From: Terriglobia bacterium
GTDB taxonomy: Bacteria > Acidobacteriota > Terriglobia > Terriglobales > Acidobacteriaceae
Direction of reading: 5' to 3'
Length of the DNA stretch: 64,000 nucleotides
Assembly (NCBI GenBank): GCA_020072815.1
Contig: JAIQGE010000002.1
Coordinates: 186,001-250,000, forward strand
The notes below the pieces were generated by a model that worked only from the letters and a program-made list of their open reading frames with translations, had not been told where the DNA came from and did not search any database. Position 1 is the stretch's first letter. The number at the start of each line of letters is the position of its first letter. Positions 1 to 64,000 of the stretch are shown one piece after another. A program made the translations under genes and the position numbers.

Positions 1-1190
1 GAGTGGACCGCGTGTTCGTCCACTGCTTCATGGACGGACGCGACACGCTGCCCACCAACGGCGCCGGCTACATTGAACTTCTGCAAAAACAGATGCGTGA
101 GCTGGGCGTGGGCAAGGTGGCCACGGTGAGCGGCCGCTACTACGCCATGGACCGCGACAAAAAATGGGACCGCGAGCTGAAAGCCTTTGACGCGATGGTC
201 GCCGGCAAGGCCGAGGGCGGAGAGTACGTTGATCCCGTGCAGGGGATGAAAGATGCCTACAACCGCGGGGTGACCGACGAGTTCGTCATACCGTTCACCT
301 GCGTCAACAATCTGGGGCAGCCCACGGCAGTGGTCCGCGATGACGATTCCGTCATCAACTTCAACTTCCGCGCCGACCGCGCCCGCCAGATCACGCGCTG
401 CCTGGCGCGCGAGAGCGGCCTCACCGCCACCGGCGGCCGCGACTTGCCCGATGCCGAGGCACTGGACGCTGTTATCCTGCGCGGCCGCGTGCCGAAAAAC
501 CTGAAGTACGTTTGCATGACGCAGTATGACAAGCAGTTCACGCTGCCCTTTGTGGTGCAGCCGGATTTTCTCAAGAACATTCTGGCCAACGTGATGGCCG
601 ACCATCAGCTCCGCAATCTGCGCGTTGCGGAGACGGAAAAATACGCTCACGTCACATATTTCTTCAATGGCGGAATTGAGACGCCGTTCCCCGGTGAAGA
701 GCGCATCTTGGTGCCTTCGCAAAAAGTGGCTACGTATGACCTGAAGCCGGAGATGTCCGCGGCCGGCATCGCGGAGAACGTGATCAAAGCGGTGAACGAC
801 TCGGCTTTCGATGTCATCATCGTCAACTTTGCCAATGCCGACATGGTGGGCCACTCCGGGCAGATTCCGCCGACCATCAAAGCCGTGGAGACCGTGGACG
901 GCTGCCTGGGCGGGATTTACGACGCCGTCCGCCAGCGCGGTGGAGTCATGCTGGTCACCGCCGACCACGGCAACGCCGAGCAGATGATTGACCCGGCCAC
1001 CGGCGGCCCGCACACCGCGCATACCACCAACCCGGTGCCGTTCATCGTGATCAGTGAAGATGCGCAGAAATTTGGGCTGCGGCAGGATGGGTCTTTACAA
1101 GATATTTCGCCGACCGTGCTGGGCATGCTGGGCTTCCCGCAACCGAAAGAAATGACGGGGAAGGATCTGCGGGTGAAGAAGACGTCTTGA
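1..1190 (+). CDS. gpmI: 2,3-bisphosphoglycerate-independent phosphoglycerate mutase (5' end outside window)
   Basis: Cytoplasmic glycolytic enzyme interconverting 3- and 2-phosphoglycerate with two metal ions. About 395 C-terminal residues are visible; the family is usually about 510-550 residues, so the N-terminus with the phosphorylated serine lies upstream. The frame is open to the left edge and the first GTG in the window is not the true start. Visible family motifs are [45 protein letters not shown] and [10 protein letters not shown], which include metal and substrate ligands. The TGA stop overlaps the TTG start of the next gene (TTGA), so the two are probably co-translated. Confidence 0.95.
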
Positions 1191-2170
1191 AAATCTTAAT
1201 CGTCCACTACCACCGCTTTGAACTCTGGCACGCGCCCGCGTGGCTGCGTGAACGCCTGCAGAAGACTTTCCCGGACTTCCAGTTCGTCCAGCTCCAATCG
1301 TATGACCGTGTGCCGGAAGAGATCGTGGACGCTGAAGTTTTCATCGGCTGGTCGCTGCGCCCGGAGCAATTCGTGGCCGCAAAGAAACTACGCTGGATCC
1401 ACTCGCCCGCTGCCGCCGTGCATCAACTGATGTTCCCGGATTTGGTCCGCAGCAACGTGCTGCTGACCAACTCCAGCAGCGTGCATGGGCCGGTGGTGGC
1501 CGAGCACGCCATCGCCGTGATGCTGGCCCTGGCCAAGCGGCTGCCGCAGGCCATGCAATATCAGGCGAAGAAAGTGTGGTCGCAGGAGATTCTGTGGAAT
1601 GAGCGCCCGCGTCCGCGTGAAGTGGCCGGCGCGACCGTGGCGGTGGTCGGCATGGGCGGCATTGGACGCGAATTTACGCGGCTGGCCAAGGCGCTGGGCA
1701 TGCGCGTGCTCGCCGTGCGTGAAGACGTGAGCAAAGGCGCCGGCGGCGCCGACGCGGTCTTCAGTGGGGCGCAGATTGACGAAGTCCTGCCGCAAGCCGA
1801 CTACGTGTTGCTATGCACGCCGGTCACGCCCGCGACAACACACATCATCAACGCCGCGCGCTTACAGAAGATGAAGCCTGAAGCGTACTTGATGAACGTT
1901 GCCCGCGGCCCGCTGATTGACGAACCGGCGCTGGTCGCCGCACTCAAAGACCGGCGCATCGCCGGCGCCGGGCTGGACGTCTTCGTGGAAGAGCCGTTGC
2001 CCCCGGATTCGCCTTTCTGGTCGCTGGACAATGTTTTGATCACGCCGCACAGTGCCGCCGTCACCGAGCAACTGTGGGAACGGCACTATGAGTTGATCGT
2101 CGAAAACCTGAATCGTTTTCTGGCCGGCGAGCCGCTGCTCAACGCGGTGAATACGAAGCGGGGATACTAG
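1187..2170 (+). CDS. D-2-hydroxyacid dehydrogenase (NAD-binding)
   Basis: 327-residue member of the D-isomer-specific 2-hydroxyacid dehydrogenase family, which reduces 2-oxoacids or oxidises D-2-hydroxyacids with NAD(P). The Rossmann motif GMGGIG lies near residue 155. The catalytic Arg, Glu and His lie in [18 protein letters not shown] and ITPHSAA. The substrate cannot be read from sequence; the family includes glyoxylate, hydroxypyruvate and phosphoglycerate enzymes, and the place directly after gpmI makes a three-carbon acid plausible. The start is TTG, overlapping the gpmI stop by three bases. No signal peptide. Confidence 0.88.
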
Positions 2171-2219
2171 GAAGCAATCAGCAAAAAACATTTTGCGGCT
2201 TTGCATTTTATTTGGCTCT

Positions 2220-2765
2220 TCACTCAGAGCTGTGGCCGGCACATTTGAGTACCCCAAGGTATGTGTTCCAAGGGCCCACCGCATCCCGGTATTGGTGGGC
2301 CATAATCCTTGAAATCTGGTGCAGATGAGTTAAGTCATGAGTCGCCCAGGTCGCCAGCAACTGGGAAAGCGCAACGGCTCCGAAAACCGGATGCCGTCCG
2401 CGACGCTCCAGGTCCTGCGGCTGCAGATTCAACGCACGCAATGCGTCCAGGTTCTCGGACCGCACGCGCGCGAATTCATCCAGCGCCTGCTCCAGTGATT
2501 TGCCTCGGCTTTCTCGTATCTGTCCCTGGCGATCAAAGGGCTCGAACGGCTTGCTCTCGCCGGATTCCAGGATCCTCTTCACGCGGGCCATCCAATCCGT
2601 GCGTTCCGCGTGAATCAGATGCACCACCACATCGAACACGCTCCAGGTGCTGTCACCTTCATTTCGCAACGTCCAGGTTTCCGGGAGATTGCGTAGCAGG
2701 GCATTGAGTGCGACTGGCGTGCGAGCCAGCAAAGAGACTGTGTCTTGCAGGTTATGTTCCGTCAT
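2220..2765 (-). CDS. DinB-family four-helix protein
   Basis: 181 residues, the usual length of the DinB/YfiT metal-dependent four-helix bundle family. The expected metal ligands are visible as a His in VVHLIHAERTDW (about residue 48) and two more in the ATHDLTHLHQI helix near residue 140. Members include bacillithiol- or mycothiol-dependent transferases, but most are uncharacterised, and no substrate can be assigned here. It is a single gene pointing against the preceding dehydrogenase. Confidence 0.8.
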   Translation of the reverse strand: MTEHNLQDTVSLLARTPVALNALLRNLPETWTLRNEGDSTWSVFDVVVHLIHAERTDWMARVKRILESGESKPFEPFDRQGQIRESRGKSLEQALDEFARVRSENLDALRALNLQPQDLERRGRHPVFGAVALSQLLATWATHDLTHLHQISRIMAHQYRDAVGPWNTYLGVLKCAGHSSE

Positions 2766-2941
2766 GGCTCACCAATATAGAAGCAGTGTTCCAGAGACTC
2801 TGATTGTATCTGTGTCTGAATTCCCGGACTAACAGCGGAGCCGATGGCCCGGTGCTGGCGGACAACCTGCGCAGGCACAGCACACTTTTGGGGATTGGCT
2901 CTCGTTCTTTCTTACGCGATAATGTCCGTCCCTGCGTTAAA

Positions 2942-2972
2942 GAGCCAAAAGCTAATGGCCAGGAGCTAAGGG
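2942..2972 (+). repeat. AGCCAAAAGC-type dispersed repeat (copy 1)
   Basis: Short AGCNAAAAGCNAATGGCCA-like string just before thiS. Related strings occur at 45784-45823 and 53436-53485. It encodes nothing recognisable. Confidence 0.4.
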
Positions 2973-2980
2973 CTGGTTTC

Positions 2981-3202
2981 ATGACTCTCCACATCAACGG
3001 CGAACCGCGGACATTCCCTAACGGCCTGACCGTTGCCGGGCTTGTCGCCCATCTCGGGATGAAGGCCGACCGCGTTGCGGTGGAACTGAATCTGGAGATT
3101 GTCCCGCGAACCAACTGGGAAGCAACGGTTCTCAAAGACGGAGACAAGCTGGAGATCGTGCACTTCGTCGGCGGCGGCAGCGGCTCTGCCTTCAATTCGT
3201 AA
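2981..3202 (+). CDS. thiS: ThiS-like sulfur carrier protein with C-terminal extension
   Basis: 73-residue ubiquitin-fold protein. ThiS carries sulfur as a C-terminal thiocarboxylate for thiazole formation in thiamine biosynthesis. The start MTLHINGEPRTF, the LTVAGLVAHLGM segment and the end KLEIVHFVGGG match the family. The ATG at 2981 fits the family N-terminus; longer readings upstream enter repeat DNA. Unusually, seven residues (SGSAFNS) follow the Gly-Gly that should be the terminus, so activation would need trimming, or this is a relative with another role. No thiG, thiF or thiH is adjacent. Confidence 0.8.
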   Translation: MTLHINGEPRTFPNGLTVAGLVAHLGMKADRVAVELNLEIVPRTNWEATVLKDGDKLEIVHFVGGGSGSAFNS

Positions 3203-3239
3203 GTCTCACCTTAATCCCTAATCCCCGCAAATTTCTCAG

Positions 3240-3267
3240 TTGACTTTCTTGATTCTGCCCATAAAAT
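3240..3267 (+). promoter_or_regulatory. Sigma-70-like promoter for the merR gene
   Basis: TTGACT (3240-3245) and TAAAAT (3262-3267) are separated by 16 bases. The predicted transcript start near 3274 lies just before the palindrome at 3285-3309, so a repressor bound there would block early elongation or initiation. Confidence 0.55.
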
Positions 3268-3284
3268 GATGCAAACATATGGTG

Positions 3285-3309
3285 TAAGAAATGTTTAAAA
3301 CATTTCTTA
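3285..3309. promoter_or_regulatory. 25-bp perfect palindrome, likely operator of the MerR regulator
   Basis: Two 12-base arms (TAAGAAATGTTT and its exact complement) flank a single A. It ends six bases before the ATG of the merR gene and lies in its 5' leader. AT-rich dyads of this form are typical of MerR and other dimeric regulators, so autoregulation is the simplest reading. It also covers the place of a ribosome-binding site; none is visible. Confidence 0.6.
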
Positions 3310-3315
3310 GTAGTT

Positions 3316-3783
3316 ATGGAGCAGCAGTTTACATCGGCGCAGGTGGTCAGGCTGACGGGCATTACGCCGCGCCAGCTGCAATGGTGGGATGAGCGTGGCG
3401 TCGTGGTCCCGCGGCGCGAAGGCCGCCGCCGTTTGTACTCCGCCGACGACATCACGGAGATCGCCGTCATCTGCGCTCTGCGCCGCAAGGGATTTCCCTT
3501 GCAGCGCGTGCGCCGCATCATCAAGTTCCTGCAGAAGGAATTTGGGCGGCGTCTGGCGGAAGCCGTAAGCTCCGGTTCCGAATACCACCTGCTTACGGAC
3601 GGCAAGCGGATTTACCTGGAAGACTCCGACCGCCGGGTGATTGACGTCCTCAAGAACTCGCGCCAGCCCTTGCTGGGTGTCTGTCTGAATGACGCGGTGC
3701 GGGAAGTGCACGCTGAAATTTTCAACCGCCGGCCGGCGCAGTCGCACTCGGGACGCGGCCCGCGGCGGCGCAAAAGTTCGTAA
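3316..3783 (+). CDS. MerR-family transcriptional regulator
   Basis: 155 residues. The N-terminal winged helix-turn-helix is clear (FTSAQVVRLTGITPRQLQWW, then EGRRRLYSADDITEI). A helical linker follows (RKGFPLQRVRRIIKFLQ), then a short domain of unknown ligand and a basic tail (GPRRRKSS). There is no Cys cluster of the metal-sensing MerR types, so the signal is unknown. No Shine-Dalgarno sequence precedes the ATG. The palindrome at 3285-3309 suggests self-control. The next gene downstream, a small zinc-ribbon protein, may be a partner. Confidence 0.85.
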   Translation: MEQQFTSAQVVRLTGITPRQLQWWDERGVVVPRREGRRRLYSADDITEIAVICALRRKGFPLQRVRRIIKFLQKEFGRRLAEAVSSGSEYHLLTDGKRIYLEDSDRRVIDVLKNSRQPLLGVCLNDAVREVHAEIFNRRPAQSHSGRGPRRRKSS

Positions 3784-3879
3784 GCGTTCACCTGGTGGTT
3801 TGCAAGCCCAGGTTTGCATGCAATGACGCTGCACACAGTCAGGCGAAGAAAAGCCGCACTACCTGACGGGAGGTGACGG

Positions 3880-4143
3880 ATGGTGGCACAACTAAACATT
3901 GTTACGGAGTGGCTCCCGGAACTGATGGAGCCGGGAAGCATCTTTGTGCTGGAGAATGCCGGCCAGGTCGGCGACCAGGACGATCCCTACTGGGCGGTGC
4001 TCGCTTGCCCGGCCTGCGGCACGCTCGGCCTGATTACGCGCCGCCAGTTCCGCGGGCTGATCCCGGTGATCTGCGGTTCGAATGAATGCCCGGCGCAGTT
4101 TGTGATTGAGGATGAACAGGTGGTCGCCAAGCGGCCAAATTAG
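3880..4143 (+). CDS. Small zinc-ribbon-like protein of unknown function
   Basis: 87 residues preceded by a strong Shine-Dalgarno sequence (GGGAGGTGA). CPAC near residue 43 and a second Cys pair in CGSNEC near residue 65 make a likely four-Cys zinc site; the rest is acidic and soluble. No specific family is recognised. It lies about 100 bases after the MerR gene on the same strand. Confidence 0.65.
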   Translation: MVAQLNIVTEWLPELMEPGSIFVLENAGQVGDQDDPYWAVLACPACGTLGLITRRQFRGLIPVICGSNECPAQFVIEDEQVVAKRPN

Positions 4144-4153
4144 CCAAGAATTC

Positions 4154-4190
4154 TTACCGCGGATTGGACGGATACGCGCGGATAAGAGCG
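4154..4190. repeat. CCGCGGAT-type dispersed repeat (copy 1)
   Basis: Contains CCGCGGATT, ACGGAT and GCGCGGAT in the order also seen at 23339-23371. Short intergenic repeat next to a larger hairpin. Confidence 0.4.
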
Positions 4191-4210
4191 AACCGCTGTT
4201 GCCAGAGCAA

Positions 4211-4292
4211 AACCACAAGGACACGAAGGTTCACGAAGTGCGGGATTCTCGATCAGAAACCAACTTCGTGATCCTTCGTGTCCTTTGTGGTT
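4211..4292. terminator. Large inverted repeat between convergent genes, likely bidirectional terminator
   Basis: A 29-base arm (4211-4239, AACCACAAGGACACGAAGG...) pairs with 4263-4292 across a 23-base loop. The right arm abuts the ribB-type gene stop codon, and the left side closes the zinc-ribbon gene. The arm sequence belongs to a dispersed repeat seen again at 46509-46541. Confidence 0.6.
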
Positions 4293-5448
4293 AGCGGGCT
4301 TTTTCTACGGTCTTTTCCGTCGGGATCGGCACCTGTTCGGTGATCTTGATCCCAAAGCCTTCCAGCGCGGCCACGCGCTTGGGATGGTTGGTCAGCAAAC
4401 GTATGGATTTCAGATTCAGGTCCGACAAGATCTGCGCGCCCAGCCCGATTTCCCGTTGCGTCTTTCTCTGGTGGGCGGCCGTGGCAGGTTCGCGCACTTC
4501 GCGATGAAACACCAGCCGTTTTTCATCGCCCACGTTGAAGCCTTTGGAAGTCTGGTGCAGGTAGATCAGCGCGCCGGTGCCTTCGCGGGCAATCATCTCC
4601 AGTGAGCGGTCCAGCACGGTGTGGCAGTCGCAGAGCGCGGCGCCAAACACGTCTCCCGCCAGGCAGTGGGCGTGCATGCGGACCAGCACCGGTGAGGTGG
4701 CGTGTTCCACGTCGCCGCGCACCAGGGCCACGTGCGATTCGCCGCCCAACTGGCTCTCATAGGCGATCATGCGGAATTCGCCGTGGCTGGTCGGCAGCAT
4801 GGCTTCGCCCACGCGCAGCACGTAGCGCTCGTTTTCCATGCGATAGCGGATCAACTCGGCGACGGTCAGCATTTTGAGCTCATGCTGGCGGCAGAACTCC
4901 ATCAGGTCTGGGACGCGGGCCATGGTGCCATCGTCTTTCATGATCTCGCAGATCACGCCGGCGGGGACCAGACCGGCCATGCGCGCCAGGTCCACGGAAG
5001 CTTCGGTCTGTCCGGCGCGAACCAGCACGCCGCCTTTGCGCGCGCAGAGAGGGAAGACGTGTCCGGGGCGGACCAGATCGGCGGCGCGGCTCATGGGATC
5101 AATCGCCACTTGGATCGTCCGCGCGCGATCATGCGCGGAAATGCCGGTGGTCACGCCCACGCGCGCTTCAATGCTTTCGTAAAACGCCGTACCGTAAGGC
5201 GACGTGTTTTCCTTGGTCATAGGCCCCAGCCGCAGGTAGTCCAGGCGCTCCGGCGTCATGGCCAGGCAGACCAGCCCGCGGCCGTACTTGGCCATAAAGT
5301 TGATGGCTTCCGGCGTGACCTTTTCCGCGGCCAGCGTGAGATCGCCTTCGTTTTCGCGGTCTTCGTCGTCCACCACAATAATCATGCGCCCGGCGCGGAT
5401 TTCTTCAATGGCGGTGGGAACGTCAGTAAATGCGGCGGATGTGGGCAT
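4291..5448 (-). CDS. ribBA: 3,4-dihydroxy-2-butanone-4-phosphate synthase with degenerate GTP cyclohydrolase II domain (RibBX-like)
   Basis: 385 residues. The N-terminal half is a RibB domain making the four-carbon riboflavin precursor from ribulose 5-phosphate: [25 protein letters not shown] and RPGHVFPL are present. The usual metal-binding His of GHTEA is Gln ([11 protein letters not shown]). The C-terminal half resembles GTP cyclohydrolase II and keeps its three zinc cysteines ([15 protein letters not shown]). However, the RQEGRGIGL-type GTP loop is replaced by [10 protein letters not shown], the position of the E. coli active-site Tyr105 is Phe, and that of Asp126 is Thr; Arg128 is kept. 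This domain is probably inactive, as in RibBX proteins described in Proteobacteria. No FMN riboswitch is seen. Confidence 0.85.
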
Positions 5449-5502
5449 AAGACCTGCTTCAGGCTCCTAAAATTCTAGCAGAAGCCGGGCTGGCGTTAGG
5501 CT

Positions 5503-5508
5503 TACAAT
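5503..5508 (+). promoter_or_regulatory. -10 element (TACAAT) six bases before an ATG
   Basis: TACAAT at 5503-5508 is followed by six bases and the ATG at 5515; no Shine-Dalgarno sequence is present. Transcription would start at or next to the ATG, suggesting a leaderless mRNA. Confidence 0.5.
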
Positions 5509-5514
5509 GCCCTT

Positions 5515-5826
5515 ATGGCCAAGCCGTCGCCCGAACCGTTTGAAGTAGGCTGCCCCTGTTGCGGGGCCGTCCTTAAGGTGGATGCCGCCACGAAAGGGGT
5601 GATTTCCCACGTTGCCCCGGTCAAGCCCAAGACTTTTGCCGATTTTGAGGCTGCCGCCAAATCCATGCGCGAGCAGGAAGGCCGCAAGGAATCGCTCTTC
5701 CGCCAGGCCGTGGACGCCGAAAAGAACAAAGCCGAGCTTCTGGAAAAGAAGTTCCAGGACGCGGTGAAGAAGGCCAAAGAGGCCCCGGACGAAGGCCCGC
5801 GCATCCGTGACTTTGATCTGGACTAG
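5515..5826 (+). CDS. Small Cys-pair plus coiled-coil protein of unknown function
   Basis: 103 residues. The N-terminus has GCPCCGAVLKVD, a half zinc-ribbon. From about residue 40 to 90 it is a highly charged helix (KSMREQEGRKESLFRQAV...), likely coiled coil, which suggests dimer formation so that two Cys clusters could share metal. It ends in the acidic sequence IRDFDLD. Divergent from the riboflavin gene. No named family recognised. Confidence 0.65.
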   Translation: MAKPSPEPFEVGCPCCGAVLKVDAATKGVISHVAPVKPKTFADFEAAAKSMREQEGRKESLFRQAVDAEKNKAELLEKKFQDAVKKAKEAPDEGPRIRDFDLD

Positions 5827-5882
5827 TCCCGCCATGCCGCTCCGCTCTTGCTGCGTGCTGGCCCGTACCAAGGACAGTTTGC

Positions 5883-6551
5883 TTGGCCGATAAGCTGCTT
5901 CTTCTGGGACATCGCGGCGCGCGGCGTTACGCGGCGGAAAACACTCTCGCCGCTTTCGACCTGGCCTTGGACCACGGCGCCCACGGCTTTGAGTTTGACG
6001 TCCGCCGCACCCGGGACCTCCACACCGTTCTGGTCCACGACCCCAAACTCCACGGCCTGGTCCTGCGCCGCCACACGCTGGAACAAGTTGAAGACCGCTG
6101 CCGGCATCTGCATCATCTGCCGCCGCCGTCATTGGAAGATGTGCTCGATCGCTACAGCCGCACGGCGTTTCTCAATATTGAAGTCAAAGTCCGCGGCATT
6201 GAGGAACTGGTAGTGCGAGCGGTGCGCCGCACGCGCCCCCACCACTACTTCATATCGTCGTTCTTGCCGAGCGTGGTCAAGCGGCTGCATCGGTTGGACC
6301 GCAATCTTGTTCTGGGTGCGCTGGCGCAGACTGGGTGGCAACTTCGCCGCTGGAAGGTTCTGCCCGCGCAGTATGTGGTCCCGCACTATCGCCTGCTGAC
6401 GCCACGGCTGATGGAAAAGCTCCATGACGCCGGCCGAAAAGTCGTTACCTGGACTGTCAACGACCCTCGCCATATGCGGCGCGCCGCCGAGCTGGGCGTG
6501 GACGGCATTATCTCTGACGACACAAAGCTGCTGGTGGCGACGTTGGGGTAG
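5883..6551 (+). CDS. Glycerophosphodiester phosphodiesterase
   Basis: 222-residue TIM-barrel enzyme hydrolysing glycerophosphodiesters to glycerol 3-phosphate and an alcohol. Signature motifs are GHRGARRYAAENT (catalytic His and Glu), FEFDVRRTRD (metal-binding Glu-x-Asp), VLVHDP (second catalytic His) and VVTWTVNDP near the C-terminus. There is no signal peptide, so it should be cytoplasmic. The TTG at 5883 is chosen because it has an AGGA sequence seven bases upstream and no ATG lies at the family N-terminus. Confidence 0.88.
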   Translation: MADKLLLLGHRGARRYAAENTLAAFDLALDHGAHGFEFDVRRTRDLHTVLVHDPKLHGLVLRRHTLEQVEDRCRHLHHLPPPSLEDVLDRYSRTAFLNIEVKVRGIEELVVRAVRRTRPHHYFISSFLPSVVKRLHRLDRNLVLGALAQTGWQLRRWKVLPAQYVVPHYRLLTPRLMEKLHDAGRKVVTWTVNDPRHMRRAAELGVDGIISDDTKLLVATLG

Positions 6552-6622
6552 TGCGCCTCTTCCATCTTCATTACCTAAGACCCGCGCCTTGGTTCGCCGT
6601 CTGCTCGCCTTACATTGCCAGC

Positions 6623-6647
6623 GTGATGTAAGTCACTGTCTTATAAT
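6623..6647 (+). promoter_or_regulatory. korA promoter region: CRP/FNR-type dyad abutting a TATAAT -10 element
   Basis: GTGA-N6-TCAC (6623-6636) has the half-site pattern of CRP-family regulators. TATAAT follows at 6642-6647. The dyad sits where the -35 contact would be, around -24 from the predicted start, a position more compatible with repression than with classical activation. No good -35 hexamer is present. Confidence 0.5.
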
Positions 6648-6678
6648 GAAGGGTACGGCATCCTAATTGGAGTTCATA

Positions 6679-6735
6679 ATGGAACCCCGCGCGGCGGTCA
6701 GCGCACAGGAACAAAACAATCATGGCAACTTTTGA
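6679..6735 (+). CDS. Possible 18-residue upstream ORF overlapping the korA start
   Basis: ATG at 6679 has a well-placed TTGGAG (6667-6672) and reads MEPRAAVSAQEQNNHGNF before a TGA at 6733-6735, passing through the korA ATG (6722) in another frame. The korA ribosome site (AGGA, 11 bases upstream) is poorly spaced, so coupling through this short ORF is possible. It may equally be chance. Confidence 0.3.
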   Translation: MEPRAAVSAQEQNNHGNF

Positions 6736-8563
6736 TGTAGGTTTACAGGAACGCTCGGCGCAAAGCACGCACCCGCGCCGCACCGTGAACGATTTCAGCA
6801 TCCAGGTGGCCACCGTGAACGGTTCAGGTTCACAGTCGGCCAACAGCGTGCTGTTGCGCAGTATTTTCCAGATGGGCGTACCGGTTTCCGGCAAGAACCT
6901 TTTCCCCTCGAACATCGCGGGGCTGCCCACTTGGTACACCATACGCGCCAGCAAGCAGGGCTACGTTGCCCGCAAGAAGGAAATTGATTTCCTGGTGGCC
7001 ATGAACGCGGAGACCGCCCAGGAAGACACCATGTCGCTGGGCAGCGGGACCGTCTGCGTGTATGACGAGCCGCTGAATCTCTCGGCGCTGCGCAGTGACG
7101 TCACCTTCTACCCCGTGCCGTTTGACAAACTGGTGGCCCAGGTCTGCCCGGACGCCAAGCTGCGCCGCCTGGTCAAGAACATGATCTACGTGGGCGTGGT
7201 GGACTTTCTGCTGGACATTGATCTCGACGAATCTGTGAAAGCGGTGGCCAAGCAGTTTTCCACCAAGAAAAAAGCCGCTGACCTGAACACGGCCGCCGTC
7301 CGCGCCGGCTACGACTACGCCAAGGCCACTTTCACCAAGCAGGACGCATTCTTCATTGAGCCCATGAATGAGAACCAGGGCAAGATCATTATTGAAGGCA
7401 ACGCCGCCGCGGCCCTGGGGTGTATGTTCGCCGGCGTGACCGTAGTGACCTGGTACCCAATTACGCCCTCCACCTCGCTGATTGAGTCGCTGATTGATCT
7501 GCTCAAGACCTACCGCATTGGCCCGGACGGCAAAGCCACCTTCGCCGTGGTGCAGTCGGAAGACGAACTGGCGGCCATCGGCATGGTCCTGGGCGCGGGA
7601 TGGGCGGGCGCCCGGTCCATGACGTCCACCTCCGGTCCCGGCATCTCGCTCATGGGCGAGTTCGTGGGCCTTGGTTACTACGCGGAAATTCCCGGCGTGA
7701 TCTTTGACGTTCAGCGCGTCGGCCCGTCCACCGGGCTGCCTACGCGCACCGCGCAGGGCGACATTCTGACCTGTGCGTTCCTTTCCCACGGTGACACTAA
7801 GCACATCATGCTGCTGCCCTCATCGGTGGAAGAGTGCTACACCATGGCCATGGACGCCTTTGACCTGGCGGAAAAATTCCAGACTCCGGTCTTCGTCATG
7901 ATGGACTTGGATTTGGGCATGAACAGCTGGATGTCCAAACCGTTCCAGTATCCGGATAAGCCGATCGATCGCGGCAAGGTTCTGAACGCGGCCGACCTGG
8001 AGCGGCTGGGTGGGTTCTCCCGCTATAAAGATGTTGATGGCGATGCCATCCCGTATCGCACGCTGCCCGGCACTCCGCACAAGGCGGCTGCCTACTTCAC
8101 GCGCGGCAGCGGTCACAACGAAAGAGCGCAATACAGCGAGCGCGCTGACGATTACACCAACAACATGGACCGCCTGTCCCGCAAGTTCGACACCGCGCGC
8201 AAGTTTGTGCCCGCGCCGGTGAAGGAAGTCAGCGGGACCTCGAAAACGGGGATCATCGCCTACGGCACTTCGCATTGGGCGGTGGCCGAAGCTCTGGACC
8301 AACTCATCAAGGAGCATGGCATCAAAGCTGACTACCTGCGCTTGCGCGCCTTCCCCTTCAATCAGGATGTGCACGAATTCATCCGCAACCACGACGTGGT
8401 GTACGTGGTGGAACAGAACCGTGACGGGCAGATGCACGAGCTGCTCAAGCTGGACGCGGCGCCTGATCAAGTCACCAAATTGCGGCGCGTGCTGCACTAC
8501 AACGGACTGCCGATTGATGCGCGGTCCGTGAGCGACGAAATTGTTCGCCAGGAGGCTAAGTAA
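6722..8563 (+). CDS. korA: 2-oxoacid:ferredoxin oxidoreductase, fused gamma-alpha subunit
   Basis: 613 residues. The N-terminal ~190 residues are the gamma domain (VNGSGSQSANSVLLRSIFQM, FPSNIAGLPTWYTIR). The alpha domain follows, with WYPITPSTSLIESL and the SEDELAAIGMVLGAGWAGAR region that contacts thiamine diphosphate. With KorB it decarboxylates a 2-oxoacid (2-oxoglutarate is the usual substrate of this type) to acyl-CoA and reduces ferredoxin, replacing the NAD-linked dehydrogenase complex. It is directly followed by korB with no gap. Confidence 0.9.
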   Translation: MATFDVGLQERSAQSTHPRRTVNDFSIQVATVNGSGSQSANSVLLRSIFQMGVPVSGKNLFPSNIAGLPTWYTIRASKQGYVARKKEIDFLVAMNAETAQEDTMSLGSGTVCVYDEPLNLSALRSDVTFYPVPFDKLVAQVCPDAKLRRLVKNMIYVGVVDFLLDIDLDESVKAVAKQFSTKKKAADLNTAAVRAGYDYAKATFTKQDAFFIEPMNENQGKIIIEGNAAAALGCMFAGVTVVTWYPITPSTSLIESLIDLLKTYRIGPDGKATFAVVQSEDELAAIGMVLGAGWAGARSMTSTSGPGISLMGEFVGLGYYAEIPGVIFDVQRVGPSTGLPTRTAQGDILTCAFLSHGDTKHIMLLPSSVEECYTMAMDAFDLAEKFQTPVFVMMDLDLGMNSWMSKPFQYPDKPIDRGKVLNAADLERLGGFSRYKDVDGDAIPYRTLPGTPHKAAAYFTRGSGHNERAQYSERADDYTNNMDRLSRKFDTARKFVPAPVKEVSGTSKTGIIAYGTSHWAVAEALDQLIKEHGIKADYLRLRAFPFNQDVHEFIRNHDVVYVVEQNRDGQMHELLKLDAAPDQVTKLRRVLHYNGLPIDARSVSDEIVRQEAK

Positions 8564-9619
8564 ATGTCGGCAACTCAAACTACGCCCGCTCCCGCGCCGG
8601 CTCCGAAGACCAACCACATCGGCCTCACCGTTCTCGACTACCGCGGAGGCAAGACTACGCTGTGTGCCGGTTGCGGCCACAACGCTATCTCTGAGCGCAT
8701 CATTGACGCCGCTTTTGAAATGGGTCTGGCGCCGGAAAACGTGGTCAAGCTGTCGGGCATCGGCTGCTCGTCCAAGAGCCCGGCTTATTTCGTGAGCCGC
8801 GCGCACGGCTTCAACGCCGTCCACGGACGCATGCCGTCGGTAGCCACCGGCGTGGCCTTGGCCAACCACAAAGTCATGCTGCTCGGCGTCTCCGGCGACG
8901 GCGACACCGCTTCCATCGGCATTGGGCAGTTCGTCCACCTGATGCGGCGCAATCTTCCGCTGATCTACATCATTGAAGACAACGGCGTGTACGGTCTCAC
9001 CAAAGGCCAGTTTTCCGCCACCGCCGACCTGGGCGCGAAATTGAAGAGCGGCGTGATCAACGACCTCGCTCCGATCGACACCTGCGCGCTGGCCATCCAG
9101 TTGGGCGCAACTTTTGTGGCCCGTTCGTTCTCCGGCGACAAGAAACAGCTGCTTACTCTGCTGAAAGCCGCCATGGCCCACCATGGCACGGTGATGATTG
9201 ACGTGATCTCGCCTTGCGTGACCTTCAACGACCACGAAGGCTCCACCAAGTCCTACAAGTACCTGAAAGACCATGACGAGCCGGTGCAGGACGTGGGCTT
9301 CATCCCCAGCTTCGAAACCATTGACGTGGATTACGATCCCGGCACCACCGCCAACGTCCGCATGCATGACGGCTCGGCCTTGCGCCTGCGCAAGCTGGAC
9401 CGCGACTACGACGCCACCGACAAGGTCAACGCCTTGAAAGTGATGGCGGAAAGCCATGAGAAAGGCGAGATGCTGACCGGCGTCTTTTACGTAAACACCC
9501 AGGCGCCGGGATTCATTGATCTGCTCAACGTGGTGGACCAGCCGCTGGGCCAGCTGCCGGAGAGCGTGGTGCGTCCGCCCAGGAAAGTGCTGGACGAGAT
9601 CATGGCGGAACTGCAGTAG
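8564..9619 (+). CDS. korB: 2-oxoacid:ferredoxin oxidoreductase, beta subunit
   Basis: 351 residues. Carries the thiamine diphosphate/Mg motif GDGDTASIG with the downstream Asn (EDNGVYGLTKGQ). Four conserved cysteines, in CAGCGH, GIGCSS and SPCVTFND, should bind the 4Fe-4S cluster; SPCVTFND is typical of 2-oxoglutarate-type enzymes. The first 15 residues are an Ala/Pro-rich extension. The ATG follows the korA stop immediately. Confidence 0.92.
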   Translation: MSATQTTPAPAPAPKTNHIGLTVLDYRGGKTTLCAGCGHNAISERIIDAAFEMGLAPENVVKLSGIGCSSKSPAYFVSRAHGFNAVHGRMPSVATGVALANHKVMLLGVSGDGDTASIGIGQFVHLMRRNLPLIYIIEDNGVYGLTKGQFSATADLGAKLKSGVINDLAPIDTCALAIQLGATFVARSFSGDKKQLLTLLKAAMAHHGTVMIDVISPCVTFNDHEGSTKSYKYLKDHDEPVQDVGFIPSFETIDVDYDPGTTANVRMHDGSALRLRKLDRDYDATDKVNALKVMAESHEKGEMLTGVFYVNTQAPGFIDLLNVVDQPLGQLPESVVRPPRKVLDEIMAELQ

Positions 9620-9622
9620 GAA

Positions 9623-9760
9623 AATTGCCAGGATTGCCAAGCTTGCCAAAATTGACAATTGCCAAGAGTGAGGGCGTCAAAGCGACGACTTTCAATCTTG
9701 GCAATTTTGGCAATTCCGGCGATTTTGGCAATTCTTCCGATCTGGCAAGGACGCGGTGGT
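9623..9760. repeat. TTGCCA-rich imperfect inverted repeat
   Basis: A run of TTGCCA(A/G) units on the left (9626-9667) faces TTGGCAAT units on the right (9696-9749), so transcripts could fold into a long imperfect stem between korB and the ferredoxin-like gene. Similar units occur at 46795-46885. Confidence 0.55.
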
Positions 9761-9795
9761 CCCTCCGCAGTTTTTTCCCTCACGCGTACTTCCGT

Positions 9796-9801
9796 TAGAA
9801 T
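9796..9801 (+). promoter_or_regulatory. -10 element (TAGAAT) six bases before an ATG
   Basis: TAGAAT is followed by CTTCCC and then the ATG at 9808; no purine-rich ribosome site. Same geometry as at 5503 and 20635. Confidence 0.5.
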
Positions 9802-9807
9802 CTTCCC

Positions 9808-10131
9808 ATGCACAATCCGGGGCCGTTGTTTCGCCCGTTCGACAAGCTCATCAAGATCAAGCTCGGCGACAAGGAGTTTGAAGTCCCGGAAGGGAACATG
9901 CTCTTGCGCGGCATGCAGTACCTGGCCGCGGAAGATGTCTCCTACGGACGTTTCTGCTGGAATGAAGAATGCCAGTATTGTCGCGTCAACTATGATCTGG
10001 GCCCGGGGACGCAGGTGCGCACCGCTCTCTCCTGCAAGCTGATGGTCCAGGAAGGCATGCGGGTGACGGAGATGGCGCAGGAAATTACTTATTGTCTAAG
10101 AAGCCTTGGATTGGGTAAGAAGCCGAAATAG
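9808..10131 (+). CDS. 2Fe-2S ferredoxin-like protein
   Basis: 107 residues with the ubiquitin-like start of 2Fe-2S ferredoxins (IKIKLGDKEFEVPEGNMLLRG) and cysteines at 50, 55, 58 and 76, spaced C-x4-C-x2-C-x17-C. This is close to the plant-type pattern but with a shorter last spacing. Its place after korAB suggests a role as electron acceptor, though it seems to have its own promoter. A redox-sensing or non-cluster role cannot be excluded. Confidence 0.72.
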   Translation: MHNPGPLFRPFDKLIKIKLGDKEFEVPEGNMLLRGMQYLAAEDVSYGRFCWNEECQYCRVNYDLGPGTQVRTALSCKLMVQEGMRVTEMAQEITYCLRSLGLGKKPK

Positions 10132-10178
10132 AGGCAGAAACGGACAAACAAAGCCCCATAGAACGCTTGGACGAACGC

Positions 10179-11072
10179 TCAGTGATGGCTGGGTGAAGGG
10201 CGGCTGGACTTGGGAGCCGCGCTGGCGACCCCCAGCTTGGCAAGACGGTCTTTGGCCTGCGAGGCTTCCGGACTCTTGGGATAACGCGCGATCAGGCTGC
10301 GCAACTCGACGATTCCTTCACTCTTCTGTCCCAGGTCCAGCAGCGCGTAACCTTTCTTCAGCTGCGCTGCGGCGGCCTTGTTCCCGCCGGGATACTGGTC
10401 CAGCACTTTGTTATACGACTGCACCGCGCCATTCAAGTTACCCTGGCGGTATTGCACTTCGCCCAGGTAAAACTGCGCGTTGCCGGCCAGGTCGGTGTTG
10501 CCGTAGAACTGCAGATACTGCGCAAACTCCTGGCTCGCGAGCTCGTTCTTGCCGGCGTTGTAGTCGCGTAGCGCGTCATTGTAGAGCTGGTCGGCCGGCG
10601 GCGCCTGGCTGGCCGCTCCGGGGCCGGTCGGAGATCCGCCGGGAGAGCCCGTCCCCGGAGTCGGAATGCTGTGCTGGCCAGCCTGGATGTCATCCAGTTG
10701 TTTGCTCAGCTTGGCCATGCGCGCTTTCAGTTCGTCCACCGAATCATGCAGCGCCTGGATCTGGCCGGAAATCTGGTCCACCTTGGTGGAAGCGTCGGTG
10801 GTCTGCGTGCCCAGGGTCTTTTGCAGGTTCTGTACGGCGATGCCCATTTTGTTGACGTTGTCAGTCTGCGTGGTGACCATCTCTTTCATCACGCCCATGC
10901 GCTCGTCAAACGACTGCTGCATCTTGGTCATGCTGTCCTGCATGATCTGGAGCTGGGTCTGGATCTGGATAAGCTGCGACTTGGTGTTCTGCGCGGCTGC
11001 GGGCCGTGCCGTGCAGGCGACGAAGATCAGCGCGGCGGTCAGAACAGCGATTCTGTGTTTCTGCATAGTCAT
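10179..11072 (-). CDS. cpoB: Tol-Pal accessory protein CpoB/YbgF
   Basis: 297 residues. Sec signal peptide (ending ARPAAAQ near residue 27), a long Gln/Met-rich coiled coil (about 30-130), a Gly/Pro linker (SIPTPGTGSPGG) and a C-terminal TPR domain with the QFYGNTDLAGNAQFYLGE repeat. In E. coli it is periplasmic, binds TolA and links outer-membrane constriction with peptidoglycan synthesis. Last gene of the tolQ-cpoB cluster, separated from pal by a 12-bp hairpin. Confidence 0.9.
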   Translation of the reverse strand: MTMQKHRIAVLTAALIFVACTARPAAAQNTKSQLIQIQTQLQIMQDSMTKMQQSFDERMGVMKEMVTTQTDNVNKMGIAVQNLQKTLGTQTTDASTKVDQISGQIQALHDSVDELKARMAKLSKQLDDIQAGQHSIPTPGTGSPGGSPTGPGAASQAPPADQLYNDALRDYNAGKNELASQEFAQYLQFYGNTDLAGNAQFYLGEVQYRQGNLNGAVQSYNKVLDQYPGGNKAAAAQLKKGYALLDLGQKSEGIVELRSLIARYPKSPEASQAKDRLAKLGVASAAPKSSRPSPSHH

Positions 11073-11149
11073 GAATCCATTAGATGCTGAATTTCAAGTC
11101 CTTGAAAGAATTTTAAAGCAGACGCGGGCGCGGAGAAACCGGGAAGTAA

Positions 11150-11187
11150 CGCCGGACGGGGTGGCAGATTGAATGCCCCGTCCGGCG
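11150..11187. terminator. Perfect 12-bp stem-loop between pal and cpoB
   Basis: CGCCGGACGGGG (11150-11161) pairs exactly with 11176-11187 across a 14-base loop. There is no U-run in the minus direction, so partial termination, RNA processing or mRNA protection downstream of pal is as likely as full termination. Confidence 0.5.
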
Positions 11188-11196
11188 CGGTGAGGT

Positions 11197-11934
11197 TTAG
11201 TGTGCGATCAGCACGAAGTGGTCGTGCCGGTTCCGCTGCCAGCAATCCTCGTTGGACTCATGGCAGACTTGCTGTTCTTTGCCGTAGCTGATGGTCTTGA
11301 GCGCGTCGCCGCCAATGCCGGCGCGGATCAGGAACTGCCGTGCCGAATCAGCGCGGCGTTCGCCCAGCGCCAGGTTGTATTCGGTGGAGCCGCGTTCATC
11401 GCAGTTGCCCTCAATCTGGACTCTCCAGCCGATGTGCGCTTTGAGGAACTCGGCGGTGCGGGTCAGCGCGGCCTGCGATTCAGGGCGAAGGTCGGACTTG
11501 TCATAGTCGAAATAGATGTCCTGGACGTTCTGCGCGAAGAGCTGCTCGTCGGTAATCGGCGGCGGCGTCGGCCGCGGTGTTGGCGTTGGAGTTGGCGGCG
11601 CGGTCACGTTCACGGTCGCGCTGGCATCCTGGGCTCCACCTGCGCCTTTGGCGTGCAGATGGTACGTGGTGGTGTCTGTGGGTGAGACGGACTGTGAGCC
11701 GTTGGCGTCAACTTTATTGCCGTCCAGGCTCACTTCGTCTGCATTTTGTGTGCTCCAGCTCAGCGTGGCCGACTGGCCGCGTTGAATGGAACTGGGATTA
11801 GCGGAAAGTGTAGCGGTTACGGGTTTAGGCGGTTCCGGCGTTACTGGCTTCGGCTTTGGTTTGCAGCCGTTGACCACCAACGTCAGAGCCAGTACCCCCA
11901 GGACTAACAACCAGGACCTCTTCAAGTAGTTCAC
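11197..11934 (-). CDS. pal: Peptidoglycan-associated lipoprotein with an extra immunoglobulin-like domain
   Basis: 245 residues from a GTG start with GGAGG seven bases upstream; the ATG seven codons earlier is poorer. The signal peptide ends in a lipobox (LVVNGC), giving an outer-membrane lipoprotein. Then come a Lys/Pro-rich linker, an Ig-like domain (about 40-120: ATLSANPSSIQRGQSATLSW), a Pro/Thr linker and the OmpA-type peptidoglycan-binding domain (IYFDYDKSDLRPESQ, NCDERGSTEYNLALGERRA). E. coli Pal lacks the Ig-like insert and is about 170 residues. It anchors the outer membrane and binds TolB. Confidence 0.93.
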   Translation of the reverse strand: MNYLKRSWLLVLGVLALTLVVNGCKPKPKPVTPEPPKPVTATLSANPSSIQRGQSATLSWSTQNADEVSLDGNKVDANGSQSVSPTDTTTYHLHAKGAGGAQDASATVNVTAPPTPTPTPRPTPPPITDEQLFAQNVQDIYFDYDKSDLRPESQAALTRTAEFLKAHIGWRVQIEGNCDERGSTEYNLALGERRADSARQFLIRAGIGGDALKTISYGKEQQVCHESNEDCWQRNRHDHFVLIAH

Positions 11935-11995
11935 CTCATGTCCTCCAAAACTCATGCGAGTTTGCGCTCGGCTTGATTCAACACAATAAAAACGT

Positions 11996-13372
11996 CTACC
12001 TATAACTCCAGTTAGGCTGGCTGTTGCGCCCCGTCCGCGTCAGCTGCTGCAGATGAGTGCCGTCGGCCAGCACGCTCCAGATCTGTTCACTGCCATTGCG
12101 GGTTGACTCAAACACAATATGGCGGCCGTCCGGCGACCACGAAGGAAAATCATTCCGTCCGCCATCGTGGGTCAATTGTACGATCTGTCGTGATGCGATA
12201 TCCATGAGATAAATGTCCTGCCCGCCGGGCGCGCCCGGACCGTACTTGCGGATCCAGGAAAAAGCCAGCAGCAACCCGTTGGGCGACCACGAGGGCGAGA
12301 CAGCATATCCCTGGTCGGTCACGCGCTGCACGTTACTGCCGTCCGCGTCCGTCACGTAAATCTGGGGCAGGCCCGTGCGCCCGCTGACGAAGGCAATCTG
12401 CGCGTTGGTCTTGGGGTTGAAGACGGGAGAGATGTCGGTTTTCCCGGTAGTCAACCGTTTGGGACCTGCGCCCGATGCGTCAGCAATGTAGATCTCGGAA
12501 GCCCCCGTGCCCATGGAGGAAGCAAAGGCAATTTTAGTCCCGTCAGAAGTCCAAGCGGGGGAATAATTGCCGCCCGGGAAGCGCGGGAAGCTGACCAGCC
12601 GCCCCAGATCAAACGAGTACATCATGATCTGCCAGGAATCTTTGCTCAGGCCGCTGAAAGCCAGGCGCGAACCGTCGGGTGACACCCGCGGCGAGAGCGC
12701 GATGGTGCCCAGCTTGCTCACTTGCTGCTGGCTGGCGCCGTCATATTCCATGGACCACACTTCTTTGTGGCCGGTACGGTTGCTGATGAAGTAGATCCTG
12801 CTCTGCGCCACGCCCGGCACCCCGCCCAGGCGGGTGATGATCTCATTGGCAAAGCGGTGGGCGATGTCCCGCGCCTTGTCGGCGGTCGCGTCTTCGCTGT
12901 ATTGCTGGCCCAGCACCTGCGGTGACGCGGGGTTCTTTACGTCAAACAGCCAGCCTTGGACGTTCAACTTTCCGCCGCTCACGCCCAGGTTGCCAAAAGC
13001 CACCATGGCAGCGTTCGGCGGAGGATTGCCCCAGGCGTCCAGCTTTAGGTCATTGGGGTATCCCGGCGTGCCCGCCGGATAGAAACTCTTGGCCACCATT
13101 TCGAAGATGCCGGCGTTATCCAGGTCGTCCCACAGGACCTGGTTGAAGACCGTGTTCAGCGGCTGCGTCTGCGGATCGGCGCTGGCGGCTTTGAAGTCCG
13201 GCACCGCCATGCGGATGGGCGCGCCGCGGTTGGTGCCGGTGCGGATCCAGTCCTGCGCGTTCGCCTGGCTGAGAGACAAAAGTACCAGGACTAAGAGAAG
13301 CGCCAGGCGGGCCGCCGTGCTCAACATCCTGCGCGTGTTTGCTGACTTGCTTGCGGAAGCTATGTTCAACAT
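11996..13372 (-). CDS. tolB: TolB periplasmic beta-propeller protein
   Basis: 458 residues from the ATG at 13372, ten bases after the preceding stop, with GGGG before it. A long basic n-region precedes the signal peptide core (LALLLVLVLLSLSQANA). The TolB N-terminal domain follows (about 45-180), then a six-bladed WD40-like propeller with repeated SPDGxxLAF or WSPNGxxLAFSW units. It shuttles between Pal and TolA in the periplasm. A second ATG 15 codons downstream could also serve. Confidence 0.93.
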   Translation of the reverse strand: MLNIASASKSANTRRMLSTAARLALLLVLVLLSLSQANAQDWIRTGTNRGAPIRMAVPDFKAASADPQTQPLNTVFNQVLWDDLDNAGIFEMVAKSFYPAGTPGYPNDLKLDAWGNPPPNAAMVAFGNLGVSGGKLNVQGWLFDVKNPASPQVLGQQYSEDATADKARDIAHRFANEIITRLGGVPGVAQSRIYFISNRTGHKEVWSMEYDGASQQQVSKLGTIALSPRVSPDGSRLAFSGLSKDSWQIMMYSFDLGRLVSFPRFPGGNYSPAWTSDGTKIAFASSMGTGASEIYIADASGAGPKRLTTGKTDISPVFNPKTNAQIAFVSGRTGLPQIYVTDADGSNVQRVTDQGYAVSPSWSPNGLLLAFSWIRKYGPGAPGGQDIYLMDIASRQIVQLTHDGGRNDFPSWSPDGRHIVFESTRNGSEQIWSVLADGTHLQQLTRTGRNSQPNWSYR

Positions 13373-13382
13373 GTCCCCACTT

Positions 13383-14156
13383 TTACTTTTTGTAATCGAA
13401 CCAGAATTCCACGGACACTTTGCTGCCGGTGTATTCCGGCGGCAACGGTCCAAAATCACTGCGCTGGACGGCGCGCTGCGCCAGCTGGTCGAGCGACGGC
13501 ACGCCGCTGGATTGCGTAACGCGCACGTTGGCCGGCGACCCGTCACGCATGATGTCAAACACCACATAGGCCCGGTGCGGGGCCTCCAGGTCCGGCTTGA
13601 ACCAGTTGCGCGAAACCGTCTGGTTCACGCGCTGGACGTAATAAGCAAAGCGCGTGCCGAAGTCGGCATTCTGAAAGCTGAAGCCGCCTTGGGTATGCGG
13701 CGCGCTGAAAGCTCCGTACGGCCCGCTCACCGGCCCGCCTTCACCGTAGGGCACCGCCGTGTCCGGCGTAGGCATGGCGCGCGGCGGATGGACCGCCGCC
13801 GTGACCACCGGCTTAGGTTTGGGCGGCTGCGGCTTCACCTTTCCTGCGATGGAGATGCCGTCTTCGGTTTCCACCGGCTTGGGCTGCGGCGGGGTTTCGG
13901 TCACGCCCTTGGATTCGTTGGCCACAATGTTGTTGGTTTCTTCCACGTGCGGAATCGGCAAGGCGGACGCGCTCACCAGCGTGGCGTCCACGGCTTCACC
14001 GTTGTTGATGCCCCAATTGCTGGAGCTGTGCGGCCCAAAAACGTAGGCGGTAAGCGCCATGGCGCCGGTCAGCACCACGTGAAAGATAAAGGAATAGACC
14101 AGCGGTTCTTTCCACCGCTCCCGCTCCATGAACAGGTTGGCCCGAACGTAGCTCAT
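13383..14156 (-). CDS. TonB/TolA-type energy transducer
   Basis: 257 residues. Short cytoplasmic N-terminus, one transmembrane helix (VYSFIFHVVLTGAMALTAYVF, about 20-40), a Pro/Lys-rich periplasmic span (PPQPKPVETED, KPQPPKPKPVV) and a C-terminal TonB-like domain from about 165 (FAYYVQRVNQTVSRNW, AYVVFDIMRDGSPANVRV). It occupies the tolA position between tolR and tolB, and so probably acts as TolA, although the long helical domain of E. coli TolA is absent. Confidence 0.87.
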   Translation of the reverse strand: MSYVRANLFMERERWKEPLVYSFIFHVVLTGAMALTAYVFGPHSSSNWGINNGEAVDATLVSASALPIPHVEETNNIVANESKGVTETPPQPKPVETEDGISIAGKVKPQPPKPKPVVTAAVHPPRAMPTPDTAVPYGEGGPVSGPYGAFSAPHTQGGFSFQNADFGTRFAYYVQRVNQTVSRNWFKPDLEAPHRAYVVFDIMRDGSPANVRVTQSSGVPSLDQLAQRAVQRSDFGPLPPEYTGSKVSVEFWFDYKK

Positions 14157-14160
14157 ATCT

Positions 14161-14586
14161 CTATTTGTTCTTGCTGATCTGGATGGGTTCCGTAACGATG
14201 CTGATATTGGTGATGCCCGCCGACTTCACCGTGCTCATGACCGTGGCAAAGGCGCCGAAAGCCACGTCCTGGTCCGCGCGCACGTAAACCGACTGCCCGC
14301 GCGGGTCGCGGATCTTCTGGTGCAACGCTGCGCCCAGTTCATCCAGCTTCACGTGGTCGTTGTTCACGTAAACTTCCTGGCCCTTGGTGATGCTGATGAC
14401 CACGCGCTCCTCGGAAATCTGCTTGACCACCTTGGTCTTGGGAACGTTGACTTCAATCCCCGACTGCAACACCGGCGCGGTGACCATAAAAATGATCAGC
14501 AGCACCAGCACCACGTCCACCAGCGGCGTGATGTTGATATCGGACAGCGAGGTCTGCGTCCTGCCGTTTTTGGCGGTAAAGGCCAT
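14161..14586 (-). CDS. tolR: TolR/ExbD-type proton-channel subunit
   Basis: 141 residues. One transmembrane helix with the conserved Asp (INITPLVDVVLVLLIIFMV, about 20-38), then a periplasmic domain. The ATG overlaps the tolQ stop (TGATG). With TolQ it uses the proton gradient to drive TolA. Confidence 0.92.
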   Translation of the reverse strand: MAFTAKNGRTQTSLSDINITPLVDVVLVLLIIFMVTAPVLQSGIEVNVPKTKVVKQISEERVVISITKGQEVYVNNDHVKLDELGAALHQKIRDPRGQSVYVRADQDVAFGAFATVMSTVKSAGITNISIVTEPIQISKNK

Positions 14587-15272
14587 CAGCGCACCCCCGT
14601 GGGGATACCCGTGGTTCGTTCGATGAGGTTCAGGATCTCCAGGGAAAAATCGTCCATGCGCGCGCCAAACTCGCGGATGGAGTGGGTGAACTGGTTGTAG
14701 GCGATCACCGCCGGGATGGCCGCGAAAAGGCCTGCCGCCGTGGTGATCAGCGCTTCTGAGATGCCCGGAGCGACGGCGCGCAGCGTGGCCGCGCCGGCAT
14801 CGCCCAGGCCGTGAAAGGCGTCCATGATGCCCCACACCGTGCCGAACAGTCCGATGAACGGCGTTACGTTGCCGGTGGTCGCCAGCAGGGGAAGTCTGCG
14901 CTCCAGGCGGGAAAGCTCTTCCGACGAGGCGATCTGCGCCGCGCGCTGCACCGCGGCCACGTTGCCGTCACCCTGGCGGCGATACTCGTCATACGCGTTT
15001 TCAAACACCGGCACCAGCGGGCTGGGCTTGAACTGGTCAGAGATGGCGGCCACGTCCTGCAACCGCGCCGCGCGCCGGAACGCTCGCAGAAAGCGCCCGC
15101 TTTGCGTGCGTGCGCGTTTCAAGGACGACCACTTGGACAAAATGATGGACCAGGAAATCAAACTGAAAATGAACAGAATAAGGAGAACCACCTTCGCCAC
15201 AATGCCGGTTTGCTGCACCATGGAGAAAATCTCCTCGCCAATAAACATCGCAATCAAGGAAATCTTAATCAT
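14586..15272 (-). CDS. tolQ: TolQ/ExbB-type proton-channel subunit
   Basis: 228 residues with the three-helix MotA/TolQ/ExbB topology: helix 1 near 20-42 (KVVLLILFIFSLISWSIIL), helix 2 near 130-155 (TPFIGLFGTVWGIMDAF) and helix 3 near 170-195 (ITTAAGLFAAIPAVIAYN). First gene of the six-gene Tol-Pal cluster. Confidence 0.93.
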   Translation of the reverse strand: MIKISLIAMFIGEEIFSMVQQTGIVAKVVLLILFIFSLISWSIILSKWSSLKRARTQSGRFLRAFRRAARLQDVAAISDQFKPSPLVPVFENAYDEYRRQGDGNVAAVQRAAQIASSEELSRLERRLPLLATTGNVTPFIGLFGTVWGIMDAFHGLGDAGAATLRAVAPGISEALITTAAGLFAAIPAVIAYNQFTHSIREFGARMDDFSLEILNLIERTTGIPTGVR

Positions 15273-15635
15273 TGCAAATCCAATTGCCTCTATGAGTTAC
15301 CTTTTGACCGTAACACCTTGTATGGGCCGCGTCAAACCCATGAATCCAGCCGTCCAACGGACATTAGGACAGGGACTTTGGGTCATTTCCCATCTGATGA
15401 GGGTGCGCAAATTGTGTTTTGGTTCCCCCGGACCGGTGACTCGCTTCCCCTATGATGAGGGAAAAGCCAAACGGGTTACTCGCATGGCAGCTCAGACTTG
15501 CCATGATCGGAGCAAAATCGCGGCCGGCGGGAGGAGAAGGAATGGTTTGCGTGGCTGGATTGAAGGTGTGAATCGAGGTGGAATGGATCAACTCTACTAT
15601 TGACAACAACGGCGAATTAATGGCGAAATATCTGG
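15273..15635. promoter_or_regulatory. Divergent intergenic region with an 18-base direct repeat
   Basis: This 363-base gap between tolQ and tcmP contains two copies of TTTCCCATCTGATGAGGG-like sequence (15386-15403 and 15444-15461, 15 of 18 bases identical, 58 bases apart), a possible operator pair for tcmP. No convincing gene is seen; the minus-strand reading frame here has no recognisable features. Confidence 0.35.
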
Positions 15636-16481
15636 ATGGTACGACCACGAAAACCTCTGAAGTTCGACGAAATTGGTGACTGGTCAGAGCTAAAACTAGA
15701 GATTCTACGGAAATATGCAGGCGCATATACAAAGATCGTGACTAGTAAGGGCCTCCACCCAGTCTACATTGACGGATTTGCAGGTGCGGGACAACATATT
15801 TCGGAGCAGACCAGAGAATTAGTACCCGGGAGCCCATTGAACGCTCTGAATGTCGAGCCGCCATTCGAGGAGTTTCACCTTGTCGACCTAAAAGAGGAAC
15901 GGGTGGACAATCTCCGAAAGCTCACTTCTGACAAGAAGAACGTTTACATTTACAGCGGTGATTCCAACGAATTGCTGGTGTCCGAAATTTTCCCTAAAGT
16001 CCGCTTTGAAGCGTACAAGAGAGCGATTTGCCTCCTTGATCCATACGGCCTACATCTGGACTGGAGAGTGTTAAAGAGTGCCGCTGAGACTAAGACCATC
16101 GAGACATTTCTGAACTTTCCAGTCATGGACATGAACATGAATGTCCTGTTCTGGCGCCCCGAGAACGCCACAGAAGAAAACATCGCGCGCATGAACGCTT
16201 TCTGGGGTGATGAGTCGTGGCGAGCGGCAGCATACAAGGAGGAGGCGACGCTATTCGGGCCGCAGGATGAGAAGCAACCGAACGAAGCGATTGTGGCGGC
16301 CTTTCGGATGCGACTGAAGGAAGTCGCTGGTTTCAAGTTTGTGCCTGATCCTGCTCCAATGCGCAATTCACGAAATGCAGTTGTGTACTATCTCTTTTTT
16401 GCAGCGCAGCAGCAGCCGGCAGATAAGATAGTGAGCCAGATTCTTGATCGTTATCGGAAACAAGGAAAAATACGTGGCTGA
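15636..16481 (+). CDS. tcmP: Three-Cys-motif partner protein TcmP
   Basis: 281 residues matching the TcmP family: start KFDEIGDWSELKLEILRKYA, then HPVYIDGFAGAG (Rossmann-like nucleotide or SAM-type loop near 45-52), a central ICLLDPYGLHLDW and a helical C-terminus ending in a basic segment. The family is defined by constant pairing with a three-Cys-motif protein, which is the next gene here. The biochemical role is not established. Base composition is visibly less GC-rich than its neighbours, suggesting transfer. Confidence 0.88.
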   Translation: MVRPRKPLKFDEIGDWSELKLEILRKYAGAYTKIVTSKGLHPVYIDGFAGAGQHISEQTRELVPGSPLNALNVEPPFEEFHLVDLKEERVDNLRKLTSDKKNVYIYSGDSNELLVSEIFPKVRFEAYKRAICLLDPYGLHLDWRVLKSAAETKTIETFLNFPVMDMNMNVLFWRPENATEENIARMNAFWGDESWRAAAYKEEATLFGPQDEKQPNEAIVAAFRMRLKEVAGFKFVPDPAPMRNSRNAVVYYLFFAAQQQPADKIVSQILDRYRKQGKIRG

Positions 16482-17289
16482 TCGCTCAAAAATCGAATGG
16501 ACTGATGCAACTTGGAACCCCGTGCGTGGTTGCACCAAGATCAGCCCAGGCTGCAAGCACTGCTACGCAGAAACGTTTGCGGAGCGGTTCCGTGGTGTCG
16601 CTGGCCACCCCTATGAACACGGGTTCGACCCACGGTTGGTTCCCGACAAACTCAGCGAACCCTTCAGATGGCCCACTCCGCGCATGGTATTTGTCAATTC
16701 CATGAGTGATCTTTTTCACGACTTCGTTCCAGATGGCTACATCGAAAGTGTGGCTAAAGTCATGACCACGGCGAGGTGGCACACCTATCAGGTTCTGACG
16801 AAACGTGCGGACCGGTTGCAAAGACTCTTATCAGGCAGGCTGCGTTTTGCAGGTGACGCAAGAAACGTCTGGTGGGGCGTCAGCGTCGAGAATAAGAAGC
16901 ACGGCCTGCCGCGCATTGAGTTTCTGCGTAATAGCCCGGCACAAGTGCGGTTCTTGTCGATTGAGCCTCTCCTTGAAGATTTAGGCTCCTTGGATCTTTC
17001 CGGGATTCAATGGGTGATCGTAGGCGGCGAGAGCGGCCACGGAGCCAGACCCATGAAGCGCGAGTGGGTTATTAACATCTTGGGGCACTGTCGTGAACAA
17101 GGAGTCAAATTCTTTTTCAAACAATGGGGTGGAGTCCATAAGAGCAAGACCGGACGATTACTCAATGGTCGCACTTATGACGAGTTTCCTGAAACAGCCC
17201 GTTATCCCATTCCCCAGCGAGACGTGCGACGGCAGTGGGCTGATGAGACAAGCGCTCAAGACGAACTTCAATTGGAAGCTGTTATCTAA
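16474..17289 (+). CDS. Three-Cys-motif protein, phage Gp37/Gp68 family (DUF5131)
   Basis: 271 residues from the GTG at 16474, which overlaps the tcmP stop by eight bases and has AAGGAA upstream. The N-terminus IEWTDATWNPVRGC leads into the C-x6-C-x2-C motif (CTKISPGCKHC), resembling a widened radical SAM cluster site. Further motifs are FVNSMSDLFHDFVP, QVLTKRADRL, WWGVSVENKKH, LSIEPLLEDLG and VIVGGESGHGARP. The barrel-like pattern suggests an iron-sulfur or SAM enzyme, but the reaction is unknown. It forms a two-gene unit with tcmP. Confidence 0.87.
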   Translation: MADRSKIEWTDATWNPVRGCTKISPGCKHCYAETFAERFRGVAGHPYEHGFDPRLVPDKLSEPFRWPTPRMVFVNSMSDLFHDFVPDGYIESVAKVMTTARWHTYQVLTKRADRLQRLLSGRLRFAGDARNVWWGVSVENKKHGLPRIEFLRNSPAQVRFLSIEPLLEDLGSLDLSGIQWVIVGGESGHGARPMKREWVINILGHCREQGVKFFFKQWGGVHKSKTGRLLNGRTYDEFPETARYPIPQRDVRRQWADETSAQDELQLEAVI

Positions 17290-17321
17290 CTATTTCGAAA
17301 AAGTCGGCCTGCAGCATTTCG

Positions 17322-18650
17322 CTAGTGGCTGATGTCATTGCGGTAGACTTCACCCTGCTTCATTACGAATTTGACTTTCTGCAATACCCCGGCGTCCTTG
17401 AGCGGATCGCCCATCACCGCGATGATGTCCGCCGCTTTGCCTTTTTCAATCACGCCCAGATGTTGCACGCCGATCAGGTCGGCCGCGTTTATCGTGGCGG
17501 ATTGGATCACCTGCAGCGGCGTCATCCCGGACTCAATGTAGGAATCCAGCGTCAGCAAGGTGGCTTCTCCGCGGGTGAGCCCGGGGAACTGGTAGTACTC
17601 GTCAGACCCAAACGCGATTGGCACTCCCGCGGCAATGGCCCGGCGCAGCCGGCTTGACGTCCTCTCAAAGCCGCGCTTCATCGCTTCTTCCTGACGTTTG
17701 CGTTCTTCGGGCGCGGCTGCGGCGTTAATGAAATATTTGAAGCTGCCGGTTCCTGTATCGGTGGGCACCAGGTAGATGTGTTTGGCGGCCATGGTTTTCA
17801 GTACGTCGTCGGGAACGGTATAGGCGTGTTCGATGGAATCCGCGCCGGCGTCAGCGGCGATGCGCGTGGCGTCGTCGCCAATGGCGTGGGCGGCAACCTT
17901 GGCGTGGAGCCGGTGGGTCTCGTCCACGATGGCTTTCATGGTTTCCGGCGTGAGCACACGGCGCCCGGTATTCACGATCACTTTGATGAGATCAGCGCCA
18001 TCGTAAAACGCCTGCTGGACGGCAGCCCGCGCCTCGTCAGGATTGCTGACCACAACGTACTCCTGGGCGACCAGGTTCTGCGCAGCCGACTGCAATTCAC
18101 CAAACTGTCCGCCAGCGGCGGAGAGAGCTCGCGTGCTCACGGCCATCCGCGGACCTTTCACCCACCCGGCGCGGATGGCGTCGCGCAAGGCCACGTCACC
18201 GTTCACGCCGGAATTGCCCAGATCGCGGACGGTGGTGATGCCGGCTTCCAAGTCTTCCAGTCCCATCCTGGCCCCGAGCAGAGCGCGTTTCGCCGGGCTC
18301 ATGGCGGCTACGGTCAGCGTCATGTTCGGGTCGTCGCCGTTCAGTTTGAAATCGTAGTTTTGCAGCAAGTGCGTATGGCAATCGATGAGCCCAGGCAGCA
18401 GCGTGGCATTACCCAGATCAATCATTTTTGCGCCCGGCGCCTGCGATTGCAGACTGGCCGTTGGCCCAACGGCATCAATATTCCCGCCGCGGACCAGGAC
18501 GGACTGGCCTTCAAGATACGTTCCAGATTTAACGTCAAGAATCCGTCCGGCCTTGATGATGACCGGTGGCGCGGATGGAGCAGGCTGTGGTGTTTGCGCA
18601 AAGGCGATGGAACTGACGAAGGCGGCGAACAGCAGCGTCCGGCGATTCAT
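17322..18650 (-). CDS. Secreted metal-dependent amidohydrolase
   Basis: 442 residues from the ATG at 18650, which gives a clean signal peptide (MNRRTLLFAAFVSSIAFAQ). The amidohydrolase barrel shows the metal motif DCHTH, the Lys of LIKVIVNTG, His in AHAIGDDA and SIEHAY, and the Asp of AFGSDEY. It resembles the imidazolonepropionase-like and Xaa-Pro dipeptidase group common as periplasmic enzymes. The substrate is unknown; peptides or cyclic amides are plausible. Confidence 0.87.
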   Translation of the reverse strand: MNRRTLLFAAFVSSIAFAQTPQPAPSAPPVIIKAGRILDVKSGTYLEGQSVLVRGGNIDAVGPTASLQSQAPGAKMIDLGNATLLPGLIDCHTHLLQNYDFKLNGDDPNMTLTVAAMSPAKRALLGARMGLEDLEAGITTVRDLGNSGVNGDVALRDAIRAGWVKGPRMAVSTRALSAAGGQFGELQSAAQNLVAQEYVVVSNPDEARAAVQQAFYDGADLIKVIVNTGRRVLTPETMKAIVDETHRLHAKVAAHAIGDDATRIAADAGADSIEHAYTVPDDVLKTMAAKHIYLVPTDTGTGSFKYFINAAAAPEERKRQEEAMKRGFERTSSRLRRAIAAGVPIAFGSDEYYQFPGLTRGEATLLTLDSYIESGMTPLQVIQSATINAADLIGVQHLGVIEKGKAADIIAVMGDPLKDAGVLQKVKFVMKQGEVYRNDISH

Positions 18651-18797
18651 GGCAGCGAAGTATATAACACAGGTCAAGCGGGCGATGGGTTGTGCTCAGC
18701 GGCGGTTCGTGCCAGTAAGCTGCAAGTCCCGACTGTTCCGCTTATGGCCAACGGATAGCCTGCCTTCCTCGCGTAGAATTATTGATGTAAATCCGGC

Positions 18798-18815
18798 TGA
18801 ACCAAAAAAGGTTCA
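18798..18815. promoter_or_regulatory. Short inverted repeat before the first SRPBCC-like gene
   Basis: TGAACC (18798-18803), six A residues, GGTTCA (18810-18815). It lies eight bases before the ATG at 18824, where a repressor or RNA hairpin could limit initiation. Confidence 0.35.
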
Positions 18816-18823
18816 ATGACCAA

Positions 18824-19693
18824 ATGAAACTTCCGTCGGCAGTGCGAACTTTAGCGGTCATGCTGGCCCATGGGCTGGCGCTCGCCGGCGCCGCGCGCGC
18901 CGCTGATCTCAAGCCCGGCACCGTGGCGGCGTTTGACAAGTACGTCGCCGCTACGGAAGTCCGCATCAACGCTGAAATTCAAGCCGGCACGCCGTTCTTA
19001 TACGTGGACGCTCTGCCTCCGCAGGCCATGAACAACTCTTACCAGCAATTGCATCGCGGAGAAATCCTGGTGCAGAGGCTGAAGACCAGGCTGCCGGACG
19101 CCAAATTCGACGTGCCCGATGGGCTGCTCCATCATTGGGTGGGGCTGGTGTTCATCCCCGGCGCGACCCTGGCCACGGCGCTCCCCATTTTGCGCGACTA
19201 TGAACATCGCGTGGAATACTTTAAGCCGGACGTGATTGCCTGCCGCATCATGCAGCGCGACGGTGAAGACTACAAACTCTTTGTCCAGGTTTACCAGAAG
19301 CAGTTCACCACCGTGGTCTACAACACTGAATATGACGTTCACTGGCGCCAGCTGGACCCGGCGCGCGCGTATTCCCGCTCGGTAAGCACGCGCATCGCGG
19401 AAGCCAAAGACGCCGACCACCCTGACGGGGCCGAGATCCCGGTGGACCACGGTCACGGCTACCTGTGGCGCATCAATACTTATTTCCGCTTTCTCGAGCA
19501 GGACGGCGGACTGTATATCCAGTGTGAAGCGGTTTCACTTTCGCGCGATTTGCCCACCGGGCTGGGATGGCTGCTGCGTCCGCTGGTGACCATTGTCCCC
19601 AAACACGGCCTTACGCGCATGCTGGGCCAGACGCGCACGGTGGTGCAACAACAGATAAAGATCAGGGCTGGGCAAACCAAACCAGCAAGCTAG
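18824..19693 (+). CDS. Secreted protein of unknown function (tandem paralogue 1)
   Basis: 289 residues with a signal peptide cleaved after ALAGAARAA (about residue 27). The mature protein starts ADLKPGTVAAFDKYVAATE and has no Cys pair or membrane helix. The mixed strand-helix pattern with a long conserved C-terminal part (GYLWRINTYFRFLEQDGGLYIQCEAVSLSRDLP) suggests a START/SRPBCC-like binding fold, but this is inference. The next gene is a close paralogue, so local duplication is clear. Confidence 0.75.
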   Translation: MKLPSAVRTLAVMLAHGLALAGAARAADLKPGTVAAFDKYVAATEVRINAEIQAGTPFLYVDALPPQAMNNSYQQLHRGEILVQRLKTRLPDAKFDVPDGLLHHWVGLVFIPGATLATALPILRDYEHRVEYFKPDVIACRIMQRDGEDYKLFVQVYQKQFTTVVYNTEYDVHWRQLDPARAYSRSVSTRIAEAKDADHPDGAEIPVDHGHGYLWRINTYFRFLEQDGGLYIQCEAVSLSRDLPTGLGWLLRPLVTIVPKHGLTRMLGQTRTVVQQQIKIRAGQTKPAS

Positions 19694-19730
19694 CGCTCTA
19701 AGCTAAGAGTTCATTGACCTTTTCAGCTTG

Positions 19731-20588
19731 ATGAATATGGCAAAGACAACTTATGGAAGTAGACCATGCGCGGCAATGGTTTTGTGCTGGCTTGCTCTGG
19801 CGTCGGTGGCCGCTGCCGCTGACTTGAAGCCGCAGACCACGGATGCCTTCAACAAATATGTTGCCGCCACGGAAGCCCGTTTCGCCGGTGAACTCCGCCC
19901 CGGCGGCGTCTTCCTTTATGTAGATGGTCTTTCCTCTGCCGCGCGTAAAGAAGCGTACGAGAAACTGAAAGCCGGTGAGGTGCTGGTGGAAAAGCGCCAC
20001 ACCCAAGCCCCCGGCGTGGACGGAGACGTTCCCGGCGGCATGGTGCACCACTGGGTCGCGCTGGTCTTCATTCCCGGCGTGACTCTGGCGCAGGCGCTCC
20101 CGGTGGTGCAGGATTACGATCATCGCGCTGACCTGTACAAACCTGAGGTGATTGCCTCGCGCGAGATTTCCCACCAGGGCGACGACTTCAAGATGTTCCT
20201 GCGCCTCTACCAGAAGAAATTCACCACTGTGATCTTCAACTCGGAGTACGCCGTGCACTGGGGGCACGCGGGAGAAGGCAGGATGTTTTCGGATTCCATC
20301 AGCACGCGCATTGCTCAGGTCAAGGAAGTCGATCATCCTGATGGCGAAGAGTTTCCCGTGGGCCACGACAGCGGCTATCTCTGGCGCTTAAACACCTACT
20401 GGCGATTTGAAGAGCACGATGGCGGCCTTTACGTGCAGTGCGAAGCCCTTTCCCTCACGCGCGACATGCCTTACGGGCTGGGCTGGCTCTTGAAGCCGCT
20501 GGTCACGTCCATTCCTAAACACTCGCTCGGCCAGGCATTGGGACGCACGCGGGAAGTAGTGATGGAGAAAGCCAAAAAGACCGGGTAA
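19731..20588 (+). CDS. Secreted protein of unknown function (tandem paralogue 2)
   Basis: 285 residues, signal peptide to about residue 30 (LALASVAAAADLKPQ). Aligns along its whole length with the preceding protein: shared blocks are ADLKP, FLYVDGL, VHHWVALVFIPG, YQKKFTTVIFNSEY, GYLWRLNTYWRF, GGLYVQCEALSLTRDMPYGLGWLLKPLV. ATG at 19731 or 19737 could be used. A terminator-like hairpin follows at 20594. Confidence 0.75.
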   Translation: MNMAKTTYGSRPCAAMVLCWLALASVAAAADLKPQTTDAFNKYVAATEARFAGELRPGGVFLYVDGLSSAARKEAYEKLKAGEVLVEKRHTQAPGVDGDVPGGMVHHWVALVFIPGVTLAQALPVVQDYDHRADLYKPEVIASREISHQGDDFKMFLRLYQKKFTTVIFNSEYAVHWGHAGEGRMFSDSISTRIAQVKEVDHPDGEEFPVGHDSGYLWRLNTYWRFEEHDGGLYVQCEALSLTRDMPYGLGWLLKPLVTSIPKHSLGQALGRTREVVMEKAKKTG

Positions 20589-20593
20589 GAGCG

Positions 20594-20623
20594 CGCCGGT
20601 AGGTTTAGCCGGCGTCTTCTTGT
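20594..20623 (+). terminator. Probable intrinsic terminator
   Basis: CGCCGG (20594-20599) pairs with CCGGCG (20609-20614) over a nine-base loop and is followed by TCTTCTTGT. Confidence 0.55.
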
Positions 20624-20634
20624 GACAAGGGCCG

Positions 20635-20640
20635 TATAAT
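20635..20640 (+). promoter_or_regulatory. Consensus TATAAT six bases before an ATG
   Basis: TATAAT, TTCCCG, then the ATG at 20647; no Shine-Dalgarno sequence. The predicted transcript begins at the start codon, so the AhpD-like pair is probably leaderless. Confidence 0.55.
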
Positions 20641-20646
20641 TTCCCG

Positions 20647-20964
20647 ATGCAACTGCCTCTTCACCTGCAGAAGGCCGTCACGGCCCTTCTCAATCAACCG
20701 GGTGAGACTGAACTTTCACTCCGTGGTGCGGTCTTGGAACGAACGCGGTCCGCGGCGGGAACCGTGCCGGACGTCCTGCGTGACCTGGTGGAAAAAATCG
20801 CCGAACGCCCCTGGACTGTCACGGACGAAGACTTTGCGGGCCTTCGCGCTGCCGGATATTCGGAAAGCCAGCTCTACGAGGTCACCCTGGCAGCCGCTCT
20901 CGGCGCCGGCCTGCGGCGGTTTGATGCCGGCTTGCGCGCTCTCCAGGAAGCCGAGGCCCGTTAA
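20647..20964 (+). CDS. Small helical partner of the AhpD-like protein
   Basis: 105 residues, entirely helical by composition, without cysteines. The stretch GVLRDLVEKIAERPWTVTDEDFAGLRAAGYSESQLYEVTLAAALGAGLRR (quoted in parts: WTVTDEDFAGLRAAGYS, QLYEVTLAAALGAG) resembles the carboxymuconolactone decarboxylase/AhpD helical fold but lacks the redox motif. Its TAA stop overlaps the ATG of the AhpD-like gene (TAATG), so the two are translated together and may form a complex. Confidence 0.65.
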   Translation: MQLPLHLQKAVTALLNQPGETELSLRGAVLERTRSAAGTVPDVLRDLVEKIAERPWTVTDEDFAGLRAAGYSESQLYEVTLAAALGAGLRRFDAGLRALQEAEAR

Positions 20965-21557
20965 TGCGTCTCGCCTCTCTCCAGCAACCCGTTCACTTGT
21001 GGCAAAGGACCCGCTTTTTTCTGGCACGCGTGTTCGGCCGGCAGATCCCTGGGCCCATTCTGGCCCTTTCCTACCGGCGCAATGAATGCGGCCGCCGCCT
21101 GGCGCGTTGCGTTCAGGAGAGCCTGCGCGGCGCCCGCGAATGGCAAGTGGGAGAGATTGAAATCTTCGCCGCCTTCGTTTCCAGCCTGAACCACTGCAGG
21201 TTTTGAGTGTTATGCCACGCCGCGGTCGCGGCGAAGTCTTTGGGCGGAGAGGCAACCGTGAAGGCGGCGATTACGGACTGGCGGACGGCGGATCTCAGCG
21301 CTCGCCTGCGCGCCGCCCTCCAGTTTCTGGAGAAGCTCACGCTGACGCCGCAGGAAATCAGCAGCGGCGATGTGCTGGCCGCCCGCGCCGCCGGCGTCAG
21401 CGACCAGGCCCTACGCGAGGCCATCTACGTGTGCTTCATGCTCTCCACCATGGACCGCCTGGCGGACGCCTTCGACTTCCCCCTCCCTGATCCGCGCACC
21501 TTGAAGCGTTACGCGTGGATCGCCGTGACTTTCGGTTATCGCAACTTTAGCGTGTAG
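20964..21557 (+). CDS. AhpD-like peroxidase-family protein, candidate selenoprotein with in-frame UGA
   Basis: A 197-residue reading frame interrupted only by TGA at 21204-21206 (residue 81). The N-terminal 80 residues end FAAFVSSLNHCRF and the same frame continues VLCHAAVAAKSLGG, a normal AhpD/carboxymuconolactone decarboxylase core followed by the expected helices to the end. The active-site pattern of AhpD (Glu, C-x2-C, His four residues later) is met by Glu66, Cys78, UGA81 and His85, so the UGA falls exactly on the second active-site Cys. CxxU redox motifs are known in AhpD-like selenoproteins. A GGUC-loop hairpin lies 17 bases downstream. Alternative: nonsense mutation or sequencing error, but the frame after the stop is intact. 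Confidence 0.75.
21218..21233 (+). promoter_or_regulatory. Candidate bacterial SECIS hairpin
   Basis: A perfect six-base-pair stem (CGCCGC with GCGGCG) closes a GGTC tetraloop (21224-21227). The loop begins 17 bases after the UGA; in E. coli fdhF a GGUC loop lies 18 bases after its UGA. Caution: the stem is made of Ala-Ala-Val-Ala-Ala codons conserved in the protein, so GC-rich codon choice alone could create it. Confidence 0.5.
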
Positions 21558-21648
21558 GGAAGGCGGTACCAAATACCAAGTGACAACCCACAAATTCTGG
21601 TAGACTGCGCTCGATTCGGAAACTTTCCCCATAAAGAGGCTCGGCACT

Positions 21649-23334
21649 TTGCTCCTCGAACTGCGCGTTGAAAACTATGCGGTGATTGACAGCCTGGCGG
21701 TGGAGTTTGCGCCGGGGCTGAACCTGCTTACCGGCGAGACCGGCGCCGGCAAATCCATCCTGATTGACGCGCTGTCACTTCTTCTGGGCGACAAAGCTTC
21801 TTCGGACATGATTCGCCACGGCGCGGAGAAAGCTGTGGTCAGCGGTGTGTTTGACGCGGAAGAAAAAGCCATCAAAAAGATTCTGGAAGCCAACGGTCTT
21901 GAGTCGAGCGACCTGGAAGACGGCCACATCATCATTAAGCGCGAAATAGCCGCCGGGGGAAAGGGACGCGTGTTCGTCAACAACCAGCCGGCGACGGTTG
22001 CTCTGCTGCGCCAACTGGCCCCGATGCTGGCGTCCATCCACGCGCAGAATGAAACGATTCTGGCCTTCGATGGCCCGGCCCGGCTCTCATTACTGGACGC
22101 GTACGCCGGCCACGATCTGTACGAACTAGGCGAAAAGTATGCTGCATGGGCCGCGATACGCGACCGCATCGCCGAATTTGAGCGCGACGAGCAGGACCGC
22201 CTTCGCATGGCCGACCTGTGGAGCTTCCAGAAAAAGGAAATCGAGTCAGCCCACCTCATGCCCGGCGAAGACCAGAAGCTGGAAACCGAGAAGCGCGTGC
22301 TGGCTAACGCGGAAAAACTTTACAGCGGCGCCATGGCCGCGTATGAGCTGCTGTATGAAGCCGATTCCTCCGTGCTGGCTAATCTTTCCGCCGCGCGCAA
22401 GCACCTGGAAGAACTGGCGCGTTTTGATCCCAAATTTCAAGAGTCGCTCACTGCGCTGCTGGGCGCCCGCGCGGCGATTGAGGACGTAAGCGCCACCGCG
22501 CGCGACTACGCCGAGGGTATTGACGCCTCGCCGGAGCGCCTGGCCCAGGTGGAAGACCGCCTGGCCTCGATGGACCTGCTCAAGCGCAAGTATGGCGGCA
22601 CGGTGGATGAGGTCATCGCCTACGGAGAAGAAGTTGCGCGCAAACTCAACGAACTGGAAAATCGCGAAGACGTTCTGCGCGACCTGAAGAAGCAACTTGA
22701 CTCCGCCGCTGCGGCGTATCTAACTCTGGCGCAAGCCGTCTCCAAGCGGCGCTACGCCACAGCCAAAGACCTGCAAAAGCTGGTGGAGGCGGAGATCAAT
22801 CAGTTGGCCATGAAGGCCCAGTTCAAAATTGAAGTCTCCGGCAGCGACGATCGCGAGAACTGGACGGCCAGCGGCTTTGACAGCGTGGTTTATCTCATTT
22901 CTCCCAATCCGGGCGAGCCGCTGCGTCCGGTGGAGAAGATTGCTTCCGGCGGCGAACTTTCGCGCGTGATGCTGGCGCTGAAGGCCACGGTGGAGTCGGG
23001 TAAGAAAAGCAAGTCGGCGGCACAGAGGACCCTGGTCTTTGACGAGATTGACACCGGCATCGGCGGTCGCGCGGCGGAAGCCGTGGGCAAAAAACTCAAG
23101 GCCCTGGCCAAAGCCAACCAGGTCCTGTGCATCACCCACTTGCCGCAGATTGCGTCGTTTGCCGACCATCATTATTTGATTGAGAAGCGCGAAGTCGCGG
23201 GCCGGGCGCGGACGCTGGTCCGTCCGCTGAGCGACGAAGAACGCACGGAAGAAATTGCCCGCATGCTGAGCGGCGCCAAGTTAACGGAGACTTCGCGGCA
23301 ACATGCCGAGCAGTTGCTGAAGGCGAATGGGTAA
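21649..23334 (+). CDS. recN: DNA repair protein RecN
   Basis: 561 residues, normal length. SMC-like ATPase used in double-strand break repair. Walker A is GETGAGKS near residue 30, the signature is IASGGELSRVMLALK near 425, and Walker B is TLVFDEIDTGIGG near 465, with a long coiled-coil middle between. The start is TTG at 21649, giving LLELRVENYAVIDSL, the usual RecN N-terminus. Confidence 0.95.
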   Translation: MLLELRVENYAVIDSLAVEFAPGLNLLTGETGAGKSILIDALSLLLGDKASSDMIRHGAEKAVVSGVFDAEEKAIKKILEANGLESSDLEDGHIIIKREIAAGGKGRVFVNNQPATVALLRQLAPMLASIHAQNETILAFDGPARLSLLDAYAGHDLYELGEKYAAWAAIRDRIAEFERDEQDRLRMADLWSFQKKEIESAHLMPGEDQKLETEKRVLANAEKLYSGAMAAYELLYEADSSVLANLSAARKHLEELARFDPKFQESLTALLGARAAIEDVSATARDYAEGIDASPERLAQVEDRLASMDLLKRKYGGTVDEVIAYGEEVARKLNELENREDVLRDLKKQLDSAAAAYLTLAQAVSKRRYATAKDLQKLVEAEINQLAMKAQFKIEVSGSDDRENWTASGFDSVVYLISPNPGEPLRPVEKIASGGELSRVMLALKATVESGKKSKSAAQRTLVFDEIDTGIGGRAAEAVGKKLKALAKANQVLCITHLPQIASFADHHYLIEKREVAGRARTLVRPLSDEERTEEIARMLSGAKLTETSRQHAEQLLKANG

Positions 23335-23338
23335 GGCT

Positions 23339-23371
23339 TGCCGCGGATTACGCGGATGAGCGCGGATTGAA
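23339..23371. repeat. CCGCGGAT-type dispersed repeat (copy 2)
   Basis: CCGCGGATTACGCGGATG followed by AGCGCGGAT, resembling 4154-4190. Lies directly after the recN stop. Confidence 0.4.
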
Positions 23372-23505
23372 GGATTGGGCATCCGCGTAGTTGCCTTGTC
23401 CGCCAACGGGCATTTCTATTGCTCACGTGCCAACTACAAAGAACTGGATAGCTGGCACGTCACTTATCGTTTCCCAAAGCTCCTCAAAGACTCTTCGAAA
23501 CCCGA

Positions 23506-23784
23506 TTAATGATAATCAACGATCTCGACCTCATAGGCATCGCCTTCAATCCAGCGAAAACAGAGCCGCCATTGGTCGTTGATGCGTACACTATGCTGGC
23601 CTTGCCGGTCGGCCGTTAGCGTTTCCAGTCGATTTCCCGGCGGACTCGCCATGTCGGCCAGGATTACGGCGCTGTCCAGTTGGCGCAATTTCCTTTGTGC
23701 GACGCGTTCGATCGCCAGGAAACGGGGGACTCGCTCACGCCTGTGCAGACGTTCCGTGTCCTTGCAGCGAAAGGTCTTGATCAC
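23506..23784 (-). CDS. higB: HigB-type mRNA interferase toxin
   Basis: 92 residues from the GTG at 23784 (VIKTFRCKDTERLH), the standard HigB start. RelE-fold ribosome-dependent RNase: PPGNRLETLTADRQGQHSVRI and NDQWRLCFRW are family landmarks, and it ends EIVDYH as HigB proteins do. Unlike ordinary higBA operons, the antitoxin lies on the opposite strand, head to head. A TATACT element eight bases before the GTG suggests a leaderless transcript. Confidence 0.88.
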   Translation of the reverse strand: MIKTFRCKDTERLHRRERVPRFLAIERVAQRKLRQLDSAVILADMASPPGNRLETLTADRQGQHSVRINDQWRLCFRWIEGDAYEVEIVDYH

Positions 23785-23794
23785 AGAGTGAAAG

Positions 23795-23827
23795 TATAAC
23801 GCTTGACGTTGAACGTCAAGCGTTATA
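23795..23827. promoter_or_regulatory. 33-bp perfect palindrome, shared higB/higA operator
   Basis: Sixteen-base arms (TATAACGCTTGACGTT and its exact complement, 23795-23810 and 23812-23827) flank one G. The arms contain TTGACG on both strands and TATAA-like ends, so two divergent promoters are embedded in the dyad. HigA binding here would shut off both genes. Confidence 0.7.
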
Positions 23828-23856
23828 AACTCAACGTTAGGTTGGGACGGACCGTT

Positions 23857-24168
23857 ATGGCCAAGACGAAGCGAGGACCGCAAAAATTGCCCCCCATCCA
23901 CCCCGGCGAAATCTTGCTGGAGGACTACATGAAGCCGCTTGGTCTCTCAGCGCATCGTTTGGCGATGGCCCTCCATGTGCCCGCAACCCGGATGACGGAG
24001 ATCGTCCATGGCCGGCGATCCATTACAGCAGATACCGCCGTTCGCCTGGGACGATATTTCAAGACCACTGCGCGTTTCTGGCTCAACCTCCAGACCGCGT
24101 ATGACTTGGAAATAATTGAAGATGAGACGCTCGCCCGCATTGAGAGTGAAGTGAGACCCCAGGCCTGA
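23857..24168 (+). CDS. higA: HigA-type antitoxin, XRE-family DNA-binding protein
   Basis: 103 residues from the ATG at 23857; upstream in-frame codons run through the operator. The helix-turn-helix begins IHPGEILLEDYMKPLGLSAH and continues RMTEIVHGRRSITADTAVRLGRYF, the canonical HigA pattern, with the ARFWLNLQTAYDLE segment. It neutralises HigB and represses transcription. Divergent from higB. Confidence 0.9.
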   Translation: MAKTKRGPQKLPPIHPGEILLEDYMKPLGLSAHRLAMALHVPATRMTEIVHGRRSITADTAVRLGRYFKTTARFWLNLQTAYDLEIIEDETLARIESEVRPQA

Positions 24169-24323
24169 CGGACTCGACCCGGCAAGTCCCTGAGGGTTGA
24201 AGCGTCCCCGTTCACCCCCTGATCCTCCCTGATCACTGCTAAATCTAGATGTTTCAATGACTTGGATTACTTAATAAATGACCCAACGGATAACCTAGAG
24301 GCTGGGAAAAGTGTCTAAAAGGG

Positions 24324-24329
24324 TATAAT
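24324..24329 (+). promoter_or_regulatory. TATAAT element before ispH
   Basis: Consensus TATAAT, 12 bases before the ispH ATG, leaving a leader of about six bases. No -35 match and no ribosome site. Confidence 0.5.
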
Positions 24330-24341
24330 TTACAGACCAAA

Positions 24342-25316
24342 ATGACAGTTCACGAAGATAAGACTTTATTGTTGCTGAAGCCGCGTGGTTTTTGTGCCGG
24401 AGTTGTTCGGGCGATTGACATTGTGCGCATCGCGCTGGACCAGTTCGGCCCGCCGATCTATGTCCGCAAAGAGATCGTACACAACCGCTACGTGGTGGAA
24501 GAGCTCAAAGCCAAGGGCGCGATTTTCGTAGACGAAGTGTCGGAAGTGCCTGACGGCATGCGCTTGATCTATTCGGCCCACGGCGTTGCGCCCAGCGTCC
24601 GCGACGCCAGCAAGCTGCGCAACCTGAAAGTGATTGACGCCACCTGCCCGCTGGTGACCAAGGTCCACGTGGAAGCGGTGAAGTACGCCAAAGGCGGCTA
24701 CAGCATCATTCTCATCGGCCATCATGATCATGATGAAGTGGTGGGCACGCTGGGTGAAGCGCCCGATGTGACGCAGGTGGTGGGCACGGCGGAAGAAGTC
24801 GCGGACCTGCAGGTCCCCGACCCTTCGCGCATCGCTTACATCACCCAGACCACGCTGAGCCTGGACGAAACCGAAGACGTGATTGCCGCGCTGCGCAAAA
24901 AGTTCCCGTTGATTGAAGGCCCGCACGCGCAAGACATCTGCTACGCCACGCAGAACCGCCAGACGGCGGTGAAAGACGTTGCCGATTCGGCCGACCTGCT
25001 GCTGGTGGTCGGTTCAGAAAACAGTTCCAACTCCAACCGGCTGGTGGAAGTTTCCACCAACCTGGGGACACCTTCTTACCTGATTGACACGGCGGACGAC
25101 ATCAAAGCGGAATGGCTGACCGGCGTAAGAACCGTGGCCCTGACCGCGGGCGCTTCCGCGCCGGAAGTGCTGGTGGAGCAAGCGGTGGATTTCCTGAAGC
25201 AAAAAGGTTTCACCAACATCCGCGAAGTGGAGGTCATGCCGGAAAACGTTCGCTTCGGCTTGCCGCCGGAGATCGTGGAGGCCATTGCGGCAGCTCCTGC
25301 CGTGAGTGGGGACTAG
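24342..25316 (+). CDS. ispH: 4-hydroxy-3-methylbut-2-enyl diphosphate reductase
   Basis: 324 residues. Last step of the MEP pathway, making isopentenyl and dimethylallyl diphosphate. The three cluster cysteines lie in RGFCAGV (Cys18), DATCPLVTKVH and DICYATQNRQ; the catalytic His/Glu segments SAHGVAP and IGHHDHDEVVGT are present. It heads the hopanoid gene set and would supply its precursor; shc follows after three bases. Confidence 0.96.
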   Translation: MTVHEDKTLLLLKPRGFCAGVVRAIDIVRIALDQFGPPIYVRKEIVHNRYVVEELKAKGAIFVDEVSEVPDGMRLIYSAHGVAPSVRDASKLRNLKVIDATCPLVTKVHVEAVKYAKGGYSIILIGHHDHDEVVGTLGEAPDVTQVVGTAEEVADLQVPDPSRIAYITQTTLSLDETEDVIAALRKKFPLIEGPHAQDICYATQNRQTAVKDVADSADLLLVVGSENSSNSNRLVEVSTNLGTPSYLIDTADDIKAEWLTGVRTVALTAGASAPEVLVEQAVDFLKQKGFTNIREVEVMPENVRFGLPPEIVEAIAAAPAVSGD

Positions 25317-25319
25317 CCT

Positions 25320-27323
25320 ATGAGTACCAAGTCAGACGGGCATCCCGGGCAGATGCTCTTTGGAAAAATTGCGAACATGATGGAGCGCGTGGCGCAGGGC
25401 CTGAGCAGCGCATGCGATCACCTGTTTTCTCTGCAGCATGAAGACGGCTACTGGTGCGGCGAGTTGGAAGCCGATACCACGCTGGAATCGGATTACATCG
25501 CTATCCATACGCTGCTGGGGACCGGCAACCGCGGCAGGATGGTGCGCGCCGTGCCGGAGATCATCCGCCACCAGAACGCCGACGGCGGCTGGCCCATCTA
25601 TGCCGGCGGTCCTTCGAATATCAGCGCGTCGGTGAAAGCCTACTTTGCATTGAAGCTGATGGGCATGTCGCCCGACCATCCTGTCCTGGAGCGCGCGCGC
25701 AGCCGTATCCTGTCCATGGGCGGGGTCACCGAGTGCAACACTTTCACCAAGATTTATCTGTGTTTCCTGGGCCAGTATGACTGGGACGCCGTGCCCGCGA
25801 TTCCGCCGGAGATTGTGCTGTTCCCCAACTGGTTCTGGTTCAACATCTACGAGATTTCATCGTGGTCGCGGGCCATCCTGGTGCCGCTCTCCATCTGCTA
25901 CGCCAAGAAGCCGTTCAAGAAGCTTCCAGCGGAGATGTGCATTGATGAAATTTTCGTCGGCGGACGCCACGGCCGGCACCTGCATCTGCGTTGGACGGAA
26001 AAGCACATCACCTGGCGAAACTTTTTCCTGGTGCTCAACACGCTGGTCCATTTCTGCGAGCGGTTCCATATTCGTCCGCTGCGTAAGCTGGCGCTGCGCA
26101 AAGCGGAAGAATGGATGCTGCAGCGCTTTGAGAAATCAGACGGTCTGGGCGCGATCTATCCGGGCATTCTGAATTCCATCATCGCGTTGAAGTGCCTGGG
26201 CTATTCCAACGACGACCCGCAGGTTATCCGCGCACTGGATGAATTCGAAAAGCTGGGCATTGAAGAGCCCGGCGTCGCCGGAAAATCCGAGCCAACGTTC
26301 CGCATGCAGCCGTGCATGTCCCCGGTGTGGGACACGGCCTACGCCATGTTCGCGCTGGGTGAAGCCGGCGTCTCACGCACGGACCCGCGCATGGTCAAGT
26401 CCGCCGACTGGATCCTGAGCAAAGAAGTCCGCAACAAAGGCGACTGGTCCGTGAAAGTGCCCAACGTCCAGCCCGGCGGCTGGTATTTTGAGTTCAACAA
26501 CGAGTTCTACCCCGACGTGGACGATTCCGCCATGGTGCTGCTGGGCCTCAACAAGGTGGACAACCCGCGCGAGCGCTACCAGCATGAAGTCGCGCAACGG
26601 GCCATTGACTGGATCTTCGCCATGCAGTGCAAGAACGGCGGCTGGGCGTCGTTCGACAAAGACAACACGCGCATGGTCTTCCAGCACATTCCGTTCGCTG
26701 ACCACAACGCCATGCTCGATCCGCCCACCGTGGACATCACCGGCCGCGTGTTGGAGATGCTGGCGATTTACGGCTTCACCAAGGACGATCCGCGGGTGAA
26801 GAAGGCCATCAACTTCATTTTGAGCGAGCAGGAAGCTGACGGGTCGTGGTTTGGCCGCTGGGGTGTGAATTACATTTACGGGACCATGCTGGTGCTGCGC
26901 AGCCTGCAAGCCATGGGCGTGGACCATCACGAGCCTTACATCCAGCAGGGCGCCGAGTGGCTGCGCATGGTGCAGAACGCTGACGGCGGGTGGGGCGAGA
27001 CTTGCGGGTCGTATGACGATCCCACCACGCGCGGCATCGGCCCGAGCACGCCTTCGCAGACGGCGTGGGCCATCATGGGCCTGCTGGCCGCGGGCGATAC
27101 CCGCAGCGAATCCGTGCAGCGCGGCATCCTGTACCTGCTGGAAACCCAGGGGAAAGACGGCTCCTGGGCGGAAGACCAGTACACCGGGACAGGCTTCCCG
27201 CGGGTGTTCTACCTGGCGTACCACTTGTATCGCGATTACTTCCCGCTGATTGCGCTGGCCAATTACCAGCGCGAATTTGCTGCGCTGGAGCGTGAGGGCA
27301 GCGTGGGGTACAAGCGGGGATAG
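25320..27323 (+). CDS. shc: Squalene-hopene cyclase
   Basis: 667 residues. Cyclises squalene to hopene or hopanol at the inner membrane. The acid motif is DVDDSA near residue 399 (canonical DxDDTA, with Ser for Thr). Several QW repeats are visible (QNADGGWP, CKNGGWASFDKD, QNADGGWGE, QGKDGSWAE). The C-terminus has the GTGFPRVFYLAYHLYRDYFP segment of the family. It is the second gene of the hopanoid group. Confidence 0.96.
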   Translation: MSTKSDGHPGQMLFGKIANMMERVAQGLSSACDHLFSLQHEDGYWCGELEADTTLESDYIAIHTLLGTGNRGRMVRAVPEIIRHQNADGGWPIYAGGPSNISASVKAYFALKLMGMSPDHPVLERARSRILSMGGVTECNTFTKIYLCFLGQYDWDAVPAIPPEIVLFPNWFWFNIYEISSWSRAILVPLSICYAKKPFKKLPAEMCIDEIFVGGRHGRHLHLRWTEKHITWRNFFLVLNTLVHFCERFHIRPLRKLALRKAEEWMLQRFEKSDGLGAIYPGILNSIIALKCLGYSNDDPQVIRALDEFEKLGIEEPGVAGKSEPTFRMQPCMSPVWDTAYAMFALGEAGVSRTDPRMVKSADWILSKEVRNKGDWSVKVPNVQPGGWYFEFNNEFYPDVDDSAMVLLGLNKVDNPRERYQHEVAQRAIDWIFAMQCKNGGWASFDKDNTRMVFQHIPFADHNAMLDPPTVDITGRVLEMLAIYGFTKDDPRVKKAINFILSEQEADGSWFGRWGVNYIYGTMLVLRSLQAMGVDHHEPYIQQGAEWLRMVQNADGGWGETCGSYDDPTTRGIGPSTPSQTAWAIMGLLAAGDTRSESVQRGILYLLETQGKDGSWAEDQYTGTGFPRVFYLAYHLYRDYFPLIALANYQREFAALEREGSVGYKRG

Positions 27324-27326
27324 GGC

Positions 27327-27376
27327 ATCGCCGGAATCGCGCGCGATCGCAGCGTGATCGCCGTGATCGGAAAAAC
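27327..27376. repeat. ATCGCCGG-type dispersed repeat (copy 1)
   Basis: ATCGCCGGAATCGC followed by GATCGC units and ATCGCCGTGATCGGAAA. The same order recurs at 46014-46065. Confidence 0.5.
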
Positions 27377-27490
27377 AGTACGAACCAGGGAGACACCGAG
27401 GCGCGGAGAAGGGCGAGATCAGGCAAAAGGCCCAAAGCGGGTTTCTCATGGAAGTCTAGTAGAAGAACGAAGCGGCTTTCGTAATCACGA

Positions 27491-27584
27491 TCCAGCGCCG
27501 AAGGCGCGGCATAATGGTAGCCGCGGCCGTGAGGCCTGGGTAGGCGATGAAAAATAATTGAAGCCCCTTCAGGGGCGGCACAAA
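27491..27584 (+). repeat. Modular hairpin repeat (copy 1)
   Basis: Three modules: AGCGCCGAAGGCGCG hairpin, a GTAGCC...GGGTAGGC module, and AGCCCCTTCAGGGGCGGCACA hairpin. It fills most of the 278-base gap between shc and hpnH; no gene is seen in that gap. Other copies: 36669-36722, 45573-45622, 47597-47713, 52237-52349. Confidence 0.6.
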
Positions 27585-27601
27585 CGAATTAGGAGACAGA
27601 T

Positions 27602-28725
<1,124 letters not shown>

Positions 28726-28729
<4 letters not shown>

Positions 28730-29193
28730 GCGGCTCAGCTAATGGGAGACAGGCCGTCGAAAACCCGGAGCGGCTTGCATCGGAGCAGCTTGCTAAAGAC
28801 ACCGACGCACTGGAAGTGGTCCCCGGCTTCGCCCATGAAAAGCTGGAAGGCTGGATACCCGAGCTGGCCGGCGAAGAAGAAGTCCGCCAGGCGCTGGAAA
28901 AGGCATTTGACTATCGTGGCGACGTGACGCTGACCCGCAAAAACGGAACCAAAGTTGAGGGCTACATCTTTGATCGCAGGACGGGGAAAACGCTGGGCGA
29001 TTCCGTGGTCCGGCTGTATCCCAAAGACTCGGGCGAGAAGCTCTCCGTGCCCTATTCCGACATTGCTGCGCTGGCCTTTACCGGACGCGACACCGCCGCC
29101 GGCAAAAGCTGGGAAGCCTGGGTGAAAAAATACTGGGCCAAGAAGGCCGCCGGCGAGCAGAACATCCAGATCAAGCCGGAGAGCTTGGAGTAA
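28726..29193 (+). CDS. Unknown protein coupled to hpnH
   Basis: 155 residues, soluble, acidic N-terminal half ([20 protein letters not shown]) and a compact beta-rich middle ([40 protein letters not shown]) reminiscent of an SH3/Sm-like barrel, ending in a Lys/Trp-rich helix ([15 protein letters not shown]). No named family recognised. The ATGA overlap with hpnH implies a function in the hopanoid pathway, perhaps as an accessory or regulator; this is inference. Confidence 0.75.
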
Positions 29194-29236
29194 CATCCCG
29201 AACGGAGTGAGGGATCCCTTTTAGCCGCGAAATCTT

Positions 29237-29413
29237 ATGGGCAACAAAAGCATTCCGAAGCGCGCCAGAAGAAAGAAGGGGCAAGCCTCGACCGCGACAT
29301 CCCACTTGCGACAGGATGACGAGTCAGGGAGCGCCGCTGATAAACAGGTTAGGCTCGCAAGAAAGATATTGGAAGAGCATCGAAAAACCCTAGAGGCGCT
29401 TGCGAGAACCTAG
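29237..29413 (+). CDS. Possible 58-residue basic protein
   Basis: ATG at 29237 to TAG at 29413. The N-terminus is strongly basic (MGNKSIPKRARRKKGQ) and the C-terminus a charged helix (ARKILEEHRKTLEALART). No clear Shine-Dalgarno sequence. It occupies most of the 300-base gap before hpnA. Coding status is uncertain. Confidence 0.4.
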   Translation: MGNKSIPKRARRKKGQASTATSHLRQDDESGSAADKQVRLARKILEEHRKTLEALART

Positions 29414-29494
29414 CATTTCCGAGTTCGATTATTCCAGACGCGGCTGTTTTCTGTTGCAATAGGGACCCCTCCCTGCGGTCGGGGTAAAGACTGA

Positions 29495-30514
29495 ATGAAG
29501 GCCTTCGTCACAGGAGCCACGGGATTTGTGGGCAGCCACGTTGCACGCGCGCTGGCTGGCCAGGGCGCGGACTTGCGCCTTCTCGTCCGCTCCGGCAGCA
29601 AACTGGACAATCTTGCCGGCCTCAACGCTGAGACCGTCGTCGGCGACCTGCGTGAACCCGCGTCGCTCAAGGGAGCTATGCAAGGCTGCGAATTCGTGTT
29701 CCACGTTGCGGCCGACTATCGCATATGGGTGCGCGATCCGGAGGAGATGTACAAAGCCAACGTGGAAGGCACCAAGGCCGTGATCCAGGCCGCGCAAGAA
29801 AGCGGCGTACGACGCGTGATCTACTGCAGTTCGGTGGCGACCATGGGCTTTACCGCCAGCGGCCAGATCGTGGATGAAGCCACACCGGTGTCGCTCGATG
29901 ACATGGTGGGGCCTTACAAGCGGTCCAAGTTCATGGCGGAGCAGATTGCGCTGGAAGCCGGACGCCGCGGCGGCAACGTGGTGGTGGTGAATCCCACCAC
30001 GCCCATCGGCGAGCAGGACATCAAGCCCACGCCCACCGGCCGCATCGTGGTTGATTTTCTCAAGCGCAAATTTCCCGCCTACGTGGACACCGGCCTGAAC
30101 CTGGCGGACGTGAAAGAAGTTGCGCGCGGACATGTGCTGGCCATGGAGAAAGCCAGGCCGGGCGAGCGCTACATCCTGGGCGGCGAGAACCTCACGCTCA
30201 AGCAGATTCTGGACAAGTTGGCTGCATTGACCGGCTTGCCTTCGCCGACGATGAAAGTGCCGCACGCCGTGGCCATGGGATTTGCGGCGCTGGACCAATT
30301 TTTCGTCGGAACCGTGATGGGCAAAGAGCCGCGGGCCACGATTGACGCGGTAAAGATGGGGCGCAAGATTATGTTTGCGTCGTCGGCCAAAGCGGAGCGC
30401 GAACTTGGCTACAAGGTTCTTCCGGTGGAAGACGCGCTGCGTCGGGCGATCGACTGGTTCCAAACACATGGATATGTGCAGGCGGCCCCGCAAGCCGCGG
30501 CGGTGCGCGCATGA
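29495..30514 (+). CDS. hpnA: Hopanoid-associated sugar epimerase/dehydratase HpnA
   Basis: 339 residues of the NAD-dependent extended short-chain dehydrogenase family. The Rossmann motif VTGATGFVGSHVARAL is at the N-terminus, the Ser-Ser before catalysis in IYCSSVATMGF, and the active-site Tyr-x3-Lys in PYKRSK. HpnA is regularly found in hopanoid clusters; its exact substrate is unsettled. The stop overlaps the hpnG start (ATGA). Confidence 0.9.
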   Translation: MKAFVTGATGFVGSHVARALAGQGADLRLLVRSGSKLDNLAGLNAETVVGDLREPASLKGAMQGCEFVFHVAADYRIWVRDPEEMYKANVEGTKAVIQAAQESGVRRVIYCSSVATMGFTASGQIVDEATPVSLDDMVGPYKRSKFMAEQIALEAGRRGGNVVVVNPTTPIGEQDIKPTPTGRIVVDFLKRKFPAYVDTGLNLADVKEVARGHVLAMEKARPGERYILGGENLTLKQILDKLAALTGLPSPTMKVPHAVAMGFAALDQFFVGTVMGKEPRATIDAVKMGRKIMFASSAKAERELGYKVLPVEDALRRAIDWFQTHGYVQAAPQAAAVRA

Positions 30515-31254
30515 GCTGCCGGGTGGCCATCATAGCCGCGATGGAGCGTGAGTTGAAGCCTCTCATACGTGGCTGGGCCCTGAATATTCTGACCGCCGGC
30601 GGCAAGCCGCTGGTCTGCTATGAAAATCGCGACACCGTGGCTGTTTTCAGCGGCATGGGCAACAAGCGCGCGGAGCAAGCCGCGCGCGCGGTGGTGGAGC
30701 GCTACCGGCCGCAGATTCTGGTTTCTGCGGGCGTGGCCGGAGCGTTGATCCGCAGTCTGAAAGTCGGCAACGTGGTCCTGCCCAACGTGATTGTGGATGG
30801 CGCCACGGGCATCGAATATCGCTGCGCTGTCGGTGGACAGGTGATCGGCGGCGGTGTTCTGGTGAGCACGTTTGAAATCGCCGGCAAAGCATCCAAAGCG
30901 GAGTTGGTGGAATGCTTCCACGCGCTCCTGGTGGACATGGAGGCAGCCGGCGTGGCCAAGGTGGCCATGGAGAAGGAAGTGGGCTTCCGCTGCGTGAAGG
31001 CCATCTCCGACGAATACGACTTTGCCATGCCGCCGCTGGGCCGCTTTGTGGGCCCGGACGGAAATTTTCAGACGGGCGCGTTCGCCCGCTGGGTAGCGGT
31101 GCGTCCGCAGTATTGGGCGGCGACTCTGGCCCTGGGCCGCAACACGCGCCGGGCGGTGCGCGCGCTGTGCGACTGGCTGGGCAAGAACCTGGACGGCCTG
31201 CAGGCAGCCAAAGTTGTTACACTGGATGGAGAGTTCTCCAACGGGCGGCACTGA
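30511..31254 (+). CDS. hpnG: Adenosylhopane nucleoside phosphorylase-like protein HpnG
   Basis: 247 residues, purine nucleoside phosphorylase/MTA-SAH nucleosidase fold. Start VAIIAAMERELKPL, then AVFSGMGNKRAEQAARAVVE, ILVSAGVAGAL and VDMEAAGVAKVA (conserved base- and ribose-binding parts). HpnG removes adenine from adenosylhopane to give ribosylhopane or its phosphate. It is followed at once by a dehydrogenase gene (TGAATG). Confidence 0.88.
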   Translation: MSCRVAIIAAMERELKPLIRGWALNILTAGGKPLVCYENRDTVAVFSGMGNKRAEQAARAVVERYRPQILVSAGVAGALIRSLKVGNVVLPNVIVDGATGIEYRCAVGGQVIGGGVLVSTFEIAGKASKAELVECFHALLVDMEAAGVAKVAMEKEVGFRCVKAISDEYDFAMPPLGRFVGPDGNFQTGAFARWVAVRPQYWAATLALGRNTRRAVRALCDWLGKNLDGLQAAKVVTLDGEFSNGRH

Positions 31255-32370
31255 ATGTCAACGTTGACCAAGCCGGAATTGGGCATGCAAGGAAGGATTC
31301 CTTCCACCATGCAGGCCGCTGTCTATCGCGGCGTGAATGATGTCCGTCTGGAAACCGTCCCGGTGCCGGAGATCGGACGCGGCGAAGTGCTGGTCCGCGT
31401 GCATACCTGCGGAATCTGCGGCACGGACTTGAAGAAGATTGCCACCGGGTCGCACTCCGCGCCGCGCGTCTTTGGGCATGAGACCGCCGGCCAGATTGTC
31501 GCCACCGGCGCAGGCGTGGAGAATTTCAAGATCGGCGACCGGGTGATGGTGTTCCATCACATCCCGTGCGGCGAGTGCTATTACTGCCGCCACAAAGTTT
31601 TCGCGCAGTGTCCGGTCTATAAGAAGGTAGGCGCCACGGCGGGTTTTGAGCCCAGCGGCGGCGGCTTTGCCGAGTACGTCAGGGCCATGGATTGGATCGT
31701 CCGCAAAGGCGTGGTGAAGATTCCTGACGGCGTTTCTTACGAGCAGGCGTCGTTCATTGAACCGGTCAACACCTGCATGAAGGCCATGGAAGCCCTGCGT
31801 TTGCAGAGCGGCGAAACCGTGCTGGTCATCGGGCAAGGCCCCATTGGGATCATGCTGGCGGTACTGGCCAAGCGGGCTGGTGCGACCGTGGTAACTTCCG
31901 ATTTGTATCCCCAACGCCTTAAAATGAGTGAGGCGTTCGGATTACGGCACAACGTGAACGCGTCGTCGGCCGACCCCATGGAGCGGGTGCGGGAATTGAC
32001 TGACGGCCGCGGCGCCGACGCGGTCATCCTGGCGACGGCAGGCAATAGCCTGGTTCGCCCGGCGATTGACGCCGCGCGGCCGGGCGGACGCGTGATGCTG
32101 TTTGCGCAGACGCAGCGCAGTGAAGTGGCCATTGATCCGTCGGCGGTTTGCGTGGACGAAAAGACGCTGCTGGGTTCCTACAGCGCGTCTGTGGACTTGC
32201 AGGACGAGAACGTACGGCTGGTGTTCAGCGGCGGAGTTGATTTTGCCCGGCTGATCACCCACCGCTTTCCGCTGAGCGAGGCGGTGGAGGCGCTGCATCT
32301 GGCGTCGCATCCTGGACCGGAGTCAATGAAGGTTGTGATCCAACCTGGAATGGAGTGGGCAAAGATTTGA
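31255..32370 (+). CDS. Zinc-dependent medium-chain alcohol dehydrogenase 1 (hopanoid cluster)
   Basis: 371 residues. Catalytic zinc site: Cys in TCGICGTDL, His-Glu in FGHETAGQ, Glu in SFIEPVNTC. The structural zinc site is complete (PCGECYYCRHKVFAQC). NAD(P) motif GQGPIG near residue 190. The sorbitol/threonine dehydrogenase-like type fits sugar or polyol substrates. It lies between hpnG and hpnC with no gap on the 5' side and a three-base overlap at the 3' side, so it belongs to the hopanoid unit. Proposed side-chain redox role is inference. Confidence 0.87.
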   Translation: MSTLTKPELGMQGRIPSTMQAAVYRGVNDVRLETVPVPEIGRGEVLVRVHTCGICGTDLKKIATGSHSAPRVFGHETAGQIVATGAGVENFKIGDRVMVFHHIPCGECYYCRHKVFAQCPVYKKVGATAGFEPSGGGFAEYVRAMDWIVRKGVVKIPDGVSYEQASFIEPVNTCMKAMEALRLQSGETVLVIGQGPIGIMLAVLAKRAGATVVTSDLYPQRLKMSEAFGLRHNVNASSADPMERVRELTDGRGADAVILATAGNSLVRPAIDAARPGGRVMLFAQTQRSEVAIDPSAVCVDEKTLLGSYSASVDLQDENVRLVFSGGVDFARLITHRFPLSEAVEALHLASHPGPESMKVVIQPGMEWAKI

Positions 32371-33413
32371 AAGGGCAAATGACAGCGGCCGTCCTTTATG
32401 GCAAAGAGGACGTGAAAATCGAAAAAGTCCCCATTCCAACCCTGGAACGCGGCGAAGTGCTGGTCAAAGTCAACGTGGCGCTGACCTGCGGCACGGACCT
32501 GAAAGTGTTTCAGCGGGGCTATCACGCGCGCATGATTGTGCCGCCGGCGTTGTTCGGGCACGAGCTTTCCGGCGTGATCGAAGAAGTTGCTCCGGACGTG
32601 CGCGACTTCCGCCGTGGCATGCGCGTCGTGGCATTGAACTCCGCGCCTTGCGGCGCTTGCTTCTATTGCCTGAAACACCAGGAAAATCTCTGCGAAGATC
32701 TGCTGTTCAACAACGGCGCGTACGCCGAGTACATCAAGATTCCGCGCCGCATTGTTGAAACCAATATGCTGGCCCTGCCTGATGACGTGACGTTTGAATC
32801 TGCGGCCATGACCGAGCCGCTGGCGTGCGCGCTGCGCGGCCTGCAGGAGACAGGCGCGGACATCGGAGACACGGTGACGGTGATCGGCGCCGGTTCGCTG
32901 GGCCTGATGCTGATGCAGGTGGCCAAGCTGACCGGATGCAAAGTGATTGCCGTGGTCAAGCGCGATGAGCAAGTGAAATCAGCGCTCTACTTTGGCGCAA
33001 CTGACGTGGTACAGACCACCAAGGTCAAGGACCCGGTGGACGCCATCATCAGCGCGACCGAAGGACGCGGTTCAGACGTGGTGATTGAAGCTGTGGGGCG
33101 TCCGCAGGCGTGGCAATGGTCGGTGGACATGGTGCGGCGCGGCGGCGTGGTGAATTTCTTTGGCGGATGCGCCACCGGCACCAAGGTGGAACTGGACACC
33201 AACCGCATGCACTATTCCGAGCTCACGCTCAAGGCTACGTTCCATCACACGCCGGAAACCGTGCGCAAAGCGTTCTCATTGATCGCGGAAAAGAAAGTGA
33301 AGAGCACTGACTACGTTACCGGGGAAGCGCCGCTTTCCAAACTCAAGCAGGTCTTGCAGCAGATGCTGGACCGTGGGAGCCAGATCAAGACCGCGATTAT
33401 TCCCGGTCACTGA
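32367..33413 (+). CDS. Zinc-dependent medium-chain alcohol dehydrogenase 2 (hopanoid cluster)
   Basis: 348 residues from a TTG overlapping the previous stop (TTGA); an ATG four codons later and a GTG four codons earlier are alternatives. Zinc ligands: Cys in TCGTDL, His-Glu in FGHELSGV, Glu in MTEPLAC, structural site PCGACFYCLKHQENLC. NAD(P) motif GAGSLG near residue 175. Clearly a paralogue of the upstream gene but diverged, so the two may act on successive or different substrates, or form a heteromer. hpnC follows after two bases. Confidence 0.87.
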   Translation: MKGQMTAAVLYGKEDVKIEKVPIPTLERGEVLVKVNVALTCGTDLKVFQRGYHARMIVPPALFGHELSGVIEEVAPDVRDFRRGMRVVALNSAPCGACFYCLKHQENLCEDLLFNNGAYAEYIKIPRRIVETNMLALPDDVTFESAAMTEPLACALRGLQETGADIGDTVTVIGAGSLGLMLMQVAKLTGCKVIAVVKRDEQVKSALYFGATDVVQTTKVKDPVDAIISATEGRGSDVVIEAVGRPQAWQWSVDMVRRGGVVNFFGGCATGTKVELDTNRMHYSELTLKATFHHTPETVRKAFSLIAEKKVKSTDYVTGEAPLSKLKQVLQQMLDRGSQIKTAIIPGH

Positions 33414-33415
33414 TC

Positions 33416-34357
33416 ATGTCCGTTTCGCCTGCCAATTCTTCTCCCGTCCCCGCTTCGGCCCTGGGATGGAACGCGCTGCCGGAGTCGTACCGCATTCCGG
33501 AAGCAGCGCCTTCGCTGGCCGACGCGCGCGCGTATTGTGAGCGCCTGGCCAAGACCCATTACGAAAATTTTTCCGTCGCCACGTGGTTTCTTCCGGCGAA
33601 ACTCCGCCAGCATTTCTACAACGTCTATGCCTACTGCCGCATTTCCGACGATCTGGGTGATGAAGTCGGCGACGCGCAACAATCGCTGGAACTACTGGAC
33701 TTGTGGGAGGAGGAGTTGAACGCCTGCTACGCCGGCGCACCGAAGCATCCGGTGTTTGTCGCTCTGGCGGAGACGGTCAGGCAATGCGGAATTCCCAAGC
33801 ATGAGTTTTCTGATCTGCTGATCGCCTTCCGCCAGGACCAGACCATCACCCGCTTTCCGACGTTTGACGACGTTCTCGCCTACTGCAAGTATTCCGCGAA
33901 TCCGGTCGGTCACCTGGTTTTGTACCTCTGCGGCTACAGTGATGCCGAGCGTCAGCAGCTTTCTGACTACATATGCACCGCGCTGCAACTCGCCAACTTC
34001 TGGCAGGACGTGACCGTGGACTACGGCAAAGGCCGCATCTACCTTCCGCTCGACGGCCTGCGGCGCTTCGGCGTATCGGAAGACGACATCGCGCAGCGCC
34101 GGGCGACGCCCCAATTCATCGAGCTGATGAAGTTTGAAGTCCAGCGCGCGCGTGAGTGGTTTGAGCGCGGGCTGCCGCTGATCAAGATGGTCAACAAAGA
34201 ATTGGCCATTGACCTGGAACTGTTCAGCCGCGGCGGCCAGGAGATCCTGAACGCCATTGAACGCCAGGGATATGACGTGCTCGGCCACCGGCCGGTGATT
34301 TCAAAATCGCGCAAGCTCCTGCTGGTGGCGCGCGCCGCGGCAGGCAAGCTACTGTGA
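33416..34357 (+). CDS. hpnC: Squalene synthase-like HpnC (hydroxysqualene synthase)
   Basis: 313 residues of the trans-isoprenyl diphosphate synthase head-to-head group. Aspartate-rich motifs are YCRISDDLGDEVG and FWQDVTVDYGKGRIYLP. HpnC converts presqualene diphosphate to hydroxysqualene. It overlaps hpnD (GTGA). The N-terminal ~20 residues are a Ser/Pro-rich extension. Confidence 0.94.
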   Translation: MSVSPANSSPVPASALGWNALPESYRIPEAAPSLADARAYCERLAKTHYENFSVATWFLPAKLRQHFYNVYAYCRISDDLGDEVGDAQQSLELLDLWEEELNACYAGAPKHPVFVALAETVRQCGIPKHEFSDLLIAFRQDQTITRFPTFDDVLAYCKYSANPVGHLVLYLCGYSDAERQQLSDYICTALQLANFWQDVTVDYGKGRIYLPLDGLRRFGVSEDDIAQRRATPQFIELMKFEVQRAREWFERGLPLIKMVNKELAIDLELFSRGGQEILNAIERQGYDVLGHRPVISKSRKLLLVARAAAGKLL

Positions 34358-35259
34358 CCCACGACCAAATCACGCACGCTTATGCGGTCTGCAAAGGCGT
34401 GGCCCGGCGCGAAGCCAAGAACTTCTATTACGGCTTTCGCGTGCTGCCTTCGGACAAGCGCAACGCCTTCTGCGCGGTGTACGCGTTCATGCGGCACGCC
34501 GACGATATCGCCGACGATCCAGCAACGGAAGTCGCGCAGAAACGGCAGAAGCTGAACGAGTGGCTGGACGCCGCGCGGCAGGTGTTCGCCGGCCGTCCCA
34601 CCGACGATCCGGTGCTGATGGCGGTGGCTGACGCGCAGCAGAGATTCAAGATCCCGCAAGACCTGTTCGAAAAACTGGTGTACGGCACCGGCATGGACCT
34701 GGACATTCCTCCGCCCTCGGGCGATACGCCGGCGGTCTTGTGCGATACGTTCGACGATCTCAAGCACTACTGTTACTACGTGGCGTCCGTGGTGGGGCTG
34801 GTGTGCATCCACATCTTTGGTTATGAAGACCGCAAAGCGGAGTTTCTGGCGGAAGACTGCGGGCTGGCCTTCCAGTTGACCAACATTCTCCGCGACGTGA
34901 AGGAAGACTCCGCGATGGGGCGGATCTATTTTCCCCAAGAAGACTTGGCGCGCTTCAATCTGACCGCAGAAAACTTCTCCCGTGCGGCGCTGGCCGACCC
35001 GGCGCAGGCCCAGAATCTACGCGCTCTGCTGGAATATCAGGCGGAGCGGGCGCGCCGCTATTACGAATCGGCCAAGTGGCTCATGGAACTGGTCCACGAA
35101 GACAGCCGCGGTGGCCTGTGGGTGCTGGTGGAAATCTACAGCCGGCTGCTCAAGAAAATCACCGAGCGCAACTATGATGTCTTCACCGAGCGCGTGAGCC
35201 TGAGCCTGTGGGAAAAGATGACGGTGCTGGCCCGCGGCTTCATGTTGCGCATCGCATGA
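34354..35259 (+). CDS. hpnD: Presqualene diphosphate synthase HpnD
   Basis: 301 residues from a GTG overlapping the hpnC stop. Aspartate motifs FMRHADDIADD and ILRDVKEDSAMGRIYFP. Joins two farnesyl diphosphates head to head. Paralogue of hpnC; the ATGA overlap with hpnE completes the HpnC-D-E route to squalene. Confidence 0.95.
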   Translation: MTHDQITHAYAVCKGVARREAKNFYYGFRVLPSDKRNAFCAVYAFMRHADDIADDPATEVAQKRQKLNEWLDAARQVFAGRPTDDPVLMAVADAQQRFKIPQDLFEKLVYGTGMDLDIPPPSGDTPAVLCDTFDDLKHYCYYVASVVGLVCIHIFGYEDRKAEFLAEDCGLAFQLTNILRDVKEDSAMGRIYFPQEDLARFNLTAENFSRAALADPAQAQNLRALLEYQAERARRYYESAKWLMELVHEDSRGGLWVLVEIYSRLLKKITERNYDVFTERVSLSLWEKMTVLARGFMLRIA

Positions 35260-36650
35260 ACTCAGCTTCTCATCCAAAGACTGTAGGAGTGGTCGGCGGT
35301 GGTCTGGCCGGCCTGGCCGCAGGGTGCGCTCTGGCCGATGCCGGATTGAAAGTCACGTTGTTTGAACGCCGGCCCTACGTCGGCGGACGCGCTTCTTCTT
35401 ACGAACATCCCGGCACCGGCGAAGTGGTGGACAACTGCCAGCACGTTCTCTTTGGCTGCTGCACCAACCTGATTCATTTCTATGAGACGCTGGGCGTCGC
35501 CGACAAGATCGGGTGGTCCAGCGAGATCAACTTCGTCGAGCCAGGAGGGCGCATTACGAAATTCGCGCCCAGTGTGCTTCCCGCGCCGCTGCACAACGTT
35601 CCGGCATTCATCGGCTCGCCGCTGTTCTCGCTAATAAGTAAGCTGGCGATTGCGCGCGGATTGACGGCGATGCTCAAAGGCCTGCCCCAGGATTCCAGTG
35701 AGAATTTTCTTTCCTGGCTGCGCCGCTACAAGCAGACGCCACAGGCCATCCAACGCTTCTGGGAGCCGGTGCTGGTTAGCGCGCTCACGGAGGACTTGGA
35801 CCGCATCTCGGTGCGCTACGCGACCAAGGTGTTTCGCGAACTGTTCCTGATCTCCGCCGAAGGCGGAAAGATGGGCGTGCCCGCCATCCCGCTTTCTGAC
35901 TTGTACGCGGCGGCGGTGAACTACATACGCAGCCGCGGCGGGGAAGTGCTGCTGCGGACCACGGTGACGGGGTTCTCTCCGTCGGAAAGCGGCGTGACCG
36001 TCACCAGCAATGCGGGCGACCAACATTTTGACTTCGCTGTACTGGCCGCCCCGTTTCAGACCGCAGCAGGCCTGCTTCCTGCCGACCCGACCGGCGAAGA
36101 CTTGAGGGCCAAACTGCAGCACTTTGAGGCCACGCCGATTACCGGCATCCATCTGTGGTTTGACCGCGAGATCACGCCGCTGCCGCACGCCGCGCTCATG
36201 GACCGGACGATCCAATGGATGTACCAGAAATCGAAGCTGCAGGAGAACCGTGAAGGGCCGGGCAGCTACCTGGAGCTGGTGGTGAGCGCGTCCAAGTCGC
36301 TGGTGCCCAAGTCGCGGGAAGAGATCCTGGAGCTGGCGCAGCGCGAGCTGGCGGAATTCTTTCCTGCGGCCAAAGACGCCAAAGTAGAGAAGGCGGCGGT
36401 GATCAAAGAAGTTTATGCGGCGTACGCAATTCTGCCCGGGCTGGACGAATTTCGTCCGGAGGCGGTTACCGGCTGGCCACGCGTTTTCCTGGCGGGCGAT
36501 TGGACGGCCACCGGCTGGCCCGCGACCATGGAAGGCGCGGTGCGCAGCGGCTACATGGCGGCGGAAGAAGTGACCGCGTCATTCGGGCAGCGGCAGAGGT
36601 TTCTCGTCGCCGACATGGCGAAGGCGGGGTTGATGAAACTGTTGGGGTAA
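35256..36650 (+). CDS. hpnE: Squalene-forming FAD-dependent oxidoreductase HpnE
   Basis: 464 residues from the ATG at 35256. FAD-binding VGGGLAGLAAGCALAD near residues 13-28, then YVGGRASSY, and the C-terminal FAD segment VFLAGDWTATGWPATMEGAV. Reduces hydroxysqualene to squalene. Last gene of the coupled hopanoid run; repeats follow. Confidence 0.94.
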   Translation: MNSASHPKTVGVVGGGLAGLAAGCALADAGLKVTLFERRPYVGGRASSYEHPGTGEVVDNCQHVLFGCCTNLIHFYETLGVADKIGWSSEINFVEPGGRITKFAPSVLPAPLHNVPAFIGSPLFSLISKLAIARGLTAMLKGLPQDSSENFLSWLRRYKQTPQAIQRFWEPVLVSALTEDLDRISVRYATKVFRELFLISAEGGKMGVPAIPLSDLYAAAVNYIRSRGGEVLLRTTVTGFSPSESGVTVTSNAGDQHFDFAVLAAPFQTAAGLLPADPTGEDLRAKLQHFEATPITGIHLWFDREITPLPHAALMDRTIQWMYQKSKLQENREGPGSYLELVVSASKSLVPKSREEILELAQRELAEFFPAAKDAKVEKAAVIKEVYAAYAILPGLDEFRPEAVTGWPRVFLAGDWTATGWPATMEGAVRSGYMAAEEVTASFGQRQRFLVADMAKAGLMKLLG

Positions 36651-36668
36651 ACCTTAACCACAAAGATG

Positions 36669-36722
36669 CGTACCCAGGCCTTCCGGCCTGGGCTAACTCA
36701 TACCGCGCCTCCGGCGCTGGAC
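36669..36722 (-). repeat. Modular hairpin repeat (copy 2, partial)
   Basis: Minus-strand copy of the first two modules (AGCGCCGGAGGCGCG, then GTTAGCCCAGGCC...GGCCTGGGTACGC). Lies between hpnE and the convergent TonB receptor gene, where its hairpins may help termination. A fragment of the AACCACAAAG repeat precedes it at 36655-36664. Confidence 0.55.
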
Positions 36723-36793
36723 GTTTGCCAGGGGCAGAGTCTCGCAGGCCCGTTCGCGCTATATTGAAGTTCGTTCCCTGATACCTATCCGTC

Positions 36794-39700
36794 TTAGAAG
36801 CTCATCCTCACCGCAAACTGGATCTGCCGCGGGTTAAAGACGGCGCGCGGCGTCCCGTATGTGGGATTGGGCGAGCCCTCCAGGAAATGCTGCGTCGGCG
36901 AGCAGCCTTGCGCCGTGGCGTTGAAGTTGCAGAAGTCAGCCGCGCCGTACACGGTGTTGAAGAAGCGCACGTTCACGGTGTTGAACAAGTTGAACGCTTC
37001 AGCAATCGCTTCAATGCTGAGCTTCTCCGTAGCTTTGAAGGTGCGGGCGGCGCGCAGATCAACGGTCTGGTAGGTGTCGCCCTTGAACGTGTTGCGCGGC
37101 TCGATGCCGACGCGGTCGTTGTTGCCAAAGATGTCGCCATTGGCGTCAAAGCCGGCAAACTTGCTGAAGTAGTTGGGCGATTGCAGCGTGACGATGGTCC
37201 CCAGGCGGAAGTTGTTCAGCAGGGCATTCATGTGCGTGGGACCTTCCACCGTGGCGTTGAGCACAAAGCGCTGGCCTACGCTGTCCGAAGACAGAGCGCG
37301 CTCGGCCTTCAGGTTCTTACTGTCCTGCGGGATGAGCACAAAGCTGGGGTTGGGACCGTCATCAATTCCTTTCGACCACGTGTAGCTCAGGCCGGCGCTG
37401 AAGTGATGGCTCATGCGCTTGTTCAAGTTGACCAGCAAGCCGTTCCACTCAGAATTCCACTTGGACGCAGCTTCAAAATAGACTGCATAGAGCACCGGGA
37501 AACCGGGCGCGGCGCTACGCGAGCCGGGAATGCCCGGCGCAGCGAAGTAGGTGTTCTTGATTCCGGATTGTCCCTGCGAGTTGTGGACCGTGACCTGACC
37601 GCTGGGGTCAGGTTGGTTCACGTTGAAGAAGCTTCCCAGGTGGACGCCCTTGGAGCGCAGCAAGCTGATGTCCAGCGCGGAGTCCTGCGTCGGCTGCAAG
37701 GAAAGGCCAAGACTGGTCTGGATGCCATAAGGCGCGGCGTGCGTTTTGTCGAAACGGGCGATGACCGCGTCGCCAAAGAAGCCGCAACCAGCCACGGTGC
37801 CGCCGGGACAGAAGCCGAGCGGCGCAGCGTCAGGATAAGCGCCGCCCAGAATGTCCGCGAGCGCGATCGAAGTGATGTTGGGCGCGCTGGCGAAGGCAAA
37901 CAGGCGCGTGGTGGAGTTCAAAGAGTCTTCGTTCGGACGGCCGGGGTACGGGCCGGACGTTCCGCCGCAGGAAGGCTGCTGGCAGGCGAGCAGCGGCATG
38001 GGCAGGATTCCATGGAAAATTCCGGCGCCGCCGCGCAGCACCACGTTGTATTTCCCGCCAAAGTTGTAAGCGAACCCGGCGCGCGGATCAAACTGCTTCA
38101 TTTCGTTGTTCAGGGCGGCAGCAGGGAAGGTCTCAAACTGGTAGCGCAGGCCATAGTTCAGGGCCAGATTGTTGGTGGGATGCCAGCGGTCTTGAACGTA
38201 GAAACCTGTGTAGGTGTGGCCGATGGTCCCCCTGGCCTGGTTGGCGACGTTGCTGGGAATGCGCTGGCCGGCAAACACGGACGGGTTGAAGGAAGGCTCG
38301 GTGAACGTCGGCGACTGGAACCGCTCGAAGAAAATTACGGAAGGCGCGCCCGCTTCCAGGCTGAAAGGACACTGCGCGGCAAACAAACATCCGAAGTCGG
38401 CCTCAAAGGGATAGAACAGAGGGAATGATTCGGTGGTGCGGACGTAGTTGAAGTCGCCGCCAAAGCCGATGCTGTGTTTGCCTTTCTGCCAGGTCACGTT
38501 GTCCGTGATTTCTTCCCGGGTTTCGCGATACGAGTCCGGGTTGCCGCGGTTCACGCCCATGGTGAACGTATTGAGGACTTCCATGTGCGGCTGGGTGGTG
38601 TCCGTGGGGAAGTCAAAAGTGCGGTGGGCAAATTGGCCGCGCAGTTCGTTGTTCAAATTGGGCGACAACACAGAATTCAAACTGCCCACCAGCGACTGGT
38701 CGCGGAGAAAGTTGTCTTTGAAGCCGGACGGCATGTCGAACCCGTCATTGAGCGGGGAAACGTTGGTCAAGCGGCCGTCATTGAAGAAATAACGGAAGAA
38801 AGAATACTGGTGGTCGTTGAAGGAGTGGTCCAGCTTCAGTACAAAGTTGTCATAGTCGCTCTTGCGGTTGACGTTGAGTTGTTCCGTCTTCAGGCCAAAG
38901 TTGGTCTTGAATTGATTGATGGCCGGGAGATTGGCCAGGATCACAGAATTGTAAAACGGGTTCTCATTGCGGCGCTGGCCTTCATAGTTGCCGAAATAAA
39001 ATGTCTTGTCTTTTTTTATCGGTCCGCCCAGGGTAAAGCCAAATTGGTTCTGCTGCAGCTTGTTGAGTCCCGGCGCGGCCAGAATGCTTTTGGCGTCAAG
39101 AGCGTCATTGCGCAGGTATTCGTAGAGGCTGCCGTGGACGTCATTGGTGCCGCTCTTGGTGATGATGTTGACGATGCCACCCACGGCGCGTCCGGCCTCA
39201 ACGCTGTAGGTGTTGTTGATGACGCGGAACTCGCGCACCGCTTCTTCGGAAGGCGTAGTCTTCTGCACACCGGAGGCGGTGGAGATGTTGTCGGCGCCAT
39301 CCACGGCGATGAAGTTGTAATGGATGTTCTGTCCGGCAAAAGAAAGCTTGGTCACCGGCTCAATAATCACGTCGGTGCTGCCGGAGGTGGTGTCGCCGAT
39401 GGTCACGCCCGGCGCCAGCAGAGCGAAGTCAATGAACTGGCGTCCGTTCACGGGAAGGTTGCGGATCTTTTCTTCGCTGATGACCGAATCCACCGAGGTG
39501 CGCGTGACTTCGATGAGCGGTGCTTCGGTGGTGACGGTAACGCCTTCGGTCACCGCGCCGGGAGAGAGCGTGAAATCCAGGTTCGCCGCCTGGCCGATCA
39601 CCAGCCGCACGGTGCGCGATTGCGACTGGAAAGAGCGCGCTCCCGCGGTGATTTTGTACTGGCCCACGGGCAACTGGGCAATCTCATACTCGCCGGCGCT

Positions 39701-39883
39701 GTTGGTAGTGACCGTGCGGGCAAAGCCTGTTTCCGTATTGGCTGCTCTTACCGTGGCACTGGTCAGCACGGCGCCCGATTTGTCGAAGACTTTCCCTTGC
39801 AAGGACGCGGTGATGGTTTGCGCCGAGGCGAAAAAGCTGGTCAAGGACAGCGCGAAGCAAAGAACGATCGGGCGAAGCTTCAT
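36794..39883 (-). CDS. TonB-dependent outer-membrane receptor with carboxypeptidase-regulatory domain
   Basis: 1029 residues. Signal peptide to about residue 22 (SFFASAQ), a carboxypeptidase-regulatory-like beta-sandwich (about 25-105: ITASLQGKVFDKSGAVLTSA), a plug domain (about 115-230) and a long barrel ending in the terminal Phe (IQFAVRMSF) recognised by the Bam machinery. This Oar-like type is abundant in Acidobacteria, and often linked to uptake of plant-derived glycans or peptides; the ligand here is unknown. No SusD-like lipoprotein is nearby. Confidence 0.93.
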   Translation of the reverse strand: MKLRPIVLCFALSLTSFFASAQTITASLQGKVFDKSGAVLTSATVRAANTETGFARTVTTNSAGEYEIAQLPVGQYKITAGARSFQSQSRTVRLVIGQAANLDFTLSPGAVTEGVTVTTEAPLIEVTRTSVDSVISEEKIRNLPVNGRQFIDFALLAPGVTIGDTTSGSTDVIIEPVTKLSFAGQNIHYNFIAVDGADNISTASGVQKTTPSEEAVREFRVINNTYSVEAGRAVGGIVNIITKSGTNDVHGSLYEYLRNDALDAKSILAAPGLNKLQQNQFGFTLGGPIKKDKTFYFGNYEGQRRNENPFYNSVILANLPAINQFKTNFGLKTEQLNVNRKSDYDNFVLKLDHSFNDHQYSFFRYFFNDGRLTNVSPLNDGFDMPSGFKDNFLRDQSLVGSLNSVLSPNLNNELRGQFAHRTFDFPTDTTQPHMEVLNTFTMGVNRGNPDSYRETREEITDNVTWQKGKHSIGFGGDFNYVRTTESFPLFYPFEADFGCLFAAQCPFSLEAGAPSVIFFERFQSPTFTEPSFNPSVFAGQRIPSNVANQARGTIGHTYTGFYVQDRWHPTNNLALNYGLRYQFETFPAAALNNEMKQFDPRAGFAYNFGGKYNVVLRGGAGIFHGILPMPLLACQQPSCGGTSGPYPGRPNEDSLNSTTRLFAFASAPNITSIALADILGGAYPDAAPLGFCPGGTVAGCGFFGDAVIARFDKTHAAPYGIQTSLGLSLQPTQDSALDISLLRSKGVHLGSFFNVNQPDPSGQVTVHNSQGQSGIKNTYFAAPGIPGSRSAAPGFPVLYAVYFEAASKWNSEWNGLLVNLNKRMSHHFSAGLSYTWSKGIDDGPNPSFVLIPQDSKNLKAERALSSDSVGQRFVLNATVEGPTHMNALLNNFRLGTIVTLQSPNYFSKFAGFDANGDIFGNNDRVGIEPRNTFKGDTYQTVDLRAARTFKATEKLSIEAIAEAFNLFNTVNVRFFNTVYGAADFCNFNATAQGCSPTQHFLEGSPNPTYGTPRAVFNPRQIQFAVRMSF

Positions 39884-39919
39884 GGGACCCTCCGGGCAGC
39901 GTGCAAAAAACAGGGTCGG

Positions 39920-39949
39920 ATAGTATTAAGCTTTACTAATAAATGTCAA
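39920..39949 (-). promoter_or_regulatory. Strong promoter of the TonB receptor with a palindromic spacer
   Basis: On the minus strand TTGACA (39949-39944) and TACTAT (39925-39920) are 18 bases apart. The spacer contains AGTA-N8-TACT centred on AAGCTT, a possible operator. No further feature is seen from 39950 to 40114. Confidence 0.55.
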
Positions 39950-40114
39950 TTCAGATATAGGTCATGGGGCGAAGTGCCCGGCAGCGTTCAGTTTCATTTT
40001 GGAGCGTCTTTTGCCAGAAACGCTTTCCAAAGCACTGCCGATCTTGCCGTTTCCTTCAAACGACGAAAGCAATAGGCGATTGATTTCACCAAGTTTGCTT
40101 TTCCGGTTCTAAGG

Positions 40115-40495
40115 CTACTTCGCCAGCAGGGCCACGCCGATGCACACCAGCGCCGCGGCAATCCAGCGGCGACGGTCAACGTTTTCGTGCAGGACGAACT
40201 TGGCCATCACCGCCGAACATATAAAGGTTAGTGAAGCCGAGGCCGGCGCGACTAGGCTGGCGTCGCCCCAGGAGAGCGCCGTGAGCAGGCAGAAGAAGCT
40301 GAAGATGAGGCAAGCCAGCGCACAGAGAAAAATTTTATTGCCGGCAACGCGGCGAATTACCGCGAGCAACCCATGCTCCGCGCGGAGCGCGTCCAGATCG
40401 CCAATGCGTTTCATGGCGGCGGAGAGCAGCACGTCACCCGCGCTGGAGGCCATCACCAGCAGGCCAATCGCCGACCAGACCTTAAGCAAGTTCAT
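40115..40495 (-). CDS. Four-helix DMT/EamA-type membrane protein 1
   Basis: 126 residues with four predicted helices (for example LIFSFFCLLTALSWGDASLV and IAAALVCIGVALLA). This is half-size, like SMR or ArnE/ArnF subunits, which work as dimers. It overlaps the upstream partner by 14 bases, so a heterodimer is likely. The substrate is unknown; a lipid-linked sugar carrier is a possibility given the neighbouring HpnJ-like gene. Confidence 0.75.
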   Translation of the reverse strand: MNLLKVWSAIGLLVMASSAGDVLLSAAMKRIGDLDALRAEHGLLAVIRRVAGNKIFLCALACLIFSFFCLLTALSWGDASLVAPASASLTFICSAVMAKFVLHENVDRRRWIAAALVCIGVALLAK

Positions 40496-40907
40496 GCTGG
40501 CCCTCCACTGGCGCTATGGTTGTTGCCGGATGTTCCGTGCGTGAAGGTCCGCGAGCCACCAGGCCCACGCCGCAGGTGATGAGCAAGACGCCGGCCCATC
40601 GCCAGGGGCTGATGAACTCATGCAGAAAATACTTTGACCACAGCGCCGTCACCACGTATCCCAGGGCGGACGCGGGAAGCACGAAGGTGAGGTCGGCCCA
40701 GGAAAGCGCGGTCAGGTAGGAGTAGAAGAAGCCGGCCAGGCACGCCATCCCCAGGATGATCCAGGGATTCACAAACGCGCTGAAGATGTGCGTCCAGTGG
40801 CCCATGCTGATCTGGCCCAGGTCATCCATGCCGCGTTTCAGCATCACGTCGCCGGTGCCGTTGCAGCAGGCGATGGCCATGTAGATGAAGATTTTCTTCC
40901 AGTTCAC
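40482..40907 (-). CDS. Four-helix DMT/EamA-type membrane protein 2
   Basis: 141 residues, four helices (IILGMACLAGFFYSYLTALS, LTFVLPASALGYVVTALWSK, WAGVLLITCGVGLVA) and a polar C-terminal tail. The segment SYLTALSWADLTFVLPASAL matches LLTALSWGDASLVAPASASL of the next gene, so they are paralogues. It lies seven bases after the HpnJ-like gene. Confidence 0.75.
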   Translation of the reverse strand: MNWKKIFIYMAIACCNGTGDVMLKRGMDDLGQISMGHWTHIFSAFVNPWIILGMACLAGFFYSYLTALSWADLTFVLPASALGYVVTALWSKYFLHEFISPWRWAGVLLITCGVGLVARGPSRTEHPATTIAPVEGQHELA

Positions 40908-40914
40908 TTGCGCG

Positions 40915-42408
40915 TCAGTCTCCGGCGACCTGGGTTGCGGGCTTTTCCGCTTCCCGGCGTGCCGTGTCCGCGCGCATTTCCTTGGCCGCGCGATTGCGTG
41001 CCGCGCGCAGCTTCATGAATGACTTGGCTTCTTTGTACAAGCGCTTGCGGTCTTCAGAGTTGAATGCGGCTTTGCGCACAATGCGGAAGACGGCCTTGGG
41101 ACGGAAATAATATTCGTCGTAAAACTTGTGGACCATCTCCAGCACGTGCTCGCGCGGCAGTCCGGGATATTGGATCTGCGCCACCTGGTGGCCGCCATCG
41201 TCCACCATGCGCTCGTTGCCCACGATGAAGCCGTTCTTCTTGGCGAAGTCGTACATCTCCGTGCCCGGGTAGGCGTGGGCGATGGACACCTGGATGGTTT
41301 CCACGTCCAGCTCTTTCGCAAAATCAATAGTGCGGCGGATGGACTCTTTGGTTTCGCCCGGCAGGCCCAGAATGAAGTCGCCGTGGACCAGCAGTCCCAG
41401 TTTCTTGGTGTCTTTGGTGAACTGGCGCGCGCGTTCCACGGTGGCGCCTTTCTTCACGTTCTTCAGGATCTGCGGATCGCCGCTTTCATAGCCCACGATC
41501 AGCAGGCGGCAGCCGGCATCGCGCTGGGCCTTCAGCGTTTCGTAATCGGTGGTCACGCGTGAGGTGCACGACCAGGTCAGCTTCAGTGGCTTGAGTTTTT
41601 CGCTCAGCTCAATGGTGCGCGCCTTCTGGATGTTGAAAGTGTCATCGTCAAAGAAATATTCCTTCACCCACGGCCAGTATTCTTTGGCCTGGGCCATCTC
41701 GCGGGCAATCGCGTCAGTGGATCGCTTGCGCCAGGCGTGTCCGCTCAGCGTCTGCGGCCATAGGCAGAAAGTGCACTGCGCCGGGCAGCCGCGCGTGGAG
41801 TACAGCGCCACAAAAGGATAGAGCAGAAACGGAACGTTGTAACGGCGGACGTCCAGGTCGCGGTAGTAAACGTCTGTGACGTTGGGCAGCGCGTCCAGGT
41901 CCTGGATGTCAGGACGGTCAGCGTTGTGGACGACTTTGCCGTTGGCGTCGCGATAACTGATGCCCAGGATTTCTGAAAGCGGTTTGCCGTTGGCGTACTC
42001 GACGACAGAGTAATCAAATTCGCGGCGGCAGATGAAATCAATGGACGGGCAATCCTGCAGCGTGCGTTCCGGCAGCGTGGTCACGTGCGGGCCCACAAAA
42101 GCGATCTTCAGCTTGGGGTTGGCCTCTTTCATCTTGGCGGCCAGCCGGATGTCGCCAGGGAAGCCCGGAGTGCTGGTGAACAGCACCAGGAACTCATACT
42201 GCTTGACGAGTTCAATGGTCTCTTCCGCGCTCACGTGGTGCGGAGCGGCGTCCAGCAGGCGCGAGCCTTCCAGCATGCCCGCCGGATAAGCCAGCCACAC
42301 CGGATACCAGTACGACTCAATCTCGCGGGTGGCCGGCCAGCGCGAGCTGGCGCCACCATCAAAGTTCTCAAATGACGGGGGGTTGAGAAATAGCGTTTTT
42401 AATGGCAT
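40915..42408 (-). CDS. hpnJ: B12-binding radical SAM protein, HpnJ-like
   Basis: 497 residues from the ATG at 42408; earlier in-frame codons look non-coding. The N-terminal B12-type domain begins TLFLNPPSFENFDGGASSRW, the start typical of HpnJ. The radical SAM motif is C-x3-C-x2-C in RGCPAQCTFCLW near residue 200, followed by FFDDDTFN and GLPGETKES. HpnJ acts in formation of the cyclitol ether head group of bacteriohopanetetrol. HpnI and HpnK, its usual partners, are not in the window, so a related B12/SAM function is the alternative. Confidence 0.72.
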   Translation of the reverse strand: MPLKTLFLNPPSFENFDGGASSRWPATREIESYWYPVWLAYPAGMLEGSRLLDAAPHHVSAEETIELVKQYEFLVLFTSTPGFPGDIRLAAKMKEANPKLKIAFVGPHVTTLPERTLQDCPSIDFICRREFDYSVVEYANGKPLSEILGISYRDANGKVVHNADRPDIQDLDALPNVTDVYYRDLDVRRYNVPFLLYPFVALYSTRGCPAQCTFCLWPQTLSGHAWRKRSTDAIAREMAQAKEYWPWVKEYFFDDDTFNIQKARTIELSEKLKPLKLTWSCTSRVTTDYETLKAQRDAGCRLLIVGYESGDPQILKNVKKGATVERARQFTKDTKKLGLLVHGDFILGLPGETKESIRRTIDFAKELDVETIQVSIAHAYPGTEMYDFAKKNGFIVGNERMVDDGGHQVAQIQYPGLPREHVLEMVHKFYDEYYFRPKAVFRIVRKAAFNSEDRKRLYKEAKSFMKLRAARNRAAKEMRADTARREAEKPATQVAGD

Positions 42409-42875
42409 GTGTTTTGTTGCTTCTCTTTTCCTGGTTCCTGGCCCAGATTTTCGTGTCCCAACCTTGCTTTTGCCCTTGGGACACTTCCATCCCCGCACGC
42501 CGCATCGGGCGCGCTTAGGGGACGCTTAAGAATTCTATACTACCATCTTCCCGCCAAGGCTAAATAGCAGAGAATCCAAGCGGTTAGAAGCCAAGGGTGA
42601 GTGGGCGAATGGTGCATCCGGCGGGGTAGGGCATTTACCGCAAAGGACGCAACGGGCGCGAAGGGGGGACCGGGTGGGCGCGGCAGGCTTGAGCCTGCCG
42701 GCCAAGCCCCGGACCTTCAGTCCGGGGAAAAGGCTGCATGGGAAAATGAATTCCTGGCGCCGCAGGCCCGCGCGCAGCGAGGCGGAGCGCCAAAGCGATT
42801 TGCGAGAACTCTGGAATCGCTTCAATGTTCTTGGAGATGACCTTGCTTTAGGTGACAATATGGTTAGAAGCTTCT
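42409..42875. repeat. Repeat-rich intergenic region left of the helicase gene
   Basis: This 467-base gap holds two tandem hairpins, GGCAGGCTTGAGCCTGCC (42681-42698) and CCCCGGACCTTCAGTCCGGGG (42705-42725), then AGGCCCGCGCGCAGCGAGGC (42764-42783), whose relative appears inverted at 45507-45537 on the other side of the helicase. No coding sequence is recognised. Confidence 0.5.
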
Positions 42876-45482
42876 ATGGCATTTAAGAAAGCCCCGCCTC
42901 GTCCTGCTGTGCCGGATAGCCCAGATGAGTTGTTCCGGGACTTACCACGGCGCAAGATTCCCGACGTATTACCACACCAGCGCGAGATCATGCGCAGCTA
43001 TGCGGCAATGCAAGCGGATGTCGCCGATGTAGCATTCCAGCTTCCGACTGGTAGCGGAAAGACTCTCGTTGGGTTGCTCATCGGGGAGTGGAGAAGACGA
43101 AAGAACCAAGAAAAAGTTGTCTATCTCTGTCCAACCCGGCAACTGGTTAACCAGGTTGTGGAGCAGGCAAAGGACAAATACGGTCTTACGATCATCCCTT
43201 TTCTCGGATCGATCAGAGATTATGAGCCAAATCGGAAGGCCGAGTACAAGAGCAGCGATAGAATTGCCGTGACGACATATAGCAGTCTCTTTAATACGAA
43301 CCCTTTCTTCAAAGACGCTGATGTCTTGATCGTGGACGACGCCCATGCTGGTGAGAGCTACATATCCAAGCTGTGGACGCTCTCAGTTTCACGAAATAAT
43401 CCGAAACATGGAGTAATCCACGCTGCTCTCCTTGAAGTCTTGAAACCACTTTTGGATCCCGCCACATTTGTACGCGTTTCCGGCAAGTGGGAAGGAGGTG
43501 TCGACCGGAACTGGGTCGACAAGATCCCGAGTCCCGACATCATTAGTGTGGATGACGAGATTACGGAGATTTTCGACGTCTACGCCGAAGCCGCTGATCT
43601 GCATCATTCATGGTCCATGGTCCGAGGGCACCTGCGAGGCTGCAATTGCTACGTGTCTGGCGATGAGATCTTGATCAGGCCACTCATTCCACCCACATCG
43701 ACGCATCCGCCCTTCTCGCAGCCGAAGCAGCGCATATATATGTCAGCCACATTGGGTGCAGGCGGCGATTTGGAGAGGCTTGTAGGCCGTAGTCCTATCA
43801 AGCGTCTCGCGGTACCTCAAGGGTGGGATCGACAGGCTGTGGGTCGGAGATTTTTCATATTTCCTAGTATGTCATTGGGTGATGAAGAGACTGTCGCCCT
43901 TAGACGGGAAATGATGCGGATCGCGGGGCGCAGCCTTGTATTAGTGCCCAGCGATCGTTTGCGGAACCAAATAGCAGAGGATGTCGAAAGTTCCCTCGGG
44001 TTCCCAACATTTAGTGCGGATGACATTGAGAAATCAAAGAAGAAGTTTATTGGCTCTAAGGAAGCAGTGGCGGTTGTAGCAAACAGGTACGATGGCATCG
44101 ATTTTCCGGGTGACGAATGCAGGCTTCTTTTCATAGAGGGGCTCCCCAAAGCCATGAACATCCAAGAACGCTTTCTCATGGCGCGAATGGGGGCCAACGT
44201 GCTTTTTAATGAGCGAATTCAGACCCGTGTTCTGCAGGCGATTGGAAGGTGCACTCGATCACTCGAAGATTATTCGGCTGTCGTGATTTCCGGCGATGAA
44301 TTGCCCGACTATCTCGCTGACGCCAAGAGGAGAAAATTCCTTCATCCCGAGCTTCAAGCAGAGTTACAGTTTGGCGTTGAGCAGTCAAAAGGTGTCGCGG
44401 TAGAAGATGTTCTTGAGAATTTCCAAATATTCCTGCGAAACGATAAGGAATGGGAACAGGTAAACGAGCAAATCGTGAGCGGGCGGAAGCAGATGGCCCA
44501 GCTTCCGTTTCCTGCACTGGATGAATTGGCAGCCGTTGTCGCTTACGAAATAGATTTTCAAGATGCCTTGTGGCAAGGAGACTATGAATCTGCATGTGAA
44601 AGTGCCGAGCGCGTATTGGGTGGCTTAGCCAAACCGGATCTTCGCGGTTATCGGGCTTTGTGGCATTACTTGGCTGGAATTGCAGCTTGGCTTGCCTCGG
44701 CCGAGGGCGTCCCTGATTTCGATACCAAGGCTCGTACCCACTTCGATCAAGCTAAAAAGGCCACTACGGCGGTGCCTTGGCTAGCGCGATTATCACGATA
44801 TGGTCTGAAAAAGGCTGGATCCGCGGCCCAAGATGACGACGGCCAGAATGAAGCCGTTGTGATGGAACAGGTTGAGCGACTGGAGGCGGTTTTGACTGAT
44901 TTAGGAACTACCCATGATCGTTCATTTGCACGACGAGAGAAAGAGATTCTTGATGGTCTGGCATCGGCTGAGCAGTTCGAAGTTGGGCATAGACTGCTGG
45001 GTGAGCTACTTGGTTTCGAAGCGGGGAAAATTGAACAAGACGGCTCGCCTGATCCGTGGTGGTTAGCGGGGAAATACTGTTTGGTCTTTGAGGATCACGC
45101 TGCGGCACAAGATGATGGCTTAGTCGATGTCAAGAAAGCTCGACAGGTGTCATCCCATCCCGCGTGGATGCGTGACAATGTCCAGGGCAGCTCTGGCGCA
45201 GAGATACTTCCGGTTTTGGTCACGCCTGTTAAGAAGGCTAAATCGACTGCGATGCCACATCTCAAGGCCGTCAGTATTTGGCCCTTGAGTGAATTCCGAG
45301 CCTGGGCCAATTCATCTTTAAGCACTGTCAGGGAGTTGAGAAAGACCTTTGTCGAAGCTGGAAACCTTATTTGGAGGGCGAATGCAGCAGAAGTGCTGAA
45401 GTCGCGAGGAATCGCGGCGCCGACTTTGTTTTCAAGGTTGAAGGGAAAAATTGCCGCAAACTTTCTCAGATCAGTTTCCTAA
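42876..45482 (+). CDS. Stand-alone superfamily 2 helicase (XPD/DinG-like core) with unknown C-terminal region
   Basis: 868 residues from the ATG at 42876 (a GTG 24 bases upstream is the alternative). Motif I is QLPTGSGKT near 57, motif Ia CPTRQLVNQV, motif II VDDAH (Asp-Asp-Ala-His in place of DEAH), motif III MSATLGAGG, motif V YDGIDFPGDECRLLFIEGLP and motif VI QAIGRCTRS. Motifs V and VI resemble XPD/DinG helicases, but no iron-sulfur cysteine cluster is seen. Residues ~490-868 have no recognised domain. Base composition is less GC-rich than the neighbours and inverted repeats flank the gene: signs of transfer. A phage-defence role is possible but unproven. Confidence 0.8.
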   Translation: MAFKKAPPRPAVPDSPDELFRDLPRRKIPDVLPHQREIMRSYAAMQADVADVAFQLPTGSGKTLVGLLIGEWRRRKNQEKVVYLCPTRQLVNQVVEQAKDKYGLTIIPFLGSIRDYEPNRKAEYKSSDRIAVTTYSSLFNTNPFFKDADVLIVDDAHAGESYISKLWTLSVSRNNPKHGVIHAALLEVLKPLLDPATFVRVSGKWEGGVDRNWVDKIPSPDIISVDDEITEIFDVYAEAADLHHSWSMVRGHLRGCNCYVSGDEILIRPLIPPTSTHPPFSQPKQRIYMSATLGAGGDLERLVGRSPIKRLAVPQGWDRQAVGRRFFIFPSMSLGDEETVALRREMMRIAGRSLVLVPSDRLRNQIAEDVESSLGFPTFSADDIEKSKKKFIGSKEAVAVVANRYDGIDFPGDECRLLFIEGLPKAMNIQERFLMARMGANVLFNERIQTRVLQAIGRCTRSLEDYSAVVISGDELPDYLADAKRRKFLHPELQAELQFGVEQSKGVAVEDVLENFQIFLRNDKEWEQVNEQIVSGRKQMAQLPFPALDELAAVVAYEIDFQDALWQGDYESACESAERVLGGLAKPDLRGYRALWHYLAGIAAWLASAEGVPDFDTKARTHFDQAKKATTAVPWLARLSRYGLKKAGSAAQDDDGQNEAVVMEQVERLEAVLTDLGTTHDRSFARREKEILDGLASAEQFEVGHRLLGELLGFEAGKIEQDGSPDPWWLAGKYCLVFEDHAAAQDDGLVDVKKARQVSSHPAWMRDNVQGSSGAEILPVLVTPVKKAKSTAMPHLKAVSIWPLSEFRAWANSSLSTVRELRKTFVEAGNLIWRANAAEVLKSRGIAAPTLFSRLKGKIAANFLRSVS

Positions 45483-46068
45483 GTTAGCCTGTCTGCCTCA
45501 GCGAGACTTCCGCGCTCCGCGGAGCTGCGCGCGGGCCGACGGCAGTAAGGAAGGGGCGCTTCCCGGATTCTTACCCGGGGCTTACGCACCCGGGCTAGGC
45601 TCTTTCGCCCTTCGGGCTGGAGAGCGGTGAGGTAAATTCGTCCTGCACAGCCGGGGGCGCCTCCACCCCGCCGCACGAGGCGTGCGCCAGGGACCCGGGC
45701 TGTGCCACACGAGTCCGGGCAGGAGCAGCGAGGTACACTGTCCTATTTCGCCATTGATTCGTAGGCGAACAAAAGGTATAATAGCTCAGCCATTAGCACT
45801 TAGCCTTTGGCCATTAGCCAACCCAAAAAACATCAAGCTCAATGGCGCGACCGTGACCCGGGAGAATGGCCAGATTCGACGCGATTTGAGGCCGGTTTGA
45901 CGTGATTGGGGCCCGATTCGGAGGCTAATTCCTTCGGTCGAGTGAGCTAAGCCCTTTGGAATCCTAGATGAGGCCATAGGGGGGTGGGGGACGCCGCGCG
46001 AAAGCGCGGCAAGATCGCCGGAATCGCCGAAATCGCACGACATCGCCGTGATCGGAAAGACAAAAGAA
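45483..46068. repeat. Repeat cluster right of the helicase gene
   Basis: 586 bases without a convincing gene. From left to right: an inverted relative of the 42764 repeat (45507-45537), a minus-strand modular hairpin repeat (45573-45622), GGCTGTGCCACACGAG (45698-45713, recurring inverted at 54598-54614), an AGCCATTAGC-type string (45784-45823) and an ATCGCCGG-type repeat (46014-46065). TATAAT occurs at 45778-45783 but leads into no clear gene. Confidence 0.55.
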
Positions 46069-46986
46069 ATGAGTGAGACTGTGTACAGGAACGGGAATTC
46101 AACGGTCGCATGCAAGGCGCCAGAGGCGCGGTATGCGTATTACCGCCGGTGCCGGGAGTTCAAGAAGAACGGTGAGCAGTGCAAAGCGCCGGCAATGAAA
46201 GGCGCGCACATTTGCTACAGCCATGCGGGGCAGAGGGAACTGGCGGAGCGCCGGGATGCGCAGCGGCGGGGGTTGTTGGAAGAGGTGGTCCGGCGGATGC
46301 GCAGCCGGGGAAGGCCGGAGTTTCAGACGGCGGACGTCTTCATGGATTTCAATGCCATACAGATGACGCTGGCGGTGATGGCGCAGGCGCTGATTGACGG
46401 TCGCATCGATTGCAAGACGGCTGGACGGCTGGCGGTAGTGGTCCAGATGGCGGCGAAGCTGCTGCGCCTTTACCACAGAGGTCACAGAGGGGCACGGAAA
46501 ACAGCCTTAACCACAAAGGACACGAAGGATCACAAAGGAAAACCGGAGCCAGTTGGCCGCGAAGGACGCAACGGAACATCCACCACCCACGGCGCGCCGG
46601 GGCCGGCGGAGGCACGGAGACACGGAGAAGCGAGCGTGAGCCGCTGCGCGGCTGGTCTAGATGGTTCGACTCGCGGCATGCCGCTCACTCACCATGACAA
46701 GTTGAAGCGCGGCGGTTTGCAGCGCCGCGCAGCATTCGCGTTACCACTGATCAGCACTGATGACACAGATCAGCTCAAGGCAAGATTGTCCAAAGAGGCA
46801 AGGTCTCCAGAATTGCCAGAAGCACCGGAATTGCCAGACCGGCCAAGATCGCCTGACCGGCCAAAATCGCCAGACCTGCAAGAACTGCCAGGGCGGCTCA
46901 GCCTGCCCAGATCGTCGGGTTTGATGATGGTGGAAGGCACGAGGAGGGTAGGCGTCGCCAAGATGGAGCAGGTCGAAGCAGCATGA
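46069..46986 (+). CDS. Zinc-finger protein with repeat-derived C-terminal tail
   Basis: 305 residues from the ATG at 46069 (GGAAAG upstream; a GTG seven codons earlier is the alternative). Residues ~20-60 hold C-x9-C-x10-C-x2-H (CREFKKNGEQCKAPAMKGAH then ICYSH), a small zinc site seen in many acidobacterial proteins of unknown role. A helical part follows to about 140 (DFNAIQMTLAVMAQALIDGR). From about residue 145 the protein is a translation of dispersed repeats: [10 protein letters not shown] comes from the AACCACAAAGGACACGAAGG repeat and the SPELPEAPELPDRP stretch from the TTGCCA repeat. The tail is therefore recent and probably disordered. Confidence 0.65.
   Translation: MSETVYRNGNSTVACKAPEARYAYYRRCREFKKNGEQCKAPAMKGAHICYSHAGQRELAERRDAQRRGLLEEVVRRMRSRGRPEFQTADVFMDFNAIQMTLAVMAQALIDGRIDCKTAGRLAVVVQMAAKLLRLYHRGHRGARKTALTTKDTKDHKGKPEPVGREGRNGTSTTHGAPGPAEARRHGEASVSRCAAGLDGSTRGMPLTHHDKLKRGGLQRRAAFALPLISTDDTDQLKARLSKEARSPELPEAPELPDRPRSPDRPKSPDLQELPGRLSLPRSSGLMMVEGTRRVGVAKMEQVEAA
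46509..46541 (+). repeat. AACCACAAAGGACACGAAGG repeat inside a coding sequence
   Basis: Same sequence as the arms of the hairpin at 4211-4292, here in frame in the zinc-finger gene. A related CCACAGAGGTCACAGAGG string lies at 46473-46490. Confidence 0.55.
46795..46885 (+). repeat. TTGCCAGA/GGCCAAGATCGCC repeat tract inside a coding sequence
   Basis: Degenerate units of TTGCCAGA and CGGCCAAGATCGCC related to 9623-9760, encoding the Pro/Glu/Leu/Asp-rich end of the zinc-finger protein. Confidence 0.5.
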
Positions 46987-47042
46987 GCTGAGGCGAGGTC
47001 GAGCAGAATGCAACACTGGCTGGGTATCCGGTCGAGATCACG

Positions 47043-47106
47043 ATCTTTGACAACTTAATCTTCGACAGCTTAATCTTTGACAACCTGGAAACGACAACCT
47101 GGAAAC
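47043..47106. repeat. Short tandem repeats upstream of rpsU
   Basis: Three 15-base units (ATCTTTGACAACTTA, ATCTTCGACAGCTTA, ATCTTTGACAACCTG) run into two perfect 14-base units (GACAACCTGGAAAC at 47079-47092 and 47093-47106). Each 15-mer carries a TTGACA or TCGACA, so they could act as multiple -35-like or binding sites. Confidence 0.6.
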
Positions 47107-47195
47107 TCTGGGCTCTTGCGCGCGGGGATAGGCGTATTCGCGGGTGGGATGTTATCCTTGTGTGTGCATGATTTTCCTCTGCACGGAGGGGTTAC

Positions 47196-47411
47196 TTGGC
47201 AGAAGTTCGTTTACAGGAAGGCGAGCCGCTGGAGAACGCGCTGCGCCGGTTCAAACGCAAGGTCCAGGCGGAAGACATCATCAAGGAAGTCAAGCGGCAC
47301 TCGTATTACCTGAAGCCGGGTGAGAAGAAGCGCGTGAAGCAGGCCCTGGCGCGCAAGCGCGCGAAGAAGAAAATTCGCAAAGACCGCGAATCCCGTCCCG
47401 ACCGCGACTAA
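47196..47411 (+). CDS. rpsU: 30S ribosomal protein S21
   Basis: 71 residues, typical length. Sequence AEVRLQEGEPLENALRRFKR matches bS21, followed by the Lys/Arg-rich tail. TTG start with GGAGGGG seven bases upstream. S21 helps the small subunit select mRNAs at initiation. Confidence 0.94.
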   Translation: MAEVRLQEGEPLENALRRFKRKVQAEDIIKEVKRHSYYLKPGEKKRVKQALARKRAKKKIRKDRESRPDRD

Positions 47412-47464
47412 TCGCCCGCCCCCATCCGCCCTAAACGGCGGTCCGCTGGAATTCTATAAAATGT

Positions 47465-47489
47465 GAGGGATTGGTCCATCCAATCCCTC
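47465..47489. terminator. Perfect 10-bp stem-loop after rpsU
   Basis: GAGGGATTGG (47465-47474) pairs exactly with CCAATCCCTC (47480-47489) over TCCAT. It is followed by a weak T-run only (CGTTTG), so termination is likely but not certain. Confidence 0.55.
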
Positions 47490-47596
47490 GCTCGTTTGCG
47501 CAAAACGCCCGCGAATCTTGACTCGCGGACTCCTGCATGCATTTTCTTCAGCCCACCTTTGGCCGGAAAAAGCACGACAATATCAGGTCCGCAAAC

Positions 47597-47713
47597 GCTC
47601 CAAGCGCCGTAGGCGCGAACACAAGTTAGCCCACCGGGAGACGAGCGAATGCGAAGCCGTAACGGTGGGTAGGCATGAAGAGAGACACGAGAGCCCCAGC
47701 GGGGCGGCACAAA
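47597..47713 (+). repeat. Modular hairpin repeat (copy 4, full length)
   Basis: Complete three-module copy: AAGCGCCGTAGGCGCG, TTAGCCCACC...GGTGGGTAGGC with GCGAATGCGAAGCC between, and AGCCCCAGCGGGGCGGCACA. It is the main content of the 358-base gap between rpsU and the DUF3606 gene; no gene is seen there. Confidence 0.65.
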
Positions 47714-47769
47714 TCATGCGCTGGCCGGGCCGACGACGCGGTCCCCGTCTTGCTGCCCGACGCCGGCAA

Positions 47770-47970
47770 TCAGGACGCTACCCGTTTGTGGTCCGGTATC
47801 CCCAGAACGCGCCGTATCTCTTTCGCAGAGTGTCCGTGTTTCTTGACCAAGTCTGTTAATTCTTCTTTGGTTACTCCCAGAGCCTTGGTCCAGTAGCGGA
47901 CTTCGTAGTCTTCCTGGAGACTGATCAGGAGTCGGTCCTTGGGCCCGCGGATGGTCTTGTTGTCTGGCAT
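47770..47970 (-). CDS. DUF3606 domain protein
   Basis: 66 residues preceded by AGGAGG. The sequence PDNKTIRGPKDRLLISLQ, then EDYEVRYWTKALGVTKEEL, matches DUF3606, a small family with a helix-turn-helix-like core (TKEELTDLVKKHGHSAKEIR). Function unknown; DNA binding is plausible. Confidence 0.85.
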   Translation of the reverse strand: MPDNKTIRGPKDRLLISLQEDYEVRYWTKALGVTKEELTDLVKKHGHSAKEIRRVLGIPDHKRVAS

Positions 47971-48082
47971 GGTAGTGCCTCCTTACCTGCAGATTGGATG
48001 CCTGGCAAGACATCGTTGTGCCGGACAGCCCAAGATTTGCGTCCGTTTCTTTTCTGTCACTCTCAAGCCGGGTGAATAACCT

Positions 48083-49384
48083 CTACGGGGAAAGACCCGG
48101 AGTCAACTTTCGATAGCCGCCGCCAACCTGGCGGTAGTAGCCGGGGCCGTCGGGGCCGTTCTCCATCCAGTCGGTGGCGTGTCGCATAAAGAAAGTCTCA
48201 CCGGTTTCCGGATCGTGAGCATACTCGGTCCCCAACTGCCGGTTGTACGTTGACGACTCTGAAGCTGACCCGCGCCTGCCCAGGTCCGTGCCGGGAGTAG
48301 GTCTGTACTGTGCCTGGCAGCGGATGGATCCGCTGGCCAGGACGGCAATCACGCCCAGCGACGGCCACAACTCTTTAGGTCCCCTGGCTGTGCGGAAGAT
48401 AAGCACATAGCCGCCCGTGGACATGGGATAAACGGAATACATGGCCGTGGTGTGCGTGTACGCATTCTCGAAGTCCTGCACGAACATCTCGCCATACTGC
48501 TGGACTTGCGACATCTGCTGGATGGGGCCTTGCCCTAACGCTTGGCTCGCCTCTTCCACCTTCTGCTGCACGCATGCCCGCGGGTCAGCACAGTAGGGCC
48601 TTCGGCCCTGTATGAATACCGCGGTGAACGCTTCGATGGTGTAGGCGCCGCTGAAAGTGCCGTTTCCAATGGAAAAGCCCTTGCCGTCGGGGAGAACACC
48701 GGTCACCTTCCAGCCAGCGGGAGCTACTGCGCTGCAAAAGCCTCCCTGCAAGGGGAAAGCCGGGATTCCGCCGGTTGGAGCTTGCGCCACTCCCTGGGAC
48801 GGAGGTTGCTGAGCTGGTGGCACGGCGCGCGGTCCCGGAGCGATGGGCCCAGCGCCGGGAGCAATGCCACGTTGGCCGACTGAAAAACTTTGCTCAATAC
48901 TCACGAAGGCCGGTTCCAGCGAACTCAACTGGTCCATGGGGACGGAAAACATCAGCGCGAATCCGCGATTGCCCACGGAAATTCCAATGATGCGCAATGC
49001 GGAAGGCTCGCCGCGCGGGTTGGTCCCGGTAAAGACGACAGCATATGCCGGCTGGCCGGCTACCGTGGGCTGGTCTTCGCGCACCAACTCCAGTCCTTGC
49101 CATTGCGATTGCAGTTGCCCTGCCAACTGCGAGCAGATTTCTTGCGCGCTGGCTGTGGTCTGCAGCGCGAGAATCGTGACGTAAGCCGGCGGCGCCGCGA
49201 TCTGCACTGTGTTTTCGTCCAGGGCCGTTGCCTGCCAGCCCTGCGGGACGCCTACCGCAAAGCGGCCCTGCCGGTCACGGAAGACGTTACTGCGCGGTTG
49301 GGCGCCGCTTGCCAGGACGGGCAAGCTGAGCGCACTCACTAGCAATGAGAAGATAATTTTGCGGAAGATAATTTTGCCAACCAT
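48083..49384 (-). CDS. Secreted protein of unknown function with two lipocalin-like or PsbP-like halves
   Basis: 433 residues from the ATG at 49384, which has GGAGG six bases upstream and gives the signal peptide core FSLLVSALSLPVLASGAQ. First half (about 30-175): FAVGVPQGWQATALDENTVQ and VVFTGTNPRGEPSALRIIGI, a stress-protein-like beta domain. A Pro/Ala/Gln linker follows (GAGPIAPGPRAVPPAQQ), then a second domain (GGFCSAVAPAGWKVTGVLPD) with four Cys. The C-terminus is WMENGPDGPGYYRQVGGGYR. The fold call is inference and no activity is assigned. Confidence 0.72.
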   Translation of the reverse strand: MVGKIIFRKIIFSLLVSALSLPVLASGAQPRSNVFRDRQGRFAVGVPQGWQATALDENTVQIAAPPAYVTILALQTTASAQEICSQLAGQLQSQWQGLELVREDQPTVAGQPAYAVVFTGTNPRGEPSALRIIGISVGNRGFALMFSVPMDQLSSLEPAFVSIEQSFSVGQRGIAPGAGPIAPGPRAVPPAQQPPSQGVAQAPTGGIPAFPLQGGFCSAVAPAGWKVTGVLPDGKGFSIGNGTFSGAYTIEAFTAVFIQGRRPYCADPRACVQQKVEEASQALGQGPIQQMSQVQQYGEMFVQDFENAYTHTTAMYSVYPMSTGGYVLIFRTARGPKELWPSLGVIAVLASGSIRCQAQYRPTPGTDLGRRGSASESSTYNRQLGTEYAHDPETGETFFMRHATDWMENGPDGPGYYRQVGGGYRKLTPGLSP

Positions 49385-49766
49385 AACGTCCTCCATTTGC
49401 GCTGGCGGAGCGGAGGTGAGGACCGGACTTGCGAAACCCGCCTGCATGCGCTCGGCATCGAAGACCGGGCCGTACCGCGGACCGCTTATGGTCGGGACAT
49501 CGAAGGAATGAGCTTCACAGCCAGAAACAGCCGGAATGTAAGGCCAGATCTCACCTGTCTGTATTTATCCGTCCCAGCGTGCAGGCAGCGCAGTGACCCC
49601 AGTCACGGCACAGTGTGCGAAGCCAAGGCCTCGTATTTCATCTCCAGTGGTATCCGGGAGTGCTAAAATCGCATGTAGGTAAGAGCGCCCCTCTCGTCTA
49701 AGTTGACTCTGTTCGTAACCATCGCCCCTCGCCGATAGCAGAGTCGCCGCAAAAAGGAGTTCTCCC
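49385..49766. other. 382-base divergent intergenic region
   Basis: Lies between two genes for exported proteins transcribed apart. Visible items are a GTGACCCCAGTCAC dyad (49591-49604, GTGAC and GTCAC arms), TAAAAT at 49664-49669 and TTGACT at 49702-49707 on the plus strand. No gene is recognised. Confidence 0.35.
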
Positions 49767-51194
49767 ATGCGTCGCAGTGTTTACATTTCTCTCATCATCC
49801 TGGCATCTCTAGCCACAGCCATCTATCTCGCGAGTTGCGGAAGTGGAACGCAATCCATTTCAACCACAGCTACATCCGTCAACGTGCACGTCAGCGATCC
49901 CGCCACCTGCGGAGCGCCGCAAGGCCAGTTCAGCCACGTCTATGTGACCATCACCGATGTGCTGATCCATCAGAGCGCCACTGCCGCAGTCAACGATGCC
50001 GGATGGGTTGACCTGACTCCGGACTTGAAGGGCGCGCCCATGCAGATAGACATGCTTGGGTTGGCGACCAACCAGTGTTTTCTGGCCACGCTGGGTTCCA
50101 CGGGAATCCAGCCGGGCACGTATCAGCAGATCCGCGTGATGCTGGCCGATAACTCCGCTACGGTCGCCGGCAACAAATGCGGCAGCGCGGCCAACTGCGT
50201 GATGCTCACCAGCGACTTGAGCAACACGCCGCATGCGCTGTTGCTTTCCTCGGAGTCCAAGACCGGCATCAAGATTCCTTCCGGCCAGCTTGCCGGGGGC
50301 CAGTTCACGGTTGCCGCGGGACAAGTCAAGGACTTGAACATTGACTTCAACGCCTGCGCGTCCGTTGTGGTGCTGGGCAATGGGCAGTTCCGGCTGAAAC
50401 CGGTGCTGCACGCGGGTGAGGTTTCCACCACCTCCGCGTCCATCTCAGGTACAGTGCTGGACGGCGTAACCCGGCTGCCCATCGTCGGCGGCACCACCGT
50501 AGTGGCTCTCGAACAGAAAGACATCCACAACGTGGACCGCGTGATCATGGAGACGGTTGCCGGCGCGAACGGCGCCTTTGTCTTCTGCCCCGTGCCTGCC
50601 GGCACATATGATGTGGTGGTCACGGCGATCAACGCAGCAGGGACTTCTTATGCGGCCACAGTGATCACCGGCGTGCAGCCCGGCAACTCGTTGGGCAACG
50701 TTCCCCTCACGGCGGCGGCGCTTCCGGCTTCCATCAAAGGCCAGGTCACAACCAGCACCGGCAGCGCGGCCACGCCAGCGGACCTTGAACTCTCAGCTTT
50801 GCAGTCCATTACTGTGAACGCCACCAACGTGCTGATTACTACTCCGCTTCCGCAACTTCCGGCCGCTACGGCTACGCTGGTAACGGCTCCGGCGGTCGCT
50901 CCGGCCACTTGTCCGGCGAATACTGATTGCGTGAGTTACACGCTCGCGGTGCCTGCGGCTAACCCCAGCGTGGGCGCGTTCGTCACTACCGGGAACCAGA
51001 CGCCGGCGCCGCCGCCCGCGGGCACGGTCACTTACACCATGGACGCCCTGGCCTTTGTTCCCGGCTCGGCCGGCGTTGCCAACTGCAACCCTGCCGCCCT
51101 GCAGACCGTTCAAACCAGCGCAAGCACACCGCTGACCGCGACGGCGGGAATCTCGGTCACGGCCGCAACCATGGCGTTCACCGGGTGCCAGTAA
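49767..51194 (+). CDS. DUF4382 domain lipoprotein
   Basis: 475 residues; AAGGAG ribosome site. Signal peptide with lipobox YLASCGSG (Cys about residue 24), so membrane-anchored. DUF4382 domain about 35-215 (SVNVHVSDPATCGAPQGQFS, VYVTITDVLIHQS, PGTYQQIRVMLADNS), then a carboxypeptidase-regulatory/Cna-B-like domain (SGTVLDGVTRLPIVGGTTVV) and an Ala/Thr/Pro-rich C-terminal part with paired Cys. Probably a surface adhesive or structural protein. Confidence 0.85.
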   Translation: MRRSVYISLIILASLATAIYLASCGSGTQSISTTATSVNVHVSDPATCGAPQGQFSHVYVTITDVLIHQSATAAVNDAGWVDLTPDLKGAPMQIDMLGLATNQCFLATLGSTGIQPGTYQQIRVMLADNSATVAGNKCGSAANCVMLTSDLSNTPHALLLSSESKTGIKIPSGQLAGGQFTVAAGQVKDLNIDFNACASVVVLGNGQFRLKPVLHAGEVSTTSASISGTVLDGVTRLPIVGGTTVVALEQKDIHNVDRVIMETVAGANGAFVFCPVPAGTYDVVVTAINAAGTSYAATVITGVQPGNSLGNVPLTAAALPASIKGQVTTSTGSAATPADLELSALQSITVNATNVLITTPLPQLPAATATLVTAPAVAPATCPANTDCVSYTLAVPAANPSVGAFVTTGNQTPAPPPAGTVTYTMDALAFVPGSAGVANCNPAALQTVQTSASTPLTATAGISVTAATMAFTGCQ

Positions 51195-51233
51195 CGATTC
51201 AGTGGGCGGCGCTCATACCCGCTCAGGTTCTGA

Positions 51234-51264
51234 GGGTGCGACTCCTGTCGCGCCCTTCTTTTTT
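51234..51264 (+). terminator. Intrinsic terminator after the DUF4382 gene
   Basis: GGGTGCGAC pairs with GTCGCGCCC (one G-U pair) over TCCT and is followed by TTCTTTTTT. Confidence 0.8.
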
Positions 51265-51378
51265 GCCAACCTCACCATGGGGGCGAACGGCGGGGATCCT
51301 CGTCCTAACCTTGTGCTCTACCGCACATCCCACCTTCCCATTCCCGTGCTAGACTCCGCACGCTGAGGAGACCTAACC

Positions 51379-52074
51379 ATGCCCACCGTACCGCACGTTG
51401 AGAAACACTTTACCGGGACCGCGCTGGTCCGCGACGTCGTCATCGGAATGTCGGACGGGCTTACCGTCCCGTTCGCGCTGGCCGCCGGCATCTCCGGCGC
51501 CGTAAGTTCCAGTCACATTGTGGTCGTCGCCGGACTGGCGGAGATTGTGGCCGGCTCCATTGCCATGGGACTGGGCGGCTACCTGGCCGCCAAGAGTGAC
51601 GCTGAACACTACGAGAGTGAACGTCTGCGAGAAGAATCCGAAATCGTGAAGCTCGTAGACGCTGAGGTGAAAGAAACCAGCGACATTTTTCAGTCCTACG
51701 GGCTCACCGAAGAAGAGACCAAACCGGTGGTCGCGTCTTTGCAGAAGCGCCCGGCATCGTGGGTGGATTTCATGATGCGTTTTGAGCTTGGACTGGAGCG
51801 TCCTGATCCCAAGCGCGCCTTCGTCAGCGCCGCCACCATTGCCGGAGCCTATGTTGCCGGCGGCTTTATTCCGCTCTCGCCATACATGGTCTTCCACACA
51901 TCGTCGCAGGCGTTCTGGTATTCGGTGCTGGTTACCCTGGTGGCCCTGGCGGTGTTTGGCTATATCAAGGGACGTTTCACCGGCGCCAAGCCTTTGCGCA
52001 GCGGCCTGCAGACCGTGGTGATCGGCGGCCTGGCGGCGGGAGCAGCGTACCTCATCGCCAAGCTGATCTCCTGA
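51379..52074 (+). CDS. VIT1/CCC1-type iron/manganese transporter
   Basis: 231 residues; GAGGAG ribosome site. Matches the VIT1 family: RDVVIGMSDGLTVPFALAAG (helix 1 with metal residues), GLAEIVAGSIAMGLGGYLAAKSD (helix 2), a cytoplasmic metal-binding segment (ESERLREESEIVKLVDAEVK), then three helices (YVAGGFIPLSPYMVF, FWYSVLVTLVALAVFGYIKG, TVVIGGLAAGAAYLIAK). It moves Fe(II) or Mn(II) out of the cytoplasm. Confidence 0.9.
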   Translation: MPTVPHVEKHFTGTALVRDVVIGMSDGLTVPFALAAGISGAVSSSHIVVVAGLAEIVAGSIAMGLGGYLAAKSDAEHYESERLREESEIVKLVDAEVKETSDIFQSYGLTEEETKPVVASLQKRPASWVDFMMRFELGLERPDPKRAFVSAATIAGAYVAGGFIPLSPYMVFHTSSQAFWYSVLVTLVALAVFGYIKGRFTGAKPLRSGLQTVVIGGLAAGAAYLIAKLIS

Positions 52075-52236
52075 CAGTTTGTTGATACTTGCTCTGGAGA
52101 TATCGAACAATTGATGAGTATGTAAAATGGCATGAACTTGAAGCGTAAGCGCATCCCGTTTTCTGAAATTCTTCGCGAACACCCTCGTGCTGTTCTGTGT
52201 TCGCGGAGAGACACAAGAACCTCATTGTGAAGAATG

Positions 52237-52349
52237 CTCCAAGCGCCGAAGGCGCGAAAGAGTCTAGCCCACCCTAAAGGCGAGCGAACGCGAAGCCGCA
52301 AGGGTGCGTAGGCTTCAAATAGAAATGTAAGCCCCAGCGGGGCGACACA
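52237..52349 (+). repeat. Modular hairpin repeat (copy 5, full length)
   Basis: AAGCGCCGAAGGCGCG, TAGCCCACCC...GGGTGCGTAGGC with GCGAACGCGAAGCC between, and AGCCCCAGCGGGGCGACACA. It is the main content of the 423-base gap between the VIT1 and glycosylase genes; no gene is seen there. Confidence 0.65.
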
Positions 52350-52497
52350 TCTTGCTTGTCTCCGCGCCCCTGTGGAAAATCCCGTTTCGGCAGCCACCTC
52401 ACCGGGGTTCGGGTCCTATCTTCTCCGTGTCTCCGTGGTGGACGTTTTGGTCGTATGCACATGCCATAATTGTCCGCGCAAAGAAAGGGTATTTCCT

Positions 52498-53418
52498 GTG
52501 CCAGAGCTGCCGGACATCGTTGTCTACATGGAAGCGCTGGAGCAGCGCATCGTCGGCCACGTGCTGGAGCGCGTCCAGATTGCCGGGCCGTCGCTGCTAA
52601 AGACCGCCACGCCGCCCATCGAATCTGCGCAAGGATGCACAGTCGCCGCGTTGCGACGCATCGGCAAGCGGATTGCCATCGGACTTGCGTCTTCGTCCGA
52701 TACGCAAAACCTATGGATCGTCTTCCACCTGATGATCGCCGGCCGCCTGCATTGGAGCAAGCAACGCAAAGTCCCTGACGGCCGCCGCACGCTCGCAGCG
52801 CTGGATTTCCACTCGGGCTCGCTCACGCTTACCGAAGCCGGAACGCGCAAGCGAGCGTCACTGCATGTGGTGGCGGGCGACGATGCGCTGGCCCAGCTTG
52901 ATCCTGGCGGCATTGACGTCTTCTCGTCCGATCTCAAGAAATTCACTGCCATGCTGACCGCGGAGAACCACACGCTGAAGCGTTCGTTGACCGATCCCCA
53001 CTTCTTCAGCGGAATCGGCAAGGCTTATTCTGACGAAATTCTTCATCAGGCGCAGCTTTCGCCGGTCGCGCTGACGCAACGCCTGAAGCCCGATGAGATC
53101 AGCCGCCTCTATGATGCGGTGCGCCACACGCTGGCCGAGTGTACGGACCGGCTTCGCGCGGAAGCAGGCGGCAAGTTCCCGGAGAAAGTCACGGCGTTTC
53201 GTCCGGAGATGGCTGTCCACGGCCGCTATGGACAGCCGTGCCCCCGCTGCGGCGCCAAAGTCCAGCGGATACGCTATGCGTCCAACGAAACCAACTACTG
53301 CGCGACCTGCCAGACCGGCGGCAAGCTACTGGCCGACCGCTCGTTGAGCCGGCTGCTTCGCCAGGATTGGCCACGGTCCCTGGACGAAATGGAAGAGAGA
53401 CTTTCAGGCAGCAAGTAG
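52498..53418 (+). CDS. Formamidopyrimidine-DNA glycosylase (Fpg/Nei family)
   Basis: 306 residues from the GTG at 52498, which puts PELPD at residues 2-6, the required catalytic N-terminus (Pro2, Glu3); AAAGGG lies eight bases upstream. Further parts: helix-two-turn-helix (FSGIGKAYSDEILHQAQLSP, about 175-195) and a C-terminal zinc finger C-x2-C-x16-C-x2-C (CPRCG ... CATCQTGG). It excises oxidised bases. Slightly longer than E. coli Fpg (269), and substrate choice between Fpg and Nei types is open. Confidence 0.87.
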   Translation: MPELPDIVVYMEALEQRIVGHVLERVQIAGPSLLKTATPPIESAQGCTVAALRRIGKRIAIGLASSSDTQNLWIVFHLMIAGRLHWSKQRKVPDGRRTLAALDFHSGSLTLTEAGTRKRASLHVVAGDDALAQLDPGGIDVFSSDLKKFTAMLTAENHTLKRSLTDPHFFSGIGKAYSDEILHQAQLSPVALTQRLKPDEISRLYDAVRHTLAECTDRLRAEAGGKFPEKVTAFRPEMAVHGRYGQPCPRCGAKVQRIRYASNETNYCATCQTGGKLLADRSLSRLLRQDWPRSLDEMEERLSGSK

Positions 53419-53435
53419 CTATTCTCTGCCTGCTC

Positions 53436-53485
53436 CTGGCCAAAAGCCAAAAGCCAATGGCCAATAGCCAAGAGCCAAAAGCAAA
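53436..53485. repeat. AGCCAAAAGCCAATGGCCA-type dispersed repeat
   Basis: Low-complexity run of GCCAAAAGCC, CCAATGGCCAATAGCC and AAGAGCCAAAAGC after the glycosylase gene; relatives at 2942-2972 and 45784-45823. Confidence 0.45.
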
Positions 53486-53585
53486 GCCCCCAAAGTCGCT
53501 TTTCCGTTTCCGCTGCGTCCTAATTAATACCTTTAATTCAATTCCAATAATCCTATAATCAAGATTTCCTATAAACGGCATCACA

Positions 53586-53681
53586 GAGCGGTTTCGGAGT
53601 TGTTGTGGATAGACCGGATGACGCGGGGCATCCCCTGCATCGCAGTGCGAGCGCCGGCGCACATCAACTCCGAAACAGCTC
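53586..53681. other. 96-base branched inverted-repeat element, possible structured RNA or miniature element
   Basis: Outer arms 53586-53602 and 53665-53681 (GAGCGGTTTCGGAGTTG with CAACTCCGAAACAGCTC) pair over 17 positions with one mismatch. Inside are two smaller hairpins: GGATG/CATCC and GTGCG/CGCAC. The fold is a closed multi-branch junction. ATCACA occurs on both sides, directly at the left but four bases away at the right. It makes up a third of the 302-base gap before the small ORF at 53721. Confidence 0.5.
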
Positions 53682-53720
53682 TCGTATCACACACGTATCG
53701 TCGTCAAAAGAAGGTAGCTT

Positions 53721-53888
53721 ATGCCGCCAAAATCGAAGAACCTTGAAGTCATGGAAATGCAGGTGGAGGCGCAAGCGCTGAAGAACGAACTGGAAGACCT
53801 TCTCATGCTGGCGTGGCTGTGCTCGAATTCCAAAGACGACATCGCACATCCCATCCGTTTTGAATCCGTAGTCAAGTACGACGCGTAA
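53721..53888 (+). CDS. Possible 55-residue acidic protein
   Basis: ATG at 53721 with AAGGT six bases upstream, TAA at 53888. Helical (EVMEMQVEAQALKNELEDLL), with one Cys, ending in HPIRFESVVKYDA. No family recognised. Coding composition is credible and it stands alone in its gap. Confidence 0.5.
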   Translation: MPPKSKNLEVMEMQVEAQALKNELEDLLMLAWLCSNSKDDIAHPIRFESVVKYDA

Positions 53889-53952
53889 GAGCGTCCTGCG
53901 GCGTTGCTTTCGCCTGATCATCGGCGGCGTGCCGTATTACAATTCCTCCGCT

Positions 53953-54549
53953 ATGCGCAAAGTAATTCTGGCCGTTGGCATCAGCCTGGATGGCTACATC
54001 GCGCGTCCTGACGGGTCGGTGGATTTCCTCTTCATGACCAAGGACTTTTCCATGGCGCCGTTTTTCAAGACCATTGATGCCGCGCTGATGGGCCGCAAGT
54101 CGTACGACGTTGCCATGAAGATGGGAGGCGTCAGCTTCGGGCCCAAGGTGAAAGTTTACGTGTGCTCCCACACCCTGCCGCCGGGCGAGCGCGATGGCTG
54201 CATCTTCACCAGTGAGTCGCCGGCAAAGGTGATTGCAGACATCCGCCAGCACCCGGGCAAAGACATTTGGCTGATGGGCGGCGGAGACCTTGCCCGTCAA
54301 GCTCTCATCGCCGACCTGGTGGACGAACTCCACTTGGGCGTGGTCCCGGTGCTGCTCGGCGAAGGCATTCCGCTTTTTCCCGGCGGCTTCCCGCAACGCA
54401 ACTTCGCGCTGCTGGAAAACAATACTTACTCGCGAGGCCTGATCGAGCTCAAGTATCGGCGCGTGCGGTCCGGGGCGAAATCCAAGATCACGAAATCCAG
54501 GGCCAAGAAATTAAAGACCAAATCGCGATCGGGCAAGTCCAGCCGCTGA
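53953..54549 (+). CDS. Dihydrofolate reductase-like (RibD C-terminal) family protein
   Basis: 198 residues from the ATG at 53953 (MRKVILAVGISLDGYIAR), the usual start of this family. NADPH-binding landmarks are ALMGRKSYDV and DIWLMGGGDLARQAL, and the end VPVLLGEGIPLFPGG. The last ~30 residues are very basic (KSKITKSRAKKLKTKSRSGK), an addition not typical of the family. TACAAT lies nine bases before the ATG. Confidence 0.85.
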   Translation: MRKVILAVGISLDGYIARPDGSVDFLFMTKDFSMAPFFKTIDAALMGRKSYDVAMKMGGVSFGPKVKVYVCSHTLPPGERDGCIFTSESPAKVIADIRQHPGKDIWLMGGGDLARQALIADLVDELHLGVVPVLLGEGIPLFPGGFPQRNFALLENNTYSRGLIELKYRRVRSGAKSKITKSRAKKLKTKSRSGKSSR

Positions 54550-54670
54550 TTTCGGTTTTCGCGCCGGGGGGTAGACGTAAGTCCGTGCAGGCCCAAGGCT
54601 CGTGTGGCACAGCCGTTCTCGGCTTTGCTAGCGTCGCACCATGGCCGCGGAGCGGCACGTCACATCCGCG

Positions 54671-54686
54671 TGTGACGGCCATCACA
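54671..54686. promoter_or_regulatory. Perfect CRP-type dyad TGTGA-N6-TCACA
   Basis: Exact consensus half-sites. A -10-like CATACT at 54708-54713 would start transcription near 54720, putting the dyad centre at about -42, the class II activator position. A second overlapping dyad GTCACA-N6-TGTGAC is at 54659-54676. The target would be the small membrane protein at 54747. Confidence 0.55.
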
Positions 54687-54746
54687 GCCCCGCCGTGACA
54701 CTGCCGCCATACTTTCCACTCGAGTTCATTTTCCAGGGAGAGCCCC

Positions 54747-54953
54747 ATGAGCACAGCCGTAGCCAGAATTTCAGCGGAAGAAGCCAAGCCGCTGCAGTTG
54801 GTCCCCAAGCCCGCCGTTGCCGCCGTAGCCGATGAGCATCCGCTTCTGCCGGTTTTTGTCGCCGGCTTCATTGCGTTGATCGGCGCGGTCGCCTTTGTCG
54901 GCAGCATCGTGGTGTGGCTGTCCATCCGTTATTCCGGCGTGCTGGCCCCGTAG
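54747..54953 (+). CDS. Small single-helix membrane protein
   Basis: 68 residues with a good ribosome site (AGGGAGAG). Polar N-terminus (STAVARISAEEAKPLQL) and one helix (VFVAGFIALIGAVAFVGSIV, about 36-58). Unknown function; the length and topology fit a small regulatory or complex-associated subunit. Confidence 0.65.
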   Translation: MSTAVARISAEEAKPLQLVPKPAVAAVADEHPLLPVFVAGFIALIGAVAFVGSIVVWLSIRYSGVLAP

Positions 54954-55071
54954 CGCGTCGTCCAGAATCGTCTCTTTGCTGAAGCGCCGCGCGCCAACCA
55001 GGTCGCGGGCGAATTCGCGTGGACTCTTGCATAGCAACAGCCTTCGCGAACACTCCTGCTAAGCTGTCCGA

Positions 55072-55701
55072 GTGGAGATCGTATTCCGTCCGGCGGCCCT
55101 GAGCGACGCCCATTCGCTCGCCACCCTGATCTGCCTGGCATCGCAGTCGCACTACAACACCACCGGCTTTGAACTGAGTATCGGCGGCACGCGTGAGCAC
55201 CAGCACGCGGAAATCAGCCGCCTGGCCGCGGCCACAGCCCGCTCCTGGTTTCATTTTTCCCATTTTGAAATCGCCGAAGCTGATGGCCGCGTGGTGGCCT
55301 CGGCCGCCGGCTTCGACAAAACCCTGGCGGAAAAGGAACTCCCCGCGGCGCTGCGTGAAATCGGCTGGACGAACGAGTCTCTGGTCGCTCTGGAGCAGCG
55401 GCTGGCTGAGCTTTACTCAAGTTTTCCGCCGGAACCCGCGGGCTTCTGGACGATTGATCACGTCGCGGTCTTACCCTCGGTCCGCCGAATCGGGCTGGCG
55501 CGATCGCTCATAGAGCGGCAGTTCGTCCGCGGGCGCACCGCAGGATTTCATCAGTGCAAGCTTGACGTGTTTGCTGGCAACGTCCGCGCGATCACGCTCT
55601 ACCAGAGCATGGGATTTCAGATGACTGAAACTTTCGGCGAAGCGGCCCTGCGCAAGCTGTTGGGCCGTGACGCGCTGCTGCGCATGACAGGGACGATCTA
55701 A
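55072..55701 (+). CDS. GNAT-family N-acetyltransferase
   Basis: 209 residues from a GTG at 55072. Acetyl-CoA-binding strand-helix: WTIDHVAVLPSVRRIGLARS (the expected Q/RxxGxG/A loop is RRIGLA), and the C-terminal NVRAITLYQSMGFQ. Substrate unknown. Confidence 0.85.
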   Translation: MEIVFRPAALSDAHSLATLICLASQSHYNTTGFELSIGGTREHQHAEISRLAAATARSWFHFSHFEIAEADGRVVASAAGFDKTLAEKELPAALREIGWTNESLVALEQRLAELYSSFPPEPAGFWTIDHVAVLPSVRRIGLARSLIERQFVRGRTAGFHQCKLDVFAGNVRAITLYQSMGFQMTETFGEAALRKLLGRDALLRMTGTI

Positions 55702-55731
55702 GCACAAAGGCTGACTCGCTGGGCGGATAGC

Positions 55732-56241
55732 TCACGCCTCGAATGTTGTACCGAGGTGGCGGCGGACTTCAGCAACAACCTGCATTGCTTCATCTTCACT
55801 CAGGTATTGTCCAAAGGAGTAGCTTCTGCGCTGGCATTCGAGCAGGAGTTCGGGAACCAAGCCAAAGCTCCATCCTTTGCTCATGCGGACCCCGCGAACT
55901 TCACTCAAGGGTATCGTCCTCTCGCTTTTCCACAGCCATGCAATTCGTCGCAGGGTCAGCATGCCGGATGAAATCGCAATTGTGTCTTCTTCAAAGTCGG
56001 TGCGAAGGGTATGCAAGAACAGTCCAACACAGGCGACGCCGGGAATACTGAGGAGGAACAAAGTCCGGAAGGCCACGCCGGGATCGCTGAGCGCGAGGCA
56101 GGCAATGAGCACAAATATGACCAGCGGCATTGCCGCCCCAAACTTGCTGCGGTTGGCTCGCTTGGCAATCGTAATCTTCCAACCATCGTGGCTATGGCCA
56201 ACCGACACGCGAGACTTCGCAGCATCCTCGAAGCGAAACAT
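55732..56241 (-). CDS. Membrane protein of unknown function
   Basis: 169 residues from the ATG at 56241, five bases after the TolC-like gene stop. Two adjacent membrane helices (MPLVIFVLIACLALS, LFLLSIPGVACVGLFLHTL, about 38-80), then a soluble domain (DTIAISSGMLTLRRIAWLWK, IPLSEVRGVRM) resembling bacterial PH-like membrane proteins. Last gene of the HlyD-TPR-TolC operon. Confidence 0.65.
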   Translation of the reverse strand: MFRFEDAAKSRVSVGHSHDGWKITIAKRANRSKFGAAMPLVIFVLIACLALSDPGVAFRTLFLLSIPGVACVGLFLHTLRTDFEEDTIAISSGMLTLRRIAWLWKSERTIPLSEVRGVRMSKGWSFGLVPELLLECQRRSYSFGQYLSEDEAMQVVAEVRRHLGTTFEA

Positions 56242-56246
56242 GTGAC

Positions 56247-57596
56247 TTACCGTCCCGGCCCCAGCGCCCACGTCTCCAGTTCGCCGGTCTGGCGCAGCAG
56301 TTGGACTTGCGCTCTGTCCAGCTCAAAGCTTGATTCCAGGTAAGCCGCGTAGCGCTGGTGCTCGGCGATGCGCGCGTTCTGCTCGTCTTTCACCGTCGCT
56401 TGCCCGGACTCAATCCTGGCGTGCGCCGACTCAATGTCTGACTGCGCCAACTGGTGCTCCAGTTGCGCCACGTCGCGCGCCGCCGCCAGTTGCTCGACTG
56501 CGCGCTGCAGCTTCAGCGTCTCCCCGCTGACTTGCTCCTTCACCGCGGCCGCTTCTTTGTGCGACTTCTGGGCGTCAGCCTTGGCGGCGTCCGCCGCGGC
56601 GTGCTGCGTGGCGTTGAAGAAGGGGAAGCGGATGGCCACGCCCGCCGTCACGTTGTGCCGCTGGAATTTCTGGAAGAACTGGTCGTAGTTGTTGAAGCGC
56701 GCCAGCACCGCGTATTGCGCCACCAGGTCCACCGACGGATACAGCAGCTTGCGCTCCGCGCGGGCGCGGAAGTCTTTGATCTGTGCCGCGTCTTCAGCAA
56801 CCTTTACCGCCAGGCTCTTCTGCGCCGCTTGTCCGGGAAGGTCGTCATCCTGGGAAACGTCGTGCAGGGCTGGAATGGTTTCCGTGGAAGTCCTGATGGC
56901 CTTGGCGGGAAGGCCGGTGAGCTGGGACAGTCGGAGCCGCAGTTGGTCGGCGGCGGCCTGGGTTTGCGCGATGCTCAAGCGCGTGCGCGCCACGGCCAAC
57001 TTGGCTCGCGTGGTTTCCACCTGGCTGTCCAGCCCTTCCTGCACGCGTTGGTTCACGGTTTCCTGGAACTTGGCGGCGGCCTGCCGCTGTTCGCGCTGCA
57101 CAGAGAGCGACGACTCCAGCAGATCAAGCTGGATGTAACTCACCGCCGTTTCCATGATCACGTCATCGCGCCGCGCGGCGTTCTGCGCGCTGGTCAGCTC
57201 AACGTCCGTCTTTGCCGCCCGGATGGTGTCGCGCTGAGCGGGGTTCCACAGCGCGCCTTGAATGTTCACGTTGAAGATGGAAGGAGCGGCCCCTTCCAGG
57301 CTCAGAGGGAAGCCGTACGACCAGCCCAGCCCGGAGCCAAAGACCATCTGCGGCACATAGGCGTCGCGCGTTTGCGAAACCGTGGCCCGCGCGCGCTGCA
57401 GGTCCGCCATGCTCACGCCGGTGGCCACGCTGTTTTTCAGCGCCAGCTCAATGGCCGTCCGAAAGGGAAGCGGCTTGTCATTCATGGCCTGGGCCTCTGC
57501 TCCGGCCCCGGAGTCCTGGGCGGAAGACGACGGCGGGAAAATCAGCCAGCAGAGCAAGCAAGCAAGCAACATGGTTGCGCGAGTATTTGATTTCAT
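56247..57596 (-). CDS. TolC-family outer-membrane efflux protein
   Basis: 449 residues from the ATG at 57596. Signal peptide (LLACLLCWLIFPPSSSAQ). Two repeats of the TolC alpha-barrel pattern: PFRTAIELALKNSVATG at the start of the first, and long Ala/Gln/Glu/Arg helices throughout. It forms the outer-membrane channel for an exporter together with the upstream HlyD-type adaptor. Confidence 0.88.
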   Translation of the reverse strand: MKSNTRATMLLACLLCWLIFPPSSSAQDSGAGAEAQAMNDKPLPFRTAIELALKNSVATGVSMADLQRARATVSQTRDAYVPQMVFGSGLGWSYGFPLSLEGAAPSIFNVNIQGALWNPAQRDTIRAAKTDVELTSAQNAARRDDVIMETAVSYIQLDLLESSLSVQREQRQAAAKFQETVNQRVQEGLDSQVETTRAKLAVARTRLSIAQTQAAADQLRLRLSQLTGLPAKAIRTSTETIPALHDVSQDDDLPGQAAQKSLAVKVAEDAAQIKDFRARAERKLLYPSVDLVAQYAVLARFNNYDQFFQKFQRHNVTAGVAIRFPFFNATQHAAADAAKADAQKSHKEAAAVKEQVSGETLKLQRAVEQLAAARDVAQLEHQLAQSDIESAHARIESGQATVKDEQNARIAEHQRYAAYLESSFELDRAQVQLLRQTGELETWALGPGR

Positions 57597-57648
57597 TTTG
57601 TTTTCACCTTGCGGAAATGATCGTGAGAGAGCGGGAATGCTTGAGATT

Positions 57649-58626
57649 CTATCGGGAAACCCGGGCCAGCGCATCCCGCGCCGGACGGTACTGTCCCGCC
57701 AGCGCCAGCGCCGCTTCGTATTCACCGGCTGCGGCCTTGCGTTCACCGTTTTTCTCCAGCAGTTGGCCCAGCATGTAGTGCGCGCGAAAAGCCGGACCGT
57801 CTTCCGCGGCGCCGTCACCGGCAAGATAGTGGCGCAACATTTGCATGGCCCCGGGGAAATTGCGTCCGGTGCGGAGATAGAGGAAGGCTCCGTCGTATTC
57901 CGGGATGCTGTCCTGCCGCGGCGCGATGAGCGACTGTCCGATGGCTGCTTCCATCTCCTCCATGCGCCCTGACCGCCGGTAAAAATACGCCAGCTCAATC
58001 CAGTAGCGCGCCTGGTTGCCGCTGAGCTCCAGGGCCTTCTTGAACTGTTGTTCGGCGTGTTTGTTGCCTTGTTTTTCTTCCACCCGCGCGTAGATGAACG
58101 CGGAGAGGCCGGGATCCGCCTTGGCCACGGCGTCCGCCTGCTCTCGGGCTTTCTTCTTGTCGCCGCCCAGGAAGCCGGGCGCTTCCATGTAGTACTCCGC
58201 CAGGTCAGAGCGCGCGGACAGATTGCTGCCGTCCAGCGCAACGGCGCGTTCGAACTCCGCTTTCACTCTTCTGGCCAGCGTGTAAGCGGTGAAGGGATTG
58301 GAGTTTTCCGCTTTGCGTCCGGCGGCACGGCCCAGCCACAAATGGTAGGAGCTGTTCGCCGGCTCCAGCGCCACGGATTTTTCCGCCATGCGCAAGGCTT
58401 GGTCCCAGTGCTCCAGTTGGAAATAAACGCGGCAGAGCTGGTTGTACGCGGCGGCATTGGCGGGATTCTGGTCCAACTCAGCGTCCAGCAGGCGCCGCGC
58501 TTCATCCGCCTTGCCGGTTTTGAGCAGCCCTTCCGGACTGGGGTCCGCCCCCAGTGCCCAGCACGCGGCATTCATCGCTAAGAGCAGCAGTGCCAGCGGC
58601 AGCAGCAGCGATGACATGCGCCTCAA
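57649..58626 (-). CDS. TPR-repeat secreted protein
   Basis: 325 residues from a TTG overlapping the adaptor stop (TTGA), with AGGGTGG upstream; an ATG three codons later is the alternative. Signal peptide (LLLPLALLLLAMNAACWALG). At least five TPR-like units (for example NAAAYNQLCRVYFQLEHWDQ, ARYWIELAYFYRRSGRMEEM, RAHYMLGQLLEKNGERKAAA). Probably a periplasmic scaffold for the adaptor and TolC. Confidence 0.8.
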   Translation of the reverse strand: MRRMSSLLLPLALLLLAMNAACWALGADPSPEGLLKTGKADEARRLLDAELDQNPANAAAYNQLCRVYFQLEHWDQALRMAEKSVALEPANSSYHLWLGRAAGRKAENSNPFTAYTLARRVKAEFERAVALDGSNLSARSDLAEYYMEAPGFLGGDKKKAREQADAVAKADPGLSAFIYARVEEKQGNKHAEQQFKKALELSGNQARYWIELAYFYRRSGRMEEMEAAIGQSLIAPRQDSIPEYDGAFLYLRTGRNFPGAMQMLRHYLAGDGAAEDGPAFRAHYMLGQLLEKNGERKAAAGEYEAALALAGQYRPARDALARVSR

Positions 58627-59873
58627 CGCTCGACCACCCTGACTTCAGTTCCGCTGCGCAACGGCTGAGAATTCATTGCGCCCAGGGCGATCTGCGCTCC
58701 TTCGGAGATGCCCGAGGTGATCTCCACGCGGGTCAGGCTGGAGATGCCGGTCTGCACTTCCTGTGCCTGAATTTTTTCTTCCACAATCTTGTAAACGTAA
58801 CGCTTGCCCTCCAGGTCATGGACGGATTCGCGCGAGACGGTGAGCGCGCCCGGGTGGCGGGCCGTCAAAATGCTCACGTTTACGTTTACGTTGGGCAGCA
58901 GCTTGCTGTCAGAATTATCAATTTCACAGGTGATCTCGCCCACCGTGCGCGTCCCCACCATGGTCACCACGGTAGGTACGCGACTGAGCGCGCCGGTCCA
59001 TAAGCGGCCAGGCGTTGCGTCCCACTTCAGCTCTACTTTTTGCCCCTTGGCCAGGCGGCCGATTTCCGGTTCGTCCACAAAGGCCCGCACCTGGACTTTT
59101 TCAAGATTGGCGACTTGCACCAGCAGCTCACCGCCGTTGACGTACGAGCCGGGCTTGACCGGGATCTGGTAGACCGTGCCCGCGAAGGGGGCGCGGATGT
59201 TGGAATTCTTGAGCAAGTCCTGGGCGGCAGCGTAGGCGGCGCGGGCCTGGTCGGCGGACGCCGCCACTTTGGCGATTTCCGGCGAAGAGAAGCGTCCTGT
59301 GAGCTTGGCTTGCAGCAATTGCAGGTCAGCCTCAGCTTTGTTCAGCCGCTCCTGCGCCGCCACCACTTCCGCGGGCGACGCTGCGCCATTCCGTTGCAGC
59401 CGCTGTACCGACTCCAGGTTGCGGCGGGCATCGTCGCGCTCAATCTGCGCTTTGGTCTGCTCAGCCCGGATGGTCAGCAGTTCTTCGTGCGTCCCGCCGG
59501 CTTGCACGGCGTGCAAGTCCGCTTCCGCGGCGCGCAATTGCGCCAGGGCTTTGGCGGCCAGGGAGCGTGCTTCAGCATCGTCCAACTGCAGCAGGAGTTG
59601 CCCCGCGCGGACGTGGTCTCCCTCGCTGGCCAGCACTCGTCTGACCGTGGCCGGCGCCGGGGCATGCGCTTCAAAGTTGCGCACCGGCTCAATCTTGCCG
59701 TTGGTGGAGATCACGCTGGCGATGTCCTGGCGGACGACTTTTTCCGCGCGCACGGAAACCACCGTGGTGCGGAACTTCATCCAGCCGGAAAAGACAATCA
59801 CCGCGGCGATGACAATCCCCACCACGCTCAGCAGCCGCCGCCGTTCCGAGCCGTTTTGTCCACGCTGTGCCAT
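58623..59873 (-). CDS. HlyD/RND-type periplasmic adaptor
   Basis: 416 residues. N-terminal membrane anchor (LLSVVGIVIAAVIVFSGWM), lipoyl halves (APAPATVRRVLASEGDHVRA and IRAPFAGTVYQIPVKPGSYV), a coiled-coil hairpin between them (about 100-215) and a barrel/membrane-proximal end. It links an inner-membrane pump to TolC. No pump gene is in this operon; the ABC exporter at 61168-63554 is on the same strand upstream but separated by queF and parDE. Confidence 0.9.
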   Translation of the reverse strand: MAQRGQNGSERRRLLSVVGIVIAAVIVFSGWMKFRTTVVSVRAEKVVRQDIASVISTNGKIEPVRNFEAHAPAPATVRRVLASEGDHVRAGQLLLQLDDAEARSLAAKALAQLRAAEADLHAVQAGGTHEELLTIRAEQTKAQIERDDARRNLESVQRLQRNGAASPAEVVAAQERLNKAEADLQLLQAKLTGRFSSPEIAKVAASADQARAAYAAAQDLLKNSNIRAPFAGTVYQIPVKPGSYVNGGELLVQVANLEKVQVRAFVDEPEIGRLAKGQKVELKWDATPGRLWTGALSRVPTVVTMVGTRTVGEITCEIDNSDSKLLPNVNVNVSILTARHPGALTVSRESVHDLEGKRYVYKIVEEKIQAQEVQTGISSLTRVEITSGISEGAQIALGAMNSQPLRSGTEVRVVER

Positions 59874-60047
59874 CAGTTAGAGGAAATTCAAGTATAACCA
59901 AGCGGCTGCAAACACGCGACTCATCCCGCGCCGTGGCAACGCCCGTGAACCTGGCCAGTCACGCTCCCGGCCAGCGTCACTAGCCTGGATTGGGTTCCCG
60001 TATTCCACCGATTTTGCGCGTGTTCCCGCCCGCTGCACGTCGCCATT

Positions 60048-60053
60048 TACAAT
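60048..60053 (+). promoter_or_regulatory. -10 element (TACAAT) seven bases before the queF ATG
   Basis: TACAAT, AGTCGCG, ATG; no Shine-Dalgarno sequence. No preQ1 riboswitch is visible in the short upstream region. Confidence 0.45.
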
Positions 60054-60060
60054 AGTCGCG

Positions 60061-60459
60061 ATGACCCAGCGCACCGGCTACACTGACGATCACGCCAAGT
60101 CCGGGCTCGACCACCGTTTCCCGGCGATTGATACCTGGCCCAACCAGTTTCCCGCTTACGAAATCGTCATTGACGTCCCGGAGTTTACCTCCGTATGTCC
60201 CAAGACCGGCCTGCCTGATTTTGGCGTGCTGGAGATCCGCTACATGCCGGCCAAGCGCTGCCTGGAACTGAAGTCGGTCAAGGAATACCTGCTGGAATAT
60301 CGCAACCTGGGCATATTTCAGGAAAACATCGTCAACCAGGTGCTGGAAGACGTGGTGCGCGCAGCCAAACCCAAGTGGGCGATGGTGCGCGGCGTGTTTC
60401 GCCCCCGTGGCGGAATCGGGACAACGGTGGAAGCCAAGTGGCCGAGAGGGAAGAAATAG
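60061..60459 (+). CDS. queF: NADPH-dependent 7-cyano-7-deazaguanine reductase QueF
   Basis: 132 residues, the short unimodular type. Reduces preQ0 to preQ1 in queuosine biosynthesis. Catalytic Cys lies in FTSVCPKTGLPDFG, followed by CLELKSVKEYLLEYRN (NADPH- and substrate-binding) and FRPRGGIGTTVEA. Convergent with parE. Confidence 0.94.
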   Translation: MTQRTGYTDDHAKSGLDHRFPAIDTWPNQFPAYEIVIDVPEFTSVCPKTGLPDFGVLEIRYMPAKRCLELKSVKEYLLEYRNLGIFQENIVNQVLEDVVRAAKPKWAMVRGVFRPRGGIGTTVEAKWPRGKK

Positions 60460-60471
60460 CGCGGCGGCTCG

Positions 60472-60792
60472 CTACTGCCGGCCTCGCAGAATCGCGGCCA
60501 TGATTCTGGGGCTGCGGCGGCCGTGGAGCACGGCGATGATAGCCAAAGGATCTGTGTCCGGCGCATAAGCGATGAGATAGTCTCTCACTGTGAGGAATCG
60601 CAATGGCCGCGAAGTGATGTCCGGCCTTCTGTGGCCCCGATGAGGAAAAGGCACAAGACTGCGTACAGCGTCCAGAATTTCTTGTCTCATCTTTCCGGCA
60701 GCCACCGGACTATCGCTGGCGATAAATTCCCAGATCCCTGTGATGTCTAGTGCGGCGAGTGGATGAAGCTGGAAGCCGGGCCCCGGTTTCAT
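60472..60792 (-). CDS. parE: ParE-type toxin (RelE/ParE superfamily)
   Basis: 106 residues: LHPLAALDITGIWEFIASDS, KMRQEILDAVRSLVPFPHRG, PLRFLTVRDYLIAYAPD and IIAVLHGRRSPRIMAAIL are the family blocks. ParE toxins act on DNA gyrase. Overlaps the antitoxin gene (ATGA). Confidence 0.85.
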   Translation of the reverse strand: MKPGPGFQLHPLAALDITGIWEFIASDSPVAAGKMRQEILDAVRSLVPFPHRGHRRPDITSRPLRFLTVRDYLIAYAPDTDPLAIIAVLHGRRSPRIMAAILRGRQ

Positions 60793-61043
60793 TGCGACGA
60801 GCGTCGTTTGAGCAACTCTTCTTCTCGTTGCCGAAGGCTTTCAAAGAACGCCTCACCATCCACCGGCTTGACCTTGCCGCTCTTGATGTCGTCGTAGCGC
60901 GAATCAAGCATTTCGCGGACGTGGATCAGTTCCTCCAGGTAACCGGCAACCACATCCTGCACCAGCTCACTCTTGGCGCGTCCGGTCTGCGCCGCTAATT
61001 GATCCAGCTTCGCTTCCAGCTCGGGTGTGAGGTTCACTTCCAT
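60789..61043 (-). CDS. parD: ParD-type antitoxin
   Basis: 84 residues from the ATG at 61043. Ribbon-helix-helix N-terminus (VNLTPELEAKLDQLAAQTGR, then SELVQDVVAGYLEEL) and a charged toxin-binding tail (DGEAFFESLRQREEELLKRR). Neutralises ParE and represses the operon. Confidence 0.85.
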   Translation of the reverse strand: MEVNLTPELEAKLDQLAAQTGRAKSELVQDVVAGYLEELIHVREMLDSRYDDIKSGKVKPVDGEAFFESLRQREEELLKRRSSQ

Positions 61044-61078
61044 AACGACTAGCCTAGGGACATCAAGGGCTGCTGTCA

Positions 61079-61118
61079 ACGGGTACTGTGGGTCAGTTCG
61101 GACTGACCCACTACCCGT
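61079..61118. terminator. 17-bp imperfect stem-loop between parD and the ABC permease
   Basis: ACGGGTA and GTGGGTCAGT (two-base bulge between) pair with 61102-61118 around a TCGG loop. It lies downstream of the permease stop and upstream of parD, so it may end the exporter transcript or be part of parD regulation; no U-run follows. Confidence 0.45.
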
Positions 61119-61167
61119 ATCAGCGTCTAGCGATTCGCTTGCGAATTGCGGGCCTTTAGGCAGACGC

Positions 61168-62682
61168 TCACACTCCCAACTGTCCCGCGATCTCCTCCAA
61201 ATGTTCGTTTGCGTAGCGGACAGCCCAGTTCAAAAGCCGCGAATAAAGAAAGATAGACCCCGCCAGCCCGGTCAGACCCGCCGCCAGCGGCAGCCATGTC
61301 AGATGGAAGAGCCAGGTTGCCAGCACCACGCCGCCGATGATCGCCATCAGAGGAAGGTTCACGGCCAGCGACGCGAAGCCCGCGGCGTTGGACGTCATGC
61401 GGGAACTCATCTGCGTAAGGTCAATCCGTCGCGGCCAATAGACTGAGATCACGTTGCCCGCGCCGATCTGGACAATCAGCACGCACAAAAAGCCCGCGAT
61501 CACCGCCGCCAGCAGGTCCCACGATACGTGCCGGATCGTCACAATGATCACGGCGCCAAGCAGGAAACACCCGGACATCACCGCGCCCTGGGTGAGGCTT
61601 TTGGCGATGAACACTTTTCGCAGCGAGAGCGGAGAGAGCAGCCAGCGGCCAAAGCCCTCGCGGTCCATGCCGAACGTGTTGTATGACAAGTTGGAGACCG
61701 AAAGCGCCATCAACGCCGCGAACGGACCCAGCATGCCGCCGCCGCTGGAGAAAAAGGGCAGCTTTCTGCCTGGGCCTCCCAGGGACATAAAGGCAAAGAG
61801 GATGAGCGGGTAGAGCAATTGCACAATCAGCCGCGAATTCTGCCGCAGGTAGCGCATCTCTTTTTCAAAGATCGCGCTCACGGCTTCGTCCACCAAGGGC
61901 AGCCGCCATCCTGGTTTGATCTTCAGGTCACGCTTCACGGCCACGGTCTCCGCGTAGATCTCTCCCTGATACACCTTGCGCAGGTTTCGCACCTGGAGCC
62001 ACGCGGCCAGCAGCAAATACGCCAGCAGTATGCCGGCGGGAAGCAGCTTGTCCATGGCCGGCTGGGTCACGCTTTGTGCGGCCAAGCCCGGCGGAGAAAC
62101 CTGGAGCAGACCGGAGAACACATCGCGGGCCCACGCCGGCGGATGAAAACGCTTGACGTCAATCCAGCCGTTGAACATGAAGTTAGCCATCTGCGGCAGC
62201 AAAGCCAGAAGCAGCAGCAAGGCCACCATGCGCTCCCGGCCTTTGCGCGTGCTCTGGAAACGCTCGAACAGGCCGATGACGATCCGGTTGCAGACCACGT
62301 TGAACGCGGCAAAGACCGCAAATGCCAAAGCCGCGGGAAGCGCCCACTCCGCGCGCGCATAGACAATGCCCAGCCAGATGCTGAACAGCCAGCACAGGCC
62401 GGTGAGGGCCGCCGGATCGAAAATTCCGTACGCCGCGTTGAGAAAGAAATACAGCCGCATGGACACCGGATAACGCGCCACTTCGCGAAAGTTCAGCCCG
62501 GGCGAGTAGCCTTCAAACAGCACCGGCGCAAGCTGCCAGATCAGGAACACCGCCCACAGCAAGCCTGCCAGGACGTTGAATTTGCCGCCGGGCAGCAGGG
62601 CCACGGTTGCGGCGAAGAAGCCAGCGCTGGTGCCCACCACGAACAGCGAGCTGACCAGGTATCCCACTGACTGCATCGCCAA
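61168..62682 (-). CDS. ABC exporter membrane subunit
   Basis: At least 504 residues with about twelve hydrophobic segments (LFVVGTSAGFFAATVALLPG, LIVQLLYPLILFAFMSLGG, LLAAVIAGFLCVLIVQIGAG, LPLMAIIGGVVLATWLF). The TTG at 62682 is the first usual start codon, but the open frame continues upstream into the ATPase gene with credible family-like residues (VLLLRLRWQLFRNSLRRRNR) and no ATG, GTG or TTG. A rare start codon or coupled initiation is possible, so the true N-terminus is uncertain. Confidence 0.83.
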   Translation of the reverse strand: MAMQSVGYLVSSLFVVGTSAGFFAATVALLPGGKFNVLAGLLWAVFLIWQLAPVLFEGYSPGLNFREVARYPVSMRLYFFLNAAYGIFDPAALTGLCWLFSIWLGIVYARAEWALPAALAFAVFAAFNVVCNRIVIGLFERFQSTRKGRERMVALLLLLALLPQMANFMFNGWIDVKRFHPPAWARDVFSGLLQVSPPGLAAQSVTQPAMDKLLPAGILLAYLLLAAWLQVRNLRKVYQGEIYAETVAVKRDLKIKPGWRLPLVDEAVSAIFEKEMRYLRQNSRLIVQLLYPLILFAFMSLGGPGRKLPFFSSGGGMLGPFAALMALSVSNLSYNTFGMDREGFGRWLLSPLSLRKVFIAKSLTQGAVMSGCFLLGAVIIVTIRHVSWDLLAAVIAGFLCVLIVQIGAGNVISVYWPRRIDLTQMSSRMTSNAAGFASLAVNLPLMAIIGGVVLATWLFHLTWLPLAAGLTGLAGSIFLYSRLLNWAVRYANEHLEEIAGQLGV

Positions 62683-62771
62683 CTCCGACTTCCGGTTGCG
62701 CCGCCGCAGGGAGTTGCGGAAGAGCTGCCAGCGCAGCCGCAGCAGCAGGACAAAATGGCTGTTGGAATCGG

Positions 62772-63554
62772 CTAAAGCCAGGAAAGCACCTCCGCGTCCT
62801 GCTTCTGGCCGCCGACCACCTGCAGAAAAATTTCTTCCAGCGTAAGCGCGGTGCCTTCATGCCCCGCCACTCGCACTCCGGCGCGCAGTTCTTCCAGCGA
62901 CCCCGCCGCCACCAGCCGCCCTTGCCGGATGATGCCGATATGCGTGCAAAGGCGCTCCACCACCTCCATCACGTGCGACGTGAGAAAGACCGTTCCGCCG
63001 TGCGAGATAAAACGCTGCAACAGCCGCTTGAGCGTGGTGGCGGCAATGGCGTCCACGCCTTCAAACGGCTCATCCAGAAACAGGATCGCCGGGCCGTGAA
63101 TCACCGCCGCGGCCAGCGCGGTCTTTTTCTTCATGCCGTGCGAGTAGTCGGCCACCAGCTTGTCCGCCGAATCGTTCAAGTCCATGAATTCCAGAAGCTC
63201 GGCCGTGCGTTCGGCCGCGATAGCGCGGTCCAGGCCGTACATGCGTCCAACAAAGTTCAACAGCTGCGCGCCGGTCAGGCGCTCAAATAGCGCCAGCCCT
63301 TCGGGCACCACGCCGATGCGGCCTTTGATCGCGACGGCGTTGTGCTCCAGGTCCAGGCCGAGCAGACGGATTTGGCCGCTTGTGGGCTTCAGCAGGCCGG
63401 TCAGCATCTTGATGGTGGTGGACTTTCCCGCGCCGTTCGGTCCCAGGAAGCCGTAGAACTGCTGTTTCTCGACCGTTAGATTCAAGTCATCCACGGCCAC
63501 CAGCGAGCTAAACGTGCGGCGCAGCGCAATAGTTTCCAGAACGATCTCAGCCAT
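62772..63554 (-). CDS. ABC exporter ATP-binding subunit
   Basis: 260 residues. Walker A GPNGAGKST near 38, signature-like YSHGMKKKTALAAAVIHGP (LSGGQ replaced by YSHGM), Walker B ILFLDEPFEGVD, switch His in LTSHVMEVVERL. The substrate is unknown. The permease gene is read from within or just after its 3' end. Confidence 0.92.
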   Translation of the reverse strand: MAEIVLETIALRRTFSSLVAVDDLNLTVEKQQFYGFLGPNGAGKSTTIKMLTGLLKPTSGQIRLLGLDLEHNAVAIKGRIGVVPEGLALFERLTGAQLLNFVGRMYGLDRAIAAERTAELLEFMDLNDSADKLVADYSHGMKKKTALAAAVIHGPAILFLDEPFEGVDAIAATTLKRLLQRFISHGGTVFLTSHVMEVVERLCTHIGIIRQGRLVAAGSLEELRAGVRVAGHEGTALTLEEIFLQVVGGQKQDAEVLSWL

Positions 63555-63635
63555 GTTGCTCCATGGTCAGCAAAATGAAGAACTCCCCAGCCTGATGCGA
63601 CGGCGAGGTTTTAGTTTAGCGCAGTTCCCCGCGGA

Positions 63636-63641
63636 TATAAT
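63636..63641 (+). promoter_or_regulatory. TATAAT element before the MFS gene
   Basis: TATAAT, 11 bases before the ATG at 63653, leaving only a few bases of leader; no Shine-Dalgarno sequence. Confidence 0.45.
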
Positions 63642-63652
63642 GGCGCAACCCA

Positions 63653-64000
63653 ATGTCCACCAAGACCTATCCGTACACCATGCTGGCGGTCCTGACCGGA
63701 CTGAACATGCTGAACTACATTGACCGCAATGTACTGTTCGGTGTTCAACCTCTGATTCAGAAAGAATTCCCCCGCAGTGATGCCGACTATGGCTTTCTCA
63801 CGTTCGCGTTTTTTATTGCCTATATGGTTGCGGCCCCATGCGTTGGCTGGTTGGGGGACCGCTTCTCCCGCAAGAACATAATGACAGTGGGCATTCTGAT
63901 CTGGAGCGGCTTTACGCTGTTCACATGGATAACGCACACGTTTGGCCAACTGCTATTTCGCCATACCATTGTGGGAATTGGTGAGGCGAGCTATGCGACT
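63653..64000 (+). CDS. MFS transporter (3' end outside window)
   Basis: 116 N-terminal residues are visible. Start MSTKTYPYTMLAVLTGLNML, then LNYIDRNVLFGVQPLIQKEF (helix 1 and the D-R pair typical of spinster-like MFS members), a second helix and the motif A variant GWLGDRFSRKNIM, then helix 3 and IVGIGEASYAT. It runs off the right edge. Divergent from the ABC exporter. Substrate unknown. Confidence 0.85.
   Translation, partial: MSTKTYPYTMLAVLTGLNMLNYIDRNVLFGVQPLIQKEFPRSDADYGFLTFAFFIAYMVAAPCVGWLGDRFSRKNIMTVGILIWSGFTLFTWITHTFGQLLFRHTIVGIGEASYAT

Follow-up and report, generated by a model that had tools for sequence, protein, structure and literature searches.

AhpD-like selenoproteins carrying a CxxU motif are already on record. 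Table 1 of PMC13188914 lists AhpD-like TIGR01926 CxxU, CMD-like CxxU, NF041047 and NF041238 selenoproteins, and AhpD-like selenoproteins of COG2128 appear in PMC1794560 and PMC2398784. The preliminary description of the present locus had stated that proteins of this type exist, as that table bears out, and since AhpD-like CxxU selenoproteins are listed there, the protein chemistry considered here is of a known kind. As presented in these sources, the AhpD-like CxxU proteins (TIGR01926/COG2128) have in common with this locus an AhpD/CMD domain, selenocysteine (Sec) at the second position of the CxxC motif, and a bacterial SECIS. The protein encoded in the window (the whole stretch of 64,000 nucleotides of Terriglobia bacterium DNA that was analysed) differs from them in being divergent, in having its own N-terminus, and in being accompanied by the gene of a predicted truncated-AhpD partner; the passages on AhpD-like CxxU selenoproteins in PMC13188914, PMC1794560 and PMC2398784 make no mention of such a partner gene.

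Other described systems resemble the locus in part. The NF041238 (seleno)protein, AhpD_rel_CFYUT, shares a CxxU AhpD-related domain, but its model spans 357 positions and the window protein scores only 33.4 bits against a cut-off of 175. The best matches of the large protein in both sequence and fold are peroxidase-related structures, namely D. radiodurans AhpD (6k40), Mlr4105 (3c1l), 2prr and 2oyo; compared by their titles alone, these entries name no half-size partner. Additionally, Sestrins combine two AhpD-like domains, of which one is catalytic and the other is not (PMC11429811), a possible parallel to the gene pair described below. In contrast, Sestrins are eukaryotic, consist of one chain, bind leucine and GATOR2, and contain no Sec.

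The AhpD-like gene occupies positions 20964-21557 of the forward strand, where a frame of 197 codons runs from an ATG at 20964 to a TAG at 21555-21557 and has as its sole internal stop the TGA at 21204-21206 (codon 81). The read-through protein matches Pfam CMD (PF02627) at 27.9 bits, above the gathering cut-off of 23, and its match to the NCBIfam model TIGR01926 (peroxidase-related, AhpD-like) spans the TGA over residues 63-173, with 75.7 bits against a cut-off of 81.8; none of the NCBIfam cut-offs is passed. The best of 32 relatives with the same gene pair reaches E 7.6e-28 against TIGR01926, so that some relatives are nearer to that model. The UGA aligns with the second active-site Cys of the homologues, and around it stand Cys78 at -3, Glu66 at -15 and His85 at +4. 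This C78-x2-U81 arrangement agrees with the AhpD-type active-site layout (Glu -15, Cys -3, Cys/Sec 0, His +4), and the spacing is the same as that of Glu118, Cys130, Cys133 and His137, which are presumably the corresponding residues of M. tuberculosis AhpD. Arg at -16, frequent in relatives, is Ile in the window protein. The predicted structure of the large protein has a pLDDT of 83.9, with residues 1-60 weak. The single frame interrupted by TGA alone, the one AhpD/CMD domain on both sides of it, and the positions of the catalytic residues are thus all as the preliminary description had claimed.

The case for reading 20964-21557 as a selenoprotein gene through UGA recoding is strong and purely computational. 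Taken as a whole, the locus most probably (roughly 0.9) encodes a Sec81 enzyme of AhpD/CMD fold together with a coupled, truncated partner, the two most likely forming an obligate heteromer. Homology with M. tuberculosis AhpD suggests that Sec81 would carry out the attack after activation through a proton relay of Glu66 and His85, and that the selenenyl-sulfide would be resolved by Cys78; candidate substrates are a peroxide, a peroxiredoxin or a disulfide. Both the activity and the formation of a heteromer are proposed from sequence.

A probable upstream partner and the two-gene cassette

The selenoprotein gene is one half of a two-gene cassette, and this is the finding that is new here. The other half is a gene of 105 residues at 20647-20964 of the forward strand, which overlaps the AhpD-like gene by one base (TAA/ATG, in TAATG) and is probably translated together with it by coupling through that overlap. 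The same one-base overlap is present at the partner homologue of G002, the nearest relative. In all 80 loci from named genomes (the best 80 of 297 matches), the small gene precedes the AhpD-like one. Furthermore, 107 cassette loci were fetched, three of which are repeats, leaving 104 distinct loci. The small gene stands upstream in 103 of them; with start codons picked by a script, the two genes overlap in 71 loci and lie no more than 25 bases apart in 101. Among these loci, L086 appears to carry a frameshift, and L049 is truncated at its contig end. In the remaining locus, L233 (G941:C36), the partner is fused to a Sec AhpD-like chain in a 319-residue protein, the C-terminus of which matches the small-partner profile at E 1.3e-18. 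The order in this fusion is catalytic domain first, as in Sestrin.

Several lines of comparison suggest what the partner is. Its structure is predicted with a mean pLDDT of 95.5. A Foldseek search with it gave no match at E <= 0.001, the best (2.3e-2) being an AhpD-type structure, and VIA-align likewise placed AhpD-type structures at the top: 3c1l with Z 9.7 and rmsd 4.5 over 102 positions, and 7xw1 with Z 8.8 and rmsd 2.6 over 92, while Sestrin2 gave Z 8.5 and rmsd 2.9 over 102; such Z values can be attained by chance for helical bundles, and that of Sestrin2 lies below that reach. In sequence, the partner has no match to CMD PF02627 and matched no profile model of its own, and it aligns at 24.2 bits with positions 116-160 of TIGR01926, in the half after the active site. 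Fold match and TIGR01926 sequence match agree, and together indicate a putative truncated AhpD-like fold without the catalytic CxxC. Across the family, CxxC occurs in one of 106 small proteins, and some Cys in 91.

The preliminary description had suspected the 105-residue protein of being a partner, and the suspicion is upheld by the linkage in 103 of 104 distinct loci and the one fusion. An independent regulator or a bystander, rather than a subunit, is an unlikely but serious alternative. The sequence of the window partner is only distantly related to those of 42 aligned relatives (25-38% identity), which speaks for this alternative; against it stand the nearly invariant position upstream of the AhpD-like gene, the fusion in L233, the AhpD-like fold, and the lack of any family occurring in more than three of 79 scanned flanking ORFs (of 116 picked by script). 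Because no flanking family recurs more than three times, the gene pair itself looks like the unit, and shared neighbours were dropped as a functional clue. The near-universal linkage and the single fusion therefore favour the partner reading, in which the small protein is most likely an obligate heteromer with the catalytic chain, to which it may contribute a second half, stability or specificity. The comparison exposes a conserved partner that studies of function could miss.

Directly 5' of the cassette are two tandem paralogues, at 18824-19693 and 19728-20588, which are 56% identical over 250 residues. Both have signal-peptide-like starts by eye, and neither matched a Pfam family.

The probable SECIS hairpin and the selenocysteine machinery

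A candidate SECIS hairpin lies at 21218-21233 of the forward strand, with a six-bp stem (21218-21223 paired with 21228-21233) and a GGUC loop (21224-21227) that begins 17 nt past the UGA, exactly as had been described beforehand. Published limits for bacterial SECIS elements are a loop of 3-9 nt with an early G, a stem of 4-16 bp, a spacing of 16-37 nt and an MFE <= -7.5 (PMC13188914), and the hairpin falls within these published values (a 4-nt loop, a 6-bp stem, 17 nt of spacing and a centroid energy of -11.9 kcal/mol). Its folding energy is no better than that of shuffles (z +0.60) and was dropped as SECIS evidence; the case for a SECIS rests on covariation, not on energy. In the proposed mechanism, SelB and Sec-tRNA would act with this hairpin to recode UGA21204 as Sec81.

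Covariation was assessed in a first set of homologues with HxAxA after the site, consisting of 25 UGA and 72 Cys genes. Of the 25 UGA genes, 23 have a Watson-Crick pair at the wobble positions +15/+24, as do 31 of the 72 Cys genes (Fisher p 1.4e-5, a rough value because the rows are related), and only two of 20000 shuffles reach this pairing within the UGA set. The outer pair +12/+27 is weaker (20/25 versus 32/72) and does not rise above shuffles within the 25 UGA genes, 3028 of 20000 reaching it. Overall, none of five covariation measures was reached by any of 500 shuffles (0/500) in the 25 HxAxA UGA genes. Within the cassette subfamily, where the Cys side is represented by 78 distinct stretches after collapsing, all six pairs are formed in 25 of 25 UGA members and in one of the 78 Cys stretches, and the GGUC loop is present in 24 of 25 and in six of 78, respectively. 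Every cell is paired in these 25 UGA members, and not one of 500 shuffles attained their covariation score; of the five measures, two were reached by 10 and by 79 of the 500.

The pairs are kept through changes that alter the protein. For instance, HGAVAS is found in 17 UGA members and goes with a G-U pair at a place where C-G stands in seven others; similarly, two members have HTAVAV with A-U, and one has HDAVAS with A-U. That pairing is maintained although the amino acids change reads as clear evidence of selection on the RNA within coding sequence, and a SECIS with compensatory changes of this kind is one of the reasons why the locus matters.

Other AhpD-like UGA families were seen in relatives (L166-L204, e.g. 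L169, L171 and L179), in which the Sec is followed by HAYFLR, HAEFLR or HGEDLR. Forty UGA loci are not of the HxAxA type, and not one of them forms the five inner pairs seen in the window hairpin, so the SECIS of those loci must be arranged otherwise.

The machinery for Sec decoding is present in the window's genome (5.29 Mb, listed as 100% complete). A search for selA, selB, selC and selD had been set beforehand as a test, and all four were found: tRNA-Sec (selC) at 73.9 bits with anticodon TCA, SelB at 389 bits, SelA at 551 bits and SelD at 382 bits. The selD gene (L160, G000:C8:77253-78182) holds one in-frame TGA of its own, and SelD is therefore probably a selenoprotein itself. Beyond this genome the correspondence is looser. 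A tRNA-Sec of at least 58 bits was detected in 21 of the 24 Sec-cassette genomes, the exceptions being G002, G910 and G899; of the Cys-cassette genomes, 30 were tested and 18 gave such a hit. Among 200 relatives, 55 have a UGA AhpD homologue that was checked; tRNA-Sec at E < 1e-10 was found in 46 of these 55 and in 84 of the 145 comparison genomes, which are the rest of the 200 and include some whose flagged TGA matches were left unfetched. Nine of the 55 had no tRNA-Sec at E < 1e-10, and four of these (G067, G109, G155 and G178) are listed as 97-100% complete. These absent hits are evidence against a perfect match of UGA genes with Sec decoding; a divergent tRNA-Sec may also be missed, because the search over the 200 relatives used stricter filters.

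It is highly improbable that the hairpin is an incidental product of the Ala codons and that the UGA is read otherwise, by suppression with another amino acid. Such a reading would account for the four of six stem pairs that follow from the Ala codons alone (HAAVAA), for the unremarkable folding energy, for the behaviour of pair +12/+27 and for the genomes that have UGA homologues without a clear tRNA-Sec. However, it leaves aside the bias at +15/+24, the Sec cassettes with HGAVAS, HTAVAV and HDAVAS that keep all pairs by G-U or A-U, and the full sel set in the genome. The reservation in the preliminary description that the hairpin is built from Ala codons consequently stands for those four pairs, but not for the wobble pair +15/+24 or for the amino-acid-altering compensatory changes.

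Conservation at and beyond the UGA

A homologue match at E <= 0.001 was present in 124 of 200 relatives. In 158 distinct loci (that of the window included, both strands), the codon aligned with residue 81 is TGC in 80, TGA in 65, TGT in 13 and any other in none; since 40 of these loci were fetched for a flagged TGA, the counts show the position of TGA, not its prevalence. Six loci with identical DNA were dropped from this set, and known repeats of other loci were excluded beforehand. One locus flagged as having one TGA (L022) has TGT at the site, and its flagged TGA is read as the terminal stop, the frame being open up to there.

The TGA is common to separate assemblies. The nearest relative, G002, which belongs to the same genus and comes from a separate assembly, also has TGA, with 58% protein identity over 133 residues on its contig. 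Between the two genomes, pN and pS are 0.29 and 0.76 before the TGA (49 of 80 residues identical) and 0.26 and 0.54 after it (28 of 51 identical), the stretch downstream thus being under purifying selection. Scattered other stop codons in relatives, which the preliminary description had named as a sign against Sec, were found in none of the 23 full-length unfused TGA cassette genes; these are otherwise open across 190-198 codons.

That the TGA is a real stop, leaving a pseudogene or an 80-residue truncated protein, is accordingly even less credible than an incidental hairpin. The standard code would end the window gene at codon 80, as this alternative says, but it is opposed by the TGA that stands at precisely this codon in 65 of the 158 distinct loci (a selected sample), by the open frames and continued purifying selection beyond it, and by the conserved Glu, Cys and His around it. 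Least probable of all is a stop at the UGA followed by a restart, for while the GTG at 21207 immediately after the TGA does open a 116-codon ORF and would give chains of 80 and 116 residues, this GTG is not conserved (ACG, ATC, CTG and AGC also follow the TGA) where the hairpin is, and the split would divide the CxxC motif as well as the AhpD fold.

Sec and Cys forms of the cassette

Selenocysteine at residue 81 being the preferred reading, the cassettes can be compared by the codon at this site, which is TGC in 66, TGT in 13 and TGA in 25 of the 104 distinct loci. All 104 members retain Glu -15 and His +4. In contrast, Cys at -3 is found in 25 of 25 Sec cassettes and in 40 of 79 Cys cassettes, the first Cys of the motif being replaced in the other 39 by Ser (27) or Thr (12), as in L097 and L104-L119. 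The two-Cys mechanism of AhpD is therefore not kept family-wide, and the Cys cassettes that lack the partner Cys, about half of them, must work differently.

The named Cys cassettes come from Actinomycetota, Bacteroidota, Chloroflexota, Acidobacteriota and others; as they come from the best 80 of the 297 matches that a Cys-type query gave, the ratio of Cys to Sec among those 80 is no census. The relation of the two forms was examined in a tree of 43 cassette rows and 16 outgroup rows (other AhpD-like proteins), from which the site and the nine following columns were excluded and the long-branched L233 fusion was kept out. In this outgroup-rooted tree, 19 Cys cassettes form one clade (100/99) within a grade of 24 Sec cassettes. 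An AU test rejects the holding together of all Sec cassettes only at a borderline p-AU of 0.045. The small-partner tree groups the rows similarly but weakly: its best version has two state changes, and a single change is seen in 47% of 200 bootstrap trees. Replacement of Sec by Cys in the sampled cassettes is thus likely rather than settled, given that p-AU value and a small-partner tree that is too weak.

In bacteria, replacement of Sec by Cys is described as an uncommon event, confined for the most part to FdhA and SelD (PMC13188914). A fuller history can be offered tentatively, at somewhat less than even odds: a two-component Sec-dependent redox enzyme with a separately encoded, catalytically empty half-AhpD partner, in which Sec was ancestral, may have switched once from Sec to Cys, and the Cys version may then have spread to Actinomycetota, Bacteroidota, Chloroflexota and others, some of them without Sec decoding, often losing the other Cys. 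If true, an ancestral Sec replaced by Cys would reverse the usual Cys-to-Sec direction described for thiol oxidoreductases.

Overall, the cassette adds a well-supported selenoprotein subfamily, which conventional annotation would cut short at codon 80, and its Sec and Cys versions form a matched set around the same partner, which allows a direct test of what Sec contributes. In one phylum nearly all matches are of the Sec form: in that of the Kofleriaceae locus L127 (G576, Myxococcota), 21 of 377 genomes gave 22 matches at E <= 1e-35, of which 21 have TGA at the site, and the TGA form is present in 20 of the 21 matching genomes.
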